64,000 nt of DNA from Microtetraspora glauca (GTDB lineage: Bacteria; Actinomycetota; Actinomycetes; Streptosporangiales; Streptosporangiaceae): NCBI GenBank assembly GCA_001570385.1, contig BBYL01000009.1:124001-188000 (forward strand). Reading direction: 5' to 3'. The notes beneath the pieces are model-generated. The model did not search any database and was not told the DNA's origin. It saw nothing but the letters and a program-made list of their open reading frames with translations. Positions 1-64,000 of this stretch are shown here, piece after piece (position 1 is the stretch's first letter; each line of letters starts with the position of its first letter). The translations under genes and the position numbers were made by a program.

Positions 1-466
1 TCTGGTCGGCCACCGGCTGGCGGACCCAGGACACCTGGTGAACGGCGGGACGGCCCGCGAACTCGCGGATCCGCTCCAGCCGCAGGGCTGTGTCGCCGGG
101 ACGCAGCCGCAGCTCCGCCGCGATCCGGGCGGGGGCTCGGCGCAATGCCCGCCCGGCCACCACGGTGCGCACGTCGTGGCCCTGTTCCCGCAGATCGTCG
201 GCCAGACTGCGGAGCGAGCCGAGCTGGTACGCCAGGTGGGGCGGGGCCACGAACGTGCCCTTGCCGGGCCGCTGCACGATCAGCCTTTCGTCGCTGAGTT
301 CTCGCAACGCCTGGCGCAGCGTCATGAGGGTCACCCCGTAGGAGGCGCTCAGCTCCCGTTGCGGGGGCAGGGCCTCCCCGGGGGAGTAGTGTCCCGACCG
401 GATCTTCGCGGCGAGGTCGGCGGCGATGGCGCGGTATCTCGTCTCGTGCCCGGCGTCGGGGGTCAT
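1..466 (-). CDS. GntR-family (HutC-type) transcriptional regulator, 3' end outside window
   Basis: About 155 codons are visible, running off the left edge. Residues about 7-75 form a GntR winged helix: PGEALPPQRELSASYGVT is followed by a recognition-helix stretch LMTLRQALRELSDE and a wing RPGKGTFV. Residues from about 80 begin a UTRA effector domain (LGSLRSLADDLREQGHDV, then RPGDTALRLERIREFAGRP), which places it in the HutC subfamily. The ATG at 464-466 lies only 9 bases after the trpA stop, so it is the third gene of a trpB-trpA-regulator operon. By family, it is a ligand-responsive repressor. The likely target is the twin GTTCTATAAC repeat ahead of trpB, which would make the operon autoregulated (inference). 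The C-terminal ligand pocket is not in the window. Confidence 0.88.
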   Translation of the reverse strand, partial: MTPDAGHETRYRAIAADLAAKIRSGHYSPGEALPPQRELSASYGVTLMTLRQALRELSDERLIVQRPGKGTFVAPPHLAYQLGSLRSLADDLREQGHDVRTVVAGRALRRAPARIAAELRLRPGDTALRLERIREFAGRPAVHQVSWVRQPVADQ

Positions 467-475
467 CGTGGTGCG

Positions 476-1273
476 TCACTCCTGGTCGAGGGCCCGGCGC
501 AGGGTCGCGAGGAAGGCCCGCAGGTCGTCCGGCCCCGCCCCGTCGAGCACCCGCCGCATGACCGCGGCGCCGACCACCACGCCGTCGGCGTACCGGCCGG
601 CCTCCCGCGCCTGGTCGGGCGTGGAAATGCCAAATCCTAGCAAGACCGGCCGGTCGGTGCCGCGTCTGATCCGCGCGGTGAGCTCCGCGGCCGAGGCGGC
701 GAGGGCGGCCCGCTCGCCGGTGGTGCCCATCAGCGACACCGCGTAGACGAATCCCCGGCTGCGGCGCGAGATCTCCTCAAGCCTCTCGCGCGGCGTCGCC
801 GGCGACGCCAGCAGGACCAGTTCGACCCCGGCGGCGGCGGCCACGTCCGTCATCTCGTCCGCCTCGTGCACCGGCAGGTCGGGCACGATCAGACCGCTGA
901 CGCCGGCCCGGCGCAGCGCGGCGCAGAACGCCTCGGGCCCGTCATGCAGCACCAGGTTGTAGTAGGTGCTGGCGACCAACGGCACGCCCAGGTCCCGGAC
1001 CTCGGCCAGGTCGGCCAGGATCCGGCGGGTGCTCGCCCCCCGGGCCAGCGCCGTGTCGCTCGCCTGCTGGATGGTGGCGCCGTCGAGCGTGGGGTCGGAG
1101 AACGGCAGGCCGAGCTCGATCGCGTCCGCGCCGGCTTCGACGAACGCTTTCAGGTACCGCGTCCAGCCGGGCGTGACACCCCCGGTGACGTACGGCATGA
1201 GCAGACCGCGACCGGTGTCCCGGCGGGCACGCAGGTGGCGTTCGACCGCGCCCGGGGCCAGGATGTTCGTCAC
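476..1273 (-). CDS. trpA: Tryptophan synthase alpha chain
   Basis: TrpA splits indole-3-glycerol phosphate into indole and glyceraldehyde 3-phosphate and channels the indole to TrpB. The 265 residues match the family length. The catalytic Glu and Asp sit in [29 protein letters not shown], the [13 protein letters not shown] phosphate-site segment and the [10 protein letters not shown] loop are all present. The start is GTG (1271-1273) and overlaps the trpB stop in a GTGA junction, so the two chains are translationally coupled. No trpC, trpD or trpE is next to it, so this is a stand-alone trpBA pair, most likely an accessory copy besides the main pathway genes (inference). Confidence 0.96.
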
Positions 1274-2475
1274 ACCAGCTCCTTCAGGGTAGAGATGTCC
1301 TTGTCGCCCCGGCCGGACAGCGTCATCAGGACCGTCGATCCGGCGGGCAGGTCGCCGCCGCCCGCCGCGCGGATCACCCAGGCGAGGGCGTGCGCCGATT
1401 CGAGCGCAGGGACGATGCCCTCGGTGCGCGCCAGCCGTACCGCCGCGCCGACCGCCTCATCGTCGGTCACCGTGACGTACCGGGCCCGGCCCAGGTCGCG
1501 CAGGTGGGCGTGCTCCGGGCCGACTCCCGGGTAGTCGAGCCCGGCGGCGATGGAGTGCGCCTCGACGATCTGCCCGTCGTCGTCCTGCAGGAACAGCGAG
1601 CGGCAGCCGTGGAGGACGCCGAGCCTGCCACGGGCCGCCCCGGCGCCGCCCTCGGCCTCGACACCGACGAAGCGCGCCGAGGTGTCGGCGAAGCCGGCGA
1701 ACGTGCCGGCCGCGTTGGAGCCACCGCCGACGCACGCGACCACGTGGTCCGGCACGCCGGTCCGCAGTTCGGCGGCACACTGCCCGCGGGCCTCGTCGCC
1801 GATGACCCGCTGGAACTCCCTGACCATCCACGGGTACGGATCCGGCCCGATGACCGAGCCGACGCAGTAGTGGGAGTCGCCGGTGACGCCCACCCAGTGC
1901 CGCATGGCCTCGCTGGTCGCGTCCTTGAGCGTGCGGCTGCCCGTGGTGACCGGGATCACCTCGGCGCCCAGCATGCGCATCCGGAAGACGTTCAACGCCT
2001 GCCGCTCGATGTCGCGTTCGCCCATGAAGACCGTGGCCTCGAGCCCGAGCAGCGCGGCGGCGGTCGCGGTGGCCACCCCGTGCTGGCCCGCTCCCGTCTC
2101 GGCGATCAGCCTGCGCCGTCCCATCCGTGCGGCGAGCAGGGCCTGGCCCAGCACATTGTTGATCTTGTGTGACCCGGTGTGGGTGAGGTCCTCGCGCTTG
2201 AGGTACAGCCGCACGCCCAGCTCCTGCGACAGCCGCCGGGCCGGTGTGAGCGGAGTCGGCCGTCCGGCGTGCAGGGCGAGCAGTTCCGCCAAGGCGCCGC
2301 GGAAGCCCGGATCCGCCCTCGCCTCCCGGAACGCCTCGTCCACCTCGCGGCACGCCTCCACCAGGGACTCCGGCGCGTACCTCCCGCCGTACTCGCCGAA
2401 CCGGCCCCGTGCCCGGGGATCGCCCATCGTCCTGCTCGCCGGGACTGGCTCACGCCATGGCGACACATCTCGCAT
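1270..2475 (-). CDS. trpB: Tryptophan synthase beta chain
   Basis: TrpB condenses indole with L-serine to tryptophan using pyridoxal phosphate. The 401 residues show [11 protein letters not shown] near the N-terminus, the PLP lysine K104 in [16 protein letters not shown], the catalytic [12 protein letters not shown] loop, and the phosphate-binding [12 protein letters not shown]. The start ATG at 2475 is well supported by GAGGTGAG a few bases upstream. A second ATG lies three codons in, but the first has the better spacing. It is the first gene of the operon and is followed by trpA through a 4-base overlap. An operator-like twin repeat lies 15-44 bases upstream. This is the TrpB1 type that pairs with an alpha chain. 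Confidence 0.97.
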
Positions 2476-2489
2476 CCCACACTCACCTC

Positions 2490-2519
2490 GTTCTATAACT
2501 CTTCAGAGAGTTCTATAAC
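2490..2519 (-). promoter_or_regulatory. Twin GTTCTATAAC repeat, probable GntR operator of the trpBA operon
   Basis: Two identical copies of GTTCTATAAC (2490-2499 and 2510-2519) are spaced 20 bases apart, about two helical turns, directly ahead of the trpB ribosome binding site. The GT-n-TATA-AC core resembles sites bound by HutC-type GntR regulators, and such a regulator ends this operon. The spacer TCTTCAGAGA adds a short inverted repeat. No separate -35/-10 pair is obvious, so the repeats may overlap the promoter. Confidence 0.55.
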
Positions 2520-2736
2520 AGTGGGTGTGGCATGGACGGCCTGGGGCGCGCCACCCCCGGCCGGTCCCGCTCGCCGGCGCGCGTATTGGGGTGCTGTCAA
2601 GAAACGTGTCACCAGCCGCGAACGAGCGTGTTCCGGCAGGTCGGCAGGGTGCATACGTGACCACGGCGACGCCGATTACCGACTGCCCGGCGGGAATTCG
2701 GATGCGAGGGTCGGTGGGGTGGTGTGTGATCGGGGC

Positions 2737-3381
2737 ATGGTGATCGAGATGGGTGGTCCCGGGGTCGACGGGCTCGATGACATGGTGCGGGTGTTGGGGG
2801 AGTGGCAGCACGACGGAGGGCCCGTGCAGGTGCATCCGGGGGATGTGGGGTGGTTCTGGAGCTTCGGTGCGAAGCGGACGGCGGAGGCGACGCGGACCTG
2901 GAGTCGGGCCGGGGAAGTTCTGGCGGTCGGGCTGCTGGACGGTGCGGAGTTGCTGTGGTTGGCGTTCGCGCCGGAGGCGTTGCGGGACGAGGAGTTGGCG
3001 CAGCAGGTGGCCGAGGACGTGTCGGCACCTGAGCGTGGTGTGCTGCTCGAGGGCAAGGTGTACGTCGAAGCGCCGACGGGTGCGCTGGTCCAGGACCTGT
3101 TGTTCCAGGACGGCTGGGAGAGTGGCGAGCCATGGACGCTACTTCGGCGTGACCTCGGCGCCCCTGTGCCGGATCCCGTTCGCGTCGAGGTGAGCGGGCC
3201 GGAACAGGCGCACGAGTGGGCCGCGGCCCTGCGCGCGTCGTTCGACGGGTCGACGTTCACCGACGAGCGCTGGCACGCGATGGCGGCAGGTGCGCCGTAT
3301 GTCGACGCCGTCGCCACCTACCAGTCGGCCGGCCTCGAGCAGTTGCCCGAGAGGCGGGACCTTTACCGCAACGCTTCCTGA
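2737..3381 (+). pseudogene. GNAT-family N-acetyltransferase with central in-frame deletion
   Basis: The reading frame of 214 codons is open from the ATG at 2737. Its first about 185 residues and its end (VATYQSAGLEQLPERRDLY) look like the start and finish of an actinobacterial GNAT protein. In such proteins the stretch between holds the acetyl-CoA motif A (Q/R-x-x-G-x-G) and the central strands. Here the text jumps from AAGAPYVDA straight to the helix normally found near the C-terminus. About 60-70 codons therefore seem to be missing without breaking the frame. The product should not bind acetyl-CoA. The family call comes from recall of sequence style, not a search. Confidence 0.6.
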
Positions 3382-3518
3382 GGCTTCCGGTGCGGGGTCG
3401 CGGTGTGGCCAGTGATCGCGAGGCCGGTCTCGGCGAGGCAGCCACCTCAGGTGTCGCACCGGACAGAACCGGAGCAGTGTGATCCGCCGAGCTTGCGCGA
3501 CCGATAGCCTGTGTCATC

Positions 3519-3956
3519 GTGGCGCGCGCTCTGACCTTGCCGATCTTGTTCGTGGTGTGCGGCGTCGTCGTGGCGGCCGTGCGAATCGCCGCAGGGTCCC
3601 CGGTCGCTGCCGGTATAGCGCTGCTGGTGTTCGTGCTGCTCGCCGGACTGTACTCTCCGCTGGCGTTCCCGAGGTCGATCGGTGCGGCGGAGGCGCAACG
3701 CCGCAGCGCCATCGACGGTCGGCCGATCGTCTACTGGCGGGCGGGCTGCAAGTACTGCCTACGGCTGCGGATCCGGTTGGGCCGCGACGCCCGCCGGCTG
3801 CACTGGGTCGACATCTGGCGCGACCCGGCGGGTGCGGCGGCGGTGAGGGCCGCCACCGGTGGCGACGAGACGGTGCCGACCGTGGTGCTGGCGGGCCGGC
3901 CGTACATCAACCCGGATCCTGGGTGGGTGCGCGAACAACTACCCCAATCCACCTGA
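3519..3956 (+). CDS. Membrane-anchored glutaredoxin/mycoredoxin-like protein
   Basis: 145 residues. Two hydrophobic segments (about 5-24 and 28-48) are followed by a soluble redoxin domain. The domain opens with IVYWRAGCKYCLRLR, placing the CxxC pair at about residues 76 and 79, and continues to the cis-proline loop TVPTVVLAGRPYINP. This is the glutaredoxin-like fold used in actinobacteria with mycothiol (mycoredoxin). The likely role is reduction of mixed disulfides at the cytoplasmic face of the membrane. The start is GTG at 3519; the ribosome binding site is weak. It stands alone, next to degraded genes on both sides. Confidence 0.8.
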   Translation: MARALTLPILFVVCGVVVAAVRIAAGSPVAAGIALLVFVLLAGLYSPLAFPRSIGAAEAQRRSAIDGRPIVYWRAGCKYCLRLRIRLGRDARRLHWVDIWRDPAGAAAVRAATGGDETVPTVVLAGRPYINPDPGWVREQLPQST

Positions 3957-4041
3957 AGCGGTCAAATCCGCTCGGCCAGGGTCGGCGGAGGGATTCACCG
4001 GCTGGTCCCGCTGACTACGTCAACCCTGACGCGCCCGGGTC

Positions 4042-4290
4042 GTGCCGCCGCCCGCCGACCTCGACCCGGACTCCGGGCGGGCCCGCCTGTCCTACCGCCG
4101 CGCCGTCGAGTGTTTCGAGACCGCCACGGCCGAACTTGCGGGCGGGCCGTGGACACTACACCAGCTGCGCCATTCGGCGCTGACCCACGCCGCTGAAGAC
4201 CGCGCCAACACCTCCACGTTGCTGGCCTACTCCGGGCACACCTCGGTCGCCTCCCTGGCCCGCTACGCCCGGGTCTCGCCTGCACCTGAT
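4042..4290 (+). pseudogene. Tyrosine recombinase (integrase) C-terminal fragment
   Basis: The fragment holds the second half of a tyrosine recombinase active site: HQLRHSALTHAAED (the HxxR box), LLAYSGHTS (the late His), and SLARYARV (the nucleophile tyrosine). There is no N-terminal DNA-binding or core-binding region and no first catalytic arginine. The frame then runs on into unrelated sequence. It is a relic of an integrated element or of a transposon-borne integrase. Confidence 0.65.
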
Positions 4291-4346
4291 CGGCCGCTAC
4301 GCCGACGTCGCGCGCCCGGCGACGTGACCCCGCGGCTGGGTCACGG

Positions 4347-4724
4347 TCATGACGAGGCCGATGCTGCCGCGCCGGACGTCAGCGCCGCCTGTACGATGCG
4401 GATCGCCTCGCCCGCGTCGATGCCGACGCTGGCGATCACGGCCGCGTAGTCGGCGGCGGCCCGGCGGGCCCGCTCCCGGCCCTCCTCCCCGGCGGCCGAC
4501 ACGAACGAGCCCGCCCGCCCGCGCGTTTCGATCAGCCCCGCTTCCTCCAGCTCCCGGTAGGCCCGGCCGACCGTGTTGACGGCCAGGCCGAGGTCGGCCG
4601 CGAGGTGGCGGATGGTCGGCAGGCGGGCGCCCACGGCAAGCGTGCGGTCCTGGATCTGCCGGGCGAGCTGGGCCCGCAGCTGCTCGAACGGCGGCACCGG
4701 CGAGGCCGCATCGATGACGATCAT
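4347..4724 (-). CDS. GntR-family regulator, YtrA type
   Basis: 125 residues. A GntR winged helix (VPPFEQLRAQLARQIQDRTL, then GARLPTIRHLAADLGLAVNT and the wing ETRGRAGSFV) is followed by a short helical tail of about 45 residues, as in YtrA-type regulators. The start is ATG at 4724 and overlaps the stop of the upstream membrane gene in an ATGA junction. YtrA-type regulators usually control an adjacent transport or membrane gene, often in response to antibiotics or cell-envelope stress. Here the partner is the six-helix protein encoded just upstream in the same operon. The inverted repeat at 5565-5586 is a candidate operator. Confidence 0.88.
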   Translation of the reverse strand: MIVIDAASPVPPFEQLRAQLARQIQDRTLAVGARLPTIRHLAADLGLAVNTVGRAYRELEEAGLIETRGRAGSFVSAAGEEGRERARRAAADYAAVIASVGIDAGEAIRIVQAALTSGAAASASS

Positions 4725-5536
4725 CGGACGCTCATGGCCCGCCGGGCCACCGTCGCGCTCGACGGCGTCTTGGCATGGAGCGCGACGCACGTGACCAGGC
4801 CCAGGATCAGGTAGGCGACCGCAGCGGCGCTCCACCAGCCGGGCGCGGTGCCGAACAGCAGCACCATGGGCAGCGACCACTGCACGTTCGGCGTGGTGAG
4901 GTCGCGGGCGTCCTCGACGCGCATGATGACGTCGGCGGTCAGCGACTCCTCGTCCTCGGCCACGACCGGGCGCCTGAGCAGGTGGCGCAGCTGCATGGCG
5001 ATGATGGCTGTCACGCCGAGCAGGCCGATCAGCAGGACGACGGCCAGCTGCCGCACGGTGGGGTCGGGAACGGCCAGGGCGCTCCCGACCAGCACCATCG
5101 CACCGGCGAACGTAGCGACCGCGAAGACGGCGTACGGCCGGCCGAGCACGGCCCGCCAGCCGGGCTGGATCAGATGGGCGGCCCTGCGGGACAGCGACGC
5201 GCCCGCCCGCTGGTCGACGCGTCGCACCCACCAGTCGAGCAGCGACTGTGCCAGCAGCAGCCCAGCCACCAACGCGGTCAGGGCCAGCAGCGGCAGCGGG
5301 CGATGCGACTGGAAGCCGCCGAAGGCGGAAGTGGCGGCGAGCGCGCTCGCGATGATCAGCACGGCCAGGATGAGGTGAGCGGCGAGGCGGGCGCGTCTCC
5401 GGACCGCCAGCCGGTCGGCCAGCAGCGGGGTCGGGCGGGTGCCGGCCAGGTCGTGCCGGGCCAGCCACTCGCCCGCCAGTCGCAGATCAGCCGCACGCGC
5501 CGGCGGGCCGGCGTCCGATAACGGTTCACCGGTCAT
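4721..5536 (-). CDS. Multi-spanning membrane protein partnered with YtrA-type regulator
   Basis: 271 residues. A basic N-terminal cytoplasmic stretch of about 48 residues leads into roughly six hydrophobic segments: about 52-72, 83-102, 135-157, 163-182, 223-240 and 243-260. I do not recognise catalytic motifs. The ATG at 5536 has a near-perfect AAAGGAGG site five bases upstream. It is the first gene of a two-gene operon with the GntR regulator and overlaps it by 4 bases. The pairing resembles regulator/membrane-protein modules of actinobacteria whose function is mostly unknown. An envelope-stress or export role would be a guess. Confidence 0.75.
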   Translation of the reverse strand: MTGEPLSDAGPPARAADLRLAGEWLARHDLAGTRPTPLLADRLAVRRRARLAAHLILAVLIIASALAATSAFGGFQSHRPLPLLALTALVAGLLLAQSLLDWWVRRVDQRAGASLSRRAAHLIQPGWRAVLGRPYAVFAVATFAGAMVLVGSALAVPDPTVRQLAVVLLIGLLGVTAIIAMQLRHLLRRPVVAEDEESLTADVIMRVEDARDLTTPNVQWSLPMVLLFGTAPGWWSAAAVAYLILGLVTCVALHAKTPSSATVARRAMSVR

Positions 5537-5564
5537 AGTTCCTCCTTTGTCGCAAGCTTTGTAG

Positions 5565-5586
5565 CAACATAGTGCGTCATATATTG
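5565..5586 (-). promoter_or_regulatory. Inverted repeat in the leader of the YtrA-type operon
   Basis: CAACATA (5565-5571), an 8-base spacer and TATATTG (5580-5586) form an inverted repeat with one mismatch. It lies about 30 bases upstream of the membrane-protein start, in an unusually AT-rich patch. TTTGT/ACAAA flank it symmetrically. The position suits an operator for the regulator of this operon. Confidence 0.4.
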
Positions 5587-5679
5587 AGACAAAGTCAACG
5601 CTCCGCGGGCTCTCGTCGTCCCGGTGCCGCTGGCGGCCCCGCCCCGCGTGTACCTGGTTGCACGAGTCTTAGCGACGGA

Positions 5680-5901
5680 GATGGTGGCCAGGTCGTCGGT
5701 GTCGACGGTGTGGCCCTCGGCAGCGAGCTGGTTGGCGGCGTCGGTGATGTCGCAGGCGGTGGAATAGATGACGCAGTTGGCGATCAACTCGTTGAACTTG
5801 ACCACCTTCTCCTGGTAGTCGGGGTCGTTGTGGCCGATCAGCTTGCCGCCGAACTCCTCACCACGGGACTTGCTGCGAGTGGCCGGCTCCCTGGTCGCCA
5901 A
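5680..5901 (-). pseudogene. Tn3-family transposase C-terminal fragment
   Basis: The minus strand reads KFNELIANCVIYSTACDITD and then an NQLAAEGHTVDTDDLATIS segment. This matches the closing region of Tn3 transposases, where the N-E-L-x-A-N-C and 'GH-V-...-DL-A-SP' patterns recur. The frame then changes into unrelated residues that run up to the downstream membrane gene. There are no terminal repeats around it, so this is debris. Confidence 0.6.
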
Positions 5902-5960
5902 CCAGGTGCGCGTCTACGACCTGCTGCGGATGTTCGGCCCTGAGGGACCGCCGACCCCGT
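5882..5960 (+). pseudogene. Tn3-family transposase internal fragment, opposite strand
   Basis: The plus strand reads NQVRVYDLLRMFGPEGPPTP, the pattern 'Y-D-L-L-R-M-F-G-x-E-G-x-P-T-P-L-G' found upstream of the C-terminal region in Tn3 transposases. It lies on the opposite strand from the fragment at 5680-5901 and touches it, so an element here was inverted or rearranged before decaying. Confidence 0.5.
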
Positions 5961-6017
5961 TGGGATCGCGGCAAGGCCCAGAGAAGGTGCGTTCTCAAGA
6001 AAATTAAGATCGACATC

Positions 6018-6046
6018 TTGAAAGTTAAAGATGTGCTGGGTATAAC
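6018..6046 (+). promoter_or_regulatory. Strong sigma-A-type promoter of the DUF2089 operon
   Basis: TTGAAA (6018-6023), a 17-base spacer and TATAAC (6041-6046) form a close-to-consensus promoter, rare in DNA this GC-rich. Transcription should start near 6053, which is at the ATG of the first gene. AAGAT-CGAC-ATCTT (6006-6019), a perfect inverted repeat, overlaps the -35 box and could be an operator. Confidence 0.65.
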
Positions 6047-6053
6047 TTTGAAT

Positions 6054-6431
6054 ATGACAGAGCAGGCGATGGACTGGCAGGAACTCACGAACCTGACCCG
6101 GGGCCAGCTGTTCGTCGTCGAGCGGGTGCGCCTGGCAGGCAGCGGCGTCGCGATCGAGGGCGAGTTCGAACTACCGCAACTGGCTCAGCTCAACGTCGAG
6201 GATCAGATCTTCGTCACGGCGTTCGTGCGGTGCCACGGCTCCATCAAGCAGATGGAACGGATCTTCGGGGTGAGCTACCCGACGATCAAATCCCGACTGA
6301 ACCGGATCACGCAGATGCTCGACTTCGTGGAGACCGACCCGGCTCCCTCGCGTGCCGACATCATCGACCGGTTGCGCCGCGGCGAGATCACCGCACAGCA
6401 GGCACTGTCCGAACTGGAGGGCCGCACGTGA
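6054..6431 (+). CDS. DUF2089-family DNA-binding protein
   Basis: 125 residues from the ATG at 6054. Residues about 10-55 form a beta-rich stretch (TRGQLFVVERVRLAGSGVAI, GEFELPQL). Then comes a helix-turn-helix-like region, FVRCHGSIKQMERIFGVSYP and TIKSRLNRITQML. The tail has a SHOCT-like helical hairpin (RADIIDRLRRGEITAQQALS). This layout is DUF2089, found near YvlB-type proteins and probably regulatory. The promoter puts transcription start at the ATG, so I chose 6054 over the longer TTG frame at 6018. ATG 6069, with AGAGCAGG ahead, is the alternative. The stop overlaps the next ATG by one base. Confidence 0.82.
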   Translation: MTEQAMDWQELTNLTRGQLFVVERVRLAGSGVAIEGEFELPQLAQLNVEDQIFVTAFVRCHGSIKQMERIFGVSYPTIKSRLNRITQMLDFVETDPAPSRADIIDRLRRGEITAQQALSELEGRT

Positions 6432-6688
6432 TGCCGCAGTTGATGACCGTACGAATCAAACGCCCAAACCGTCGCCGCATCCGGATCTGGGTCCCGGTAC
6501 TCCCCGTAGCGCTCGTGCTCTCACCGGTCGTGGTCCTGGCCGCCCTCGCGGCGGCCGTGGCCTGCCTCATATACCGCGTCGATGCGGTGCGGGCACTGGG
6601 CACCGGTTGGCGCATCGTCTCGGCGTTGCCCGGTACCCGAATCGACATCGAGCACGACCGTACGGCCGTGCTCGTCGCCATCCGATAG
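6431..6688 (+). CDS. Small single-span membrane protein of the DUF2089 operon
   Basis: 85 residues. A basic N-terminus (RIKRPNRRRIRIW) leads to one long hydrophobic helix at about 20-47, then a short tail. The start ATG at 6431 overlaps the previous TGA (TGATG), so it is translationally coupled. No family is recognised. The place between DUF2089 and a SHOCT-like protein parallels envelope-stress operons of the YvlB/LiaX kind, where small membrane proteins are common. Confidence 0.75.
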   Translation: MPQLMTVRIKRPNRRRIRIWVPVLPVALVLSPVVVLAALAAAVACLIYRVDAVRALGTGWRIVSALPGTRIDIEHDRTAVLVAIR

Positions 6689-6699
6689 GAGAGATTCCG

Positions 6700-7122
6700 A
6701 TGAACGAACAGCGCAAGGACATCCTCGACATGCTGGCCGAGGGCAAGATCACCGCAGAGGAGGCGGAGCAGCTCATCGCCGCGCTCGAACACGACCAGCC
6801 GCCCGCGGCGTCCAGACTCGACGCCCGGCCGAAGGGCAAGGCGAAATACCTGCGGGTGGTGGTGCACACCCTTGAGGACGGCGAGCCGGGGCGGGTCGAC
6901 GTGCGGGTGCCGCTGCAGCTGCTGCGGGCCGGCGTACAGCTGGCGGCCCTGATCCCGCCACAGGCACTCGATCGGGCCAACACCCAGCTGAACCAGTCAG
7001 GCGTGCCGTTCGACCTGACACAGCTCAAGCCCGAACAACTCGAGGCGCTCGTGGACCACCTCGACGAGATGACCGTGGAGGTCGACCAGCCCGACGCCCA
7101 CGTGCGCGTCTTCTGCGAGTAG
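6700..7122 (+). CDS. SHOCT-like-domain protein (YvlB/LiaX N-terminal type)
   Basis: 140 residues. The N-terminus, NEQRKDILDMLAEGKITAEE followed by AEQLIAAL, is the short helical hairpin seen at the start of YvlB/LiaX proteins. The rest (about 45-140) holds beta-rich and helical segments and no membrane span or catalytic motif that I recognise. The start ATG at 6700 has AGGAGAG 7 bases upstream. It is the last gene of the three-gene operon. A related DUF4097 gene, the usual C-terminal partner of this hairpin, is at 14143-14808 with its own regulator, so the module may be split across the window (inference). Confidence 0.75.
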   Translation: MNEQRKDILDMLAEGKITAEEAEQLIAALEHDQPPAASRLDARPKGKAKYLRVVVHTLEDGEPGRVDVRVPLQLLRAGVQLAALIPPQALDRANTQLNQSGVPFDLTQLKPEQLEALVDHLDEMTVEVDQPDAHVRVFCE

Positions 7123-7234
7123 CCGCCATCCACCTGGACGGACCCCCGAGAGAGTGCTGCGACGCCCTCCCCAGACCGCGCCCGCAACAGCAGAGCACGG
7201 CGAACGGAACCCCGATCCGCGCAGTCGTCGGGGA

Positions 7235-7475
7235 GGACCCTGTGAAGTTCGCCGAGGAGTTCTTCGGATCTACCCGGAGGGTCAGTGGATCAGCCCGAGC
7301 GGGAACGGCTGACCAACGCCATCGATCGCGTCACAGGCGACGAACCATGACGATAGAGAGAACGGATATCCGCATAGCGGCCTTTCAGGCCCAAGGGCCT
7401 GCGATCCACGTGCATGGCCTGGAGAAGTCAAACACGACGCTGCGGATGCTGCGCGGCGTGGACTTCGACGGATAG
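7235..7475 (+). pseudogene. Remnant of a regulator C-terminus and ABC-ATPase N-terminus
   Basis: A frame ending PERERLTNAIDRVTGDEP-stop overlaps an ATG at 7347 in an ATGA junction. The second frame reads GPAIHVHGLEKSNTTLRMLR and GVDFDG, then stops. This is the opening of an ABC ATPase of the drug-export type, cut off before the Walker A motif. What survives is the seam of a former regulator-ABC operon. From 7476 to 7748 I see no other gene. Confidence 0.45.
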
Positions 7476-7748
7476 CGGCCACCTCCTGCATGCGCCATCG
7501 GCGTGGTTTGCTCTGAAGTCGTGCCGGCCGGCTGGATGCGCCGGGTCGGCCACCGGGCCCCTTCGAGCTCGCCCTGCGCCGACTGTCCGTTGATCTACAC
7601 GGTGGCGTGGCCGCGACCGTACGCATGACGTCTCGGGCGCCCTTTGCCGGCACCTGCCACCTCAAGCCGGACACGAAACGCCGCTGGGAGGCGATGAACA
7701 CGACGGCGCCGGCGATCGCCGTACATGGTTCGCGGATTGGGAGCGCAC

Positions 7749-7862
7749 ATGACTATCCCGAACCCGACCGACTCGACCTGGACCGGCATGGTGCCGGTCC
7801 AGGACACGGCGCCGGCCGTGACCGACACTGGCGGTCCCGGTGTCCCCGTGGTCTACCTCAAT
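7749..7862 (+). pseudogene. Alpha/beta hydrolase, 5' part, interrupted by the transposon
   Basis: ATG 7749 opens a frame MTIPNPTDSTWTGMVPVQ that reaches GVPVVYLN at 7862, where the transposon begins. Removing the 3,280-bp element and one copy of the 5-bp duplication joins this frame exactly to 11148, giving VVYLNGQFATQWYWRRV. That is the opening strand and oxyanion region of an alpha/beta hydrolase. Confidence 0.85.
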
Positions 7863-7900
7863 GGCCCTCCGCTCCCGAACGTGTCCCCAGCCGCCAGGTA
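7863..7900 (+). repeat. Left terminal inverted repeat of the 3.3-kb transposon
   Basis: 38 bases starting GGCCCTCCGCTCCCGAAC. It is the reverse complement of 11105-11142 except for one base. It is preceded by TCAAT. Confidence 0.95.
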
Positions 7901-8014
7901 GGTCTCGTGACGCATGACCCCTTATTGAGTGGGGCCGAGGCTGTGGCGGAGAAGTTCGAGGTCGGCGAAGGGGAATCGGCATAACCGGTCGGACTCTTCG
8001 CTCCTGCCTGCCAC

Positions 8015-8452
8015 TCAGGCGAGGCAGAACTCGTTGCCCTCAACGTCCTGCATAACCAGGCAGGACTCGTTCACCTCATCGGCAGGCAGGAGCCGCACGC
8101 GTACCGCGCCGAGCGGGATCAGCCGCGCGCATTCGGCCTCAAGGGCCGCCAGGCGCTCCTCACCCACCAGCCCGGTGCCGACCCGCACGTCAAGGTGCAG
8201 CCGATTCTTTACGACCTTGCCTTCGGGAACGCGCTGGAAGTACAGCCGCGGACCCGCGCCCGAGGGATCGCTGCATGCGAACCATGAATCCCGCTGCTCA
8301 AGCGGCAGCGTGCGATTGAAGTCGTCCCAACTGGCAAACCCCTCCGGTGGCGGCGGCGCGACGTACCCCAGCACCTCGCACCAGAAACGAGCAACGCGCT
8401 CAGGCGATGCGCAGTCGAAGGTGACTTGAATCTGCCTAACTGATGCTCCCAT
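8015..8452 (-). CDS. VOC-superfamily (glyoxalase-like) protein, transposon cargo
   Basis: 145 residues. The sequence opens VRQIQVTFDCASPERVARFW and ends LPADEVNESCLVMQDVEGNE-FCLA. These are the two ends of a single-module vicinal-oxygen-chelate fold, with paired beta-alpha-beta halves. Proteins of this kind act as metal-dependent lyases or dioxygenases, or as binding proteins for drugs such as bleomycin. No substrate can be read from sequence. I place the start at ATG 8452, since upstream codons look non-coding. It lies inside the transposon, between the left repeat and the recombinase gene, where passenger genes sit. Confidence 0.8.
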   Translation of the reverse strand: MGASVRQIQVTFDCASPERVARFWCEVLGYVAPPPPEGFASWDDFNRTLPLEQRDSWFACSDPSGAGPRLYFQRVPEGKVVKNRLHLDVRVGTGLVGEERLAALEAECARLIPLGAVRVRLLPADEVNESCLVMQDVEGNEFCLA

Positions 8453-8702
8453 GGACCAATTATCCCATTGGTTGCCATACGGCCGATCAGAGCAACTGTC
8501 CTTGATCCACGGTTGCGACGTCATCCTCAGGGTGTCGGGATTAGAAGGTTTAACGACACCCTCTGATTGGGCCCCGCAAGCCCTCTCGAAAACCGGACAT
8601 CGAGTGACGAACCGTGACGTCAGGTGGCCGGTTCCGCGCACGAATTAACGACAGGATTTTCCGACACGAGAATCGGGCTTCACCCGTCCCGAGGAGAGCC
8701 CG

Positions 8703-9362
8703 GTGCAGATCGTCTACTCCCGCGTCTCCACCGCGACCCAGTCCCTGCTGCGGCAGCGCCACATCCTCACCGAGGCCGGCCTTCTTGTGCGCACCGAAGG
8801 CGTCGCCGAGGGATTCCGGCCTGCCGACGGCGTCCTCCTCTTCGAGGACCCCGCCACCACCTCCAAGATCCCCGCCCTCGACCGGCTCGCGTTCGGCAAG
8901 ATCGCCGCCAAGGCGCACCCCGGCGACACCCTGACGGTCTCGGAGCTGTTCCGGCTCTGCCGCGACCTGCTCGACATCCACGCCGTCCGCAACTGGTGCC
9001 AAGCCCGCGGCGTCGCCCTGCGCGTCCTGTCCGGACCGCTGTCGAACTTCCACGATCTGGCCGCAGGCGACGCCACCACCGCAGTCATCATCAACGTGAT
9101 CACCGCAGTCGGCCAGTTCCAGCGTGACATCCAGAACGAGCTCACCGTCGAGGGGATCGCCGCCGCCGAGGCTGAAGGCCGCTACCGCGGCCGGCCGCCC
9201 GCGCTGGACGGTGACCGGCGCGAGGACGTGCGGGCGGCTTTCCACGAGGGCACCTCGATCGCGGCCCTGGCACGGGCTCATGGGGTAAGCCGGGCGGCCG
9301 TGCGAACCGCCCTGGCCGACCTGCTACCCGGCCAGGGCGTCCTTCCTCGGACATCGGCGTGA
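8703..9362 (+). CDS. Serine recombinase / resolvase of the 3.3-kb transposon
   Basis: 219 residues. The catalytic serine is in the opening MQIVYSRVSTATQSL. Arginines lie in the SELFRLCRD segment, and a long E helix (ITAVGQFQRDIQNELTVEGI) leads to the C-terminal helix-turn-helix (SIAALARAHGVSRAAVRTAL). This is the TnpR type that resolves Tn3 cointegrates at a res site. The SELFRLCRD segment departs from the usual S-R-L-x-R-S. Its TGA at 9360-9362 directly abuts the transposase stop, so the two genes converge. A res site is expected in the 250 bases upstream, but I could not delimit it. Confidence 0.82.
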   Translation: MQIVYSRVSTATQSLLRQRHILTEAGLLVRTEGVAEGFRPADGVLLFEDPATTSKIPALDRLAFGKIAAKAHPGDTLTVSELFRLCRDLLDIHAVRNWCQARGVALRVLSGPLSNFHDLAAGDATTAVIINVITAVGQFQRDIQNELTVEGIAAAEAEGRYRGRPPALDGDRREDVRAAFHEGTSIAALARAHGVSRAAVRTALADLLPGQGVLPRTSA

Positions 9363-11055
9363 TCAGGCGACCAGGTCGAGGTCAAGACGGCGGCCCATGT
9401 CGATGTCGATCGTGCCGTAGAGGTTGGCGTTGGACCAGAACAGTGGCGAGAGTCCTCGCTTGTCGGCGTCGGTCATCTTCTTCTGCCAGGCGGGGTCCTT
9501 GAGGACGGACTGAACCAGCAAGGTGTTGATGAAGACCAGCGCCGACTGGAGCAGGTGAAGGCTGAGCATGGAGACCTCCTGATGTTCCTTGTCACTGCCG
9601 GGGATGGTGCCGGCGCTGCCGTAGAACAGGTCGGTGTTGGCGGAGTTCCAGTTCTCCACGACCTGCAGGCCCTCGTGGATCTCGCGGCGCAGTTCCTGCG
9701 AGGCGACGTACCCGGCGACGAACACGCTCTTGACCGCCTTGCCGAGCTCCTCGATGGCCTTGTAGGTGGGGTGCTTGGGGCCGCTGCGGGTGAAGCGTCG
9801 CAGCACCTGCTCGGCCTCGGCCGTGCCCAGGCGCAGGGCGGTGGCGTATTTCACCATCTGGTCATACTGCTGAGCGATGATCTCCCAGTCGATCGGCTTG
9901 TCGGCCACCATGCCGGTCAGGCATGACGGGACCTGGTCATCGGCGTCGGCCTTCACCAGCTTCTGCCGGGCGATGTTCTTCTGGTGTTCGGGATGTCGGC
10001 GTAGCGCTGCAGCAGGTCCACGGCGTCCATCACCGGCCGGTAGGCGGTGTTGTTGCACTTGAACTCGATCGCGGCCAGCAGCTTGGGCAGCATCCGCCGG
10101 CAGTAGGAGGTGTAGGAGCTGGTCAGCACCGTCCGTACGCGGGCCTTGTAGGCCCTGGCGTCCGCCTTCGCCTCGGCCACCAGCGCCTGCAGCGTCGCCT
10201 CCCCGCCCGGCACCGCCGGGAACACGACCTGCCGGACCGTGCCCTCCGGAGCCCGCAGCGACGCCTCGGCGATCGAGAACAGCTTCTGGGTCTTGCGGTG
10301 CACCTTCTTGGCCTCGGCCTCGATCGCCTTCTCGACCTTCCGCTCCGCCCGAGTATTGATCTTCGACACCAGGCCGTCGGACTTCAGCTCCAGCAGGAAC
10401 CCGTCCTCACCCGTGGCCAGCTCCCACAGCGACCGCGCCGAGTCTGCCGACAGACCGTTCAGCACATGCAGGCAGAACTCCCGCTCGAACCGCGCCCTGC
10501 CCGCGCCCACGATCCGCTCCACCCTGCCCGCGCCCACGATCCGCTCCACCCTGCCCGGTGGCTCGATCTTCAACGTCCGGCAGCGGGACAGCAGCGCCGC
10601 ACGCAATCCCTCCTCCGTGAACACCATCGGGCAGATCTTGTCCGCCAGCCACTCGGCCAGCACGTCCTCGTCCGCCCGGGTCGACTCCCGGAACCCCAGC
10701 GCTTCACGCATTTGGGCCCGGTGCCGCTCGATCGACCGGCCCGACCAGTCGTACTTCGCCAGCAACGCCGGCTCGACCTTCACCTGGCCGGCCACGTAGT
10801 CCACCGCGGCCTTGGGCAGCTCACCCACGTGCCGCGGGAACCGGCCCTCCTGCTCGAAGAATTTCAGCATCAGGCCGAATCCCAGACGGGTCGCCCCGTC
10901 TTGTTCCCCACCAGCTCCCAGTCGCCGTCCAGCAGCGTCCACGCCGCGATCAGCTCTTCCCGCTCCCACTCTCGACGCACCCGAACCCCGCCCCTCCACC
11001 CGACCGTCTCCGACACGAACACGATCAAGCAGAAGCCCCACCCAACCAGCCACAT
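9363..11055 (-). pseudogene. tnpA: Tn3-family transposase, disrupted
   Basis: Three pieces can be joined. The N-terminus REWEREELIAAWTLLDGDWE (from about 10990) shifts frame near 10890 into ATRLGFGLMLKFFEQEGRF. That frame runs to QRYADIP near 9990. A third frame, from NIARQKLVKADADD, carries the C-terminus ([20 protein letters not shown], then NSANTDLFYGSAG) to the stop at 9363. About 400 codons with the catalytic Asp/Asp region are missing at the last joint. Some 75 codons are missing after ELKSD in the N-terminal half. A 27-bp tandem duplication repeats RVERIVGAG (about 10497-10553). The gene cannot make active transposase. Confidence 0.88.
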
Positions 11056-11104
11056 TCACCGCTCAGAAACGATCACGAACCGTAATCGTGATCTCTCATT
11101 CCGC

Positions 11105-11142
11105 TACCTGGCGGCTGGGGACATGTTCGGGAGCGGAGGGCC
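11105..11142 (-). repeat. Right terminal inverted repeat of the 3.3-kb transposon
   Basis: 38 bases ending GAGCGGAGGGCC on the plus strand and followed by the TCAAT duplication. One mismatch to the left repeat. Confidence 0.95.
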
Positions 11143-11290
11143 TCAATGGCCAGTTCGCCACCCAGTGGTACTGGCGGCGGGTCATCACTGAACTGGGGAC
11201 AGCGTGGCGGCACATTACCTATGGCGAGAGGGCTCGCGGCAAATCGGAGCGTTCGGCGGACTGTTCCTTCCCGTCCGCCGACTACGAGCC
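11143..11290 (+). pseudogene. Alpha/beta hydrolase, 3' part, interrupted and truncated
   Basis: This continues the frame cut at 7862: NGQFATQWYWRRVITELGTA, then HITYGERARGKSERSAD. The family would go on to a GxSxG nucleophile, but near 11285 homology stops and transposase debris begins. The gene was therefore already truncated, or was later cut, independently of the transposon. Confidence 0.8.
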
Positions 11291-11299
11291 CTTGAACAC

Positions 11300-11689
11300 C
11301 TTTGCCCGGGAAAGATCGACTTGCGCAAGATCGCCGTAACGGGGACGACATCTCCGCGTGGTCGCCTCCATCTACACCGGCACCGTACGGGCCTACGACG
11401 TCGTCACCATGCTCCAGCGCGACAGCCACCCCACCGCCCTCGGCGAGGCGATCGCCAACTACGGCCGGATCTTCAAGACCCCGCACATCCTCCAGTTCAT
11501 CGACGTGGACGAGACTTACCGCCGCGACATCAAGGACATCCGCAACCTGCAGGAGAACCGCCACTCCCTGGCCCGCAGCGCGGAGAATCCATCCGCACCA
11601 TCGCCGCCGGAGTGAAGGTCTCCGTCGGTGTCGTCCATAAGACCCTCGCAGACGCCCAGCTCGCCGCCGCGGAGGGCAACCCCCGCTGA
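11300..11689 (+). pseudogene. Tn3 transposase and serine recombinase fragments
   Basis: From 11300 the plus strand reads, with frame changes, CPGKIDLRKI, then VVASIYTGTVRAYDVVTMLQ and GRIFKTPHILQFIDVDETYR. This is the internal Tn3 transposase region with the conserved 'YGRI-K-T-x-H-x-L-x-x-I-D' block. After about 11585 a different frame reads ESIRTIAAGVKVSVGVVHKT, the C-terminal helix-turn-helix of a serine recombinase, ending at 11689. Neither piece is functional. Confidence 0.7.
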
Positions 11690-11776
11690 CCAGCCCGACC
11701 ACCCTGGAGGACGTCGCGCCGCTGCCGCAGATCCCGACGGTGACCCGCGCGTACTGGCTGTGTCGCACACCGATCG

Positions 11777-12598
11777 CTAGCGGGGCGCCCCGTCGCGCTC
11801 GCTTCTTTGGGCGAGCCGCTGGAGTTGCCGTTCGTGCACGCCGGCCACCCACTCCCAGCCGTCCTTGGCCGATGGGCCGACCCGCGGGTCGCTGAGAGCA
11901 CGGCCGTCACGCAAGGAGTGCAGGTACGCCCGATCCTGGTCGATCCGGGCATGTACCTCGTCAACTCCGCCGACGGACCCGTGGCCCGGGACGAAGACAT
12001 CGACGTCGCCCGCCACGCCCTCCAGCAGCCGCAGCGCGGCGAGGCAGTCCTCGATCGGGTCAACGGCGCCGTTCAGGTCGAGCATGGGAATCAAGACATC
12101 AGAGAGCATGTCGCCGGCGACGAGAACCCCGCGTTCCTCAATCAACAGCGCCGCATGTCCCGGAGCATGCGCTTGATGCTCGATGATCCGGATCCCGGGG
12201 CCATCCCAAGGGATCTGCGTCGTCTCGGCGGGCAGGCCGGTAATGAGGCCGAGCAGGTCCAGCGGTACCTCCTCGGGGATGCCGACGGCCTTTGCGACCG
12301 CATCCACCCCACCCGACAGGCGATCTCGCGCAGTAGCCGCGCAACGTGCGGTGCCGTAACGGGGCGCCGCGCCGAGCCTGGGGTGCCAGAGCAGGTGATC
12401 CCAGTGAGGATGCGTCGAGAAACCTGCCGCAACGGTCTGGCCCGAATCGGACAGGTCATTCGCGAGGCAGGCCAGTTCGTCGCCCAGCACCCCGGCGTCG
12501 ATGAGCAATACGTCACCCTGGCCCTGCACGACAACGGCGTTGCTCTGGCAGAACTCGCTCTCGTGGACCAGCACACCCTCCGCGACCTGCCTCAGCAC
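11777..12598 (-). CDS. MBL-fold metallo-hydrolase
   Basis: 273 residues. The zinc motif HPHWDH sits at about 62-67 (THPHWDHLLWHPRLG). The family's downstream histidines and aspartate are in HAPGHAALLIEE, VLVAGDMLSD and FVPGHGSVG. The fold covers the whole protein, which is cytoplasmic with no signal. Substrates of such enzymes range from lactones to thioesters and cannot be chosen here. The ATG at 12598 overlaps the end of the upstream DHFR-like gene by 7 bases, so the two form an operon opposite the HxlR regulator. Confidence 0.9.
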   Translation of the reverse strand: MLRQVAEGVLVHESEFCQSNAVVVQGQGDVLLIDAGVLGDELACLANDLSDSGQTVAAGFSTHPHWDHLLWHPRLGAAPRYGTARCAATARDRLSGGVDAVAKAVGIPEEVPLDLLGLITGLPAETTQIPWDGPGIRIIEHQAHAPGHAALLIEERGVLVAGDMLSDVLIPMLDLNGAVDPIEDCLAALRLLEGVAGDVDVFVPGHGSVGGVDEVHARIDQDRAYLHSLRDGRALSDPRVGPSAKDGWEWVAGVHERQLQRLAQRSERDGAPR

Positions 12599-13191
12599 GA
12601 GCTCGCCTCCCTTTCATCCCGGATGGCGTAGCGATGCATCGTGACGCCCTGCTCGAACGATCGCTGCTCCAGCAGGTCGAGGTCGATCGGCAGGTCGTAA
12701 TCGTCGAACAGCGGCCTGCCGAAGCCGAGGATGGCGGGATGGGTGAAGAGCAGCAGCTCGTCAAGCAGCCCAGCCCGGAGAAGCTGCGTCGCGATTGCCG
12801 CGCCGCCAACCCCGATGGTGCCGTCGGTCTCGGCCCGGAGCGCGGCGAGCTGCTCGATCGCGTCGTCTCCGCCGATGATCCGGGTGTTGTGATCGGCGCT
12901 GTGGCGGGTGCGGGAGACGAGCACCTTGGGCTTGGCGGTCCAGATCTCGCCGTACTCACGCATGACATCTGGCAGCGACGCGTCCTCGCGCGCACGTGGC
13001 CAGTACTCCTCCATCGTCTCGTACATGACCCGGCCCTGGACCATCAGGGCGAGCGCCCGCGCCCGGGCATTGAACTCGCGGTGCAGTTCCTCGCCGATGC
13101 GCAGCCACTCGCCCGCGCCGTTGTCTCCCGGAACTTGCTCGATCCGCAGGTCGAGGGACACGTTCATCCAATATACGAAGTGGCCCATCAT
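12592..13191 (-). CDS. Dihydrofolate reductase / RibD C-terminal family protein
   Basis: 199 residues from ATG 13191; ATG 13188 is just as possible. The opening GHFVYWMNVSLDLRIEQ, the VQGRVMYETMEEYWP segment, the NADPH-binding TDGTIGVGGAAIATQLLRAG loop and the end FTHPAILGFGRPLFDD are those of the RibD-C/DHFR-like family of NADPH reductases. GAGGAG abuts the ATG pair. An in-frame ATG at 13224 lies inside the regulatory palindrome and is unlikely to be used. It is the first gene of a DHFR-like/MBL operon, divergent from an HxlR regulator that probably represses it. Confidence 0.85.
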   Translation of the reverse strand: MMGHFVYWMNVSLDLRIEQVPGDNGAGEWLRIGEELHREFNARARALALMVQGRVMYETMEEYWPRAREDASLPDVMREYGEIWTAKPKVLVSRTRHSADHNTRIIGGDDAIEQLAALRAETDGTIGVGGAAIATQLLRAGLLDELLLFTHPAILGFGRPLFDDYDLPIDLDLLEQRSFEQGVTMHRYAIRDEREASSC

Positions 13192-13200
13192 CTCCTCTTC

Positions 13201-13235
13201 CAATATAGTGGTTGCGTTCTGCAACTACTATATTG
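13201..13235. promoter_or_regulatory. Palindromic operator between the DHFR-like operon and hxlR-type gene
   Basis: CAATATAGTGGTTGC (13201-13215), a 5-base centre, and GCAACTACTATATTG (13221-13235) form a 15-base-arm inverted repeat with one mismatch. It fills the middle of the 72-base gap between the divergent starts and is far more AT-rich than its surroundings. It is the obvious site for the HxlR-type regulator to control both directions. Confidence 0.75.
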
Positions 13236-13263
13236 AGGACGAAATACCTGTCAAGGAGGAATC

Positions 13264-13794
13264 GTGGAACCACGGTCCGGGTGTCCGATCAACGCCGCCG
13301 TCGAGGTGCTCGGAGATCGCTGGTCGTTGCTCGTGCTTCGCGACGTCATTTTCGGCGACCGCCGCTACTTTCGGGCGCTGCTCACCGGGTCGATCGAGGG
13401 CATCGCTTCGAACATCCTCGCCGACCGCCTCGTACGGCTCGTCGAGGCAGGGATCCTCACCCGCGGCACCGCCGCGCGGGGGCAGCGCGCTCGCTACAGC
13501 CTCACTGAAACCGGCATCCAGACTCTTCCGATCATCTTTGCTCTCGGCAACTGGGGCCTCGACTGGCGCCCAGGCAGCGACGAGCTCCGGAGCCGGCAGC
13601 AGCTCATGCGCGATGAGGGTCCGGCGTTCATCGAGGAGCTCATGGACGAGCTTCGCGTCCGCCACCTCGACGCCCCGCCGAAGCCGCACGACGGTCCAGG
13701 CCCGTTCGAGCGCCTCGACGCCGCCTACGCCGCGGCCGGCGATGCTGCATCGGAACGGCCAGTGACGATAGGAGGCGTCCGCCGGGCTCCTTAA
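13264..13794 (+). CDS. HxlR-family winged-helix regulator
   Basis: 176 residues. The N-terminus PRSGCPINAAVEVLGDRWS has the single cysteine typical of HxlR-type redox or aldehyde sensors. It is followed by LLVLRDVIFGDRRYFRALL and the recognition helix GIASNILADRLVRLVEAG. A C-terminal extension of about 60 residues carries no clear domain. The start is GTG at 13264 with AAGGAGG 5 bases upstream. Divergent from the DHFR-like/MBL pair, it probably represses both promoters through the palindrome at 13201-13235. Confidence 0.9.
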   Translation: MEPRSGCPINAAVEVLGDRWSLLVLRDVIFGDRRYFRALLTGSIEGIASNILADRLVRLVEAGILTRGTAARGQRARYSLTETGIQTLPIIFALGNWGLDWRPGSDELRSRQQLMRDEGPAFIEELMDELRVRHLDAPPKPHDGPGPFERLDAAYAAAGDAASERPVTIGGVRRAP

Positions 13795-13977
13795 CGTCAC
13801 CGGCCGTTCGGTTGCTGCTCAAGCCCCGCGACACGCTGCATCGGCTCGCCGCCGAGAACTGCTGTGCGGGACGAAGAGATAATGCCGGATTCGTTCGATA
13901 TCAGAGCTGGACGAGGACGATGGCGGAGCGTCAGAAGCTCACGGGGGGGCTGATCGGCTTGCGGCCGCCGCCATCAC

Positions 13978-14081
13978 CTACACGGGGCGGGTGTGGACGC
14001 CGATGCCGCCGGCGACGATCAGATTGTTGCCCGTTATGTAGCTGGCGCCGTCAGATGCGAGGAAGGCGACAGCTTCGTTGG
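13978..14081 (-). pseudogene. Short-chain dehydrogenase C-terminal remnant
   Basis: The minus strand reads NEAVAFLASDGASYITGNNL, then IVAGGIGVHTRPV-stop. This is the 'F-L-A-S-D-x-A-S-Y-I-T-G' and terminal 'D-G-G' region of short-chain dehydrogenases. Nothing upstream continues it. The rest of 13795-14142 holds no gene that I can see. Confidence 0.6.
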
Positions 14082-14142
14082 GTTTCCGCGATTGCTACGG
14101 GGACTTCGATCTCGATCGCGGTGGACCCGGCCGGATCGTCGT

Positions 14143-14808
14143 TCAGAGGCTGCTGGCGGTGATGTCGCCGTGGGAGGTGGTGGCGCGGATGTCGAGTTCG
14201 GCGGTGCCATCGTTCTTGAGGGCGTTGCTGATGCGGCCGTAGCTGGTGCCGGCGTCCAGGGCGGCCGAGACGCCGGCGGCGGCGGCGACCGAAATGTCGC
14301 CGGACTGGGTGCGGAGCACGACCGTGCCGCGCACGGCCTCGGTGATCCTGATGTCGCCCCTTGCGGTGCTGATCTCCGCGGGGCCGTTGAGCCGGCCGAT
14401 CTCGACGTCGCCGTCGATCGCAGTGAGGCGGACGCTCGCGGCCTCGTCGATCTTGATCTGCCGGTACGCGCCCTCGAAGGCGACGTCGCCAAGGCGGCCG
14501 ACGCCGCGGAGCTCGGAGCTGGCGGTCTTGGCCTCGATGCGCGAGCCGGCGGGCAGCTGGACGGTGACCTCCAGGGATCCGGAGGGGCTGAAAAGCTGGT
14601 TCTTGGGCTCGGGGGTGTGGATCCGCAGGACGCCGTCGGCGTAGGCGACGGTGGTCTGCTCGGCGGTCTGAACGTCGCGGCTCTTGGAGGGGTTGGCGGG
14701 CAGGACCTCGACGGTGGTGTCGGCGCGGTCGGCGGCGATGAACTGGATGCGTCCGGCGGGGATGGCCAGGACGGCGGAGATCGGGGCGGGGGTGTCGAAC
14801 TTCTGCAT
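14143..14808 (-). CDS. DUF4097-family beta-repeat protein
   Basis: 221 residues, almost all short beta strands. The repeated pattern 'G-D-(V/I)-x-(V/I/L)' is clear in IDGDVEIGRLNGPAEISTAR, RGDIRITEA, QSGDISVAAAAG and TSHGDITASS. This is the DUF4097 beta-helix-like fold, also the C-terminal half of YvlB/LiaX. There is no signal peptide. The start ATG 14808 is preceded by a leader packed with GCAACG/CGTTGC elements. It is divergent from a MarR-like regulator. Confidence 0.87.
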   Translation of the reverse strand: MQKFDTPAPISAVLAIPAGRIQFIAADRADTTVEVLPANPSKSRDVQTAEQTTVAYADGVLRIHTPEPKNQLFSPSGSLEVTVQLPAGSRIEAKTASSELRGVGRLGDVAFEGAYRQIKIDEAASVRLTAIDGDVEIGRLNGPAEISTARGDIRITEAVRGTVVLRTQSGDISVAAAAGVSAALDAGTSYGRISNALKNDGTAELDIRATTSHGDITASSL

Positions 14809-14854
14809 CGTGCTCTCCGGTGCTCACTTGTTGTTTCTGTTGCCGGAAACGCTA

Positions 14855-14980
14855 CGTTGCTTTCCAAAATCCGGCAACGCTTCCGTTGCGCTCGATCGAT
14901 ATTTACGCAGGTGAGACAGGCGAAATCGTTGCAACGGACTTGAGGGTAATGCAACGGCGACCGTCTCGATCATTGCAATG
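14855..14980. promoter_or_regulatory. Cluster of CGTTGC/GCAACG operator-like elements
   Basis: The 238-base divergent gap contains CGTTGC (14855-14860), GCAACG-CTTC-CGTTGC (14874-14889), the perfect palindrome CGTTGCAACG (14927-14936), GCAACG (14951-14956) and the related palindrome CATTGCAATG (14971-14980). So many copies between a regulator and its divergent neighbour suggest cooperative binding by the MarR-like protein at 15047. Confidence 0.6.
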
Positions 14981-15046
14981 GGTGAGAAGTGAACGCTATG
15001 GTGGGGGACTCGGGGACCACCACGAAGGATCACCAAGGAGATCGCG

Positions 15047-15802
15047 ATGCCAGGAGGCAGGCTCACCCAGCAGGAACGCCAGCAGATCGCGCTGGGGCTG
15101 GCCGACAGCCTCCCCTACGCCGAGATCGCCCGACGCCTCGACCGTCCGACCTCGACGATCACGCGTGAGGTGATGCGCAACGGCGGCCCCACCGCCTACC
15201 GCGCGGACCTGGCCCACCGAGCCACCGAACGCCGCGCTCACCGGCGCAGGCCCGCCTCCTCCCGCGGGCCGGAGTCAGTCCGCCAGCCACACGGACGCGA
15301 CGCCGAGGCCGTGGCCGAGTACGAGGAGACGCTCACCACCGTCCTCATGGCTTCGGGCCTGCCCAAGATGACGGCCCGGGTGCTGACCTGCCTGTTCACC
15401 ACCGACGCGGGCAGCCTCACCGCGTCCCAACTCGCCCAGCGCCTCCAGGTCAGCCCGGCGTCCATCTCCAAAGCGATCGCCTTCCTGGAGAGCCAGAGCC
15501 TCGTCCGCCGGGAACGTGACGAACGTCGCCGCGACCGCTACGTCGTCGATGACGAACTCTTCTACCAGGCGACGATCGCCAGCGCCCGATCCAACGACCA
15601 ACTCGTCGAAACCGCACGCCAAGGCGTCGCCATTCTCGGCCCCCGCACTCCCGCCGCCACTCGCCTGGAGAACATCGCCCGCTTCCTCGACTTCATCAGC
15701 GAAAGCATCACCCGCGCCGCCGAACAGGCACGCGAAGTCCTGCACACCAAACCCGAAACAACCTCAAACGGCACCGCACAACCACGTCCAGACCACGGGT
15801 AG
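15047..15802 (+). CDS. MarR/GbsR-like regulator with an extra N-terminal HTH
   Basis: 251 residues. The N-terminus (RLTQQERQQIALGLADSLPY, then AEIARRLDRPTSTITREVMR) is an IS30/HTH_38-type helix-turn-helix. A linker leads to a MarR/GbsR-like winged helix: LTASQLAQRLQVSPASISKA, AIAFLESQSLVRRERDERRR. A helical region for dimerisation follows. Two DNA-binding units in one chain are unusual and fit the many half-sites in the divergent promoter. The ATG at 15047 has AAGGAG 7 bases upstream. It probably controls the DUF4097 gene. Confidence 0.85.
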   Translation: MPGGRLTQQERQQIALGLADSLPYAEIARRLDRPTSTITREVMRNGGPTAYRADLAHRATERRAHRRRPASSRGPESVRQPHGRDAEAVAEYEETLTTVLMASGLPKMTARVLTCLFTTDAGSLTASQLAQRLQVSPASISKAIAFLESQSLVRRERDERRRDRYVVDDELFYQATIASARSNDQLVETARQGVAILGPRTPAATRLENIARFLDFISESITRAAEQAREVLHTKPETTSNGTAQPRPDHG

Positions 15803-16797
15803 GCAGCCGTCTCGATAGTCACAGCAGTGAGCAGGCTGGTGACCTCGGCGATCGCTTCCACCGAGGGATGGAAGTAGCGGTATCAGGCCGGACGAGGCGT
15901 CAGGAGAACAGGGCCAGATCATGGTGGGTATTGATCATCTCGGACACCGCGAGCACAAGATCGCCGAGTTTCTCCTCGCGCGCGTGATTGATCGTGGATG
16001 ACCACGACTCCGCAAGCCTCGTAGTGATCTTGCTATGAGTCGACCTCACCCACGCCGTGCCGGTCAGATGCCGCGGACGACTGCCAGTACGCGGCCAAGC
16101 GGTGGCCCCCAGCGCCGCGCCGGCCCCGGGCGTGCCGCCATGGTCGAAGCGGGTGGACGGGGGCGGTGCCACCTCACCTGGGAAGACGATCCGGTGGCCG
16201 GCATCGGCCCGGGTGATGAGCATCGCTTCGTGCCCGGCCGCCAGGCGCCGGGCCTCCAGTTCGCGGGCGAAGCGCAGGGACGGCCACATCCGGTCGGCAC
16301 CGCCGGCGATCAGCATCGGGTCCGCGGCGCGGCTTGGACCAGGGCTTGATGGACGCGGTGCCGGTGGTAGAACCGTTCGCACTCACGCAGGGCCTACCGC
16401 AGGTGGCGTTCGTTCCAGAGCAGGCAGCGGGCGAGAGGAGCGGACGAAAGAGCACCAGTGATCATTCTGCCGCGATCGGGTCCTTCCGACAGCCGGAACG
16501 GGCGCACACCAAGAGAAGTCGGCAAGCCGGATGACCTGCGCGGATGCCATTGTCGACAGGCGCGCTGTTCCATAACCTGCGGATCCTCGATTGATCATCC
16601 TTAGCGGGTCGGCAGTGAGCCGCCGAAGGGTCACGCAGCGCGGCTCAGGGCACGCCGAAGCCTCCACAAACCCCGGCCGCCTTCGCCACCGGAAACTACG
16701 TCATTTGACGCAATCAAGGACCTTCGTGCCCGTCTAGCGTTCCGGACATCTCCCCGATCGAGCCCGGGGCCGAATCTCGGGCGAAGGAGGCAATGCC
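15803..16797. other. Region of gene debris
   Basis: No intact gene is visible. On the minus strand near 15900-15990, AREEKLGDLVLAVSEMINT recalls the ATP-binding domain of anti-sigma kinases, cut off after the N-box. A thioesterase remnant lies at 16064-16319. From 16320 to 16797 I see only the ribosome binding site for the next gene. Confidence 0.5.
16064..16319 (-). pseudogene. Acyl-CoA thioesterase/BAAT C-terminal-type hydrolase fragment
   Basis: The frame reads PMLIAGGADRMWPSLRFARE, LEARRLAAGHEAMLITRADA, then GHRIVFPGEVAPP. The Asp of GGADRMWPS and the His of ADAGHRI are the late members of a Ser-Asp-His triad in BAAT-type hydrolases. The nucleophile half is missing, and the end (GRVLAVVRGI) is in another frame. 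Confidence 0.6.
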
Positions 16798-17502
16798 GTG
16801 AACGCAGGTCCGGACGTAAAGAACATCGTGCTGGTGCACGGCGGCTTCGTCGACGGCTCCGGCTGGCAGGGGGTCCACGACCACCTGACCGCTGACGGCT
16901 ACCGGGTGGCCGTCGTGCAGAACCCGACCCTGTCGCTGGCCGGCGACGTCGCCGCGACCCACCAGATCCTCGACGGCCTGGACGGACCGGCCGTTCTGGT
17001 CGGTCACTCCTACGGCGGCGTCGTCATCACCGAGGCGGGCAACCACCCCAACGTCGTCGCCCTCGCCTACATCGCGGCGTTCGCCCCCGACAAGGGCGAG
17101 TCGGTCAGCTCGCTGATCGCCGACCCGCCGCCCGGCGCGCCGGTCCCGCCGATCCTGCCCCCGGTCAACGGGTTCCTGTTCCTGGACCGCAACAAGTTCG
17201 CCGCATCGTTCGCCGCCGACCTGCCCGCGGCGCAGGCCGCGTTCATGGCCGACTCGCAGGTGCCGTGGGGCGTCGACGCCCTCGGCGGCGCGGTCTCCGA
17301 ACCGGCCTGGCGGACCAAGCCGTCCTGGTACCTGGTCGCCACCGACGACCGCATGATCCCCCCGCCCGCCCAGCGCGCCATGTCCGAACGGGCCGGCTCG
17401 ACCGTCACGGAGACCCCGGGAAGCCACGCCGTCTACGTGTCCAACCCCGCCGCCGTAGCCGCCGTCATCGCCCAGGCCGCCACAACCGTCACCGGCCAGT
17501 AA
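16798..17502 (+). CDS. Alpha/beta hydrolase (EstC-like)
   Basis: 234 residues covering one alpha/beta-hydrolase domain: the oxyanion motif VLVHGGFVDGSGW, the nucleophile S71 in VLVGHSYGGVV, an acid in VATDDRMIPP, and the catalytic His in TPGSHAVYVS. There is no signal peptide, so it is cytoplasmic. The protein resembles small esterases often induced by stress or annotated as hydrolases of unknown substrate. The start is GTG at 16798 with GAAGGAGG upstream. The LuxR-type ATPase gene starts 82 bases downstream and may share its promoter. Confidence 0.9.
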   Translation: MNAGPDVKNIVLVHGGFVDGSGWQGVHDHLTADGYRVAVVQNPTLSLAGDVAATHQILDGLDGPAVLVGHSYGGVVITEAGNHPNVVALAYIAAFAPDKGESVSSLIADPPPGAPVPPILPPVNGFLFLDRNKFAASFAADLPAAQAAFMADSQVPWGVDALGGAVSEPAWRTKPSWYLVATDDRMIPPPAQRAMSERAGSTVTETPGSHAVYVSNPAAVAAVIAQAATTVTGQ

Positions 17503-17584
17503 AGCCACAGCTGTCACCATCCGTCGGAGATCATGGCGACCGTACGGGCTGGACAGGTTCCAGCACACGAAGGAAGGTCGGGGG

Positions 17585-20359
17585 ATGGACGGGTTCGGCG
17601 CGCGCCACAATCCGGCGGCGAATCTGATCGGCCGTGACCCGGAGATCCAGCGACTGCGCCGGTTCGTCGACCGGATCGCCGAGGGGGCGGGGGAGGCGCT
17701 CCTGCTGGCCGGTGACCCGGGCGTCGGAAAGACGTCCCTGCTGGACCAGGCCGCCGCCCTCGCGACCGGCTCGGGGATCCGGCTGCTGCGGGCGACCGGC
17801 TCGCAGTTCGAGGCGGACATCTCCTACGCCGCCCTCCACCAGCTCCTCCACCCGTGCCTCGACGAGGCGCCCCGGCTGAGCCCCATGCTCGCCGGGGCGC
17901 TGAACGTGGCGCTGGGCCTGGGCGAGGGGGCGCCGCCCGCGCAGCTCCTGGTCGCCAGCGCGGTCCTGGAGCTGCTGCGGGCGGCGGCCGACAAGCAGCC
18001 GCTGCTGCTCGTGGTCGACGACCTGCCGTGGCTGGACCGCGCGAGCGCGCTCGTGCTCGGCATGGTGGCCCGCCGGCTGACCGGCCTGCCAGTGGGCCTG
18101 GTCGCGGCCTGCCGGACCGGCGAACCCAGCTTCTTCGACGTGGGCAACCTTCCGGTCGTGTACGTGAATCCCCTCTCGGAGGAGGCGGCGACCGAACTGC
18201 TGACCAGCCGCTATCCCGTGATGACCCCGCGCGTGCGGCGGCGGCTGCTGCACGCGTCGCTAGGGAACCCGCTCGCCCTGCTGGAACTGCCCGTCTCCCT
18301 CGGCGACCTGACCACCGCCGCCGGGACCCTCCCGGCGGCGCTGCCCCTCAGCCACCGGCTGCAAACCGTCTTCGCCTCCCGTGTTCGGGCGCTGCCCTCA
18401 CAGGTCGTCGAACTGTTGCTCCTGGCCGCCCTGGACGGCACGGGCGACCTGCGCCTCGTCCGGGCGATCGACGCCGACCGCGGCGGCGGGGGCCTGTACG
18501 CCGCCGAACGCTCCGGTCTGGTGCGCGCCGACGAGTCCAGCGAACGGCTGACGTTCCGCCACCCCCTCATCCAGTCGGCGATCGTGGAGCTGTCGACCAG
18601 CGAGCAACGCCGCCGCGCCCACGCCGAACTCGCCGCCCGCCTCGCCGACCGGCCCGAACGGCACGCCTGGCACCTGGGCGAGGCCACCGAGGAACCCGAC
18701 GAGAAGGTCGCCGCCCTCCTCAAGGAGGTCGCCATCGCCAACCTCCGGCGAGGCGACTCCGTCGGCGCCGTCACCCAGCTGCTGCGCGCCGCCCAGCTCA
18801 GCCCCTTGGGGAAGGGCCGCAGCGGACGGCTGGCCGAAGCCGCCTACCTGGGTTCCCTCGTCACCGGTGACCTGCGTGACGCTCCCCGCCTGCTGGAGCA
18901 GGCCCGCCTCGCCGACCCCGGCCCCGGCGACCTGCTATCGGTGGCCGGGGCCCGCGCCTTTCACCTCCTCCACGGTGACGGCGACGTCGACACCGCTCAT
19001 CGGGTGCTGATCACCGCCATCCAGGACCATGACGGTTCGCGCGACGCGGGCGACATCGTCGTCATCGAAGTGCTGTACACCCTGCTCATGGTCTGCTTCT
19101 TCGGTGGCCGGGCCGACCTGTGGCCGCCCCTGCACAGCGCCGTCGAGCGCCTGAGGCCGCGCCCGCCGGAGCTCCTGGTGATCCTCTCCCACGCCTTCGG
19201 CGATCCGGCCCGCCTCAGCCCGCAGATGCTGGCCCGCGCCGACGCCGCCGTCGCGAGCCTCGGCCACGAGGTCAGCTCCGCCCGCATCATCCGCACCGGC
19301 ATCGCCGTGGCCTACCTCGACCGGCTCTCCCGGTGCCGGGAGGCCCTCCAGCGGGTCATCCAGCACGGCCGTGAAGGCGGCGCGGTCAGCTCGGCGATCG
19401 AGGCGCTGTTCCTGCTCGGGCAGGACGCCTTCCACACCGGCCGGTGGGACGAAGCCCAGGAGCTGATCGACGAGGGCCTTCACCTGTGCGAGGCCCACGG
19501 CTACAACCTGCTGACTTGGCCGGGCCGCCTGACCGATGCCCTGCTGGCCGCAGCCCGCGGCGACTTCCGGAAGGCGACCGACACCGCCCGGGACATGGAC
19601 GCCTGGGCCGCGCCCCGCCGCGCCGGGATCATCGGCGCCTACGCTTGCCACATCCGCGGCCTCGCCGCCCTCGGCCAGGCCGACTTCGAGACCGCTTTCC
19701 GCAACGCCGCCGCCGTCAGCCCGCCTGGCACTCTCTCCCCCTACGCGCCGCACGCCCTGTGGGTGTTCCACGACCTCATCGAGGCCGCCGTCCACACCGG
19801 CCGCGGCGCGGATGCCGCGGCCCACGTCGCCGCGGCCCGCGACTGCCGCCTCGACCGGCTCTCCCCGCGCCTGCGCCTGGTCGTCCTGGCCGCCGCGGCC
19901 ATCACCGGCCCCCGGACCGACACCACCGCCCTGGAACAGGCGATCGCCGAACCCGGCAACGACCGCTGGCCCTTCGACCTGGCCCGCATCCAGCTCACCT
20001 ACGGCGCCTACCTACGCCGTGCCAAACGCACCCCCGACGCGCGCCTGCACCTGGCGAGCGCTTCACAGACGTTCCACCGCCTGGGAGCCATCCCCTGGGC
20101 GGAACGAGCCGACCGGGAACTACGCGCCACCGGCGTCAGCCACGCCGGCACCGCGACCGGCCTGGCCTCCCTCACCCCGCAACAACGCCAGATCGCCCAT
20201 CTCGCGGCGGCAGGCCACACCAACAAAGAGATCGCCGCCCGCCTCTTCCTGTCCCCGCGAACGGTCTCCACCCACCTCTACCAGGTCTTCCCCAAGCTCG
20301 GCATCGCCTCCCGCGCCGCCCTGCGCGACGCCCTCGCCGACCCATCAGACTCCATGTGA
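17585..20359 (+). CDS. Large ATP-binding LuxR-family (LAL-type) regulator
   Basis: 924 residues. The N-terminus is an AAA/STAND ATPase: Walker A GDPGVGKT at 43-50, Walker B LLLVVDDLPWLD at about 140. A long helical TPR-like middle follows (about 350-840). The C-terminus is a LuxR helix-turn-helix (LTPQQRQIAHLAAAGHTNKE, then RLFLSPRTVSTHLYQVFPKL). LAL regulators bind ATP and an inducer and activate nearby operons, often of secondary metabolism. It has no close partner other than the hydrolase upstream and the cupin downstream. The start is ATG 17585 with GGAAGGTCGGGG ahead. Confidence 0.92.
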   Translation: MDGFGARHNPAANLIGRDPEIQRLRRFVDRIAEGAGEALLLAGDPGVGKTSLLDQAAALATGSGIRLLRATGSQFEADISYAALHQLLHPCLDEAPRLSPMLAGALNVALGLGEGAPPAQLLVASAVLELLRAAADKQPLLLVVDDLPWLDRASALVLGMVARRLTGLPVGLVAACRTGEPSFFDVGNLPVVYVNPLSEEAATELLTSRYPVMTPRVRRRLLHASLGNPLALLELPVSLGDLTTAAGTLPAALPLSHRLQTVFASRVRALPSQVVELLLLAALDGTGDLRLVRAIDADRGGGGLYAAERSGLVRADESSERLTFRHPLIQSAIVELSTSEQRRRAHAELAARLADRPERHAWHLGEATEEPDEKVAALLKEVAIANLRRGDSVGAVTQLLRAAQLSPLGKGRSGRLAEAAYLGSLVTGDLRDAPRLLEQARLADPGPGDLLSVAGARAFHLLHGDGDVDTAHRVLITAIQDHDGSRDAGDIVVIEVLYTLLMVCFFGGRADLWPPLHSAVERLRPRPPELLVILSHAFGDPARLSPQMLARADAAVASLGHEVSSARIIRTGIAVAYLDRLSRCREALQRVIQHGREGGAVSSAIEALFLLGQDAFHTGRWDEAQELIDEGLHLCEAHGYNLLTWPGRLTDALLAAARGDFRKATDTARDMDAWAAPRRAGIIGAYACHIRGLAALGQADFETAFRNAAAVSPPGTLSPYAPHALWVFHDLIEAAVHTGRGADAAAHVAAARDCRLDRLSPRLRLVVLAAAAITGPRTDTTALEQAIAEPGNDRWPFDLARIQLTYGAYLRRAKRTPDARLHLASASQTFHRLGAIPWAERADRELRATGVSHAGTATGLASLTPQQRQIAHLAAAGHTNKEIAARLFLSPRTVSTHLYQVFPKLGIASRAALRDALADPSDSM

Positions 20360-20605
20360 CACCGCTACGGCCTGCACGACCCAGCTCGCGGCCGGGTGCG
20401 CGGTGGTGCCCAGCACACGGACACGCCGGATGGCGCGGGTGCTGCGGGCGCGTGAACCGGCAACAATCGGAATATAATGCTATAAAACGCACTCGGATTC
20501 ATGGATCTGGCGATCGTATGGCTGCTCCGCTTCACGGTCGGAGGTAAGCCCTGGCGGGCGGTCCGCAAGAACGAACAGCACCTTTGACGCTGGAGAACCA
20601 CAGTC

Positions 20606-21055
20606 ATGAGTGACATCTCCGCCGGCAAGCAGATCAGGATCGCGCGCCGCGACGCTCTCGACGGCGATACGGCGCAGACACCCGGGCTCATCCGCGACGT
20701 CGCTTTCGACGCCCGCAACCCGGACGCGGCCCATCTTTCGGCATTCCGGAGCACCGTCAAGCCCGGCGCGGTAACTGGAGCTCACCATCACGGGGACCAG
20801 GAGACCGTCCTCTACGTCATCAGCGGTACGTCCCGGTTCCGGTGGGGAGACCGGCTGGAGTACGTAGCCGAAGCGGGTCCCGGAGATTTCGTTTTCATCC
20901 CCTCCCACGTCGTTCACCAGGAGATCAACGCCTCCGCCCAGTTCGAGACGGTCTGGGCTGTGGTGCGCTCCGGCGTGGACCCGGTGGTTGTCAATCTCCC
21001 GGAGCTTGACGCCTACATCGAGCATGCCGAGATCGAGTACACCGCCCCACAATAG
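20606..21055 (+). CDS. Cupin-domain protein
   Basis: 149 residues. The cupin motif 1, GAVTGAHHHGDQETVLYVISG, gives metal-binding histidines and the glutamate. Motif 2 follows in GPGDFVFIPSHVVHQEIN. Such single-domain cupins are small metal enzymes or sugar/ligand binders. The start ATG 20606 follows GACGCTGGAGAACCACAGTC, in which GGAG is the likely ribosome site. The DNA just upstream (20470-20485, AATATAATGCTATAAAA) is AT-rich and could hold the promoter, but I find no matching -35 box. Confidence 0.85.
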   Translation: MSDISAGKQIRIARRDALDGDTAQTPGLIRDVAFDARNPDAAHLSAFRSTVKPGAVTGAHHHGDQETVLYVISGTSRFRWGDRLEYVAEAGPGDFVFIPSHVVHQEINASAQFETVWAVVRSGVDPVVVNLPELDAYIEHAEIEYTAPQ

Positions 21056-21262
21056 ACCGCAGTGGCCCAGCAAGGTCCTCTTCCGCCGGTTCACCGCGCG
21101 TGAGCTGCGGCGGCTTCGGGATGTAAGGGCCTGCCATTCCTCAGAATGGCTGTGACATTGCCGATCTCCGCCCGCTACGCCCAGGAAGGCATGCTGACTG
21201 CCTGGCAGCGGGCAGACCTCGCCGACCGGATCACCCGGATCCAGGGCCTCTGACAGACTGCC

Positions 21263-22609
21263 TTGGTGCTCACGACCGCTGACTTCCATTCCGGGCTTCG
21301 GCCCGTCCCAGTGGCCCGGGATACTCTCCACTACCGCCGCTCGGCGACCGAGGCACTGCGCGAGCTGGCCGAGGCCCGTGCGGTGGCGGAGCTGCTGGAG
21401 CTGTCGCACGCGATGTGGTGCGGCCCGGTGTGCGCAAGCACCAGCGGGTGCGGCTACCTGCACTACCCCAGACGCGAACCCCGGCCGGGAATTCCCCGGT
21501 CGAGGCGGTCCCCGTACAACAAGGACACCGCCGACCTGTTCTTCCTGATGGGTGGCGGGGGCTATGCGGCCGGTACGGCGAAGACCCACGAGAGGGACCT
21601 GTGGCCCGTCCTGCGGGAGGCCGCCGCCCAGGCGGACGCTGGCGAAGGCGCCCGTATCGACTACACGGACTGGGGGCGCAAGAACGACACGACGGCCGCC
21701 GACATCGCGATGTACACCTGCCGGGATACCCTCCAGTGGGCGGCCAACTGGTATGGCGAGCGGTATGCGGATCAGCCAGCATTCCTCCACTATGTCGGAG
21801 TGTCAACGGTCTGTGACGACCTGTGCATCCCGCCGCTGGACCTGGTCCAGGGCCGGTTCAGAATGTACGGCCGCACGGTCGGCGACATCATCTCCGCGCT
21901 GGACGACCAGGGGTGGGGGCACGATGCCGTGCACGCTCTGCTCGCACTCGTCCGCCAGTACCTGTTCCAGTACGCGGAGAAGCTCGACTTCGTGTCCGGC
22001 CGTGAGCGCTCCAGCATGCACTCGCGCCTCAACGACTCGGCCGGAGTCTGGGACGCGGTCATCTACCACACGTACTCTGGCAACCCCTACGGCTGCTTGC
22101 TCGGGGTCGCCCGGCTATGGGACGCCGGTCCCTGCTCGAACACCTGGCTCACGGACGCGGCCATCTGCGATGGCATCTCCATGGACCTGTGCAAGTCCGC
22201 CATGGGCATCTACCAGCTGGACCTCTACCAGCCCACTGCCGACGAGCACCGCGCACAACAGCGGCAGACGGCCTACCAGTCGGTCTATCTCGACCTCATC
22301 GACGACCTCGTGGCCAGCGGCGCCCCCGACGCCCTGGTGCACTACGCGCACGCGGGCTTCCTGTTCGTGCAGACCCAGGAGCGCTACCACGAGCGTCGGA
22401 TCGGCCACCGCATCCCCCTGCGGCCGGCCCTCACCGCGCACCTGAGCAACATCTTCGGCGACGAGCCCGTGGACCCCTTCGTCGAACAGCGCTTCCAAGC
22501 ACAGCGAACCTCCCGCACCCCACTCGTGGCCACTGCGTTTCCGACCGGCCCGACCGGGCTGGGCACCTCCGCAGCCCGGCTCACCGCTCACGAACCACGG
22601 TTACATTGA
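21263..22609 (+). CDS. Uncharacterised protein, 448 residues
   Basis: I do not recognise this family. It is probably cytoplasmic: no signal peptide or membrane helix is visible. It is rich in aromatic and acidic residues and has scattered cysteines. Distinct stretches are CGPVCASTSGCGYLHYPRRE, ADLFFLMGGGGYAAGTAKTH, VGVSTVCDDLCIPPLDLVQG, WDAVIYHTYSGNPYGCLLGV and WLTDAAICDGISMDLCKSAM. A region near residues 290-345 that pairs ND- or DD-like clusters with aromatic helices recalls all-helical terpenoid-type enzymes, but no full metal motif is present. The start may be TTG 21263 or GTG 21266; neither has a clear ribosome site. An in-frame TGA lies four codons upstream, after a coding-looking stretch (21190-21250), so the gene may once have been longer. 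Confidence 0.6.
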   Translation: MVLTTADFHSGLRPVPVARDTLHYRRSATEALRELAEARAVAELLELSHAMWCGPVCASTSGCGYLHYPRREPRPGIPRSRRSPYNKDTADLFFLMGGGGYAAGTAKTHERDLWPVLREAAAQADAGEGARIDYTDWGRKNDTTAADIAMYTCRDTLQWAANWYGERYADQPAFLHYVGVSTVCDDLCIPPLDLVQGRFRMYGRTVGDIISALDDQGWGHDAVHALLALVRQYLFQYAEKLDFVSGRERSSMHSRLNDSAGVWDAVIYHTYSGNPYGCLLGVARLWDAGPCSNTWLTDAAICDGISMDLCKSAMGIYQLDLYQPTADEHRAQQRQTAYQSVYLDLIDDLVASGAPDALVHYAHAGFLFVQTQERYHERRIGHRIPLRPALTAHLSNIFGDEPVDPFVEQRFQAQRTSRTPLVATAFPTGPTGLGTSAARLTAHEPRLH

Positions 22610-22699
22610 CCCCCGAGGCCGAGTACCGGCTGCGACCGCCGCGAGGCGACTGACCAGAGCGGTGGCGCGCACGCTGACCAGCCTTCTGGTCGGTGAAGC

Positions 22700-23132
22700 T
22701 CAGTCTTGCCCGTCGTCGTTCTCGTCATCGGTGTGCGGGTCACGCAGCTGCCGCAGGCCCGGCTTGATGACCGGGGTCAGGCCTACGTTGCACGCCTCGG
22801 ACAGCAGCACAACGCACAGGCTGGTGGCGAAGCCCTCCATGCCGGAGCCGGCGCCGGAGATGTGCGTGAACGCCTCCGGCATGCCCGTCAGCTCGGCGAC
22901 CTCCAGCAGCAGCTCGGGAAAGTCGACCTTCGTAAGCATGCCGTTGACCAGTGACCAGTTGCCTGAACGGCGGCATGAACTTGGGTTCCTCCGCTTTGCC
23001 GAGCTTGGCCAGCTTCAGCTTCCCGCCTACCACCTCCAGCGCCGCGTTCCCCGGCAGCCCGGCGGCGACCTGGACGTACGCGGCGTGCAGCGCGGAGGCG
23101 AGTTCAGCGAGGTGTCTGGCTGGCTCAGGCAT
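22700..23132 (-). pseudogene. Tn3-family transposase central fragment
   Basis: Two overlapping frames join near 22940: HLAELASALHAAYVQVAAGL and NAALEVVGGKLKLAKLGKAE, then KVDFPELLLEVAELTGMPEA and FATSLCVVLLSEACNVGLTP. This is the region just ahead of the catalytic core of Tn3 transposases ('E-A-C-N-x-G'). It is a stretch missing from the transposase of the 3.3-kb element, but it lies elsewhere with no flanking repeats. Confidence 0.65.
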
Positions 23133-23251
23133 TGGTCGGATCCTGGACGGCCTTCGCCGCTACCGGTGGCGAGGAGTACTGGGGAACACGTACTCGAGAG
23201 CCGCCAACCTGGCTCCACGATGTGGCCGGCTCGGGCTAACGACCCAAATGG

Positions 23252-23827
<576 letters not shown>

Positions 23828-24214
23828 GGGCGTGGTCTCATTCCGGCCGGCGGATCCGGTCTGATGAGGAACGAAAACCGCAAGCGGTGCGTCGCCTCGG
23901 TTATGGCCAGCAGCATACTGGGTGCCGCCCCGGTTATGCCGGACGCGTATTTGGCCCGGACGCGGTACGTGCGGGTCTGCCGGTATGGCTTCGAGTAAGA
24001 GAACCACGCGGCTCACCATTTCCACCAAAAGGTCGGATTCGGGCGAGCATCAGCCTGCCGTACTCAACGTCGCCGCATAGCCCCCGAAGAACTTACGGGC
24101 ACGACCATTAAACGCGCCCGAATCCGGCCGCAAGAATGAGCGTCTACCGCACCCAGGAGGAATACGAGTGCCGGCACATGGGCGAATGCGTCCGCCTCCC
24201 GTGGCGGCGACGGC
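23828..24214. other. Gap between the DHFR-like pseudogene and the large transposon
   Basis: No gene is supported. An AGGAGG at about 24161 precedes a GTG at 24168 that opens a frame interrupted by the transposon. On the other strand the frame of the gene starting at 32082 would, without the transposon, end at a TAG at 24144-24146. ACGGC at 24210-24214 is the left target duplication. Confidence 0.4.
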
Positions 24215-24252
24215 GGCCCCCCACTCGGGTCCGCGTCACCAGCCGCAAAGTA
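24215..24252 (+). repeat. Left terminal inverted repeat of the 7.8-kb transposon
   Basis: 38 bases opening GGCCCCCCACTCGGGTCC. It is the reverse complement of 31973-32010 and is preceded by ACGGC. Confidence 0.95.
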
Positions 24253-24357
24253 GCTCTGCGTGACGGCCGTTGAACGATGTGCCAGTGCCGTGATCGCGTC
24301 AGCGGCGGACCGATAGCGTTCGTCCGTAGCTGGGAGGGGTCACGTAGGGGGCGGCAC

Positions 24358-24470
24358 ATGGCTGAGGTGTGGCAGGCGCTGGCCGCGGTCGTGGGCGGTG
24401 TGCTGCTGCTCTGGCTGGTACTTCTCGGCTTCCTGGCGGTGACAGCGTTCGGTCAGGTCCTCGCGGACGG
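24358..24470 (+). pseudogene. Small membrane-protein N-terminal relic
   Basis: ATG 24358, after GGAGGGG and GGGGGC, opens AEVWQALAAVVGGVLLLWLV, LLGFLAVTAFGQVLADG. This is one or two membrane helices of a small protein. Coding character ends at about 24470, where the 3' end of the tetR-type gene overlaps. It looks like a gene cut by the recombination that brought in the cargo. Confidence 0.45.
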
Positions 24471-25043
24471 TTCGCCTGGCACGAGCGTGGCCAGGAAGGC
24501 CCGGAACAGCTCGCTGATCGCCACGCCTCGGGGGTTGAGCAGCCATTGGAGCTGCAGACCGTCGTTGACCGCGATGATCAAGGGTGCGGCCTGCTCCGGG
24601 GTCAGCCCCCCCGGCAACCGGTCGCCGTGTTCCGCACGCAGGTTGTCGGCCAGTTCGTGGCGGGAGCGGTCATAGCGGGCGGTGAAGAACTCGTGGGCGG
24701 GGTGATCCTCGGCGACGCTTTCCGCCGACAGCACAGTGTAGGAGTGCACCAGTCCACGCCAGTCGAGGTTGAAATCGACCAGCCGGGCCATCGCCTCGGT
24801 CGTCAGCCCCAAGTCGGCGACGATCTCCAGGTTGCGCAGATCCCGGCGTTCCAGCACGCAGACGAGGAGGTCTTCCTTGGTCTGGAAGTGATGGAGCAAG
24901 GTCTGCTTGGAGATGCCCACCGCCTCGGCGATGGCGGCGAGCGAACCGGCCCGGTAGCCGCGTTCGGCGAAGACCCGCTCGGCGGCGGCCATGATGTCCT
25001 CACGCCGCTCGTCGGCTCGCTTCCGTCGCTTCTGCGGCACCAC
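24453..25043 (-). CDS. TetR-family regulator, transposon cargo
   Basis: 196 residues. The N-terminal helix-turn-helix is typical: REDIMAAAERVFAERGYRAG, SLAAIAEAVGISKQTLLHHF, QTKEDLLVCVLE. The rest is the helical ligand and dimer domain. The start is GTG 25043 with GGAGGTGTC directly upstream. It is divergent from the GH20-like gene across a 108-base AT-rich gap (CGAAAATATAACGCAATC), the natural place for its operator. By family it is a repressor relieved by a small molecule, perhaps a sugar related to the glycosidase substrate (inference). Confidence 0.9.
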   Translation of the reverse strand: MVPQKRRKRADERREDIMAAAERVFAERGYRAGSLAAIAEAVGISKQTLLHHFQTKEDLLVCVLERRDLRNLEIVADLGLTTEAMARLVDFNLDWRGLVHSYTVLSAESVAEDHPAHEFFTARYDRSRHELADNLRAEHGDRLPGGLTPEQAAPLIIAVNDGLQLQWLLNPRGVAISELFRAFLATLVPGEPSART

Positions 25044-25151
25044 GACACCTCCAAAGTAACGAAAATATAACGCAATCTACCGCTTGGTTGATACATTGGA
25101 GATGCTGTCACAGACACCCGATTCCATGCCAGATCGCATCGAGGGAGTCTG

Positions 25152-26912
25152 ATGATCGAGCTGTTCCCCCGCCCCCGGCTCCTGACCGTCGCAGGCGCCG
25201 GCGCCGCCCTCTCCGCTCCGATCGCCGAGATCCCCGACGCGGGCCTTCCGGATCAGGGCTTCACCATCGACACCAGCGGCCCGGAGATCGTCCTGCGGTA
25301 CGCCGACGACGCCGCACTCCGCTACGGCCGGGAGACCCTTAAGCAACTGCGCGCCCAAGGCGACGGCGCCTGGCCCGCGGTCCGCATCCAGGACTGGCCC
25401 GACTTCCCCGTGCGGGGCTTCCTGCTCGACATCAGCCGCGGCCGGGTCCCCACCATGGAGAGCTTCAGCCACCTTCTGGGCGTCCTACGCCTGGCCCGCT
25501 TCAACCAGCTCCAGCTCTACACCGAGCACACCTTCGCCTACACCGGCCACCAGGACGTCTGGCGTGACGCCTCGCCCATGACCGCCGCCGAGATCCGCAC
25601 CCTCGACGCGTTGTGCGGCAACGCCGGCATCGAGCTGGTGCCCAACCAGTGCACCCACGCCCACCTGGATGCCTGGCTCTCCCACGACGCCTACCGCTAC
25701 CTCGCCGAATGCCCGGACGGCTGCTCCATCGCCGGCACTTCCTTACCTGCTGGGACCCTCAAGGCCGATGAGGAGAGCGCCGCCTTCGTTCACAGCCTGC
25801 TGGCCGAGTTGCTCCCCAACTTCACCAGCCGTCAGATCCACATCAACTGCGACGAGCCCTTCGAACTCGGCAGAGGTGCCGGCGCCGCCCAAGTCGCCGA
25901 ACTCGGCACCGGCGAGGTCTACGTCCAACACTTGCGACGCCTGATGGAACCCCTGCTCGCCCAGGGCTACTGCGTGCAGTTCTGGGCGGATTTCATCAGC
26001 CATCACCCTGAACTCGCCCGCAGCCTCCCGCCTGGCTGCACAGCCGTTGCCTGGACCTATGAGTCCCCCCGGCCCGAGGGCGAGCGCATCCAGATCCCGC
26101 CGGACTTCCAGCGGCTCGTCGACGAGCTCGACCTCAACATCGCCTTCGACGGCTTCGCCGAGGCCCTGCGAGACCTACCGGACAGCGGCCTGCCGTTCCT
26201 CGTCGCGCCAGGCACCAGCACCTGGAACTCACTCGTCGGCCGGATCGACAACGCGATCGGCAACATCACCGACGCTGTTCGCACCGGCCTGGCGAGCGGT
26301 GCTGAGGGCCTCCTACTGTCGGAATGGGGCGACAACGGCCACCTGCAGGCGTTCTGCACCTCCTATCCACCCATCGTGTACGGCGGAGCAGCCGGTTGGT
26401 GCCTCGCCGCCAACGCGGATCTCGATCTGCCTGCCGTACTCGATCGGTATGTCTTTCACGACCACGCCCGAGTACTCGGCGGCGTGCTCGACACCGTCGG
26501 GCGAGTATGGGACCGCACCGGCCAGCGCTCGTTCAACAGCAGCCCCCTTCAGGCAGCGCTGATCCCTGAGCAGCGGCATCTGATCACACACGACCCCGAC
26601 ACCGGCCTCGTCGAGGCGGTCATCGCGACGTTGGAGCGGGCGCTGGCAGACCTGACCCGAGCCCGGCCGGACTCGCCCGACGGCTCGCTGGCGGTCCGCG
26701 AACTCGCCGCGGCCATCGGCCTGGCCCGGCACGGAGCTTGGCGGCTGGGCCGTGCCGCCGGTTTGGTGACCCCCGGCGACGCCGAGATGCGCGCGGACCT
26801 CGCCACGTGGATCGCCAAATATCGGGAATGCTGGCTCGCGCGCAACCGGCCAGGCGGGATGGAACGCGGATTCGGGCCACTGACCTCGACCCTGAACTCC
26901 TACGCGCAGTGA
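25152..26912 (+). CDS. GH20-like glycoside hydrolase (beta-N-acetylhexosaminidase type), transposon cargo
   Basis: 586 residues. The N-terminal about 90 residues are the small alpha/beta domain (YADDAALRYGRETLKQLRAQ). The TIM barrel then begins with FPVRGFLLDISRGRVPTMES. The catalytic Asp-Glu pair lies in QIHINCDEPFELGRG (near residue 238). Later barrel strands include FWADFISHHPELA and LLLSEWGDNGHLQAFC. These features fit GH20 enzymes or their close relatives, which remove terminal N-acetylhexosamines using substrate-assisted catalysis. There is no signal peptide, so it is cytoplasmic and would act on imported oligosaccharides. GAGGGAG precedes ATG 25152. Confidence 0.82.
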   Translation: MIELFPRPRLLTVAGAGAALSAPIAEIPDAGLPDQGFTIDTSGPEIVLRYADDAALRYGRETLKQLRAQGDGAWPAVRIQDWPDFPVRGFLLDISRGRVPTMESFSHLLGVLRLARFNQLQLYTEHTFAYTGHQDVWRDASPMTAAEIRTLDALCGNAGIELVPNQCTHAHLDAWLSHDAYRYLAECPDGCSIAGTSLPAGTLKADEESAAFVHSLLAELLPNFTSRQIHINCDEPFELGRGAGAAQVAELGTGEVYVQHLRRLMEPLLAQGYCVQFWADFISHHPELARSLPPGCTAVAWTYESPRPEGERIQIPPDFQRLVDELDLNIAFDGFAEALRDLPDSGLPFLVAPGTSTWNSLVGRIDNAIGNITDAVRTGLASGAEGLLLSEWGDNGHLQAFCTSYPPIVYGGAAGWCLAANADLDLPAVLDRYVFHDHARVLGGVLDTVGRVWDRTGQRSFNSSPLQAALIPEQRHLITHDPDTGLVEAVIATLERALADLTRARPDSPDGSLAVRELAAAIGLARHGAWRLGRAAGLVTPGDAEMRADLATWIAKYRECWLARNRPGGMERGFGPLTSTLNSYAQ

Positions 26913-27079
26913 CAACCGGGCCGGGCCCCGACGGCATCGACACTTCCTGAATTTCTGATCTTGAGGTTAGCCCGGTCAGGTCAACATTCGACTGATGACT
27001 CTTGGGAGGTGGTCAGGGTGCGAGAGTGCGTTACCGCTTCGGCTGCGCTGAGGCGTTGTGCAGGGTCAGGATTGATCAC

Positions 27080-28246
27080 GTGACCACACAGCCGGGGCGT
27101 CCGCGTCTGTTACGTGAGCTGAACGATCGTGCTGCGCTGCAGCTACTGGGTTCGTCGGGAGCGCTGACCCGGGCGCAGGTGAGCGAGATGACCGGGCTGT
27201 CGAAGGTGACGGCCAGCCACGTCTTGTCTCGGTTGGAGGAGCGCGGCCTGGTCATCGAGGCCGGCGCGCAAGGGGGCGGACGCGGGCCTAACGCGGTCCT
27301 GTACGAGCTCAACCCATCGTGCGGCCATGTGATCGCGATCGAGGTCTACCAGGACACGACGACCGCCGTTCTCGCCGACATCACGGGCAGGCCGCTGGCG
27401 CAGACGACGGTCGCGACCGATGTCAGCGCGGATCCGGCCGCAGCGACGCACACGATCGTGCAACACCTGGCTCGGACCGCGAAGATCGATGTGGCGCAGG
27501 TGCAGGCGTGCGTCATCGCCCTGCCCGGCGTCATCGATCCGGCGACAAGCCGCATTCACTTCTGCTACGACATGCCCGCCTGGCACGGGGATGTGATCGA
27601 AGTCCTCCGCCGCACGTTGCGGTTGCCCGTCACGATCGACAACGACGTCAATCTCGCCGCGATAGCCGAACGCATGCTCGGATCCGCGAGCACGGCGCGC
27701 AGCTTCGTGCTCATGTGGATCGGACGCGGCCCTGGATCGGCCGTCATGGTAGGCGATCAGCTATTACGCGGGGCAGCCGGTGCGGCAGGCGAACTCGGCT
27801 GGATGCCCGTCCCCGGCGCGGCCGTCAGCGACGGCGGCTTCGATCGCAGCCGTCATGAGGTAGGGGCAGCCTTCCAGTCCCTGGTCGGCTGGCGGGCGGT
27901 GCAAGAACTCGCCGACAGCCACCACGTCGCGGCCGAGAATGCCGCGCAAAGCGTGGCGGCCGCCGCAGGCAGCGCGCGGGGAGCGGCCTTCCTTGACGAA
28001 TTGGCTCGGCGGGTCGCTTTGGGGGTCGCTTCCATCTGCGCCGTTCTCGATCCTGAACTCGTCGTGCTGGGCAGCGATGTCGGCTCCGCTGGAGGCGACG
28101 AACTCGCCGGCCGTGTTCAAAGGGCCGTCGCGGGCATGTGCCTGGCCCGGCCACGGGTGCAGGCAAGCACGATCGTGGACGGACCCGTAGTGCGCGGTGC
28201 TCGGCTGGTCGCAGTCCAACAGGCACGTGAACGGGTCTTCTTTTAG
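27080..28246 (+). CDS. ROK-family regulator (NagC/Mlc-like), transposon cargo
   Basis: 388 residues from GTG 27080. I chose this over the upstream GTG because the sequence before it lacks coding character. Residues about 15-70 form a winged helix: NDRAALQLLGSSGALTRAQV, SEMTGLSKVTASHVLSRLEE. A sugar-kinase-like ROK domain follows (VIAIEVYQDTTTAVLADITG, LPVTIDNDVNLAAIAERML, RGAAGAAGELGWM). The CxCGxxGC zinc motif of classic ROK proteins is absent, as in some regulators. The likely role is sensing an amino sugar and controlling the glycosidase or a matching transporter outside the window. Confidence 0.85.
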   Translation: MTTQPGRPRLLRELNDRAALQLLGSSGALTRAQVSEMTGLSKVTASHVLSRLEERGLVIEAGAQGGGRGPNAVLYELNPSCGHVIAIEVYQDTTTAVLADITGRPLAQTTVATDVSADPAAATHTIVQHLARTAKIDVAQVQACVIALPGVIDPATSRIHFCYDMPAWHGDVIEVLRRTLRLPVTIDNDVNLAAIAERMLGSASTARSFVLMWIGRGPGSAVMVGDQLLRGAAGAAGELGWMPVPGAAVSDGGFDRSRHEVGAAFQSLVGWRAVQELADSHHVAAENAAQSVAAAAGSARGAAFLDELARRVALGVASICAVLDPELVVLGSDVGSAGGDELAGRVQRAVAGMCLARPRVQASTIVDGPVVRGARLVAVQQARERVFF

Positions 28247-28312
28247 AGGTCAGTTCACGCTGGGCTGCCCTCCCGACAGCAGTCCGCATAGACGAACCCG
28301 CTCTGGCACCGA

Positions 28313-28945
28313 ATGGATCTGGTCATGGCCTTCGCAGAAATGGTTAGCCGGATCTTCTCCGAGAAGATCTCTACCCGGATCAAGGTCCGGCCGGAGTTCG
28401 AGACCGCCCTGAAGCTGTGCACCGACATCAAGGGCGCCGCCCCGGACCAGGCGGTGATCCTGGTCGTGCACGAGATGAAGAGGCTGGCGCGCAACGCCGC
28501 CGAGCTAATGACGCTGGCCGCGACCCTGCAGGAAGCGGGCATCCAGCTGGAGCTGCTGACCGGGCCGCTGGTCGGCGTCTATGACCCCCAAAGGGATGGG
28601 CTCGATACTGTTCGCCATCTTGGCCGTCGGCGCCCAGCTGGATCGCAACTACATCCGCGAGAAGACCCTGGAGGGCCACCAGGCGGCTGCGGCCAAGGGC
28701 AATAGCTCCCGCGCGCTCCACACAGCGGCCGGCCGAGGGTCTTCGATGAGGACATGCTCACCTTCGCCCTGGCGCTACGCGACAAGGGCGTGCCGGTGCC
28801 CGACATCGCCAAGAAGCTGACCATCAAGACAGGGATCAACACGGGCAAGAACCCCTCCCTGGCCTCGGTCTATCGCGCCCTGGCCGAAGCCGATGCCCTG
28901 ATCACCCGCCCCAGCCCGATGCCCACCGGAGGAGTGGGTGCCTGA
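28313..28945 (+). pseudogene. Serine recombinase (resolvase) of the 7.8-kb transposon, frameshifted
   Basis: The N-terminal catalytic serine region is missing; the frame enters at RIFSEKISTRIKVRPEFETA. It continues through EMKRLARNAAELMTLAATLQ and shifts near 28590 into KGMGSILFAILAVGAQLDRN, YIREKTLEGHQAAAAKGN. It shifts back near 28745 for the C-terminal helix-turn-helix (FALALRDKGVPVPDIAKKL). Two compensating frameshifts and a lost start make it inactive. Its position and direction next to the transposase mirror the 3.3-kb element. Confidence 0.8.
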
Positions 28946-29008
28946 GAAGGCGGTGAAGACAGCTTCGGGGTAACGCAGTCATAGGGGCCGCCGTGGTTGC
29001 GCAGCGGT

Positions 29009-31955
29009 TCAGGCGGGCTGGCCGGCCGCCAGCTCTGGCTTCGGGCCCGGCCCGAGGTCAGGGCCGAGGTCTGGGCTCTCCAGGTCTGGGCCGAGGTCGA
29101 GCCGTTTGCTCATGTCGAGCTCGAACTTGCCGTACAGGTTCAGATGGGTCCAGAACAGGGCTGATAGGCCGCGCCGGTCGGCGTCGGTGAGCTTCTTGCT
29201 CCACTTCGGTTCGGCCAAGACGATCTGCACCATGCGGGTGTTCAAGTAGACGATCGCGGCCTGGACCAGGTGGAGCGCCAGCGCGGACACTTCGACGCTC
29301 TCGCGGTCGTCGCCGGTGAGGTCGCCGGCCTTGCCGTAGAAGATGTCCTTGTTGGCGGAGTTCCAGTTCTCCACCACGTTCAGGCCCTCGTGGATCTCGC
29401 GGCGCAGCTCTTCGGCGGCGAGATAGTCGCAGATGAACACGGTGCGGATCACCCGTCCGAGTTCCTCGATCGCCCGGTAGGTGGAGTGCTTGGGGCCGCC
29501 GCGGGTGAAGCGGCGCAGCATCTGGTGGGCCTCGGCGGTGTGCAGCCGCAGCGCGGTCGCGTACTTGATCATCTGGTCGTACTGGTTGGCGATCAGCTCC
29601 CAGTCGATCGTCTTGCCCGACAGGACGCTCTCCAGTTGCGGCCAGGCCTCCGCTTCGGTCAGGCCCGGCCGGTACAACCGAGCCGAGCCGACGTTCTTGA
29701 GCCGGGGCAGCAGCTTGAAGTCCAAAAGGTGCGAGAAGGCGAAACCCACGATCGAGGCGCCATGGGTATCGGTGTACTGCCGGTCGATCTCCGCGCTGGT
29801 CAGATGGCGCAGCAGGCCCTCGATCATCGAGGCGACCTCGGAGTCGGTGGTGGAGCGCACCTGGGAGTAGATGCACACGTTCTTACGCTCGACGTGCCAA
29901 TACACCATGATCCCGGCGCCGCCGTAGCGCTGGTGCCACTCGGTCATGAAGTTGGCCGACCAGGAGCCGAACTTGCGCGAGTCCGACGCGCACGCCGTAC
30001 CGGGCCCCCACAACGTGGAGTCGCGCACCTCCAACGTCTTGTTGACCACGGCACGGATCGCGGCGCGCAGGTTGTCGCGGTTGACGAACAACCGCCGGAC
30101 ACGACGCAACGCCACCTCGGTGTCGGCCTCCATCCCGGCCATCACCGCGGTGCCGTCGGCGACCCGCTTGATGCCCATGTTGGTGCCCAGCCCGAACGTG
30201 CACAGCAGCAGCCGGCGGCGCAAAACCTCAGGGTCGGTGACGGTGCGCGTGCCACCGAGGTGAACTCGGAGGTGAACTTCGTGGCGTGGTCGACGTTCTT
30301 GATCAGGTCCAGCAGGTCGATCACGCCCCAGCGGCGGGCGATCTCGGCCTTGAGCGCCTCCAGGTTCTCCGGCTCGACCTGCTTGCCCAGGGACGGGACG
30401 TTGATCCACGGTTCCCCTTGGCGCTTGGTGATGCCCACCCCGCCGGTGGTGCTCTTCTTCAACCCCTTGTTCAGCCGATCCAGCGCCGCGACGTGCCGCC
30501 TCTGCAGGTCGGCGATGAAGTCGGCCGGATCACGGGGCTTGGACAGCGCCTCGTAGTGCACGTCCCGGTTGTCCTCGAAATCGGGCGGCAGGTCATGGTC
30601 GGGGTTGCGCCAGATGTTGGCGCCCTCCACCCAGATCTCCCGGCGCCGGATCGCCTTGCGCAGCGCCACCAGCACGCACAGCTCATACGGGATGCGCTCG
30701 ATGAGGCCGGTGTCGGGGTCGAGGATCGCATCACGCCAGTCCTCGGGCACCACGTGCTCCACCGGCACCGCCTCGGCGGCGGCGTAGAACTCGGCATCGG
30801 AATCGGCGTAGCGCTCCAGCAACTCCAGCGCGTCCATCACCGGCTTGAAGACCTCGTTGCTGGAGCGGAACCGCACCGCCCGCAGCAGCTTGGGCAGGCC
30901 GCGCCGGTAGTGGTGGGAGTAGGAGCCGCGCAACTTGGTCCGCACCCGGGTGTTGAACACCTTCTCGTTCGCCTTGGCCTCGGCGATGATGTCCTCCAGG
31001 GTGCCCTGACCCACCACCGGATACAGCGCCTTGCGGACGATCTCCTCCGGCAGCTCCAGCGCCGCGGTGGCCAGCTTCACCAAGATGTTGTTCTTGCCAT
31101 GGACCCGCCGGAACTCGGCGTTGAGCTCGCCCTCGACCTTCTTCTCCGCCCGCACGCTGATCTTGTGCACGAGGTGGATCAGCAGCTCGACCAGGCGTCG
31201 GTGATCTCAGCCTGCCGCACATGGCACAACGCGGCCAGCAACGTGACGCGCACCGGCACCTCGGCCGCCTTGAAGTCGGAGGGGTACATCTTCATCGCCC
31301 GCGCCCGCCACCCGGCCACCACCTTCTCGGAGACCTCCGCAAACAAGGTGGCCGGCAGGCCGATCGCCTCGACCCGGCCCAGCTTCACGATCTCGGCCAG
31401 CAGCGTGTCCAGCTGGAAGGAACCGGGGTCCTCATTCAGCTCTTGCAAGAACGCACGCCGCCCTCCCTCGTGGGCAGCGGCGGCCTGGCTCTGTCCCTCC
31501 GGCTCAGCAGCGGCCTGCGCTGAGGCCGAGTCATCAGAGGTTGCAGCGGGCGGCGGAGGAGGCGCGGTGATGAGCTCCTCCAGCTTGCCCACCGCATCGA
31601 ACGACAACCGGTTCAGGGTCCTGTGGGTGAAGTTCCGCTCGAACAGCGTCTCGGCCGCACCCAGGACGCGTTCGATCCGGGTCGTCTTCGGCGGCTCGAT
31701 CCGGTCCTCTCGACAGCGCGTCAGCAGCGCCCCGCGCAGCCGATCCCGCGACATCTCCACCGGGCAGATCTTGGTGGCCGGCCAGTCGGCGAGCTTGTCC
31801 TCATCGCCCACCGTCGGCTCCCGGAAGTCGTGAAACTTCCTGATCTGCGCCCGGTGGTACTCGATCGTGCGCCCCGACCAGGCGTAGGAGGAGAACAAGG
31901 CCACCTCCACCTTGACCTGCTCGGCTAGTAGACAAAACCTGACCGCATCGTCCAA
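29009..31955 (-). pseudogene. tnpA: Tn3-family transposase of the 7.8-kb transposon, disrupted
   Basis: About 970 codons remain in three frames. Frame one (from 31955) lacks roughly the first 70-90 residues and starts AEQVKVEVALFSSYAWSGRT. A one-base deletion near 31205 shifts it into ISVRAEKKVEGELNAEFRRV. A second shift near 30255 leads to [20 protein letters not shown]. The last frame holds the catalytic [20 protein letters not shown] and the C-terminus [20 protein letters not shown], to 29009. The order of domains is complete apart from the N-terminus, so decay is younger than in the 3.3-kb element. Confidence 0.9.
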
Positions 31956-31972
31956 TGATCGTCATACAGAGT

Positions 31973-32010
31973 TACTTTGCGGCTGGTGACGCGGACCCGA
32001 GTGGGGGGCC
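31973..32010 (-). repeat. Right terminal inverted repeat of the 7.8-kb transposon
   Basis: 38 bases ending CCCGAGTGGGGGGCC on the plus strand, followed by ACGGC (32011-32015). Confidence 0.95.
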
Positions 32011-32082
32011 ACGGCGTCGGGGATCCGGCACCAGCGCGGGGACGAACCCCAGCTCCGCGGCCGCCTCGGTCGTCGTGGTCAT
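32011..32082 (-). pseudogene. 5' end of a gene cut by the 7.8-kb transposon
   Basis: ATG 32082 has GAGGAGGTGTC immediately upstream, an excellent ribosome binding site. The frame TTTTEAAAELGFVPALVPDP runs into the target duplication. Rejoined across the transposon, the frame would end at 24144, giving only about 45 residues. So the gene was either a small peptide gene or was already shifted. It is divergent from the MFS exporter and shares its operator-rich promoter, so it may have encoded a regulator or a co-regulated protein. I do not recognise it. Confidence 0.5.
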
Positions 32083-32114
32083 GACACCTCCTCGCCCGGG
32101 CCTGGTTGACGATG

Positions 32115-32167
32115 GTTCGCTGCACGAACTAATCTCGTTCGCATTCCGAACAATTCGATATACGAAC
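32115..32167. promoter_or_regulatory. Three GTTCG-N5-CGAAC operators ahead of the MFS exporter
   Basis: GTTCG-CTGCA-CGAAC (32115-32129), GTTCG-CATTC-CGAAC (32137-32151) and ATTCG-ATATA-CGAAC (32153-32167, one mismatch) lie in the 97-base divergent gap. Their centres are 22 and 16 bases apart. This is a typical array for a dimeric repressor of a drug exporter. The repressor gene itself is not recognisable in the window. Confidence 0.7.
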
Positions 32168-32179
32168 TAAAGGGGTGCC

Positions 32180-33664
32180 ATGACCACGAGCACTCGACCG
32201 AATGGCGAGCCCGCCGCCCCACAGGCGGACGGCGCGCCGCGGGACTCGGGCGCTGACGCCACCAGGACCCTGATCGCGCTGGTCACAGCCGTGTTCGCTT
32301 ACGCCCTCATGCAGACCGTGGTGGTGCCCGCCCTGCGACTGCTGGAGCGCGAACTGGACACCACCCCGGCGTGGTCCACCTGGATTCTCAGCGCCTTCCT
32401 CCTGTCCAGCGCCGTCCTGACGCCGCTTCTCGGCCGCGTCGGCGACCTGTACGGCAAACGGCGGGTGCTGATCGCCGTGCTCGGCGTGTACGGGGTCGGA
32501 ATGATCGGTGCGGCCGTCGCCCAGAACATCGGCCAGCTCATCGCCGCCCGCGTGGTCCAGGGGGCCGCCCTGTCGGTGGTGCCGCTGTCGATGGCGATCC
32601 TGCGCGAGGCGATGCCCCGCCGGCGGCTGCCGTTCGCGATGGGACTGGTCTCCGGCATCGTCGGAGCGGGGGCGGGGGCGGGCCTGGTGATCGGCGGCTT
32701 GCTGGCCGACCACCTGCCCTGGCGGTACCTGTTCGTACTGGGTGCGCTGCTCGCCGCGATCAGTCTGCTGATGGCGCTGCGATGGGTGCCGGAGAGCCGC
32801 CACACCGCGGCCGGCCGGCTCGACCTGCCCGGCGCGGCGCTGCTCGGCTTCAGCCTGGTCGCGATTCTGCTCGCGCTCACCCAGGGGCCGTCCTGGGGCT
32901 GGACCTCGGCCCGGGTGCTCGGTCTCTTCGCGCTCGGGGCGCTGCTGTTCGCCGCGCTCCTGGCGGTGGAGCGCGGCAGGTCCGGCGCGCTCATCGACGT
33001 CGGAGAGCTGCGGGACCGGCCGATGCTGGTGACACATGCCGCCGCCGCCTTCTTCGGCGCCGGGTCCTACTTCTTCTACCTGGCGATGCCGCTGTTCGCC
33101 CAGCAGGTGCCGGGGCCGGGCGGTGTCGGTTTCGCGACCTCCGTCACCGTCGCGGGGCTGCTGATGTTGCCCGGCATGCTGGCCATCATCCCGGCGAGCA
33201 TGGCCGTCGGCCGGATCGCGACGGCGCTCGGCCCGCGCTGGCCGCTCGCGGGCGGGTTCCTGCTGCTCACCGTCGGTTCGGTACTGCTCGCTCTGTCCCA
33301 TGCCGACGAGTGGGAACATCTGGTGTTCTACGCGATCGTCGGGGCGGGATCCGGACTCGTCATGGGCACGCTGCCCAAGCTGATCGCCGACCTGGTGCCG
33401 CTCGACAGGACCGGCACCGCCAACGGGATCAACAACATCGCGCGCACTGTCGGCAGCGTCGTCGGCAGCCAGCTCGCCGCCGCGGTCATCGCCTCCAGCA
33501 TCTCCTCCAGAGCCGCCGGAGTGCCGGACTCCGCCTTCACCACCTTGTTCTGGCTGGGCGCGGCCGCCGCCGTGCTCGGGGCCGCCCTGTCACCGCTCGC
33601 CGTACGGCACGCGGCCGCCGCGGCATCGTCGGCGCGACCCGCCGAACGGGAACTCCACCCGTAG
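32180..33664 (+). CDS. MFS multidrug exporter (DHA2-type)
   Basis: 494 residues with about 14 hydrophobic segments, as in the EmrB/QacA (DHA2) branch. Motif A appears after helix 2 as GRVGDLYGKRRVL. Motif C-like, glycine-rich GIVGAGAGAGLVIGGLLAD marks the antiporter class. FALMQTVV-like helix 1 (AYALMQTVVVPALRLLEREL) replaces the usual 'D-x-x-I-V-N-V-A-L-P'. It would export drugs or metabolites in exchange for protons. The start ATG 32180 has AAAGGGG upstream. Control is probably through the triple operator. Confidence 0.9.
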   Translation: MTTSTRPNGEPAAPQADGAPRDSGADATRTLIALVTAVFAYALMQTVVVPALRLLERELDTTPAWSTWILSAFLLSSAVLTPLLGRVGDLYGKRRVLIAVLGVYGVGMIGAAVAQNIGQLIAARVVQGAALSVVPLSMAILREAMPRRRLPFAMGLVSGIVGAGAGAGLVIGGLLADHLPWRYLFVLGALLAAISLLMALRWVPESRHTAAGRLDLPGAALLGFSLVAILLALTQGPSWGWTSARVLGLFALGALLFAALLAVERGRSGALIDVGELRDRPMLVTHAAAAFFGAGSYFFYLAMPLFAQQVPGPGGVGFATSVTVAGLLMLPGMLAIIPASMAVGRIATALGPRWPLAGGFLLLTVGSVLLALSHADEWEHLVFYAIVGAGSGLVMGTLPKLIADLVPLDRTGTANGINNIARTVGSVVGSQLAAAVIASSISSRAAGVPDSAFTTLFWLGAAAAVLGAALSPLAVRHAAAAASSARPAERELHP

Positions 33665-33681
33665 CCCGTCCCTTCAGAGGA

Positions 33682-33712
33682 ACGGCCCCGGACCTGCGCG
33701 GTCCGAGGCCGT
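33682..33712 (+). terminator. Hairpin after the MFS exporter
   Basis: ACGGCC-C-CGGACC (33682-33694), loop TGCGC, and GGTCCG-A-GGCCGT (33700-33712) form a 12-pair stem with one C/A mismatch, 18 bases after the stop. There is no T-run, as is common for actinobacterial terminators. It may also serve the convergent gene at 33783. Confidence 0.65.
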
Positions 33713-33782
33713 GGCGTGTCGATCGTCAGAGCCGGTCAGGATGATCGGGTTCCTCGTCCTGCCGCCGGCCGGGATTCTGCTC

Positions 33783-34268
33783 TCATGCCGGCTGGAGAGT
33801 CCACGACTGCTTGCCGTGGAGGTCAGGGCTGTCTCCCAGCAGGACGGCGGGGCGTTTCGGACCGAAGTCGGTCACGTAGCCGAGCCCCCGCGCGATGGTG
33901 ACCCGGCCACCGCCGGCATCGCCGACGATCCAGGTGTGCCAGGGACCCGGCTCGCAGGGCAGCGTGGCGACCATCGGAGGATAGATCCGCTCCAGGGCGG
34001 TGCTCATGCAGGTGCCGGTGGTCGCGTGCCGGATCATGACGCTGTCGCCGTCGCCGGTGGGCACGAGGATCCACCTGGTGTCGCACGCGCCGGGCAGAAC
34101 CTTCGAGTTGAATTCGCCTTCTCCGCGCAGGCACGCCCCCTCCGAGTTGACGATCTGGTACGTCCCCGGCCGGACTGGGACGGACGGAGCCGCCGACGCG
34201 GGGACGGCGAGGGCGACGGAGATGGCCGCCGCCAGCACGGCAGAGGCGGAGGCGAGACGGATACGCAC
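33783..34268 (-). CDS. Secreted beta-trefoil-like (ricin-type) small protein
   Basis: 161 residues. A clear Sec signal peptide (IRLASASAVLAAAISVALAV, cleavage after PASA, near residue 26) is followed by a mature domain of about 135 residues. It has repeating strands and four cysteines (ACLRG, GACDTRW, GTCMS, LPCEPG). The pattern GTYQIVNSEGACLRG ... RHATTGTCMS fits a beta-trefoil of the ricin-lectin kind or a trefoil protease inhibitor. The function is open: carbohydrate binding or inhibition of a protease. The start is GTG 34268 with AAGGAAGGGG upstream. Confidence 0.75.
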   Translation of the reverse strand: MRIRLASASAVLAAAISVALAVPASAAPSVPVRPGTYQIVNSEGACLRGEGEFNSKVLPGACDTRWILVPTGDGDSVMIRHATTGTCMSTALERIYPPMVATLPCEPGPWHTWIVGDAGGGRVTIARGLGYVTDFGPKRPAVLLGDSPDLHGKQSWTLQPA

Positions 34269-34417
34269 GAGGAACCCCTTCCTTGTGGCTACTTTGCGTC
34301 ACCGATTATTACGTAACGCATCCAAAAAGGTCCGGAAAACGAACCGACTGATTACGTGGCGTAGCCGTTTCGAATGCGCTCGCTGGCCGGACTCCCGGCC
34401 TGGAAGGATGACCGCCC

Positions 34418-35302
34418 ATGACGGCGATCATGCGGCGATATGCGGATGTGGGCGATCTACGCGCGATGCAGAGGGTGACACAGCGCGTGTGGTCGGTGGA
34501 CAGCCCTCATCACGTCGGCGACCTGGCCTGGGGCCGCCTGATGTACACGCTCGACCAGGCGGACTGGCCCATCGCCCTGTGGGAGGCCGACGGTCGCGTG
34601 GTCGCCTGGGGGTGGGCGCACCTGCCCGACGATCTCCGGCTGCAGGTGGATCCGGCGTTCCCGGAGCTGGTCGAGGAGATCCTGGCCTGGTTCGACGAGA
34701 CGGCCGCCGGCGGACCGCGCGAGATCAACGTGCTCGACGCTCAGACGGAGTTGCGTGACGCGCTCGTCCGCCATGGATACCGACCGAGGGACGACGCGCC
34801 CTACTTCCGCTACCACTCCCGGTCGCTCACCGACCTGCCCGCACCCGCGCTGCCGGACGGCTTCACCGCTCGTGCCGTACGCGGTGATCAGGACGTGGAC
34901 CGGCGCGTCGCCGTCCACCAGGCCGCGTGGAGTTCGACCGGCGTAACGACCGAGTCCTATCGGGCGATCATGGACGCGTGGCCGTACCGGCCGGAGCTGG
35001 ACTGGATCGTCGAGGCTCCCGACGGTCGCTTCGCCGCGAACTGCCTGATCTGGTATGACGACGCCCACCGCGTCGGGCTCATCGAGCCCGTCGGCACCGA
35101 CCCCGCCCACCGCCGCCGCGGGCTCTCCCGGGCGGTGTGCCTGGCCGCCCTCCACGCGCTCCGTCGCGCCGGCGCCACCAGCGCGATCGTCTGCCCGCGC
35201 GGTGACGCGGGCTATCCCGTTCCCCAAGCGCTCTACCGCGGCCTGGGATTTCACCCCTACGCGCGTACGCACACCTACGTCAAACTGGGGCGGACCGAGT
35301 GA
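34418..35302 (+). CDS. GNAT-family N-acetyltransferase, tandem-domain type
   Basis: 294 residues with two GNAT-like halves. The N-terminal half (about 1-140) is degenerate. The C-terminal half carries the acetyl-CoA motif A in PVGTDPAHRRRGLSRAVCLA and the late strand QALYRGLGFHPYARTHTYVK. It probably acetylates a small amine, but no substrate can be named. ATG 34418 lies 9 bases after GGAAGGATGA. It is a complete gene, unlike the GNAT relic at 2737. Confidence 0.88.
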   Translation: MTAIMRRYADVGDLRAMQRVTQRVWSVDSPHHVGDLAWGRLMYTLDQADWPIALWEADGRVVAWGWAHLPDDLRLQVDPAFPELVEEILAWFDETAAGGPREINVLDAQTELRDALVRHGYRPRDDAPYFRYHSRSLTDLPAPALPDGFTARAVRGDQDVDRRVAVHQAAWSSTGVTTESYRAIMDAWPYRPELDWIVEAPDGRFAANCLIWYDDAHRVGLIEPVGTDPAHRRRGLSRAVCLAALHALRRAGATSAIVCPRGDAGYPVPQALYRGLGFHPYARTHTYVKLGRTE

Positions 35303-35772
35303 AGCACCCCTCCCACTCCTTCATGCGACGATGCGGACATGACCCATGCCACCGGCTCGCACGTGGTGAAGGGCCTTCAGGAGAGAGCGGCTCGGGCGCT
35401 GCCCGCGGAGCACGTCGAGCACGCGGTTGCTTGTAACGATGACGTCCGGCATAGCCGCCCGCGGAGCGGCTCCGCCCCCGCCGCTGCTGTGGCCGCCGAG
35501 CAGTCCGCCGCCCGGGTGGTGGGAGAAGCGGCCGTCATGGGCGCGGGGGTGCAGGTCCTCGTTCCAGGCGCGTCCGAGCGGGCCGAGGGCCTTGAACTGG
35601 ACGCCGCCCGGCCGGGCAACCCGTGACCACCTGAAGAAGCACACCCGCGGGGGTCGTGCGGCCGGCAAGCGCACGGCCCCCGCAACAACCTCGGCTACTT
35701 CTTGCGGGTCGCCCCGCCCGTGAACCACTGCACCAGCAGGACCGCCGCATGCACGGCCGCCTCGGAGCGGCG
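35303..35772. other. Gap with possible remnants, no clear gene
   Basis: A minus-strand frame reads NEDLHPRAHDGRFSHHPGGG near 35530, a phrase resembling ends of phage-associated proteins, but the frame on either side is compositionally non-coding. Another minus-strand stretch (35695-35772, SEAAVHAAVLLVQWFTGGAT then RKK-stop) is in frame with, and directly follows, the stop of the methyltransferase relic. I cannot assign a gene. Confidence 0.35.
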
Positions 35773-36249
35773 CTAGACCTTGCGGGCGACGCCGCACCAG
35801 GAGTTGAGCTTGCGCTTCGGGCCGTCGACTTCCCCATCGGGGCTCCACCGGCCGAGGTCGATGACGCCGGGCCCGACGAGCTCCAGGCCGTCGAAGAACC
35901 GGGCCGCCTCGTCCTTCGTGCGGTAGGTGAGAGGCACCCTCAGCTGGCTGTTCAGCCCGAACATGCGCTCCCCGAGTTCGGGGTCGATGTCGTCACTGGT
36001 GACGTGGGCGAGGATCACGTAGCTGCCGGGGCAGAGCTGATCCACGTATCCGGCGACCACGCCGTACGGGTCGTCGCTGTCGTCGATGAAGTGGACGAGG
36101 GCGACGAGGAGAACGGCGATGGGCTTGGTGAAATCGAGCATGCGCGCGGTTTCAGGGTGCCGGAGCACCGCCGGGTAGTCACGCGCGTCGGCCTCGATGT
36201 AGACGGTCTGCGGGTCACCCTGGATAAGGGCCTGGGCGTGCGGGGCGAG
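35773..36249 (-). pseudogene. SAM-dependent methyltransferase (DUF574 type), N-terminus missing
   Basis: The frame is homologous in style from LAPHAQALIQGDPQTVYIEA onward, through LDFTKPIAVLLVALVHFIDD, and SYVILAHVTSDDIDPELGER to KRKLNSWCGVARKV-stop. In DUF574 methyltransferases this is the second half. The N-terminal SAM-binding 'G-T-G-x-P-T' half is absent and is replaced by unrelated codons up to 36381. The remaining product should not bind SAM. Confidence 0.7.
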
Positions 36250-36522
36250 CGTTCCCCATGCCCAGGCCGCTCTGCGCCTGCCGCCGTTCATGGCCCAGAT
36301 GATGACCGATCGGGCGCATAGCTCACAGGTGGAGGAAACGGTCCGGAGCCGACCTGTGACCTTCTCCGAGTGGATCGTCACGGCGGCCCGGCTCGTGCAA
36401 GGGCCAGGGGCCTACGTCGCTGGCGAGAATCGTGCCCCTAAGAGATCTCGCGACCTTGAATGGGGGTTCCTTGCTTGTGCAGGCTGAGCGTTTGGTCGAG
36501 GATCCTGTCGCGGATGCCGCCT

Positions 36523-37079
36523 TTACGTCGGGAGCGGGATGCCGTGGGCGCGGAGTACTTCCCGGATGGCCTCTTCGGTGAGCCCGGTGTCGAGGGCGAT
36601 GGTGGTGAAGGGCTGGCCGGCGGCCTCAGCGGCGCTCATCCGGCCCTGGACGCGGTCGTAGCCGAGCCGGTCGGTGTCAGTGGAGAGCTGGCCGTGCCAG
36701 TCGTACGCGTCGTTCGTGCGGATGATTCGGCGGCCGACGCCGAGGTGTCCCCACGGGATCGTGAGCGACTTCGCGTTGACGCGGTACACCTCCCACCACG
36801 TGCCGTGGTGGAGGACGAAGTCGCCCTTGGTGAAGTCGGCGGCGGTCCAGATCTTCACCCCGGCGGCTTCGGCTTCGGCGATGATGCCCCGCCAATAGGT
36901 GATCTTGCCGGAGAGGCGGGTGGTGACCCGCGTGCGGCGACGAGTCGCACACGGGTCTTCCAGTGGGGCGCCTCGGCGATGCGCTGGTCGTCCGCGACCC
37001 GCAGGGTCTCCGGCGCCCACCTGGCCGACGTTTGGCCCCGGGCGTCACGCGGAGCCGTACGCCGCCTGGCCGTGGCCAT
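36523..37079 (-). pseudogene. DUF3560-type protein fragments
   Basis: Frame one from ATG 37079 reads WAPETLRVADDQRIAEAPHW. A second frame has GKITYWRGIIAEAEAAGVKI, WTAADFTKGDFVLHHGTWWE, VYRVNAKSLTIPW and ends at 36523 with a helix (LDTGLTEEAIREVLRAHGI). The central phrases match the C-terminal part of DUF3560 proteins, which are carried by actinobacterial plasmids and integrative elements. The frame change and missing N-terminus mark it as a relic of such an element. Confidence 0.55.
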
Positions 37080-37115
37080 ACGGGAACAGGGCCCTGGTCG
37101 GCGCGGTGTGCGCCG

Positions 37116-37346
37116 TCATGTCGGCCGGGTCCGATCCGCGGCGATGACCAGCACGCCCCCGAGGACCGCCAGGCTCAGATTCGCGTAGAGCTCGTAACCG
37201 GCCAGGAAGTCGATGCGCGGGAGGACAACGCGGTTGAAGTAGTTGAGGAAGGAGCCGAACACGGGTTGCACGGCCAGGTGGTCGATGGTTCCGCTGATGC
37301 CGGACACGACCAGGTAGAGACCGGCGAGCTGGAGGGCGTGGCGCAT
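37116..37346 (-). CDS. Small membrane protein, unknown function
   Basis: 76 residues, with two hydrophobic segments (about 5-33 and 48-68) around an aromatic loop FGSFLNYFNRVVLPRIDF. The frame is intact from ATG 37346. It is divergent from the sensor kinase at 37526 across 179 bases and may be part of its regulon. No family is recognised. Confidence 0.6.
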   Translation of the reverse strand: MRHALQLAGLYLVVSGISGTIDHLAVQPVFGSFLNYFNRVVLPRIDFLAGYELYANLSLAVLGGVLVIAADRTRPT

Positions 37347-37525
37347 GCCGCAACGCTAAGAGGGCGCCGTACGGACGCGGATCGGTCAAGGGGATCTCTC
37401 GCCGCCGACCGAAGTCGGTGCCGTCGGGCTCGCGCCCGACCGAAGCATCGGCAGCCGCGACTTCGGTATCGTCCCGTCGCCCGCCGGAGGCGATACCGCC
37501 GATCGCACCGTACGCTCGCGGGAGT

Positions 37526-38758
37526 ATGGACGCTTCCCCCACGGCGCCGGCGGCCCGGCGCGGCCTCCGGGACTGGTTCGTGGACACGGGCCTGTTCCTG
37601 CTCGCGGTCCTGTACGGCGTCGTGATGTCCGGCATGCGGCTGGACTCTCCACCGTTGCCCGTGCCGTTGTGGCTGTTCAACGTCGACCAGCTCACCGGCG
37701 TGCTGGGATGCGCGGCGTTGTGGCTGCGCCGCCGCCGTCCGGTGGAGCTCGCCGTGGTGCTGGTCGTCCTGTCGACGTTCTCCGAACTGGTCGCGGGCGC
37801 GATGCTGGTGGCACTGTTCACGGTCGCGGTGCACCGGCCGCCGCGCACCACGACGGCCGTCTTCGGGCTGAGCCTGCTCGCCGCGCTCGGCTACGTGGTG
37901 CTCAGGCCGGAACCCGACACGTCGCGCATGCTGCCGTGGCTGCTCGGCGTCACGATCCAGGGAGCGGCGGTCGGGTGGGGCCTGTTCGTCCACCACAGGC
38001 GGCGGCTCACCGCGTCGCTGCGCGACCGCGCCGCCCGCGCGGAGACCGAGGCGCGACTGCGGGCGGAGCAGGCGCAGCACCTCGCCCGCGAGGCGATCGC
38101 CCGGGAGATCCACGACGTGCTCGGCCACCGGTTGTCGCTGCTGAGCGTGCACGCGGGCGCGCTGGAGTTCCATCCCGACGCGCCGGCCGAGGACATCGCC
38201 CGCGCTGCCAAGGTGATCAGAGAGAGCGCCCACCAGGCGTTGCAGGATCTGCGCGAGGTCATCGGCGTCCTGCGCGCCCCGGTGGGGGAGTTGCCGCAGC
38301 CCGCCTTCGCCGACATCAGGGAACTCGCCGCGGAGTCGGGCCGGGCCGGCATGCGGGTGGACCTGTGCGAGGAACTCGCTTCGGCCGTCCCCGACTCCAC
38401 GGGTCGCACCGCGTACCGGATCGTGCAGGAGGCGCTGACCAACGCGCGCAAGCACGCCCCAGGAGCCGAGGTGCGCGTACGCCTGGCGGGGGCGCCGGGG
38501 GAGGGGGTGACCGTCGAGGTGCGCAACGCCGTACCCGGCCTCGCCGACGCCCCCGCCGCTCCCCGGTCCCTGACCGACGCGCTGCCAGGCTCCCAGCCCG
38601 GCTCCCTGCCCGGCGCGGGATCGGTGCCGGGCGCGCGATCCGGCCAGGGGCTGGTCGGGCTGGGCGAACGCGTCGCCCTGGCCGGCGGGCGGCTGGAGCA
38701 CGGCCCCACCGGCGCGGGTGACTGGCGGTTGTCGGCCTGGCTACCGTGGACGCCATGA
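37526..38758 (+). CDS. NarL-type sensor histidine kinase
   Basis: 410 residues. Five or six membrane helices (about 13-155) precede the dimerisation/phosphoacceptor region AREIHDVLGHRLSLLSVHAG, in which the His is phosphorylated. The HATPase part has the N-box QEALTNARKHAPGAE and a G-rich SGQGLVGLGERV. A Pro/Gly/Ser-rich insert (PGSQPGSLPGAGSVPGARS, near 345) lies inside the ATP-binding domain. I start at ATG 37526, after GGGAG. The stop overlaps the next ATG (ATGA), so kinase and regulator are coupled. Confidence 0.92.
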   Translation: MDASPTAPAARRGLRDWFVDTGLFLLAVLYGVVMSGMRLDSPPLPVPLWLFNVDQLTGVLGCAALWLRRRRPVELAVVLVVLSTFSELVAGAMLVALFTVAVHRPPRTTTAVFGLSLLAALGYVVLRPEPDTSRMLPWLLGVTIQGAAVGWGLFVHHRRRLTASLRDRAARAETEARLRAEQAQHLAREAIAREIHDVLGHRLSLLSVHAGALEFHPDAPAEDIARAAKVIRESAHQALQDLREVIGVLRAPVGELPQPAFADIRELAAESGRAGMRVDLCEELASAVPDSTGRTAYRIVQEALTNARKHAPGAEVRVRLAGAPGEGVTVEVRNAVPGLADAPAAPRSLTDALPGSQPGSLPGAGSVPGARSGQGLVGLGERVALAGGRLEHGPTGAGDWRLSAWLPWTP

Positions 38759-39438
38759 CCGCATCCGACCCCCGGCCCGTCGACGTACTGATCGCGGACG
38801 ACGACCCACTGGTGCGCTCCGGCCTGACGATGATGCTGGGCGGCGCCCCCGACATCCGCGTGGTCGCCGAGGCGGGTGACGGCGCCGAGGTGCTGTCGCT
38901 GGTCGACCGGCACACCCCCGACGTGGTGTTGATGGACATCCGGATGCCCCTGATGGACGGGCTGGCCGCCACCGAGGCCCTGCGTGCCCGGCGCGCCGCG
39001 CCGGAGGTCATCGTGCTGACCACCTTCGACGCCGACGAGCACGTCCTGCGCGCGCTTCGGGCCGGAGCCGCCGGGTTCCTCCTCAAGGACACTCCGCCGG
39101 CCGAGATCGTGGCCGCGGTGCGCCAGGTGGCGCGGGGCCATCCGGTCCTGTCCCCGGCGGTCACCCGGCGCCTCATCGCGCGGGTCGCGGAATCCGATCA
39201 CGACCGGCGGCGCGCTCGGGCCAGAGACCGCCTGGCGCTGCTGAACCACCGCGAGCGCGAGGTGGCCGTCGCGGTCGGCCAGGGCAGGTCGAACGCCGAT
39301 ATAGGCGCCGTGCTGTACCTCAGCGTCCCGACGGTGAAGACCCACGTCTCCGGCATCCTCACCAAGCTCGACCTGAACAACCGCGTCCAGATCGCCCTGC
39401 TGGTCAACGACGCGGGGCTGCTGGACGACGCCGGATGA
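38755..39438 (+). CDS. NarL-type response regulator
   Basis: 227 residues from ATG 38755, in an ATGA overlap with the kinase; GTG 38746 is the alternative. The receiver domain is complete: acidic pair in IADDDPLVRSGL, phospho-Asp in PDVVLMDIRMPLMDGLAATE, Thr in VIVLTTFDAD, Lys in GFLLKDTPP. The C-terminal LuxR helix-turn-helix is HREREVAVAVGQGRSNADIG with VPTVKTHVSGILTKL. It works with the kinase upstream; target genes are not evident. Confidence 0.93.
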   Translation: MTASDPRPVDVLIADDDPLVRSGLTMMLGGAPDIRVVAEAGDGAEVLSLVDRHTPDVVLMDIRMPLMDGLAATEALRARRAAPEVIVLTTFDADEHVLRALRAGAAGFLLKDTPPAEIVAAVRQVARGHPVLSPAVTRRLIARVAESDHDRRRARARDRLALLNHREREVAVAVGQGRSNADIGAVLYLSVPTVKTHVSGILTKLDLNNRVQIALLVNDAGLLDDAG

Positions 39439-39456
39439 CGGGCCGCTTCCCGCCGC

Positions 39457-40740
39457 TCATCGGCTGATCGCCTCCTCGCCGCTCTCCCCGTGTACGGCGA
39501 CGGCCGACCGGCGGGCGGCTGCGCCGTACAGGAGGGTGACGACCACGATGATGAGCGGGAACACGGTGGCGACGGTGAGGCCGGTGCGCAGCCCGGAGCC
39601 GCCGTCGTCCGGCAGCACCTCCGCGATCCGCCGCAACACGGTCTCCCCGGTGCCCGCGGCGTCGGCTGCGGCCCCGGCGATCCACGGGCCGACGGCGCCT
39701 CCGGCGTCGCCGAATACGGCGAGCATGCCGAACATGGCCGCGCCTCCGAGGGGGAATCGAGCCGAGGCGAGGCTGAAGGTCCCCGGCCACAGGAGGCTGA
39801 CGGCGAGTCCGCACACCGCGCAGCCGATCAGGCTGATGATCGGGTCACCCGACAGGCACACGACGAGATAGCAGGCGGTCGCCAGCGCTCCGCAGAAGAT
39901 CATGGCCGGGACCAGCGGGATGCGCTCGCCCCAGAGGCCGTAGACGATACGGCCGATGCCCATGAGGACGGCGAACAGGCACGGCCCGGCCAGGTCGCCC
40001 CACACCTTTGAAACGCCCAGCCCTTCTTCCGCGAACAGCGACGACCACTGCGACATGGTCAGCTCGGCCGCGCCCGCGGCGAGCATCAGCACGATCGCCG
40101 CGACGAAGGCGGGCGCGCTCAGCAACGCCTTCAGGGACGTACGGTGCTCGTCGGGCACGGTCGCGGGAAGCGGGACCTTCATGAAGGCCACCACGTTGAC
40201 CAGCGGCACGACGGCCCAGACGAGCGGCAGGATCTGCCAGGCGTCCTGCCCGATCCCGGCCAGCAGGAGCGTGCTGCCCGCCACCACGGCGACCTGGCCC
40301 CAGCAGTAGAAGGAGTGCAGCAGGCTCATCTGCGCCGCCTTGCCCTCCGCCGGGCTGGGCAGGGCGTCCACCACGGGGCTGACGAGCACCTCGAGCAGGC
40401 CGCCACCGACCGCGTAGACGACGACCGCCAGGCACAGTCCCAGGTACGGGGAGGGGACGACCGCCGGGGCCACCGCCAGCGACACCAGTCCCACGGCGGA
40501 CAGGGCGTGGGCGAGCACCAGCGGTACGCGGTAGCCGATCCGGTCGGCGTACCTGACCGCCACGATGTCGGTGACGAGCTGGGTCGCGAAGTTCAGCAGC
40601 ACCAGGCGGCCGAGCATCTCCAGCGGGACCTGGTAGCCGGTCTGGAAGACGATGAACAACAGCGGGGCGAGGTTGTTGACGATGGCCTGGGTGAACGAGC
40701 CGGTGTAGCAGGCGCGGCGGGTGTGCTCGAAGGTCGTCAT
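39457..40740 (-). CDS. MFS transporter (sugar/FucP-like type)
   Basis: 427 residues with about 12 membrane segments. The N-terminus opens TRRACYTGSFTQAIVNNLAP. Helix 2-3 carries ADRIGYRVPLVLAHAL in place of a strict motif A. Long loops are few. The layout matches MFS proteins related to FucP-type sugar importers or to efflux carriers of that branch; direction cannot be told. ATG 40740 has GGAAGAGG upstream at some distance. It converges on the response regulator with only 18 bases between stops. Confidence 0.82.
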   Translation of the reverse strand: MTTFEHTRRACYTGSFTQAIVNNLAPLLFIVFQTGYQVPLEMLGRLVLLNFATQLVTDIVAVRYADRIGYRVPLVLAHALSAVGLVSLAVAPAVVPSPYLGLCLAVVVYAVGGGLLEVLVSPVVDALPSPAEGKAAQMSLLHSFYCWGQVAVVAGSTLLLAGIGQDAWQILPLVWAVVPLVNVVAFMKVPLPATVPDEHRTSLKALLSAPAFVAAIVLMLAAGAAELTMSQWSSLFAEEGLGVSKVWGDLAGPCLFAVLMGIGRIVYGLWGERIPLVPAMIFCGALATACYLVVCLSGDPIISLIGCAVCGLAVSLLWPGTFSLASARFPLGGAAMFGMLAVFGDAGGAVGPWIAGAAADAAGTGETVLRRIAEVLPDDGGSGLRTGLTVATVFPLIIVVVTLLYGAAARRSAVAVHGESGEEAISR

Positions 40741-40907
40741 CGGGGGGACGTGCCTCTTCCTCGGACTGTGGGCCGGTGATCAGGCCAATCTCCCACATGC
40801 CCGGCTGACCGGACGTCCTGCGGTTGATCACAGAGGTCCGAGCGATGCTCCCCTCGGGCTCCTGATCCTCGACCGATCTCGCGGAGCCCGTTTCCCGATG
40901 GTGCGCT

Positions 40908-41204
40908 CTACAGTTCGACATCCCGTACGACGTCGAGATCGACGAAGCGCGGCGGGGAGTCGCACAACTCCTCCATCCGGTGCGCGAACTCGCTCGTCGC
41001 CGGAAGCGTGTTGTTCCGCATCGCCTCCTCATACGAGGGGAACTCGACGATCGACACGTAGTGCTCGGGCCGCTGGTGATCGCGTGCCAGCACCGTGTGC
41101 GTGGCCGTGCGCTCGCCCGCCGTCCGGGCGCACCACTCATCCAGGAGACTCTCCACCTCAGGCGCGTGGGAGGTCTCGTACTCGATGACCTGGACGAACC
41201 CCAT
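40908..41204 (-). CDS. Small dimeric alpha/beta-barrel-like protein
   Basis: 98 residues: FVQVIEYETSHAPEVESLLD, HTVLARDHQRPEHYVSIVEF, PSYEEAMRNNTLPATSEFAH. This is the ferredoxin-like fold of the ABM/EthD-type superfamily, whose members form dimeric barrels and act as small monooxygenases or unknown binders. GAAGGAGG lies 6 bases before ATG 41204. It stands alone. Confidence 0.8.
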   Translation of the reverse strand: MGFVQVIEYETSHAPEVESLLDEWCARTAGERTATHTVLARDHQRPEHYVSIVEFPSYEEAMRNNTLPATSEFAHRMEELCDSPPRFVDLDVVRDVEL

Positions 41205-41319
41205 CGGAGCACCTCCTTCTGGCTGGTCTCAGCTTGAGTCGACCGCCGCCGAATGCCCTGTTCAACCCGAATCCGGGCAAATCTCCGGAGAGATCTCGGT
41301 CCCGGGATTCCGGACAGCG

Positions 41320-41350
41320 GAACGCCCCCGGCGGTCTGCCGGGGGCGTTC
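41320..41350 (-). terminator. Hairpin terminator after the CHAP hydrolase gene
   Basis: GAACGCCCCCGGC (41320-41332), loop GGTCT, and GCCGGGGGCGTTC (41338-41350) form a perfect 13-pair stem 15 bases downstream of the minus-strand stop. T-run is absent. Confidence 0.85.
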
Positions 41351-41365
41351 TCGAAGTCACACCGA

Positions 41366-42019
41366 TCAGGCGGTGTAGACGGGGTAGCCGAAGCCCGTCA
41401 CCTGGCTCATCGGCCGGGTACGGATCTCGACCTTGCCGTTGCCGGTGTTGCCTTCGACGGTCTTGATCGTCCCGTCGCCGTTGTCCTTGATGACGAAGCC
41501 GACGTGGTCGATGCCGTAGATGTCCTTGCCGCCGTTCCAGTCGAAGAACACGACCGCGCCGGGCTTGGCGTTGGCGCCCCAGCGGTGGTTGTCCTGGAAC
41601 CACTTGGCGTGCTGGACGGTGTAGGCGTCCCAGCCGAGGACCGGCCGCAGGCCCGCCTGATCGCCGACCCAGGAGACGAACATGTCGCACCAGGGGGCGT
41701 TGGCGTAGGCGCCGGTGCTGCCGCCGTCACGGGCGACGGTCTCCTTGGCGCGGGGCGAGTTCATGTACCAGTCGTGGAACTTCGTGCCGCCGCCGGAGGC
41801 GTTCTCGCTGACGCCGACCTGGCTCTGCGCGATCTGCAGCAGCCGCGTGGCGCTCACCTTGGGCAGCGACGCGGCCTCCTTCAGGAGGGGGCTCATGGGA
41901 GCGGACGCGCTGGCGTGGACGGTGTCGGCGTGGGCGGCCGCCAGGGTCGCGGGCACGGCAGCGGTGGCCAGGACGCCGGTGATCAGGGCAGCACGCAGGT
42001 AAGTCTTGGGGGCTCGCAT
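41366..42019 (-). CDS. Secreted CHAP-domain peptidoglycan hydrolase
   Basis: 217 residues. A signal peptide (about 1-31, ATAAVPATLAAAHA) is followed by a linker and a helical segment, then a CHAP domain. The catalytic Cys is in NAPWCDMFVSWVGDQAG and the His in KDIYGIDHVGFVIKDNGDG, followed by the TIKTVEGNTGNG strand. CHAP enzymes cut peptide cross-links or the amide bond of peptidoglycan. The long leader contains a c-di-AMP riboswitch, in line with control of cell-wall hydrolases by this nucleotide in actinobacteria. The start ATG 42019 has AAGGGAG upstream. Confidence 0.93.
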   Translation of the reverse strand: MRAPKTYLRAALITGVLATAAVPATLAAAHADTVHASASAPMSPLLKEAASLPKVSATRLLQIAQSQVGVSENASGGGTKFHDWYMNSPRAKETVARDGGSTGAYANAPWCDMFVSWVGDQAGLRPVLGWDAYTVQHAKWFQDNHRWGANAKPGAVVFFDWNGGKDIYGIDHVGFVIKDNGDGTIKTVEGNTGNGKVEIRTRPMSQVTGFGYPVYTA

Positions 42020-42039
42020 TACGGGGGTCTACTCCCTTG

Positions 42040-42175
42040 CTTCCATGCCGCCTACCGGGTTAGCTGACGGGTTCGGGCGTGGAAGTCGCCCTACGGCACT
42101 GATGCCGATTCACCCCAGAAAGGTGGTGGGTCCCCGGCTCCGCGCGAACGCGGACTCGGCGGTCGACGGTCGGTT
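42040..42175 (-). ncRNA. c-di-AMP riboswitch (ydaO-yuaA motif)
   Basis: On the minus strand the leader has the conserved blocks CCGGGGACCCA, GGGGTGAATCGGC, GTAGGGCGA, CCCGAACCCGTCAGCTAACC and CGGTAGGCGG in the right order. It ends about 20 bases before the CHAP start codon, close to the AAGGGAG ribosome site. In actinobacteria this riboswitch class sits ahead of rpf, NlpC/P60 and CHAP genes and turns them off when c-di-AMP is high. Confidence 0.88.
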
Positions 42176-42252
42176 CCAGTGATGGATGACCGTGTCATCG
42201 GTTATGGGGCAGGCACACCTTGCAGAGGTCAGGTATGCGCCGTGTTCCCAAA

Positions 42253-42281
42253 ACGGTAATAGATCGCTTCAAATCGGTCAA
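42253..42281 (-). promoter_or_regulatory. Candidate promoter of the riboswitch-CHAP transcript
   Basis: On the minus strand TTGACC (42281-42276), 17 bases and TACCGT (42258-42253) fit a sigma-A promoter, with transcription starting near 42246 and the riboswitch about 70 bases in. A second CTTGACCGAT box lies 41 bases further upstream. Confidence 0.5.
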
Positions 42282-42747
42282 GTGAGGACAAACAGGGTCA
42301 TACCTCTGTAATGATCGGTCAAGAGTGGGGGTGCGGTACCACCATGGCGCCCGGTGATCGCTCGAACGGCGTGGTTTCGCCTGCCGCCAGGGGGATCCTG
42401 GCACCGTCGGCGCCCGCGCGAAGCCGACCGGTGTGACACGCCGCCGACCCCGGAAAGATTTACGTACGGATCTTCGCGATCACGCGGACGAGCCTGATTT
42501 CACGGGTCCGCGCCGCGACGTCCCCGGTGACGGGACGCTCGCGATCGATGCCGCCTTGACCCTGACGAGAACCAGGCAATCGGCAGGCAACGGCTGCCCC
42601 TCGACCTGGACGTCCAGCCGGCCGCTCGGCAGGTCACGCGTGCGCCGAAACCACCCGGCCCGTGGCCCGTTTCTGCCGTATTCCGGTGGCGCCCCCGGTA
42701 GATGCACCGACCCGGGCGGCCGAGTCTGTCGGATTGCCGTCCTGGTC
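42282..42747. other. Gap between the CHAP leader and the oxidoreductase gene
   Basis: The first 60 bases hold the second CTTGACCGAT element. From about 42340 to 42747 I see no gene that I can support. A minus-strand frame with LPSGRLDVQVEGQPLPADCL is open but lacks any start or context. Confidence 0.4.
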
Positions 42748-43671
42748 TCAGGGGACCAGAACGACCTTGCCGAGGTTACGGCGCGACTCGATGATCTCGT
42801 GGGCGCGCGCTGCTTCGGCGAGCGGGATTTCAGCGAATACGCGGGGCCGCAGTGTGCGGTTGCGGTGGAGTTCCCAGAGCTCGTCAAGCCAGCGCGCGTA
42901 CACCTCGGGCTTGCCCCGGGCGATGGCCGCCATCTGGAAGCCGATGACCGAGGCGCTCCGGATAAGCAGCTCGTACGCGTCGATTGTGCCGCCGCCCGAA
43001 CTGAAGGCGACCAGACGGCCGCCGGGGGCCAGGGCGCGCACCGCGGGGCTGAGGAGTTCTCCGCCGACCCCATCGATGACGATGTCGACCGGATCGCCCC
43101 AGGACTCGTCCCCGTAGAGCACGACCTCGTCGGCGCCGAGGGCGCGAACGAACTCCGTCTTGTCCGCACTGCTGACGGCCGCGACCACACGGGAGGCCCC
43201 GCCCGCCTTCGCATACTGCAGGGCGAGGGTTCCGACCGCACTGGCCGCTGCGGTGACCAGGACGGCGTCGCCGGGGTGGGGGCGGCCGGCCTCGTAGGCG
43301 CCGCGTGCCACCAGGCCGCTGCGGACCAGGGCCACGGCGTCGACGCCGGTCGCCCATTCGGGAATCGCGGAGGCCATCGCGTGGTGGATGAGGGCCAGTT
43401 CGGCATAGGCATGGGAGAAGGAGAGACCGGTGACGCGGTCGCCCACGGCGAACCCGGTGACGCCTTCACCGACGGCGGCGACGGTGCCTGCCACCTCTCC
43501 GCCGAGCGGGACGGGCTTGGCGCCCTCGCGCACCTTCCGTACGGCCGGCAGCGTGACACCGACCGCTTCGGCACGGACGAGCAGCTCACCCGGGCCGGGC
43601 TCTGGAACAGGGGCCTCCTCGATGAACAGAACCGCGGGGCCGCCGCTGACCTCATAGCGGACACGACGCAT
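42748..43671 (-). CDS. Zinc-independent quinone oxidoreductase-like MDR protein
   Basis: 307 residues. N-terminal GroES-like part (VPEPGPGELLVRAEAVGVTL, VGEGVTGFAVGDRVTG), then a Rossmann part with the NADPH motif VLVTAAASAVGTLALQYAKA and VRALGADEVVLYGD. It ends ARAHEIIESRRNLGKVVLVP, typical of the QOR branch of medium-chain reductases. No zinc ligands are seen. The usual substrate is a quinone or enone. ATG 43671 follows GGAGGTGTCC. It is divergent from a MarR gene and probably repressed by it. Confidence 0.9.
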   Translation of the reverse strand: MRRVRYEVSGGPAVLFIEEAPVPEPGPGELLVRAEAVGVTLPAVRKVREGAKPVPLGGEVAGTVAAVGEGVTGFAVGDRVTGLSFSHAYAELALIHHAMASAIPEWATGVDAVALVRSGLVARGAYEAGRPHPGDAVLVTAAASAVGTLALQYAKAGGASRVVAAVSSADKTEFVRALGADEVVLYGDESWGDPVDIVIDGVGGELLSPAVRALAPGGRLVAFSSGGGTIDAYELLIRSASVIGFQMAAIARGKPEVYARWLDELWELHRNRTLRPRVFAEIPLAEAARAHEIIESRRNLGKVVLVP

Positions 43672-43705
43672 GGACACCTCCGGATGTGACGTCAGCTCGA
43701 AGAAT

Positions 43706-43762
43706 CATTGGAATTCCCAATGGACGTTCAACATAGGGGGTAAGTCATTGGGATGTCCAATG
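43706..43762. promoter_or_regulatory. Two CATTGG-N5-CCAATG operators between MDR and MarR genes
   Basis: CATTGG-AATTC-CCAATG (43706-43722) and CATTGG-GATGT-CCAATG (43746-43762) are perfect-arm inverted repeats whose centres lie 40 bases apart, about four helical turns. They fill the 112-base divergent gap. They are the probable binding sites of the MarR protein. Confidence 0.8.
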
Positions 43763-43783
43763 ATTTTGGGATAGTTTGCTGCC

Positions 43784-44227
43784 ATGACTCCCACCGAACG
43801 CCCGCGCGCCCTGGCGCACATCCAGTCCCTGCCGAGCTGGCTGGCCGGCCAGGTCGCGGCGCGCGGCCGGAGCCTGGTCGCCGAGGCGATCGCCGAGGAA
43901 GGGCTGAAGCTGCCACATCACGCCGTGCTCGCGGCGGTGTCCGAGTACGGCCCGGTCGCCCAGGCGGATGTGGTGCGCCGCTTGGGCTTCGACGCGAAGG
44001 ACGTGGTCCTCCTGCTCAACGACCTGGAGGAAGCCGGGCTGGCGGTACGGGACCCCGATCCGCAGGACCGCCGCAAGAACGCGGTGACGGTGACACCGGC
44101 GGGCGCGCGGACCCTGAAACGGTGCGCGGAGCTGGCGGAGCGGGCCAACGCCGCACTCCTGGCGCCGCTCAGTGCGGCGGAAGGCCAACAGCTGGTGGAG
44201 CTGTTGGCCCGGGTGTACGAGGGGTAG
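43784..44227 (+). CDS. MarR-family regulator
   Basis: 147 residues. The winged helix is EYGPVAQADVVRRLGFDAKD, VVLLLNDLEEAGLAVRDPDP, QDRRKNAVTVTPAG. Helices on each side form the dimer. By family it is a repressor released by a phenolic or oxidising ligand. The ATG at 43784 lies 21 bases after the second operator, so autoregulation and control of the divergent oxidoreductase are likely. From 44228 to 44478 no gene is apparent. Confidence 0.92.
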   Translation: MTPTERPRALAHIQSLPSWLAGQVAARGRSLVAEAIAEEGLKLPHHAVLAAVSEYGPVAQADVVRRLGFDAKDVVLLLNDLEEAGLAVRDPDPQDRRKNAVTVTPAGARTLKRCAELAERANAALLAPLSAAEGQQLVELLARVYEG

Positions 44228-44478
44228 CGCCGCTCTACGCGTCTTATCGGCTGCCGGGAGCCGCTTCCGTCGTGACGCTGAAGGAAGGCGGCCATCCGCT
44301 CCATTGAGGGCTCGAAGCCAGGTGAGGAGAACCCGTACGGCGTGATATCTCGGTTTACTCGCGGGCCGGCGCTCGCCCTGACGCGGCGTCGCCGCCGAGA
44401 GGACTGGCGCGGGACGCCGCCGTACGTTCCCACCGCCTTGACGTTCTCGCCCGGGAACGGTGACAGCCGGCCGCCGGT

Positions 44479-44886
44479 TCAGCTGAGCGCGTGTCCGGTG
44501 GTGGCGTCGACGTGGCCGGGGATCTCGTCATGCCGGTCGCCGACACTCAGCGTTCCGGTCGGCTCGAACAACAGGATCGAGGCACCGCGGGCGGAGCATG
44601 GCCGGTGCTCGACTCCGCGCGGGACAACGAAGACCGATCCCTGGGGGAGTTCGACGACACGTTCCGGCTGGTCGTCGCCGGACTCGCCGTCGCGCAGGGC
44701 GATGCTCAGCTCTCCCGCGATGACCAGGAAGAACTCGTCGGTGTCGTCGTGGGCGTGCCAGACGTGTTCACCGGCCACCTTGGCGATCCGCACGTCATAG
44801 TCGTTCACTCGGGTCACGATCCGCGGACTCCACAGCTGGTCGAAACCGGCCAGCGCGGCGTGCAGGTCGATGGGCGTTTTCGTCAT
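44479..44886 (-). CDS. Cupin-domain protein
   Basis: 135 residues: VRIAKVAGEHVWHAHDDTDE with two His and a Glu of cupin motif 1, FFLVIAGELSIALRDGE, and motif 2 PQGSVFVVPRGVEHRPCSA. It is probably a small metal-binding enzyme or sensor. The long open frame upstream is only an artefact of GC-rich codons; ATG 44886 with AAGGAT is the sensible start. It is divergent from the AraC-type regulator at 44938, only 51 bases away, and probably under its control. Confidence 0.88.
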   Translation of the reverse strand: MTKTPIDLHAALAGFDQLWSPRIVTRVNDYDVRIAKVAGEHVWHAHDDTDEFFLVIAGELSIALRDGESGDDQPERVVELPQGSVFVVPRGVEHRPCSARGASILLFEPTGTLSVGDRHDEIPGHVDATTGHALS

Positions 44887-44937
44887 GTGCCGATCCTTAC
44901 GGTGGGGGATAGCTGCTGAAAGTGCTAGGAATCGCAT

Positions 44938-45954
44938 ATGTCGCAAGAATCCGCGCAGCGGCCGGCCGACGCCTCCATGCGGGTCGTCATGATCGTCGAC
45001 GAGGGCTCGAACCCGTTCGAGATGGGAGTGGCCACCGAGCTGTTCGGGCTGCGCCGCCCAGAGCTCGGACTGCCGTGGTACGACTTCACGCTGTGCGCGG
45101 CGACCCCGGCCGTCCGCATGCACAACGGCTTCTTCACGATGTCGCGGGTCGCGGGTCTGGACGCGGTGGACCGCGCGGGCACTGTGATCGTGCCCAACCG
45201 TCCGGACCCTCAGGTGCCACCGGACCCCGCCGTGCTGGAGGCCATCCGCGGTGCCGCCGCGCGCGGCGCCCGCCTGATGAGCTTCTGCACCGGCACGTTC
45301 ACGCTGGCCGCGGCCGGTGTGCTGGACGGGCGCCGCGCCACCACGCACTGGCGCTGGGCGGAGGAGTTCACCAGCCGCTACCCCGGTGTACGGCTGGAGC
45401 CGGGAGTGCTGTTCGTCGACGACGGCGACATCCTCACCGCGGCCGGCAGCGCGGCGGCCCTGGACCTCGGACTGCACCTGATCCGCCGCGATCACGGCGC
45501 CGATGTGGCGAACGCGGTCAGCCGCCGGCTGGTGTTCGCCGCCCACCGCGACGGCGGCCAGCGGCAGTTCATCGAACGACCTGTGCCGGCCGTACCGGAC
45601 GCGTCTCTCGCACCCGTGCTCGCCTGGGCGCAGGGGCGGCTGGACCGGCCGCTGACCGTCGCGGAGCTGGCGGCCCGCGCCGCGGTCAGCCCGGCCACCC
45701 TCCACCGGCGCTTCCGGGCAGAACTCGGCACCACGCCCCTGGCCTGGCTCACCGCCGAACGCGTCACCCTCGCCTGCCGGCTGATCGAGCGCGGCGAGCT
45801 CCGGATGGAGGCGGTGGCCCGGGCCAGCGGTCTCGGCACGGCCGCCAACCTGCGCGCCCAGATGCGGCGGCGGACCGGTCTCAGCCCCAGTGCCTACCGG
45901 CGGCGCTTCGGCCCCGCCGCCACGGTGGGCGGCCCACGGTGTCCGACGACCTGA
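44938..45954 (+). CDS. GlxA-type transcriptional regulator (DJ-1/PfpI domain plus AraC HTH)
   Basis: 338 residues. Residues about 14-190 form a DJ-1/PfpI-like domain ([20 protein letters not shown], with the nucleophile-elbow equivalent [18 protein letters not shown]). Residues about 230-320 hold two AraC helix-turn-helices ([40 protein letters not shown]). Such proteins activate neighbouring catabolic genes in response to small ligands. The divergent cupin gene is the obvious target. ATG 44938. Confidence 0.92.
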
Positions 45955-46291
45955 TCGCCCGCCTGTCCCCGCTCCAGCACGACCACAATCAGCAGGGGCA
46001 GGGCATCGGCCTGCGGGGAGCGGACGTGCAGGAAATGCACGTTGGCGTTGTCGATCGTGGTGGTGAACTGCGGAAAGCGATTGAGATGCGCCTCCTGTGC
46101 CCGCCAGTCGTAGGTGGTGCGCCAGGATTCGGTCACCTCTCTGAGGTAGCCCACCGGCACTCCCTGGGACCAATCGCCGACCGGACGTCGGGCCACCTGG
46201 TCGCGGCGAGACGAGCGGCCAAGTCGTCCACTTCCTGCTGGGGAACGTCCAGGATGAAGGGCCGGATCTCTCGCTCGCCGTGTCCGTTCAT
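45955..46291 (-). pseudogene. Epoxide hydrolase N-terminal fragment, frameshifted
   Basis: ATG 46291 opens [29 protein letters not shown]. The frame then shifts near 46185, and the next reads [32 protein letters not shown]-like residues ([20 protein letters not shown]) and [17 protein letters not shown]. This is the EHN lid plus first strand of an epoxide hydrolase. The catalytic domain is missing where the AraC gene ends. Confidence 0.8.
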
Positions 46292-46766
46292 TCGGCAGCC
46301 TCCTGCTTCGTTGACATCGGCGGCCACACCGCGGTGATCAATATCCCTGAGCTGTCGTGGCGACCCATCGACCACCCGAGCGACGTAGTCGCGGTCGGTT
46401 CCGATCCCAACCAGGCCCGCGCCGGCTCGCCGAACTGGCCCACGCTGCCACGCGTGACGCCGTGACGGAACCCGGTCCCGACGAAGCGCTCATGATCGAA
46501 TGCAAATCTTCTCTACGACATCAACCGGCGCTCTCCCCTTCGGCGGCGGGGCGCTTCGTCGTCCCGGGTTGCCGAGAATTCGAAGTCGAGATCACGAGCG
46601 ATATCTCAGCCCCGGGCCCTTGCGCTATCGCAGGTAAGCGGCGTATCCGTTGATTTCCTCATTGCTACCGGACCCCTATGGGGACCCCGTCGTCCCATTC
46701 ATTTAGGTCAGCGCATGCCATAAGGGACGAGATTTCACACCCGCCTCAAATCGCCGTTTTCATCCC
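46292..46766. other. Gap upstream of the peptide cluster
   Basis: No gene is supported. Between 46450 and 46650 the plus strand has an open frame without a recognisable start or family. From about 46640 the DNA becomes markedly AT-richer than the window average, as expected for the control region of the peptide operon. Confidence 0.45.
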
Positions 46767-46795
46767 TTGCCGCCCAATTTACCCAGTGAGATGAT
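46767..46795 (+). promoter_or_regulatory. Candidate promoter of the peptide cluster
   Basis: TTGCCG (46767-46772), 17 bases and GATGAT (46790-46795) lie about 70 bases upstream of the peptide start, in AT-rich DNA. The match is moderate. Confidence 0.4.
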
Positions 46796-46864
46796 CGCTC
46801 CGACGGAAGGTGATCCAACTGATTCTTTCGGCCCGGCCGATTCAGCCAGAAAGGAAGCAATCCA

Positions 46865-47074
46865 GTGCAGCGCTCATTGGCTCGTCTCCGAGACGAACTC
46901 CTGTCGGTGGTTCTCCCGAAATCCAACGCCGCCGCCGTGACGTGCCGTACCGGCAACAGGTGGTGCAGCTACTGTTCGTCCACCTATTCCAAGCTGTTGG
47001 TCAACACCATCTGTACGAACGACTCCGGACAGTCCTCCGTCATCACGACCGACTACGGCTGCGGCAGCTGCTGA
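46865..47074 (+). CDS. Cysteine-rich peptide precursor, 69 residues
   Basis: The GTG at 46865 has AAGGAAG 7 bases upstream, so this short frame is probably translated. Residues 1-24 form a charged, amphipathic leader (RSLARLRDELLSVVLPKSNA, then AA) with no hydrophobic core, unlike a Sec signal. Residues 25-69 carry six cysteines at 27, 34, 37, 50, 66 and 69 in the order C-x6-C-x2-C-x12-C-x15-C-x2-C, many Ser/Thr, and a terminal Cys. The A-A-A at 22-24 could be a signal-peptidase-like cut site. The next genes encode MauD-like and MauE-like redox proteins, an S26 peptidase and an ABC exporter, which suits a secreted three-disulfide peptide. I do not recognise the family. Confidence 0.7.
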   Translation: MQRSLARLRDELLSVVLPKSNAAAVTCRTGNRWCSYCSSTYSKLLVNTICTNDSGQSSVITTDYGCGSC

Positions 47075-47120
47075 CGTGGACCGGCCCGGTGTTCTCCGGG
47101 TGATCTGACCACCGGAGCGT

Positions 47121-47156
47121 CCGGCATCGCGGTGCCGACAGGGACCGCGATGCCGG
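47121..47156 (+). terminator. Strong hairpin between the peptide gene and its accessory genes
   Basis: CCGGCATCGCGGT (47121-47133), a 10-base loop and ACCGCGATGCCGG (47144-47156) form a perfect 13-pair stem 46 bases after the peptide stop, without a T-run. It could be a partial terminator or an mRNA stabiliser, giving more precursor than processing proteins. Confidence 0.65.
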
Positions 47157-47202
47157 CGTCCGGAAATCCCCTCCACTCCGTCGAGCGAATCGGGGCTCAT
47201 CC

Positions 47203-47715
47203 GTGATCGCGTTACAGATCTGTCTGCTGTTGCTGACGCTGCTCAACCTGGCGTTCACCCTGGGGATCGCACGGAAGATCGGGCGGGGCGCGGGAGTGCC
47301 GCCCGTTTCCGCCGAGCTTCCCCCGCTGAGCTCACCGCCGGGAACCTCCGTAGGCGACTTCTCGGCCACCAGCACGCAGGGGACGACCGTCAGCCGTGAC
47401 ACCCTCGAACTCGGCACGGTTTTCGCCTTCCTCTCGCCGACCTGCGAACCCTGCCGGGAGGCCATGCCGGCTTTCCTCTCCTACGCGGCCGCGAACAAGG
47501 GGAGCGTCGTGTCCGTACTCTCCGGAGACTACGATCCAGAGGTCAGGGCCACGCTGGAGTCCCTGGGGCCGGTTCTCGTCGAAGTGCCGAACGGGCCGGT
47601 GGCGAAGGCGTTCGGTGTCATCGGCGTCCCCGTGTTCGTCACCGTGGGAGTGGGGACCGTGCTGGCCACCAGTTCGGAGATCGGCCCGCAGTCACGGCTC
47701 ACCATTCCCGCGTGA
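47203..47715 (+). CDS. Membrane-anchored thioredoxin-like protein (MauD/TlpA type)
   Basis: 170 residues. One N-terminal helix (about 2-23, LQICLLLLTLLNLAFTLGIA) anchors it. The thioredoxin fold follows from about 48, with redox pair C81/C84 in FAFLSPTCEPCREAMPAFLS and the cis-proline equivalent in GVIGVPVFVTVG. In methylamine dehydrogenase clusters MauD acts with MauE to form the disulfides of the small subunit. Here it would oxidise or isomerise the six-cysteine peptide outside the membrane (inference). The start is GTG 47203, 129 bases after the peptide stop, past the hairpin. Confidence 0.85.
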   Translation: MIALQICLLLLTLLNLAFTLGIARKIGRGAGVPPVSAELPPLSSPPGTSVGDFSATSTQGTTVSRDTLELGTVFAFLSPTCEPCREAMPAFLSYAAANKGSVVSVLSGDYDPEVRATLESLGPVLVEVPNGPVAKAFGVIGVPVFVTVGVGTVLATSSEIGPQSRLTIPA

Positions 47716-47724
47716 TCTCCTGCC

Positions 47725-48150
47725 GTGGAATTCGCTCACCTGATTCTTGTCTCGTCGGTGTTCTGCCTGGCTTTCGTCCTTGGTGTGGTGCGCCGGAGGT
47801 TCGGTGTCGTCCAGGTTCACGGGGTGAGCATGCATCCGCATCTGACCACGGGTGACCGGGTCATCGTCGCTCGGCGTCCGGCGGCCTGTGCGCGCGGGGA
47901 CGTCGTGGTGATCAGGCATCCCGATCTGCCGGGGCAGGCCATCAAGCGGGTCGCGGCGGTGGCGGGCGACCGGTTGCCGGGCGGGCGGGTGGTGCCGCCG
48001 GACCACCTGTTCGTCCTCGGCGACAATCTGCCGTCCAGTCTGGACTCGCGTCATTTCGGGTTCGTCCCGATGGATCGCGTGGCGGGGCGCATGGTGCGGC
48101 GGCTGGCAGGGTCTATCCCGCCCGTCGTAGGTGAGGACCGAAATGGCTGA
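47725..48150 (+). CDS. S26-family signal peptidase, short form
   Basis: 141 residues. An N-terminal helix (about 4-21) is followed by the S26 boxes: Ser nucleophile S35 in VVQVHGVSMHPHLTTGDRVI, general-base Lys K74 in GQAIKRVAAVAGDRLP, and the late box FVLGDNLPSSLDSRHFGFV. All catalytic parts are present, though the protein is shorter than the housekeeping LepB. It begins 9 bases after the thioredoxin-like gene. A dedicated copy in this cluster is probably used to remove the leader of the cysteine-rich peptide. The start is GTG 47725. Confidence 0.9.
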   Translation: MEFAHLILVSSVFCLAFVLGVVRRRFGVVQVHGVSMHPHLTTGDRVIVARRPAACARGDVVVIRHPDLPGQAIKRVAAVAGDRLPGGRVVPPDHLFVLGDNLPSSLDSRHFGFVPMDRVAGRMVRRLAGSIPPVVGEDRNG

Positions 48151-48667
48151 GGTGTTCAGCGGGACCCTGCTGGTGGCCGTTTTCCTGACCTCGGGCGTCG
48201 GGAAGGTGATCAATTACTCGTCGTTCGAGGAATCCGTCCGGCAAATGCGGTTGCTGCCCGCCGGGGCCGTACCGGTGGCCGCGGTCCTGATAATCACCGC
48301 CGAACTGGTCACCGTACTGTCGATAATGGCCGGCCTGGTGAAAAGCCCGGGGCTCCTCATGGTCGGCTTCGCCCTTGCCGCCGTGCTCTGTGTGGTGTTC
48401 GGCCTGGCGATCGCCACCGTGATCCGCCGGGGCAACGCCGTTTCCTGCAACTGCTTCGGCCGTCAGGCGTCGCCGTTTTCCGCCCGGCACATCGTACGCA
48501 ACACCCTCCTCGCGGCAGCGGCCGTCGTCGGCATGCTCGGTGCCGGTGCCGGTGCCGGTGCCGGTGCGGACTCCTGGACCACGGAAACGGGGATCACCGT
48601 CGTGGCGGGATTGTTCCTGTCGCTTCTGGTCATTCTCCTGGACGACCTGGTTGATCTCTTCGCCTGA
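48143..48667 (+). CDS. MauE/DoxX-like redox membrane protein
   Basis: 174 residues from ATG 48143, overlapping the peptidase gene by 8 bases; GTG 48131 is an alternative. Four membrane helices are visible (about 4-22, 43-63, 71-92, 150-170). After helix 3 comes RRGNAVSCNCFGRQASPFSA, whose CxCFG is the MauE hallmark. GVGKVINYSSFEESV after helix 1 is also typical. MauE is thought to relay oxidising equivalents to MauD. A run of GAGAGAGAG (about 137-145) comes from a simple repeat. It is the partner of the thioredoxin-like protein. Confidence 0.88.
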   Translation: MAEVFSGTLLVAVFLTSGVGKVINYSSFEESVRQMRLLPAGAVPVAAVLIITAELVTVLSIMAGLVKSPGLLMVGFALAAVLCVVFGLAIATVIRRGNAVSCNCFGRQASPFSARHIVRNTLLAAAAVVGMLGAGAGAGAGADSWTTETGITVVAGLFLSLLVILLDDLVDLFA

Positions 48668-48705
48668 ATTCCCTCCGAGAACCTGAGCAAAGGACGCGAC
48701 GACCC

Positions 48706-50544
48706 GTGCTGAAATCACTGCGAGACGGTGTCCGCATGACCGGCAAGGCGTTCACCCTGGCCTGGCAGGCGCGGCCGCGGCTCGTCATCCTGGCGGTGGT
48801 CATCGCGGTGACCACCGCCGCGGTCCCCGTCACCGTCGCCTGGCTGACCAAGTTCATTCTCGACGCCATCGTGCTGGGCCTCCCGACCAGCACGCTGCTC
48901 GTTCTCGCGAGCCTGCTCGCCGCGCTGGGGCTGGTCGCCAAGGCGGTGGCGGAAGGCGCCCGCTACTGCCAGGCAGAGCTGGACCGGTCGATCGCCCTGC
49001 AGGCGCAGAGCCGGCTGTACGGTGCACTCAACCGCCTGCCGGGGCTCGCGCGTCTTGAGGACCCCGCCTTCCTCAACCAGCTGCGGCTGGCACAGACGAT
49101 GGGCGGTCGCACTCCGGGCCAGATCCTCTCCGGCTTCCTGTCCATCTCCACGGCCACGCTGGGCATTCTGGGCTTCGTCGGTTCCCTGTTCTCGCTCAGC
49201 CCGATCATGGCGTCGGTGATCCTGGTCAGCGTGGCACCGGCCCTGCTGGCGGAGATCGCGCTCTCCCGGCGCCGCGTCTCCATGCACCTGCGGCTGGGCC
49301 CGCGCGAACGACGGGAGATCTTCTACGCGCAGCTGATGACCGACGCCCAGGCCGCGAAAGAGGTCCGGCTGTACGGCATCGGCTCCTTCCTGCACACCCG
49401 GATGGTCGCCGAGCGGCAGGCGGCCAACGCCGAGAACAGGGCGCTGGACAGGCGTGACCTCACCACCCAGTTGGCGCTCGGCGGGCTGTCGGCGCTGATC
49501 GCGGGAGCCGGTCTGGTCTGGACGATCATCCGCGCCCACCACGGCGCCCTGTTGATCGGCGACATCTCGATGTTCATCGCCGCCGTGGCCGGCCTGCAGG
49601 GCCAGCTCGCCGGTCTTGTCGGCGAAGTGGCGCGAACCCACGGGCAGATCTCCCTGTTCAAGAGCTTCCTGGCCGTCGAAGGCGCCGAACCCGACCTCGC
49701 CGTGGCGGCCCGTCCCGCACCGGTTCCCCCGCTGTCCCAGGGCATCCGGCTCCAGGACGTCTGGTTCCGCTACAGCGAGGAGCATCCCTGGATTCTCCGC
49801 GGCGCCTGCCTGGACATTCCGGCCGGGACGTCGATGGGGCTCGTGGGCCTCAACGGCGCGGGAAAGACCACGGTGGTGAAGCTCCTGACCCGCATGTACG
49901 ACCCGACCTCCGGGCGTATCACCTGGGACGGAACCGACCTGCGCGACGTCGATCCGGGCGAGCTGAGGGCCAGGATCGGTGCCGTCTTCCAGGACTTCAT
50001 GGCGTACGACCTGTCGGCTCGGGAGAACATCGCCGTCGGCCGACTGGACCTCATGGGCGACACGCCCGCCATCGAAGCCGCCGCCCGCGAGGCGGGGATC
50101 GACGAGAAGCTCCGCTCCCTGCCCCGCGGCTACGAAACCCTGCTGACCCGGCTGTTCATCGACGAGGACAACGAGGACGGCGACGCCACCGGGGTCTTCC
50201 TCTCCGGCGGCCAGTGGCAACGGATGGCGCTCGCCCGCGCGATGCTCCGCCGCGACAGCGACCTGCTGATCCTGGACGAGCCCAGCTCCGGCCTGGACGC
50301 GGAGGCGGAACACGAGGTCCACACCCGCATCGCGGCCCTGCGCAGCGGCCGGACCAGCGTGCTCGTCTCCCACCGGCTCGGCGCCATCCGCCATGCCGAC
50401 ACCCTCGCCGTCCTGCAAGATGGCGTGTTCGCCGAGGTCGGCGGCCACGACGAACTCATCGCCAGAAACGGCCTGTACGCCCGGCTGTTCCAACTCCAGG
50501 CATCCGGCTACCGCGACCCGATCGACACCACAACGACCATCTGA
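48706..50544 (+). CDS. ABC transporter, fused membrane and ATPase domains (exporter type)
   Basis: 612 residues. Six membrane helices (about 25-300) are followed by the ATPase: Walker A GLNGAGKTT at 381-389, Q-loop GAVFQDFMAYD, signature LSGGQWQ at 499-505, Walker B LLILDE at 520-525, H-loop VLVSHRLGA. A half-transporter like this works as a dimer. It has no N-terminal C39 peptidase, so leader removal must be done by another protein, here the S26 peptidase. DE-rich insert FIDEDNEDGDATGVF lies before the signature. The start is GTG 48706, with AAAGGA upstream. It probably exports the cysteine-rich peptide. Confidence 0.9.
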   Translation: MLKSLRDGVRMTGKAFTLAWQARPRLVILAVVIAVTTAAVPVTVAWLTKFILDAIVLGLPTSTLLVLASLLAALGLVAKAVAEGARYCQAELDRSIALQAQSRLYGALNRLPGLARLEDPAFLNQLRLAQTMGGRTPGQILSGFLSISTATLGILGFVGSLFSLSPIMASVILVSVAPALLAEIALSRRRVSMHLRLGPRERREIFYAQLMTDAQAAKEVRLYGIGSFLHTRMVAERQAANAENRALDRRDLTTQLALGGLSALIAGAGLVWTIIRAHHGALLIGDISMFIAAVAGLQGQLAGLVGEVARTHGQISLFKSFLAVEGAEPDLAVAARPAPVPPLSQGIRLQDVWFRYSEEHPWILRGACLDIPAGTSMGLVGLNGAGKTTVVKLLTRMYDPTSGRITWDGTDLRDVDPGELRARIGAVFQDFMAYDLSARENIAVGRLDLMGDTPAIEAAAREAGIDEKLRSLPRGYETLLTRLFIDEDNEDGDATGVFLSGGQWQRMALARAMLRRDSDLLILDEPSSGLDAEAEHEVHTRIAALRSGRTSVLVSHRLGAIRHADTLAVLQDGVFAEVGGHDELIARNGLYARLFQLQASGYRDPIDTTTTI

Positions 50545-50735
50545 CTTACCCGGAAACCGGCCTGGGGGCAGGCGGGCTCGCTACCGCGGGTGGCCGAAGG
50601 GCCCGAGCACGTCATCATCCACGACCATCGACACGACGGCCGGGTCGGCACCCGCCTGTCCTGAAAACATTCGTCTACTTCGCCCCTGGTATGGCGACCC
50701 TCAACGGCACCCCGACAGGGGCGAGCACCTGAGAG

Positions 50736-50757
50736 GTGCCGCGTGAGCACGCGGCAC
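50736..50757. terminator. Hairpin downstream of the peptide cluster
   Basis: GTGCCGCGT (50736-50744), loop GAGC, and ACGCGGCAC (50749-50757) form a perfect 9-pair stem about 190 bases after the exporter stop. The rest of 50545-50838 holds no gene that I can support. Confidence 0.5.
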
Positions 50758-50838
50758 GGGCTGGATCCCTGGCCCTCAGGCCGGAGCGCACGTCGAGAGT
50801 CCGGTCACCGCGGCCGACGATGGCCGGACTCGGGCGAC

Positions 50839-51138
50839 TCAGCGCTTGCGCACCTCGTCCAGGATCAGTTGCAGCATCGCGGAGGACGCCTTCTGGTTGC
50901 CCTCGAGGCGGTCGAGCCGGACATCCATGGCGTCGAAACGCCGGTCGACGCCGTCAAAGCGCTCGTCCACGGACTTGAACCGCTCATCGACCGCGTCGAA
51001 GCGCTGTACGGTCTCCCGGCGGAAGTCTGTCATCTCGCGCCAGATGCCGCTGACCGCGAGGTTCGCGGCGTCCGCCGTGTATTGCGCGCGCACCACCGCG
51101 TCCTCGACGGCGGCCACCCGCTCTTCCAGACTCTTCAT
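50839..51138 (-). CDS. Small coiled-coil protein
   Basis: 99 residues from ATG 51138 with GGAGACGACCC ahead. The first helix is LEERVAAVEDAVVRAQYTAD. The second carries strict heptads with F or L every seventh place: RRETVQRFDAVDERFKSVDE, RFDGVDRRFDAMDVRLDRLE. It is predicted to be one long coiled coil, with no other domain. Such short proteins are scattered in actinobacteria, and their function is unknown. Confidence 0.75.
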   Translation of the reverse strand: MKSLEERVAAVEDAVVRAQYTADAANLAVSGIWREMTDFRRETVQRFDAVDERFKSVDERFDGVDRRFDAMDVRLDRLEGNQKASSAMLQLILDEVRKR

Positions 51139-51231
51139 GGGTCGTCTCCATGGGGGATGGGGATTGGGAGGATGTCCTCCCGGCTGGAGCACCATATCGT
51201 GCACGCTGCGTCACGGCAAAACCGCGAAGCG

Positions 51232-52578
51232 TTACCGCCATCCGTCCTTGTCCACGCCGCCGGGGACCGGCCCCAAGGGGGCGTAGGGCTCCCGCGTGAA
51301 GATGAACGTGTTGAGATCCAGATGCACGCCCTCGGGCGAGTGGACGACCCGCAGGGCCTCTCCCGCGTAGTAACCGTCGAGGCCGAGCCAGGTGCCGTCC
51401 GGCTGGGCGACGAACCGGGAGGCACGGCCCTGTCCACCGGCCGGGGTGAGCGAGAGCCCCCGCTCGGGCAGCACCCGCAGGAGGTAGGCGCTCGGGCCCC
51501 AGTACCACGGGCCGGTGAGCGCGAGCAGGTCCTCGTCCGCCGAGCCGGGAACCCACTCGGCGGGCAGCGGCGGCTCGTGCGCGGCGAGGATGTCCAGCAG
51601 GTCCTTGGCAAGCGACGCCCGCACCCCGGAGGTCGTGTTGGCCATGAACAGGACGCCCACGTCATCGGCCGGATCCGCCCACACGGTGGCCAGGAAGCCG
51701 GGCATCGACCCGCCGTGCCCGGCCAGGCGGCGGCCGTTGTGCCTGGCGAGCTGGATTCCCAGGCCGTATCCGCCGAGCCAGGCGTCTCCGTCGTCCACGG
51801 TCGCGGGCTCGCGCATCTCGGCGAGGGTCGCCGGGCGCAGTACGTCCCCCGTGTGGCCGCCGACGAAGGCCGCCCACCGGGCGAGATCCGCCGGGGTGGA
51901 CCAGAACTGCCCCGCCGCGGCCATGGCGCCGTGGTCGTGCTCCGGCTCGGGCAGCAGCACGTCGGCCCACGGGTGCACCGCGTACCCGGAGGCGTGCGGA
52001 GCGCGCGGACGCGGCGTGGTGTCGCGCATGCCGAGCGGTTCGAGCACCTCCTCGCGCACGACCCGCGTCCAGGGCATGGCGCGCTTGCGGGCGAGCAGCT
52101 CGCCGAGCAGGCCGAAGCCGAGGTTGGAGTAGTGGTAACGGCGGCCGGGACGATGCCGGGTGATCTCCGGGCCGAGACCCGCGATCAACTCGTCGGCCGG
52201 GGCTCCGGGGGTGCGCTCCCACCAGGCCCCGGGCGGCTCCGCGGTCAGCCCGGCCGTGTGGGAGAGCAACTGAGCGATCGTCACGTCACCCGCGGGGGTG
52301 CCGGGCACATGCTTGGCGAGCGGGTCGAGGAGGTCGAGCACTCCCTCGTCGCGCAATCGCATGACGGCGACCGCGACCATGCTCTTGGTGATCGAACCGA
52401 TGCGGTACTGCGTGGCAGGAGTGGGCGGCTCCCCGTCGACCCTTCCCCGGAAACCGAACCAGGCGACCTCGCCCCTCCGGACCAGTGCGGCGGCCAGTGA
52501 CGGCACTCGTGACTCCGCCTGCTCGACCGCGAGCCTGTGCAGCAGCGCGCGAGCGGTACGTTCCTCGACCTTCGACAT
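51232..52578 (-). CDS. Serine hydrolase, beta-lactamase class C / DD-peptidase type
   Basis: 448 residues. The catalytic SxxK is in YRIGSITKSMVAVAVMRL, the YxN in RRYHYSNLGFGLLGELL, and the KTG equivalent is HGG in RLAGHGGSMPGFLATVWAD. A C-terminal beta domain (about 340-448, lipocalin-like) follows. No signal peptide is apparent, so it is probably cytoplasmic and may be an esterase or peptidase rather than a beta-lactamase. ATG 52578. Confidence 0.92.
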   Translation of the reverse strand: MSKVEERTARALLHRLAVEQAESRVPSLAAALVRRGEVAWFGFRGRVDGEPPTPATQYRIGSITKSMVAVAVMRLRDEGVLDLLDPLAKHVPGTPAGDVTIAQLLSHTAGLTAEPPGAWWERTPGAPADELIAGLGPEITRHRPGRRYHYSNLGFGLLGELLARKRAMPWTRVVREEVLEPLGMRDTTPRPRAPHASGYAVHPWADVLLPEPEHDHGAMAAAGQFWSTPADLARWAAFVGGHTGDVLRPATLAEMREPATVDDGDAWLGGYGLGIQLARHNGRRLAGHGGSMPGFLATVWADPADDVGVLFMANTTSGVRASLAKDLLDILAAHEPPLPAEWVPGSADEDLLALTGPWYWGPSAYLLRVLPERGLSLTPAGGQGRASRFVAQPDGTWLGLDGYYAGEALRVVHSPEGVHLDLNTFIFTREPYAPLGPVPGGVDKDGWR

Positions 52579-52749
52579 GGGACCAAGGCTAGCGGCGAGA
52601 TCCGACTGACCCGGGCGGCATCGGCGGGAATCCGGCGTCTCGCCGTCGCCGTCCTCTGCCGTCCGCTGTCGTCCTCACCTGCGCCGTCCTCGCTCCACCC
52701 GCCTTCGCCCCACCCGTCGTCACCCCCATCTGCCGTCACGCGTCTGCCA

Positions 52750-53082
52750 TCACCTCGCCTGCTCGCCGCCCTCCGCCCGATCCTTCGCAGTCTCGCCGTC
52801 CTCGGACAGGACGAGGTCGAGCAACCCGGGGAACCGCGCGCCGAACTCCGCCGCCCGTAGCCGGTTGGTCCTTCGGGTGCCCTCGTCGCGCTGTTCGAGC
52901 AGCCCCGCCTCCCTGAGCACCGCGAAGTGGTGGCTGAGCGTCGACTTGCTCACCGGGATGTCGAAGGTGCCGCAGGCCCTGGTCCAGTCAGGGGATTCCG
53001 CGACCTGCCTGAGGATCAGCCGGCGAACCGGATCGGCCAGAGCGTGGAGAGCGGACTGCAGGGTCGTCTCCTGGGGATGCAC
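52750..53082 (-). CDS. ArsR-family winged-helix regulator
   Basis: 110 residues from GTG 53082: QSALHALADPVRRLILRQVA, then the recognition part DIPVSKSTLSHHFAVLREAG and wing LLEQRDEGTRRTNRLR. No metal-binding Cys cluster is seen. A longer frame from ATG 53154 would read through the operator-like palindromes at 53119-53165, so I prefer the internal GTG. It is divergent from the F420-type oxidoreductase and probably represses it. Confidence 0.85.
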   Translation of the reverse strand: MHPQETTLQSALHALADPVRRLILRQVAESPDWTRACGTFDIPVSKSTLSHHFAVLREAGLLEQRDEGTRRTNRLRAAEFGARFPGLLDLVLSEDGETAKDRAEGGEQAR

Positions 53083-53118
53083 GTGGGTGAGGGAACGGCC
53101 TCGCGCCGGACCCCCACT

Positions 53119-53165
53119 GTTCGATGCACGTCGAACATCTGTGTACTGTTCCATCTCGATCGAAC
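53119..53165. promoter_or_regulatory. Two GTTCGA-N6-TCGAAC operators between ArsR and oxidoreductase genes
   Basis: GTTCGA-TGCACG-TCGAAC (53119-53136) is perfect. GTTCCA-TCTCGA-TCGAAC (53148-53165) has one mismatch. Centres are 29 bases apart in the divergent gap, the second just ahead of AGGAGG at 53171. Confidence 0.72.
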
Positions 53166-53181
53166 ATTCTAGGAGGCGTGG

Positions 53182-54078
53182 ATGGACGCGAAGCGGACCC
53201 GGCTCGGCAGGGTGGGTGTGTGGCACGCGGCGATCGGTCGCATATCGGCGGACTCCGCCAGGGACGCCGTCGCGGAGATGGAGGCGCTCGGTTACGGCAC
53301 GCTGTGGTTCGGCGAGGGTTCGACGACCAAGGAGGCCTTCACCAACGCGGCGATCCTGCTCTGCTCCAGCCAGAAGATCACGATCGGCACCGGGATAGCG
53401 AACATCTGGGCCCGTGACGCGACGGCGATGGCCTCCGGCGCCGACACGCTGGCCGAGGCGTTCCCCGGCCGGTTCGTGCTCGGCATCGGCGTCAGCCACG
53501 CCCCGCTCGTCCAGTCGCGCGGTCACGACTACCGGCGGCCGGTGGCGGCGATGGCCGCGTACCTCGACGCGATGGACCAGGCGGGCTACGACGCGGTGGC
53601 GCCCACACATCCGGCGCCGCGCCTGCTCGCCGCGCTCCGCCCGAGGATGCTGGAGCTGGCCCGCGACAACGCCGACGGCGCCCACCCGTACTTCGTGCCC
53701 GTCGAGCACACCGAGCGGGCGCGCGAGGTGCTCGGGTCCGGCCCGATCCTCGCGCCCGAGCAGGCCGTCGTACTCGAACGCGATCCCGACACGGCCAGGG
53801 AGTACGCCCGCGAGCACATGGCGCCCTACCTGGCGCTGCCGAACTACGCGAACAATCTGCGCACCTTCGGTTTCGACGACGACGACCTCGCGGACGGCGG
53901 CAGCGACCGGCTCGTGGACGCGATCGTGGCCTGGGGAGACGTCGACGCCATCCGGGAGCGCGTGACGGCGCACGTGGACGCGGGGGCCGATCACGTCGCC
54001 ATCCAGCCGCTCGCGCCCGGCGGCAGGCTTCCCCTGGACCATCTGAGGGAGCTCGCGCCGGCCCTGCTCTCGCTCTGA
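53182..54078 (+). CDS. Luciferase-like F420-dependent oxidoreductase
   Basis: 298 residues with a bacterial-luciferase-like TIM barrel: GRVGVWHAAIGRISADSARD, EMEALGYGTLWFGEGSTTKE, ITIGTGIANIWARDATAMAS, EAFPGRFVLGIGVSHAPLVQ, and the end VDAGADHVAIQPLAPGG. This resembles the TIGR03620-type branch of the F420-binding LLM family in actinobacteria. It would reduce an unsaturated or ketone substrate with reduced F420; the substrate is unknown. ATG 53182 follows AGGAGGCGTGG. It is probably repressed by the divergent ArsR protein. Confidence 0.9.
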   Translation: MDAKRTRLGRVGVWHAAIGRISADSARDAVAEMEALGYGTLWFGEGSTTKEAFTNAAILLCSSQKITIGTGIANIWARDATAMASGADTLAEAFPGRFVLGIGVSHAPLVQSRGHDYRRPVAAMAAYLDAMDQAGYDAVAPTHPAPRLLAALRPRMLELARDNADGAHPYFVPVEHTERAREVLGSGPILAPEQAVVLERDPDTAREYAREHMAPYLALPNYANNLRTFGFDDDDLADGGSDRLVDAIVAWGDVDAIRERVTAHVDAGADHVAIQPLAPGGRLPLDHLRELAPALLSL

Positions 54079-54240
54079 GAAGGCGGCGTCGGCGAACTCG
54101 GGACGGACGTCACGCCGAGGGCCCCCGCGGCGTTCGCCTTGGCGTGACCCCCCGTTCGTCCGCGGCCCCGGGCGGGGTGAGCGCAGGTGCGATCCACCTC
54201 CACACGGGGTCACCGCCGGGCGGTGACGGGTCGCCTCGCG

Positions 54241-54690
54241 TCACCGAGACGCTGACACCAGGCCCGCCTCGTAGGCGATGATGACGAGCTGGACACGGTC
54301 GCGGGCGTCCAGCTTGGTGAGCGACATGTACGCCTTGACGGTGGCGACGCTGATGACCAGGTCAGCGGCGATCTCGGTGTTGGACATGCCGCGTCCGACG
54401 AGGGTCAGCACCTCGCGTTCCCGTTCGGTGATCCCTTCAAGGGTGCGCGGCGTGGGGGCGGGCGCGGGGCGGCGCGCGGTGATCAGCCGGGTGGCGTCGA
54501 TGCCGTCCATGCCTGGCATCCGGATGTCCATCACCACGACATCGGGGTGGACGTCCTCGGCCAGACGGACCGCTTCCGAGCCGGTTCCGGCCTCCCCGAC
54601 GAGTTCGAGGTCGGGGGCGTCCGCGATGACCACCCGCAGCGCGGCACGGACCAGAGGCTGGTCGTCGGCGAGCACGACGCGGACGGTCAT
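54241..54690 (-). CDS. NarL-type response regulator with shortened receiver domain
   Basis: 149 residues instead of about 215. The first half of the receiver is intact: VVLADDQPLVRAALRVVIAD and phospho-Asp in PDVVVMDIRMPGMDGIDATR. After ITARRPAPAPTP the text jumps to the LuxR domain (GITEREREVLTLVGRGMSNT). Strands 4-5 with the conserved Thr and Lys, about 60 residues, are missing. The recognition part VATVKAYMSLTKLDARDRVQ is also two residues shorter than usual. The frame is open, but signalling by phosphorylation is unlikely. ATG 54690 overlaps the kinase stop (ATGA). Confidence 0.82.
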   Translation of the reverse strand: MTVRVVLADDQPLVRAALRVVIADAPDLELVGEAGTGSEAVRLAEDVHPDVVVMDIRMPGMDGIDATRLITARRPAPAPTPRTLEGITEREREVLTLVGRGMSNTEIAADLVISVATVKAYMSLTKLDARDRVQLVIIAYEAGLVSASR

Positions 54691-55634
54691 CCCACTCCCG
54701 CCGGTAGGGGCAGCCGGGCCGCCACCCGGAAGCCGCCCTCGGGACGCGGCGCGGCGGAGAACTCCCCGCGCAGCATGCCGACCCGCTCGCGCATCCCGAC
54801 CAGGCCGTAGCCGCCGGCCATGGCGCCGCCGCGGCCGTTCCCGTTGTCGAGGACCTCGATGGAGACCTCGTCGTCCCCGTAGTCGACGGACACCTGGCAG
54901 GCGTGGGTGCCGGCATGGCGCACCACGTTGGTGACCGCCTCCTGGATGATGCGGTAGGCGGACACGTCGATCTCCGGAGGGAGCGGACGCAGTTCGCCCC
55001 GCCATCGCACGTCGACGTGGACACCGGCGTCCGTGGTCGTCTCGGCCAGCCGGTCGACATCCGCCAGGCCGGGTCTCGGGTGGAGCGGCTGTGGTGCCTG
55101 TTCCTTTTCGGCCTGACGGAGCGCGCCGACCATCCGGCGCAGTCCCGACAACGCCTCTCGGCCGACCGTCTCGATCTCGCCCAGGGCGTCGCGGGCGCGT
55201 GCCGGCTGGGTTTCGATGGCCCGCCGTGCCGCACCGGCCTGGAGGGCGATGACGCCGATGCTGTGCGCGACCATGTCGTGCAGCTCGCGTGCGATCCGGA
55301 GTCGTTCGTCGGCGATCGCCCGGGCCGTGGCCTGGGCGCTCAGGGTGTCGGCGTGCTCTCGCGACTGGCGCACCGAATTACCGACCAGCCACGCGATGAC
55401 GGCCGTCATGGCCACCGCCAGCTCCGCCGAGGTGCCGATGACCCAGCCGAAGAACAGCCGCGTGGTGAGATAGCCGGCGAGTACGGCGAGCGCCATGGCG
55501 ACGGCGACGATCCCGGTCCGGCGCGGGCGGCTGGCCGCGATGAAGTAGAGCGCGACGTCGGCCGCCAGGAACTGGGCCATGGGGATCTCTCCCACACCCA
55601 GGGGGACGGGCGCGATGGCGGAAGCGGCCAGCAC
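54687..55634 (-). CDS. NarL-type sensor histidine kinase, N-terminus probably lost
   Basis: 315 residues. Three membrane segments (about 18-36, 41-62, 70-88) precede the phosphoacceptor helix RIARELHDMVAHSIGVIALQ. The HATPase boxes are QEAVTNVVRHAGTH, EVLDNGNGRGGAM and GGYGLVGMRERVGML. Kinases of this type usually have one or two more helices, and the open frame continues upstream of GTG 55634 without a start codon (PALALVLAASAIAP). The N-terminal part seems deleted at a joint with the divergent hydrolase gene. It is coupled to the shortened response regulator. Confidence 0.85.
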   Translation of the reverse strand: MLAASAIAPVPLGVGEIPMAQFLAADVALYFIAASRPRRTGIVAVAMALAVLAGYLTTRLFFGWVIGTSAELAVAMTAVIAWLVGNSVRQSREHADTLSAQATARAIADERLRIARELHDMVAHSIGVIALQAGAARRAIETQPARARDALGEIETVGREALSGLRRMVGALRQAEKEQAPQPLHPRPGLADVDRLAETTTDAGVHVDVRWRGELRPLPPEIDVSAYRIIQEAVTNVVRHAGTHACQVSVDYGDDEVSIEVLDNGNGRGGAMAGGYGLVGMRERVGMLRGEFSAAPRPEGGFRVAARLPLPAGVG

Positions 55635-55681
55635 CAGAGCCAGAGCCGGGTGCGGCCCGCTCTTCGGCGGTCCCCGCGCCC

Positions 55682-56542
55682 GTGCCCGCCGCCTCCGCCG
55701 CTTCCGTCCCGCTGCGGGCGGCGACCCCCGTGGTGCTGGCCGAGCGGTACGCCGCCGGCCGTGACGCCATCCGGGCGGCCGAGCGGACGGCGTCCGGCGG
55801 CGGTCACCGGTGGCGGGCCGCGATGCTGCGCGCCATGGCGGATCCGGCGCGGCGGTTCCTGTTCTTCGACGGCCGTGATGGCGGCCGCGCCGCCGAGGTG
55901 TTCGGCGACCTGACCGGAGCCGAGCGGATCGCCGTGCTGGTTCCCGGCTCCGACACCGACCTCGACAGGTACGGATATCTGCGGGGTGGCTCGCTGCGAC
56001 TGCTGCACAAGCTCGGCGGCGGGTCGGCCGTCATCGCCTGGCTCGGCTACCGGACTCCGGGCACCGTGAGCCTCGCGGCGCTGACCTCCGGCCGGGCCGA
56101 GGAGGTGGCCCCTGACCTGCGCACTTTCATACGGGAGCTGAGCGCGGCCAAGCCCGCCGCGCGGATCTCCCTGCTGTGCCACTCCTACGGCAGCGTGGTC
56201 TGCGCCCGGGCCGAGTCCGGGCTGGACGTCGCCGACATCGTCCTGTACGGCAGCGCCGGCGTCGGCGTCGACGACGTCGCCGCGTTGCGCACCCGGGCGA
56301 CCGTCTGGGCGGGCCGAGGCGCCGCCGACTGGATCAGCGATGTGCCGCACACCCGGTTGCGTCTTCCCTTCGTCACTGTCGGGTTCGGGGCCGACCCCGT
56401 GTCGCCGGAGTTCGGCGCCCGGGTGTTCGCGGCGGGCGTCGGTGGGCACAGCGACTACCTGAAGGGCGGTTCTGTGGCCTTGGAGAACATCGCCCGGATC
56501 GTCTCCGGGCAGGCACCGTCGGAGGCGGGACGTGGTGCGTGA
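55682..56542 (+). CDS. Alpha/beta hydrolase, DUF1023 type
   Basis: 286 residues. The nucleophile elbow is RISLLCHSYGSVVCARAESG. Other hydrolase features are RIAVLVPGSDTDLDRYGYLR and a late acid/His region VTVGFGADPVS and GVGGHSDYLKGG. Proteins of this family normally have an N-terminal membrane or signal segment and act near the envelope; here it is absent, and there is no ribosome site near the 5' end. The gene begins where the divergent kinase loses its N-terminus. Its stop overlaps the acyltransferase start. Confidence 0.8.
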   Translation: MPAASAASVPLRAATPVVLAERYAAGRDAIRAAERTASGGGHRWRAAMLRAMADPARRFLFFDGRDGGRAAEVFGDLTGAERIAVLVPGSDTDLDRYGYLRGGSLRLLHKLGGGSAVIAWLGYRTPGTVSLAALTSGRAEEVAPDLRTFIRELSAAKPAARISLLCHSYGSVVCARAESGLDVADIVLYGSAGVGVDDVAALRTRATVWAGRGAADWISDVPHTRLRLPFVTVGFGADPVSPEFGARVFAAGVGGHSDYLKGGSVALENIARIVSGQAPSEAGRGA

Positions 56543-57788
56543 CCTCGTCCAGCGGATCGCCGCGGCGACCCCGCGCGACCTGATCAGGCGCATCTCCATC
56601 CCGCGCGACCTCGTCCAGCGGATCGCCGCGGCGACCCCGCCAGAACGTGACCGCGCGGTCGACGCGCTGCGCGCCCTGGCCGTTCTCGGTGTGGTGCTCG
56701 GCCACTGGCTGGTGACCGCCCTGATCCTCGACAGCGGCACCGTGCGGACGGCCAGCCCGCTCCGGTACATGCCTCAGCTCGCCCCCGCCTCCTGGCTGTT
56801 CCAGACGCTGGCGATCTTCTTCCTGGTGTGCGGGCAGACGGGCGCGAGAAGCCACGCCACGGCCCGCGCGCGCGGCACGACCTACCGTCGGTGGCTGGTT
56901 CGGCGGATGGCCCGGCTGTCCCGGCCGGTCACCGCGGTGCTGGTGGTGTGGATCGTGACAGCGGTCGCGATGCTCGCCTCAGGGGCCGACCCCCGGACCG
57001 TGCGCACGCTGGTGAAGCTGGTGTACTCCCCGCTGTGGTTCCTGCTGGTCCTGGCGGTGCTGACGGCGGCCACCCCACTGATCGCCCGGCTGCATCCGCT
57101 GTGGCCGTTCGCCATCGTCGCGCTCGTCGATCTGGCCCGGTACTGCTCGGCCCGGTACGGCCTGGACGGCCTCGACACGCTCGGCTCGGTCAACGTGGCG
57201 GCGGGGTGGCTGGTGCCGTACAGCCTGGGTGCGGCCTGGGCCCGAGGGCGCCTGTGCGGGCGAACGACCGGATGGACGTTGCTGCTCGGCGGGGTCGTCG
57301 CCACCGCCGCACTCATCCTGTGGGCGGGCTACCCGGTGGCCATGGTGGGCGTGCCCGGCGCCGCCGTCTCCAACCTCGACCCGCCCACGCTGGCGGCCGT
57401 CACCTTCGGACTCGCCCAATGCGGGGCGGCTCTCCTACTTCTGGGGCCGCTGCGGCGGGCACTGCGCCGCCCCACCGTCTGGGCGGCCGTGGCGCTGGTC
57501 AACCTGTCCGCGATGACCATCTTCCTCTGGCACCAGACCGCCATGATCGCGGTCACCGCGATCGGCATGATCACTGGCGGGCCACTCCCTGGCCTGCACA
57601 CCGTCCCGAACGGGCCCGGCTGGGTCCTCGCCCGCCTGGCGTGGCTACCGGCGTTCGCGCTGGCCCTTCTGATCTGCGTGGCGGCGTTCCACATCCACGA
57701 GCGGGGCCGGCCCGGGAAGCGCGGCCGTCCCGGGACCGTACACGAGCGTCCGCCCGCCGAGCCGTCACGCGCTCGCCAACCGGCATAG
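56532..57788 (+). CDS. Membrane acyltransferase (acyltransferase-3 family)
   Basis: 418 residues. After a repeated basic amphipathic N-terminus (about 1-38) come RDRAVDALRALAVLGVVLGH with the family's catalytic His, then about nine or ten more membrane helices (LWFLLVLAVLTAATPLIARL, AAVALVNLSAMTIFLWHQTA). OatA-like enzymes move acyl groups to sugars of the cell envelope or of metabolites. GTG 56532, 6 bases after GGAGG, overlaps the hydrolase gene by 11 bases, so both are co-transcribed. Confidence 0.87.
   Translation: MVRDLVQRIAAATPRDLIRRISIPRDLVQRIAAATPPERDRAVDALRALAVLGVVLGHWLVTALILDSGTVRTASPLRYMPQLAPASWLFQTLAIFFLVCGQTGARSHATARARGTTYRRWLVRRMARLSRPVTAVLVVWIVTAVAMLASGADPRTVRTLVKLVYSPLWFLLVLAVLTAATPLIARLHPLWPFAIVALVDLARYCSARYGLDGLDTLGSVNVAAGWLVPYSLGAAWARGRLCGRTTGWTLLLGGVVATAALILWAGYPVAMVGVPGAAVSNLDPPTLAAVTFGLAQCGAALLLLGPLRRALRRPTVWAAVALVNLSAMTIFLWHQTAMIAVTAIGMITGGPLPGLHTVPNGPGWVLARLAWLPAFALALLICVAAFHIHERGRPGKRGRPGTVHERPPAEPSRARQPA
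56541..56640 (+). repeat. Direct repeat in the acyltransferase N-terminus
   Basis: A 34-base unit GACCTCGTCCAGCGGATCGC... occurs at 56541-56574 and again, identical, at 56607-56640 (offset 66 bases, in frame). It encodes DLVQRIAAATP twice, with a related DLIRRISIP between. The result is a tripled amphipathic helix. Confidence 0.8.
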
Positions 57789-57855
57789 CCCCATCAGGGA
57801 CGCTCCCATGGCGCCCGGTACGGCCTGGAGCTGTGGCTGCGGGAGAATGCCAGCC

Positions 57856-60075
57856 ATGACGAACCCTCCCGGCAACCCTCCGGGCGCGGTCCTCGAAGCC
57901 GTACTTGAACGCGTGACGTACGCCAACGAGGAGACCGGCTACACGATCGCCCGAGTGGCGACAGAGCGCTCGGGGAACGAGCTGCTCACTGTAGTGGGCC
58001 CGCTGCTCGGTGCGCAGGTGGGCGAGTCGCTGCGGCTCACCGGCCGGTGGACCTCCCACCCGCGGTACGGCAGGCAGTTCGAGGTGTGGTCGTACACCAC
58101 GGTGCTGCCCGCGACCGTCCAGGGCATCCAGCGCTATCTCGGCTCCGGGTTGATCAAGGGGATCGGCCCGAAGATGGCCGAGCGGATCGTGGACCACTTC
58201 GGCACCGACACCCTGCGGGTGATCGAGGAGGAGCCCGGCCGCCTGGTGGAGGTGCCCGGACTCGGGCCCAAGCGCACCAAGATGATCGGCGCCGCCTGGG
58301 AGGAGCAGAAGATCATCAAAGAGGTGATGATCTTCCTGCAAGGGGTCGGGGTCTCCACCTCGATCGCGGTGCGCATCTTCAAGCAGTACGGCGACGGCTC
58401 GATCGACGTGGTCAGAAAGGAGCCCTACCGGCTCGCCGACGACGTGTGGGGCATCGGCTTCAAGACGGCCGACACGATCGCGCAGGCGGTCGGCATTCCC
58501 CATGACAGCCCGGAACGGGTGAAGGCCGGCCTGCGCTACACCCTGTCGCAGGGGGCCGACGACGGCCACTGCTACCTGCCCGCCCCCAACCTGGTCTCCG
58601 ACGCAGTCAAGATCCTCGACGTTCCCGCCGAGCTCGTCACGACCTGTCTGGAGGAGCTGACCGCCGACGACTCCCGCGAGGCGAGCGTCGTCCGGGAGGA
58701 GATCCCCGCGGCCGAGGGCACGGTCCCCGCGATCTACCTGGTGCCGTTCCATCGGGCCGAGGCGTCGCTCGCCGGAACGTTGCGCGGCCTGCTGGCCACC
58801 TCGGGAAACCGGCTGCGCGCCTTCGAGGACGTGGACTGGCCGGTCGCGCTGGAGTGGCTGCACGGCAAGACCGGCGCCGAACTGGCCCCCGAGCAGGCCC
58901 AGGCCGTACGGCTGGCGCTGACCGAGCGGGTGGCCGTGCTGACGGGCGGACCCGGGTGCGGCAAGAGCTTCACCGTGCGTTCGATCGTCACCCTGGCCAG
59001 GGCGAAGCGCGCCAAGGTCATCCTGGCCGCGCCGACCGGCCGGGCGGCCAAGCGGCTGGCGGAGCTGACCGGCCACGAGGCGACCACCGTGCACCGGCTC
59101 CTGCAGTTGCGGCCGGGCGGCGACGCCACCTTCGACCGGGACAACCCGCTGGACGCCGATCTGGTCGTGGTCGACGAGGCGTCGATGCTCGACCTGCTGC
59201 TGGCCAACAAGCTCGTCAAGGCGGTCGCGCCCGGCGCGCATCTACTGTTCGTCGGCGATGTCGACCAGCTGCCCTCGGTCGGCGCGGGCGAGGTGCTGCG
59301 CGATCTCCTCGCGGCGCCGGACATCCCGCGGGTACGGCTCACGCAGATCTTCCGGCAGGCGCAGCAGTCGGGCGTTGTGGTCAATGCGCATCGCGTGAAT
59401 ACCGGACAATCACCACTGGTCCGCGAATTCCCTGACTTCTTTCTTTTCCCCTGTGAAGAACCGGAAGAAATCGCCGCGTTGACCGTGGACGTCGTCGCCC
59501 GCCGCATTCCCGGTAAGTTCGGGCTCAACCCGCGCCGGGACGTGCAGGTGCTCGCGCCCATGCATCGGGGGGCTGCCGGGGCGGGCGCGCTGAACATCGC
59601 GTTGCAGGAGGCGCTCACCCCCGCGCGGGAGGGCATGCCCGAGCGCCGGTACGGCGGGCGGGTGTTCCGGGTCGGCGACAAGGTCACCCAGCTCAGGAAC
59701 AACTACGACAAGGGCGCCGCCGGCGTGTTCAACGGCACCGTGGGCGTGGTCACCGGGATCACGCCGGAGGAGAGCAAGCTGACCGTCCTGACCGACGAGG
59801 ACGAGAACGTCGACTACTCCTTCGACGAGCTGGACGAGTTGGCCCACGCGTACGCGGTGAGCATCCACCGGTCCCAGGGCAGCGAGTATCCCGCCGTGGT
59901 GATCCCCCTCGCGACCAGCGCGTGGATGATGCTGCAGCGCAACCTGCTCTACACGGCGATCACCAGGGCCAAGAAGCTCGTGGTCATCGTGGGGTCCCGC
60001 CGGGCGCTGGGCCAGGCCGTACGGACAAAGGGGGCGGGGAGGCGGCACACGGGCCTGACCCACCGCCTTCTGTGA
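57856..60075 (+). CDS. recD2: RecD2-like DNA helicase
   Basis: 739 residues. The N-terminal OB-like and helix-hairpin-helix region has the stretches GIGPKMAERIVDHFGTDTLR and EVPGLGPKRTKMIGAAWEE. The SF1 helicase core then gives Walker A VLTGGPGCGKSFTVRSIV, motif Ia ILAAPTGRAAKRLAELTG, Walker B LVVVDEASMLDLLLANKLVK, motif III LLFVGDVDQLPSVGAGEVL, and the late AVSIHRSQGSEYPAVVIP and LLYTAITRAKKLVV. RecD2 proteins unwind DNA 5' to 3' without RecBC and take part in repair and replication. ATG 57856 is chosen because codons before it are non-coding. Confidence 0.95.
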   Translation: MTNPPGNPPGAVLEAVLERVTYANEETGYTIARVATERSGNELLTVVGPLLGAQVGESLRLTGRWTSHPRYGRQFEVWSYTTVLPATVQGIQRYLGSGLIKGIGPKMAERIVDHFGTDTLRVIEEEPGRLVEVPGLGPKRTKMIGAAWEEQKIIKEVMIFLQGVGVSTSIAVRIFKQYGDGSIDVVRKEPYRLADDVWGIGFKTADTIAQAVGIPHDSPERVKAGLRYTLSQGADDGHCYLPAPNLVSDAVKILDVPAELVTTCLEELTADDSREASVVREEIPAAEGTVPAIYLVPFHRAEASLAGTLRGLLATSGNRLRAFEDVDWPVALEWLHGKTGAELAPEQAQAVRLALTERVAVLTGGPGCGKSFTVRSIVTLARAKRAKVILAAPTGRAAKRLAELTGHEATTVHRLLQLRPGGDATFDRDNPLDADLVVVDEASMLDLLLANKLVKAVAPGAHLLFVGDVDQLPSVGAGEVLRDLLAAPDIPRVRLTQIFRQAQQSGVVVNAHRVNTGQSPLVREFPDFFLFPCEEPEEIAALTVDVVARRIPGKFGLNPRRDVQVLAPMHRGAAGAGALNIALQEALTPAREGMPERRYGGRVFRVGDKVTQLRNNYDKGAAGVFNGTVGVVTGITPEESKLTVLTDEDENVDYSFDELDELAHAYAVSIHRSQGSEYPAVVIPLATSAWMMLQRNLLYTAITRAKKLVVIVGSRRALGQAVRTKGAGRRHTGLTHRLL

Positions 60076-60122
60076 TCGGCGCAGTTCCCCGGTGGGTCTC
60101 GGCGGTTTCCGGGGTGATGCGT

Positions 60123-60878
60123 TCAGGCCGTGTCGGCGCGGCCCGACGACGACGTCATGGGGGTCTCCATCGAGAGCTTCAGGGCCACGACGTCGATGTC
60201 CAGCACCCGTGAGAAGGCCTCACCGCCGGTCGGTCCGATCCCGAGCGCGCGTCCCGAGCCGATGCGCGTCACCCAGCCCTCGTTCAGCGCGTGCCGGCAG
60301 AGGGCGGCTCCCGCCGCACCGGCCAGGTGCGGGCGGCGCTCGGTCCAGTCGAGGCAGAGCCGGGCGAGCGGCCGCCTTCCCGTCGTCGCGGGCGGCTCGC
60401 CCAGCAGGTCGGCCAGCCAGGCCACCCCGGCCTCGGTGAACGCGATCCCCGCGTCCCGTTCGAGCAGCCGCCTGCGGGTCAGCGCGTCGGCGACGGCGAC
60501 TCCGAGGCGTCCGGCCATGTGGTCGTAGCACGTGCGGGCGAACGTGAGCGCGCGGCGCGAACCGGTCGCGCGCAGGGTCGTGGGTGGCGGGTCGGCGGGC
60601 GGGTCATGGGCGGCCATGTCCTCGATCAGTTGCGCGACCGCGACGTCGGCGAGCCGTACGTAGCGGTGGCGTCCCTGGTGCTCCTCGGCCAGCACGCCTC
60701 CGGCGACCAGTCGCGAGAGGTGCTCGCTCGCCGTGGAGGGGGCCACTCCCGCGTGCCGGGCCAGCTCTCCGGCCGTCCACGCGCGCCCGTCGAGAAGCGC
60801 GAGACAGAAGGCGGCGCGGGTGCCGTCGGCGAGCAGTCCGGCCAGACGGGTCAGCGCGATCCGGGGAGCGGTGGTCAC
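60123..60878 (-). CDS. ArsR-like winged-helix regulator with long C-terminal domain
   Basis: 251 residues. The helix-turn-helix is in the N-terminal 80: GLLADGTRAAFCLALLDGRA, TAGELARHAGVAPSTASEHL, LVAGGVLAEEHQGRHRYVRL. A C-terminal domain of about 150 residues (RTCYDHMAGRLGVAVADALT, WLADLLGEPP) shows a second wing-like region. This form of ArsR protein is common in actinobacteria and has no metal-binding cysteines. The start is GTG 60878. Its target is not evident. Confidence 0.88.
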   Translation of the reverse strand: MTTAPRIALTRLAGLLADGTRAAFCLALLDGRAWTAGELARHAGVAPSTASEHLSRLVAGGVLAEEHQGRHRYVRLADVAVAQLIEDMAAHDPPADPPPTTLRATGSRRALTFARTCYDHMAGRLGVAVADALTRRRLLERDAGIAFTEAGVAWLADLLGEPPATTGRRPLARLCLDWTERRPHLAGAAGAALCRHALNEGWVTRIGSGRALGIGPTGGEAFSRVLDIDVVALKLSMETPMTSSSGRADTA

Positions 60879-61097
60879 CCGTCCATCATCGGTGCGCCAC
60901 GTTGCGGCGAGCGCCGAACTATCGCACCGTTCTGACGCTGATCATGATTTTGTTTGACGCGCACTTTACCGCCTGTGCACTAAGTACCGGCTATTGCGTG
61001 ACGAAAGTGTGACCTAACTCTCCATAAGACCGAGTACAGATGGGGTTAGTCCTAATAGAGTCTTGTGTTGCACTTTGCCATCATGGGGGAGACGTTT

Positions 61098-62348
61098 GTG
61101 TTCACCGCTAACACGCGCATGAGGTTGCCGCTTGCCGGGCTTGCCGCGGCGACGGCCGTCGTGCTGTCCGCTTGTTCGGGAGGGTCGGGCGCCGGGGGGA
61201 CGTCTGGCACCTCCGGTTCTGACGACACGGGGGCGACCGCCGCCGCCGCGCCGACCATCAAGATAAGTCCGGTCAAGGGCAGCGCGAAGGTGCGCCCGGA
61301 CAAGACCGTGGTCGTGACGGCGGCGAACGGCGCGCTTGAAGAGGTCACCCTGGAGTCCGACGGGGAGCAGGTCGAGGGCGAGTTCGACGAGACGCGCAGC
61401 AAGTGGGTCTCCAAGCGACCGCTGAGGCCGTCCGCTAATTACACGGTGTCGGCCAAGGCCAGTGGTGACGGCGGACCGACGACCGCGACCAGCCAGTTCA
61501 CCACGCTCAAGCCGAAGGTCGAACTCGCCGTCGCCGACGTGACCCCGGGCGTCAAGGGTGAGACCGTGGGCGTCGGCATGCCGATCATGGTGACGTTCAA
61601 CCAGGCGGTGCGGGACAAGGCGGCCGTCGAGGCCGCCCTCGAGGTGAAGGCCCAGAAGCCGGTGACCGGCGCCTGGCGCTGGATCAACGACAAGCTGGCG
61701 ATCTACCGGCCGGCCAGGTTCTGGCCCGCCCACCAGACCGTCACCTTCACCGCGCATCTCGCCGGTGTGAAGGCTGGCACCGACACGTACGGCGTCGAGG
61801 ACCACACCACCAAGATCAAGATCGGTGCCGCCTGGGTCAGCTACGTCAACGTCAAGACGCACATGATGGTGGTCAAGCGCGACGGCAAGACCGTGCAGAC
61901 CATGAAGATCAGTGCGGGCAACGGCACGACGCGCGAGTACACCACCACCAACGGCATCCACCTGACCATGGAACGCGGCAACCCGGTCACGATGATCTCT
62001 CCGGGGAAGAAGGAGGGCGACCCCGGCTACTACAAGGAGATCGTCAACCACGCGGTGCGGATCTCCAGCAGCGGCGAGTACGTGCACAGCGCGCCGTGGT
62101 CGGTGGGCTCCCAGGGTCGGGCGAATGTCAGCCACGGCTGCATCAACGCCCACCCGACGCAGGCCAAGTGGTACTACGACAACTTCCACCGCGGAGACGT
62201 CGTCAAGATCGTCGGCACCAACCGCGCGCTCGAGTGGAACAACGGCTGGGGCTTCTGGCAGATGTCGTTCAGCCAGTGGAAGAAGGGCAGCGCCCTGAAG
62301 TCCCAGGGTCAGGGTCAGGGTCAGGAGCAGGAGCAGCCCGAGGGATAG
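61098..62348 (+). CDS. L,D-transpeptidase lipoprotein
   Basis: 416 residues from GTG 61098, favoured by GGGGGAG 6 bases upstream over ATG 61083. The signal LAGLAAATAVVLSACSGG has a lipobox (LSAC), so the protein is anchored outside the membrane. A Ser/Gly-rich linker leads to two Ig-like domains (about 60-250), then a YkuD domain. The YkuD active site is VNHAVRISSSGEYVHSAPWS and ANVSHGCINAHPTQA. It would form 3-3 cross-links in peptidoglycan, as LdtMt2 does. The C-terminus ends in a GQGQGQEQEQ tail. Confidence 0.94.
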   Translation: MFTANTRMRLPLAGLAAATAVVLSACSGGSGAGGTSGTSGSDDTGATAAAAPTIKISPVKGSAKVRPDKTVVVTAANGALEEVTLESDGEQVEGEFDETRSKWVSKRPLRPSANYTVSAKASGDGGPTTATSQFTTLKPKVELAVADVTPGVKGETVGVGMPIMVTFNQAVRDKAAVEAALEVKAQKPVTGAWRWINDKLAIYRPARFWPAHQTVTFTAHLAGVKAGTDTYGVEDHTTKIKIGAAWVSYVNVKTHMMVVKRDGKTVQTMKISAGNGTTREYTTTNGIHLTMERGNPVTMISPGKKEGDPGYYKEIVNHAVRISSSGEYVHSAPWSVGSQGRANVSHGCINAHPTQAKWYYDNFHRGDVVKIVGTNRALEWNNGWGFWQMSFSQWKKGSALKSQGQGQGQEQEQPEG

Positions 62349-62524
62349 TCCCGGGGACACCCTCCCACGCTTCACCGGCCCTGGTCAGCCCCCAGCGGGG
62401 ATGGCCAGGGCCGTTCCGTTTCCAGGGCGGCCGCACGCTGCCGATCGATTCATCCGAGGAGAACCCGGGGGTGAGTGCCGGGTGCTCGCCCTTCCCGCGC
62501 CCTGATTGAGGTGGCGACCGTCTG

Positions 62525-62836
62525 GTGTGCGGGCCTTGGCCCGCCCCGGGGGTCATGGTCACCCCGGCGAGGATGAGCCCGGCGATCGCGCTAGCGATCA
62601 CCTCCCCCTCACTGCGGCTGCTCATCGCCCAGCTCACCCAGACACTGCCCGGCCCGCCCCCCGAAGTCCGCCACGAGCGGCTCACCATGGCCCGCCACCT
62701 CATCGTCAACATGTGCGTAGAACGCGAACGCGCCCTCGCCGACCGCACCCCCGTCCGCCAGCCCACCTGGAACGCCCTGGCCACCACCCTCACCGACGCC
62801 ATCGCCGGCCTCTGGCAGGCCCCCGTCACCGGCTGA
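62525..62836 (+). pseudogene. TetR-family C-terminal fragment
   Basis: The stretch ITSPSLRLLIAQLTQTLPGP, EVRHERLTMARHLIVNMCVE, and WNALATTLTDAIAGLWQAPV looks like the helical ligand domain of a TetR regulator. No helix-turn-helix lies upstream; the DNA before 62525 is intergenic. The frame begins at GTG 62525 or within. It is probably a relic. Confidence 0.5.
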
Positions 62837-62955
62837 CCCCCGCCCCTGAGACGTCTGCCCGACTCATCCTCGACTCCGACGGTGCCGAAGGTGACGAGGG
62901 TGTTCCAGACAGCTCCGGGCCGGGAAGCGACGCCGCCGTGGAGCCGCTGTCCTGA

Positions 62956-63867
62956 TCAGCTGCCGAGTAGGTCGTGGATCGCTTGGAGAACGGCGTCGGG
63001 ACGGCGGAATATGACGGAGAGGTGTCCCGCGTCGTCGATAACGCGGTTCTCGCCGTGCGCAACCGATTTGGCCAGCGCGGTGTAGAGCCGCGTCTTGGCT
63101 TCGGCCTCCTCGTGGAGGAGCGATGGGGGTATGCCCTGGGTGACCGCTTCTTTGAAGGGGTCGATCGCCGTGGCGGTGAGCACGATCAGCGGGACGTCGG
63201 GCATCGGTCCCGCGTCGCGTACTTCGTCATGGAGTCGGTAACGGTTGGCCGCCTCTTGGCCGCCGATCCTCAGCCATTCCAGGCTGACATGGCGTTCGAT
63301 CAGCGGCTCTCTGATCTCTTCCGGCCAGTCGGCCATCTCCCGTGCGAACAGAGTGCGGTAGAACTGGATGATTTCGTCGGGCAACTCGTCAGGCACCGCA
63401 TCGCCGGGGTCCCATGCCTGATACAGCTCGTTCAGTTCCTTGGGCATGTAGGAGTCGTAGTCCTCGTGTTCGGGCTCCACCAGGACCAACCCCGCGACCT
63501 CGTCGGGGAAACGCTGCGCATAGTGGCGTGCGTAGAGGCCACCGAGAGAATGACCGACCAGCAGGTAGGGGGCGGGCGCGCCGGCGACCCGCAGCAGCTC
63601 GTGCAGCTCATCGGTGACCTGGGTGGAGGTGCGTGGCAGCTCGGCCCGGTCACTCCATCCCGTTCCGGCCCGGTCGTAGAGCACGCTCGTGGTGAGTTCA
63701 GCGGCCCTCTGTTGAACGGCGAAGCCGTCCATTCCGGATGAGCCGGCCCCGGGTAGGAACACCACCGCCGGGCTCCCGCTCCCGGACTGGTGGAGGAACA
63801 GTCTCCGATCCCTGACCTGGTAGTGCCGTCCTACCGGCGGCGTCGCCTCGGCCGTTTGACGTCGCAT
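62956..63867 (-). CDS. Alpha/beta hydrolase
   Basis: 303 residues from ATG 63867, with GAAGGAG 6 bases upstream; the longer frame to 63948 lacks one. Features are AVVFLPGAGSSGMDGFAVQQ (oxyanion strand), SVLYDRAGTGWSDRAELP, the nucleophile in YLLVGHSLGGLYARHYAQRF, and the His in RVIDDAGHLSVIFRRPD. A helical lid (about 155-225) is present. Substrate cannot be inferred. It has no neighbour within 100 bases on its strand. Confidence 0.92.
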   Translation of the reverse strand: MRRQTAEATPPVGRHYQVRDRRLFLHQSGSGSPAVVFLPGAGSSGMDGFAVQQRAAELTTSVLYDRAGTGWSDRAELPRTSTQVTDELHELLRVAGAPAPYLLVGHSLGGLYARHYAQRFPDEVAGLVLVEPEHEDYDSYMPKELNELYQAWDPGDAVPDELPDEIIQFYRTLFAREMADWPEEIREPLIERHVSLEWLRIGGQEAANRYRLHDEVRDAGPMPDVPLIVLTATAIDPFKEAVTQGIPPSLLHEEAEAKTRLYTALAKSVAHGENRVIDDAGHLSVIFRRPDAVLQAIHDLLGS

Positions 63868-64000
63868 CGCTGACTCCTTCACTGTCGGCGCCCACTTGGC
63901 GGAGACGTTGGCGGAGACGAGGGTGCACCTTTCGGGACTGCCACCCATGGCCGCGCCACCTGCTTTTCCAATTTTAGGAACGGTACCAGATATGGGATCA

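Follow-up and report, generated by a model that had tools for sequence, protein, structure and literature searches.

Is the DNA between 24210 and 32015 of the Microtetraspora glauca window (the whole analysed stretch of 64,000 nucleotides from contig BBYL01000009.1) a complete Tn3-family transposon that brought in a sugar-use cassette, as the original prediction held? We addressed this question through the ends of the element, its transposition genes, its cargo and its insertion site.

The ends are exact and belong to a transposon family

We first considered the borders. On the left, a copy of ACGGC (24210-24214) precedes a 38-bp terminal inverted repeat distal to tnpA, GGCCCCCCACTCGGGTCCGCGTCACCAGCCGCAAAGTA (24215-24252, plus strand), found by direct reading and by repeat search. 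On the right, the tnpA-proximal repeat (31973-32010, minus strand) is the exact reverse complement of GGCCCCCCACTCGGGTCCGCGTCACCAGCCGCAAAGTA and precedes the second ACGGC (32011-32015). The two repeats of this 7.8-kb element of a soil actinobacterium are thus perfect and each is bordered by ACGGC, so that direct reading confirmed the exact ends that had been proposed. The chance of an exact 38-bp inverted pair within 8 kb is about 10^-13, and in the repeat search the likeness between the ends covered 65 nt at 89%, reaching 24279 on the left side.

The exact repeat occurs at these two positions only in the M. glauca genome, together with one copy with 3 mismatches on contig 21; sibling copies of the whole element were sought in the same genome and none was found. 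With 0-3 mismatches, the repeat was present in 19 of 343 genomes of the same taxonomic family, and the reversed repeat pattern, used as a control, had no match in these 343 genomes. This result indicates that the ends come from a real transposon lineage. The Tn3-family assignment was likewise borne out, by a Tn3-type transposase, a (broken) resolvase gene, 38-bp repeats and a 5-bp duplication. Replicative transposition of a TnpA/TnpR-type transposon would have made the ACGGC duplication.

Comparison with an intact element shows damage in both transposition genes

As a reference for calling lesions we used a 9.2-kb Tn3-family element located through the shared repeats in another genus of the same taxonomic family (L107; G142 contig 1, 304465-313704). 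It replaced Streptomyces plasmid relatives, our first references, which were dropped because their repeats differ (>12 mismatches). The repeats of L107 (locus positions 4466-4503 and 13667-13704) have 2 and 4 mismatches to those of the M. glauca element, and it too is bordered by a 5-bp duplication, GATTA. The DNA of the two elements is 90% identical in tnpA and 89% in tnpR. In L107, however, both tnpA (1028 aa) and tnpR (313 aa, a serine resolvase) are intact.

In M. glauca, domain and alignment evidence identifies tnpA as a remnant in three frames (29009-31928, minus strand). The NCBIfam profile transpos_Tn3 matches all three minus-strand pieces in order, and the C-terminal piece has the Tn3 DDE domain (PF01526, E 2e-115). 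Aligned with Streptomyces homologues, the pieces span residues 63-1003 of about 1004 and are gapless from one piece to the next. Relative to L107, 332 nt (94 + 238 nt in the alignment) are missing between the repeat and the gene, including the start and the first 62 codons, with the site of loss at 31928-31931; in addition, 1-nt deletions lie at about 31196 and 30254. The tnpR remnant (28346-28944, plus strand), likewise recognised by domain and alignment, is of the serine type (PF00239) and is 95% identical over 82 residues to the L107 resolvase. It has lost about 112 N-terminal codons, the N-terminal third of the gene, and has frame-shifting insertions of +1 nt and +17 nt.

Neither gene therefore has the intact frame expected of an autonomous element, and a protein search of the M. 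glauca genome for an intact tnpA relative found none. "Complete" describes the ends of this element and not its genes, since tnpA is split into three frames without its N terminus and tnpR is truncated. The three 1-nt lesions, two in tnpA and one in tnpR, could be sequencing errors, which did affect the first published sequence of the Streptomyces transposon Tn4556 (PMC6403206). The loss of 332 nt and the shortening of tnpR are not so easily explained in this way, being too large for base-calling errors. Between the tnpA pieces and L107, dN/dS is 0.13-0.33, so most of the divergence arose while the gene worked, and the decay is recent relative to the split from L107. That the repeats and the target duplication are still perfect after both transposition genes broke shows that perfect ends do not make an active element.

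The cargo consists of two units found apart elsewhere

We next examined the cargo. All three predicted genes are present: a gene for an intact TetR-family regulator (24453-25043, minus strand; 196 aa, PF00440), one for an exo-beta-N-acetylhexosaminidase-like enzyme of family GH20 (25152-26912, plus strand; 586 aa), recognised by profiles, homologue alignment and a structure model, and one for a ROK-family regulator with an N-terminal winged HTH (27080-28246, plus strand). The mechanical ORF of the last runs from 27002, and we set its start at the GTG at 27080 since its orthologues begin there. All three have open frames and show purifying selection (dN/dS about 0.26-0.29 for GH20, 0.18 for TetR and 0.24 for ROK).

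TetR and GH20 are divergently oriented, and the pair is 82-83% identical in DNA to pairs in genome G172 (L064) and in Nonomuraea spiralis (L004), the closest named organism to match the cargo; the TetR alone shares 87-88% identity with its counterparts next to GH20 there. Both pairs lack transposon repeats and ROK, and their flanks are unrelated. Between these two loci, a stretch of exactly 2494 bp aligns at 92.5% identity, and the resemblance stops at both its ends. The original prediction had stated that a relative with these genes but no repeats would count against it. Such a relative exists for TetR-GH20, which shows that the pair occurs outside the element and leaves the transposon itself standing. 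ROK orthologues, at 66-79%, occur in six genomes (L116-L121), where none adjoins TetR-GH20 and the neighbours mostly differ. The borders of both units are sharp and fall at gene ends, and the DNA beyond them is unrelated from genome to genome. Because TetR-GH20 and ROK lie apart in all other genomes in which they were found, the cargo joins two units of separate history. Together with the lack of any transporter or sugar kinase gene within the element, this separation speaks against a sugar-use cassette, and the three genes do not form a conserved module.

Carriers of the TetR-GH20 pair are rare. The GH20 gene was found in 1 of 11 genomes of the genus of G172 and, in a class-wide draw of 395 genomes (E 1e-60), in two, namely M. 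glauca itself and one whose homologue is distant (44% identity). Such a scattered distribution is in keeping with horizontal transfer. In congeners of G172, a search for the empty site of the unit found each flank, never joined; in G197, the left flank of the G172 unit is 92% identical and ends about 24 bp before the unit. In M. glauca, a 10-bp direct repeat, CGGTCAGGTC, lies around TetR-GH20 (24450-24459 and 26973-26982). Insertion sequences were rejected as a source of the cargo, as this repeat was the only one found and no convincing bracketing repeats were seen, and so was a plasmid origin, for which there was no close match.

The divergent promoter region common to TetR and GH20 (25044-25151) was delimited in a three-genome alignment, where a block reading ATAACGAAAATATAACG-AATCTACCGCT-GGT-GAT is largely conserved. 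This block is a candidate operator/promoter and a plausible TetR operator, through which the divergent TetR may control GH20; a search of the intergenic region for a strong palindrome found none. ROK would act as a separate sugar-responsive regulator.

Metabolic cargo is ordinary among the actinobacterial Tn3 elements compared

The prediction had implied that cargo other than resistance genes is unusual for a Tn3 element. Such cargo is indeed carried here, but it is ordinary among the actinobacterial Tn3 elements compared. L107 encodes DoxX, TetR, FAD monooxygenase, methyltransferase and TauE proteins. Tn4556 of Streptomyces fradiae carries methyltransferase and prenyl transferase genes, and on a Streptomyces plasmid a related transposase gene (L075) adjoins sulfur genes, which from their position may be its cargo. 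Tn4556, compared by description, is also an actinobacterial Tn3-family element with 38-bp repeats and 5-bp duplications, measuring 6.6 kb, with a TnpA of about 1000 aa and a resolvase gene near the far repeat (PMC6403206). It differs in being functional and in its resolvase, given as PF00589 (tyrosine type) as opposed to PF00239 here.

A Tn3 transposon with metabolic cargo is thus already known as a kind, of which this element is a tidy further example. With L107, it shows an actinobacterial Tn3 lineage gaining and swapping metabolic genes, a near-identical backbone bearing oxidative and methylation genes in the genus of L107 and an amino-sugar hydrolase in M. glauca. The position of the cargo differs as well. 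In L107 the order is IR-tnpA-cargo-tnpR-IR, whereas in M. glauca tnpA adjoins the tnpR remnant and the cargo fills the stretch from this remnant to the far repeat, beside which the match to L107 ends after 51 bp.

The target was probably rearranged before the insertion

On the right of the element lies an MFS gene that is conserved with a divergent MarR gene in three other genera (G003, G004, G025); about 20 first codons of MarR are left in M. glauca. The left flank holds the first codons of a zinc-ribbon gene fragment, unrelated to the right flank. Each of the two flanking genes is already cut short no more than about 20 nt from where the element inserted, and a search for the exact empty site found no genome in which the left and right flanks are joined. 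The target had probably been rearranged before the insertion, with the perfect 5-bp repeat marking the later event; or the ACGGC match is a coincidence, at about 0.2% for this 5-mer in this base composition.

The origin of the element and its cargo

Taken together, these data probably reflect a Tn3-family transposon that was inserted here by replicative transposition, is now non-autonomous, and carries a cargo of two independent pieces. The position of the cargo, beyond tnpR on the side of the far repeat, and the cut that its border makes in tnpR suggest that it entered at or near the tnpR/res region, where TetR-GH20 and ROK would have arrived as independently derived pieces; cargo exchange near res has been reported for toxin-antitoxin modules in Tn3 elements (PMC7157771). 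The cargo was either carried in by the transposon or entered after it had landed. Were the latter so, a dead resident Tn3 element could have served as a landing pad for TetR-GH20 and ROK, entering by illegitimate recombination, and the cargo would never have moved with it. The sharp borders at gene ends with unrelated flanks in every genome, the cut in tnpR and the 10-bp repeat around TetR-GH20 favour this view. We nevertheless regard it as unlikely, since L107 shows this backbone holding cargo between its repeats, a 10-bp repeat close to two borders counts for little, and the order of events is not readable from a single copy. Under the preferred reading of an inserted, now non-autonomous transposon, tnpA and tnpR broke later or were already broken, and the cargo stayed open. 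Had they been broken at the time of insertion, a related intact transposase could recently have moved the element in trans, as in TIMEs, and its perfect repeats and duplication alongside broken genes are consistent with such a move. TIMEs and other non-autonomous Tn3 derivatives, which are known to transpose, likewise have 38-bp Tn3 repeats around DNA without a working transposase; TIMEs lack any transposition genes, whereas the M. glauca element retains tnpA and tnpR remnants (PMC4133298). The same repeat family also bounds 240-bp gene-free elements in two genera, 89% identical. Recent movement in trans is rather doubtful, as no copy seen of these 240-bp elements has a clear target duplication, no intact tnpA relative is now found in the genome, and the lesions may postdate the insertion. 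Any further movement would require a transposase in trans, and the element is best described as a real but decayed Tn3-family transposon that is probably stranded.

Two further proposals concern the cargo alone. TetR, GH20 and ROK might be jointly controlled and selected as a functional sugar-use unit, given that the genes are adjacent, that GH20 and ROK run in the same direction, 167 bp apart when ROK is counted from its chosen start, and that all three are open and constrained. In Streptococcus pneumoniae, moreover, GH20C adjoins a ROK sugar kinase, a different kind of ROK protein (PMC5215778). The orthologous TetR-GH20 pairs without ROK, the orthologous ROK genes without GH20 and the lack of a transporter or kinase in the element make joint selection improbable. 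It is less probable again that TetR-GH20 forms a small gene islet able to move by a mechanism of its own, a reading suggested by the presence of the same 2.5-kb unit in three genera, once within a Tn3 element, with sharp borders, unrelated flanks and rare carriers.

The GH20 enzyme belongs to a little-sampled branch

Finally, we considered what the enzyme may do. Its sequence matches the GH20b profile (PF02838) above the cut-off and the GH20 profile (PF00728) just below it, and neither an N-terminal extension nor a signal peptide was seen. The Asp234-Glu235 pair of GH20 is invariant among 8 homologues, and the presence of a catalytic domain with this pair fits a GH20 beta-N-acetylhexosaminidase. 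In the predicted structure (mean pLDDT 85.6), the best full-length fold matches are GH20C of S. pneumoniae and GcnA of S. gordonii (TM-score about 0.7), which a sequence search also matched weakly. Their Asp-Glu pair aligns with that of the M. glauca protein, although they come from another phylum and are only 14-17% identical to it.

Genes beside the homologues suggest a substrate. Genes for the GlcNAc-related NamZ and NlpC/P60 (L006) and GH94 (L008), and for a solute-binding protein with GH9 (L007), neighbour distant homologues, and a chitin-binding-module protein adjoins the TetR-GH20 pair in G172; these neighbours point to beta-linked N-acetylhexosamine oligosaccharides. The predicted cytoplasmic enzyme may accordingly act on imported oligosaccharides of chitin or wall origin and strip off their terminal beta-linked N-acetylhexosamine, presumably by substrate-assisted catalysis. 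Its GH20 branch, little sampled so far, is common to Anaerolineae, spirochaetes and haloarchaea.

Borders of the TetR–GH20 unit and flanking sequence

We found the divergent TetR–GH20 unit of the main Tn3-family transposon bracketed by a 10-bp direct repeat, CGGTCAGGTC, at window positions 24450–24459 and 26973–26982, with GGTCAGG found again where the homology of the ROK regulator begins (27064). The direct repeat may be a trace of recombination, or it may be due to chance. A TetR–GH20 copy in decay was identified in one compared genome (G070, L067:7724–8390), where all that remains of the pair is the end of GH20 and a TetR fragment.

The left flank of the transposon (22600–24214) is a mosaic: pieces of a RibD/dihydrofolate-reductase-like pseudogene, each matched separately in many genomes, are followed by a truncated zinc-ribbon gene with a match in genome G009. 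The window also carries a second, distinct Tn3-family element of 3280 bp (7863–11142), which ends in 38-bp repeats with one mismatch, is flanked by a perfect TCAAT duplication, and contains a resolvase gene (8703–9362) together with a tnpA whose central portion is missing.

Relatives of the transposon ends and of GH20

The Tn3 repeats of the main transposon also form the ends of a gene-free 240-bp element (L113:5818–6056 and L114:3401–3640), whose two copies, from two genera and in reverse orientation, are 89% identical and both lack a clear target duplication. This is a TIME-like miniature element of the main transposon's lineage. Solitary copies of the repeat in the transposon's own genome, on contig 21 (L065:7563–7600, 3 mismatches) and contig 39 (L069:5910–5947, 6 mismatches), are apparently relics.

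The homologue of GH20 in an Anaerolineae MAG (L006:4470–12514) has a NamZ exo-beta-N-acetylmuramidase and an NlpC/P60 protein encoded in its neighbourhood. This is a hint that peptidoglycan recycling is among the roles of this branch of GH20.
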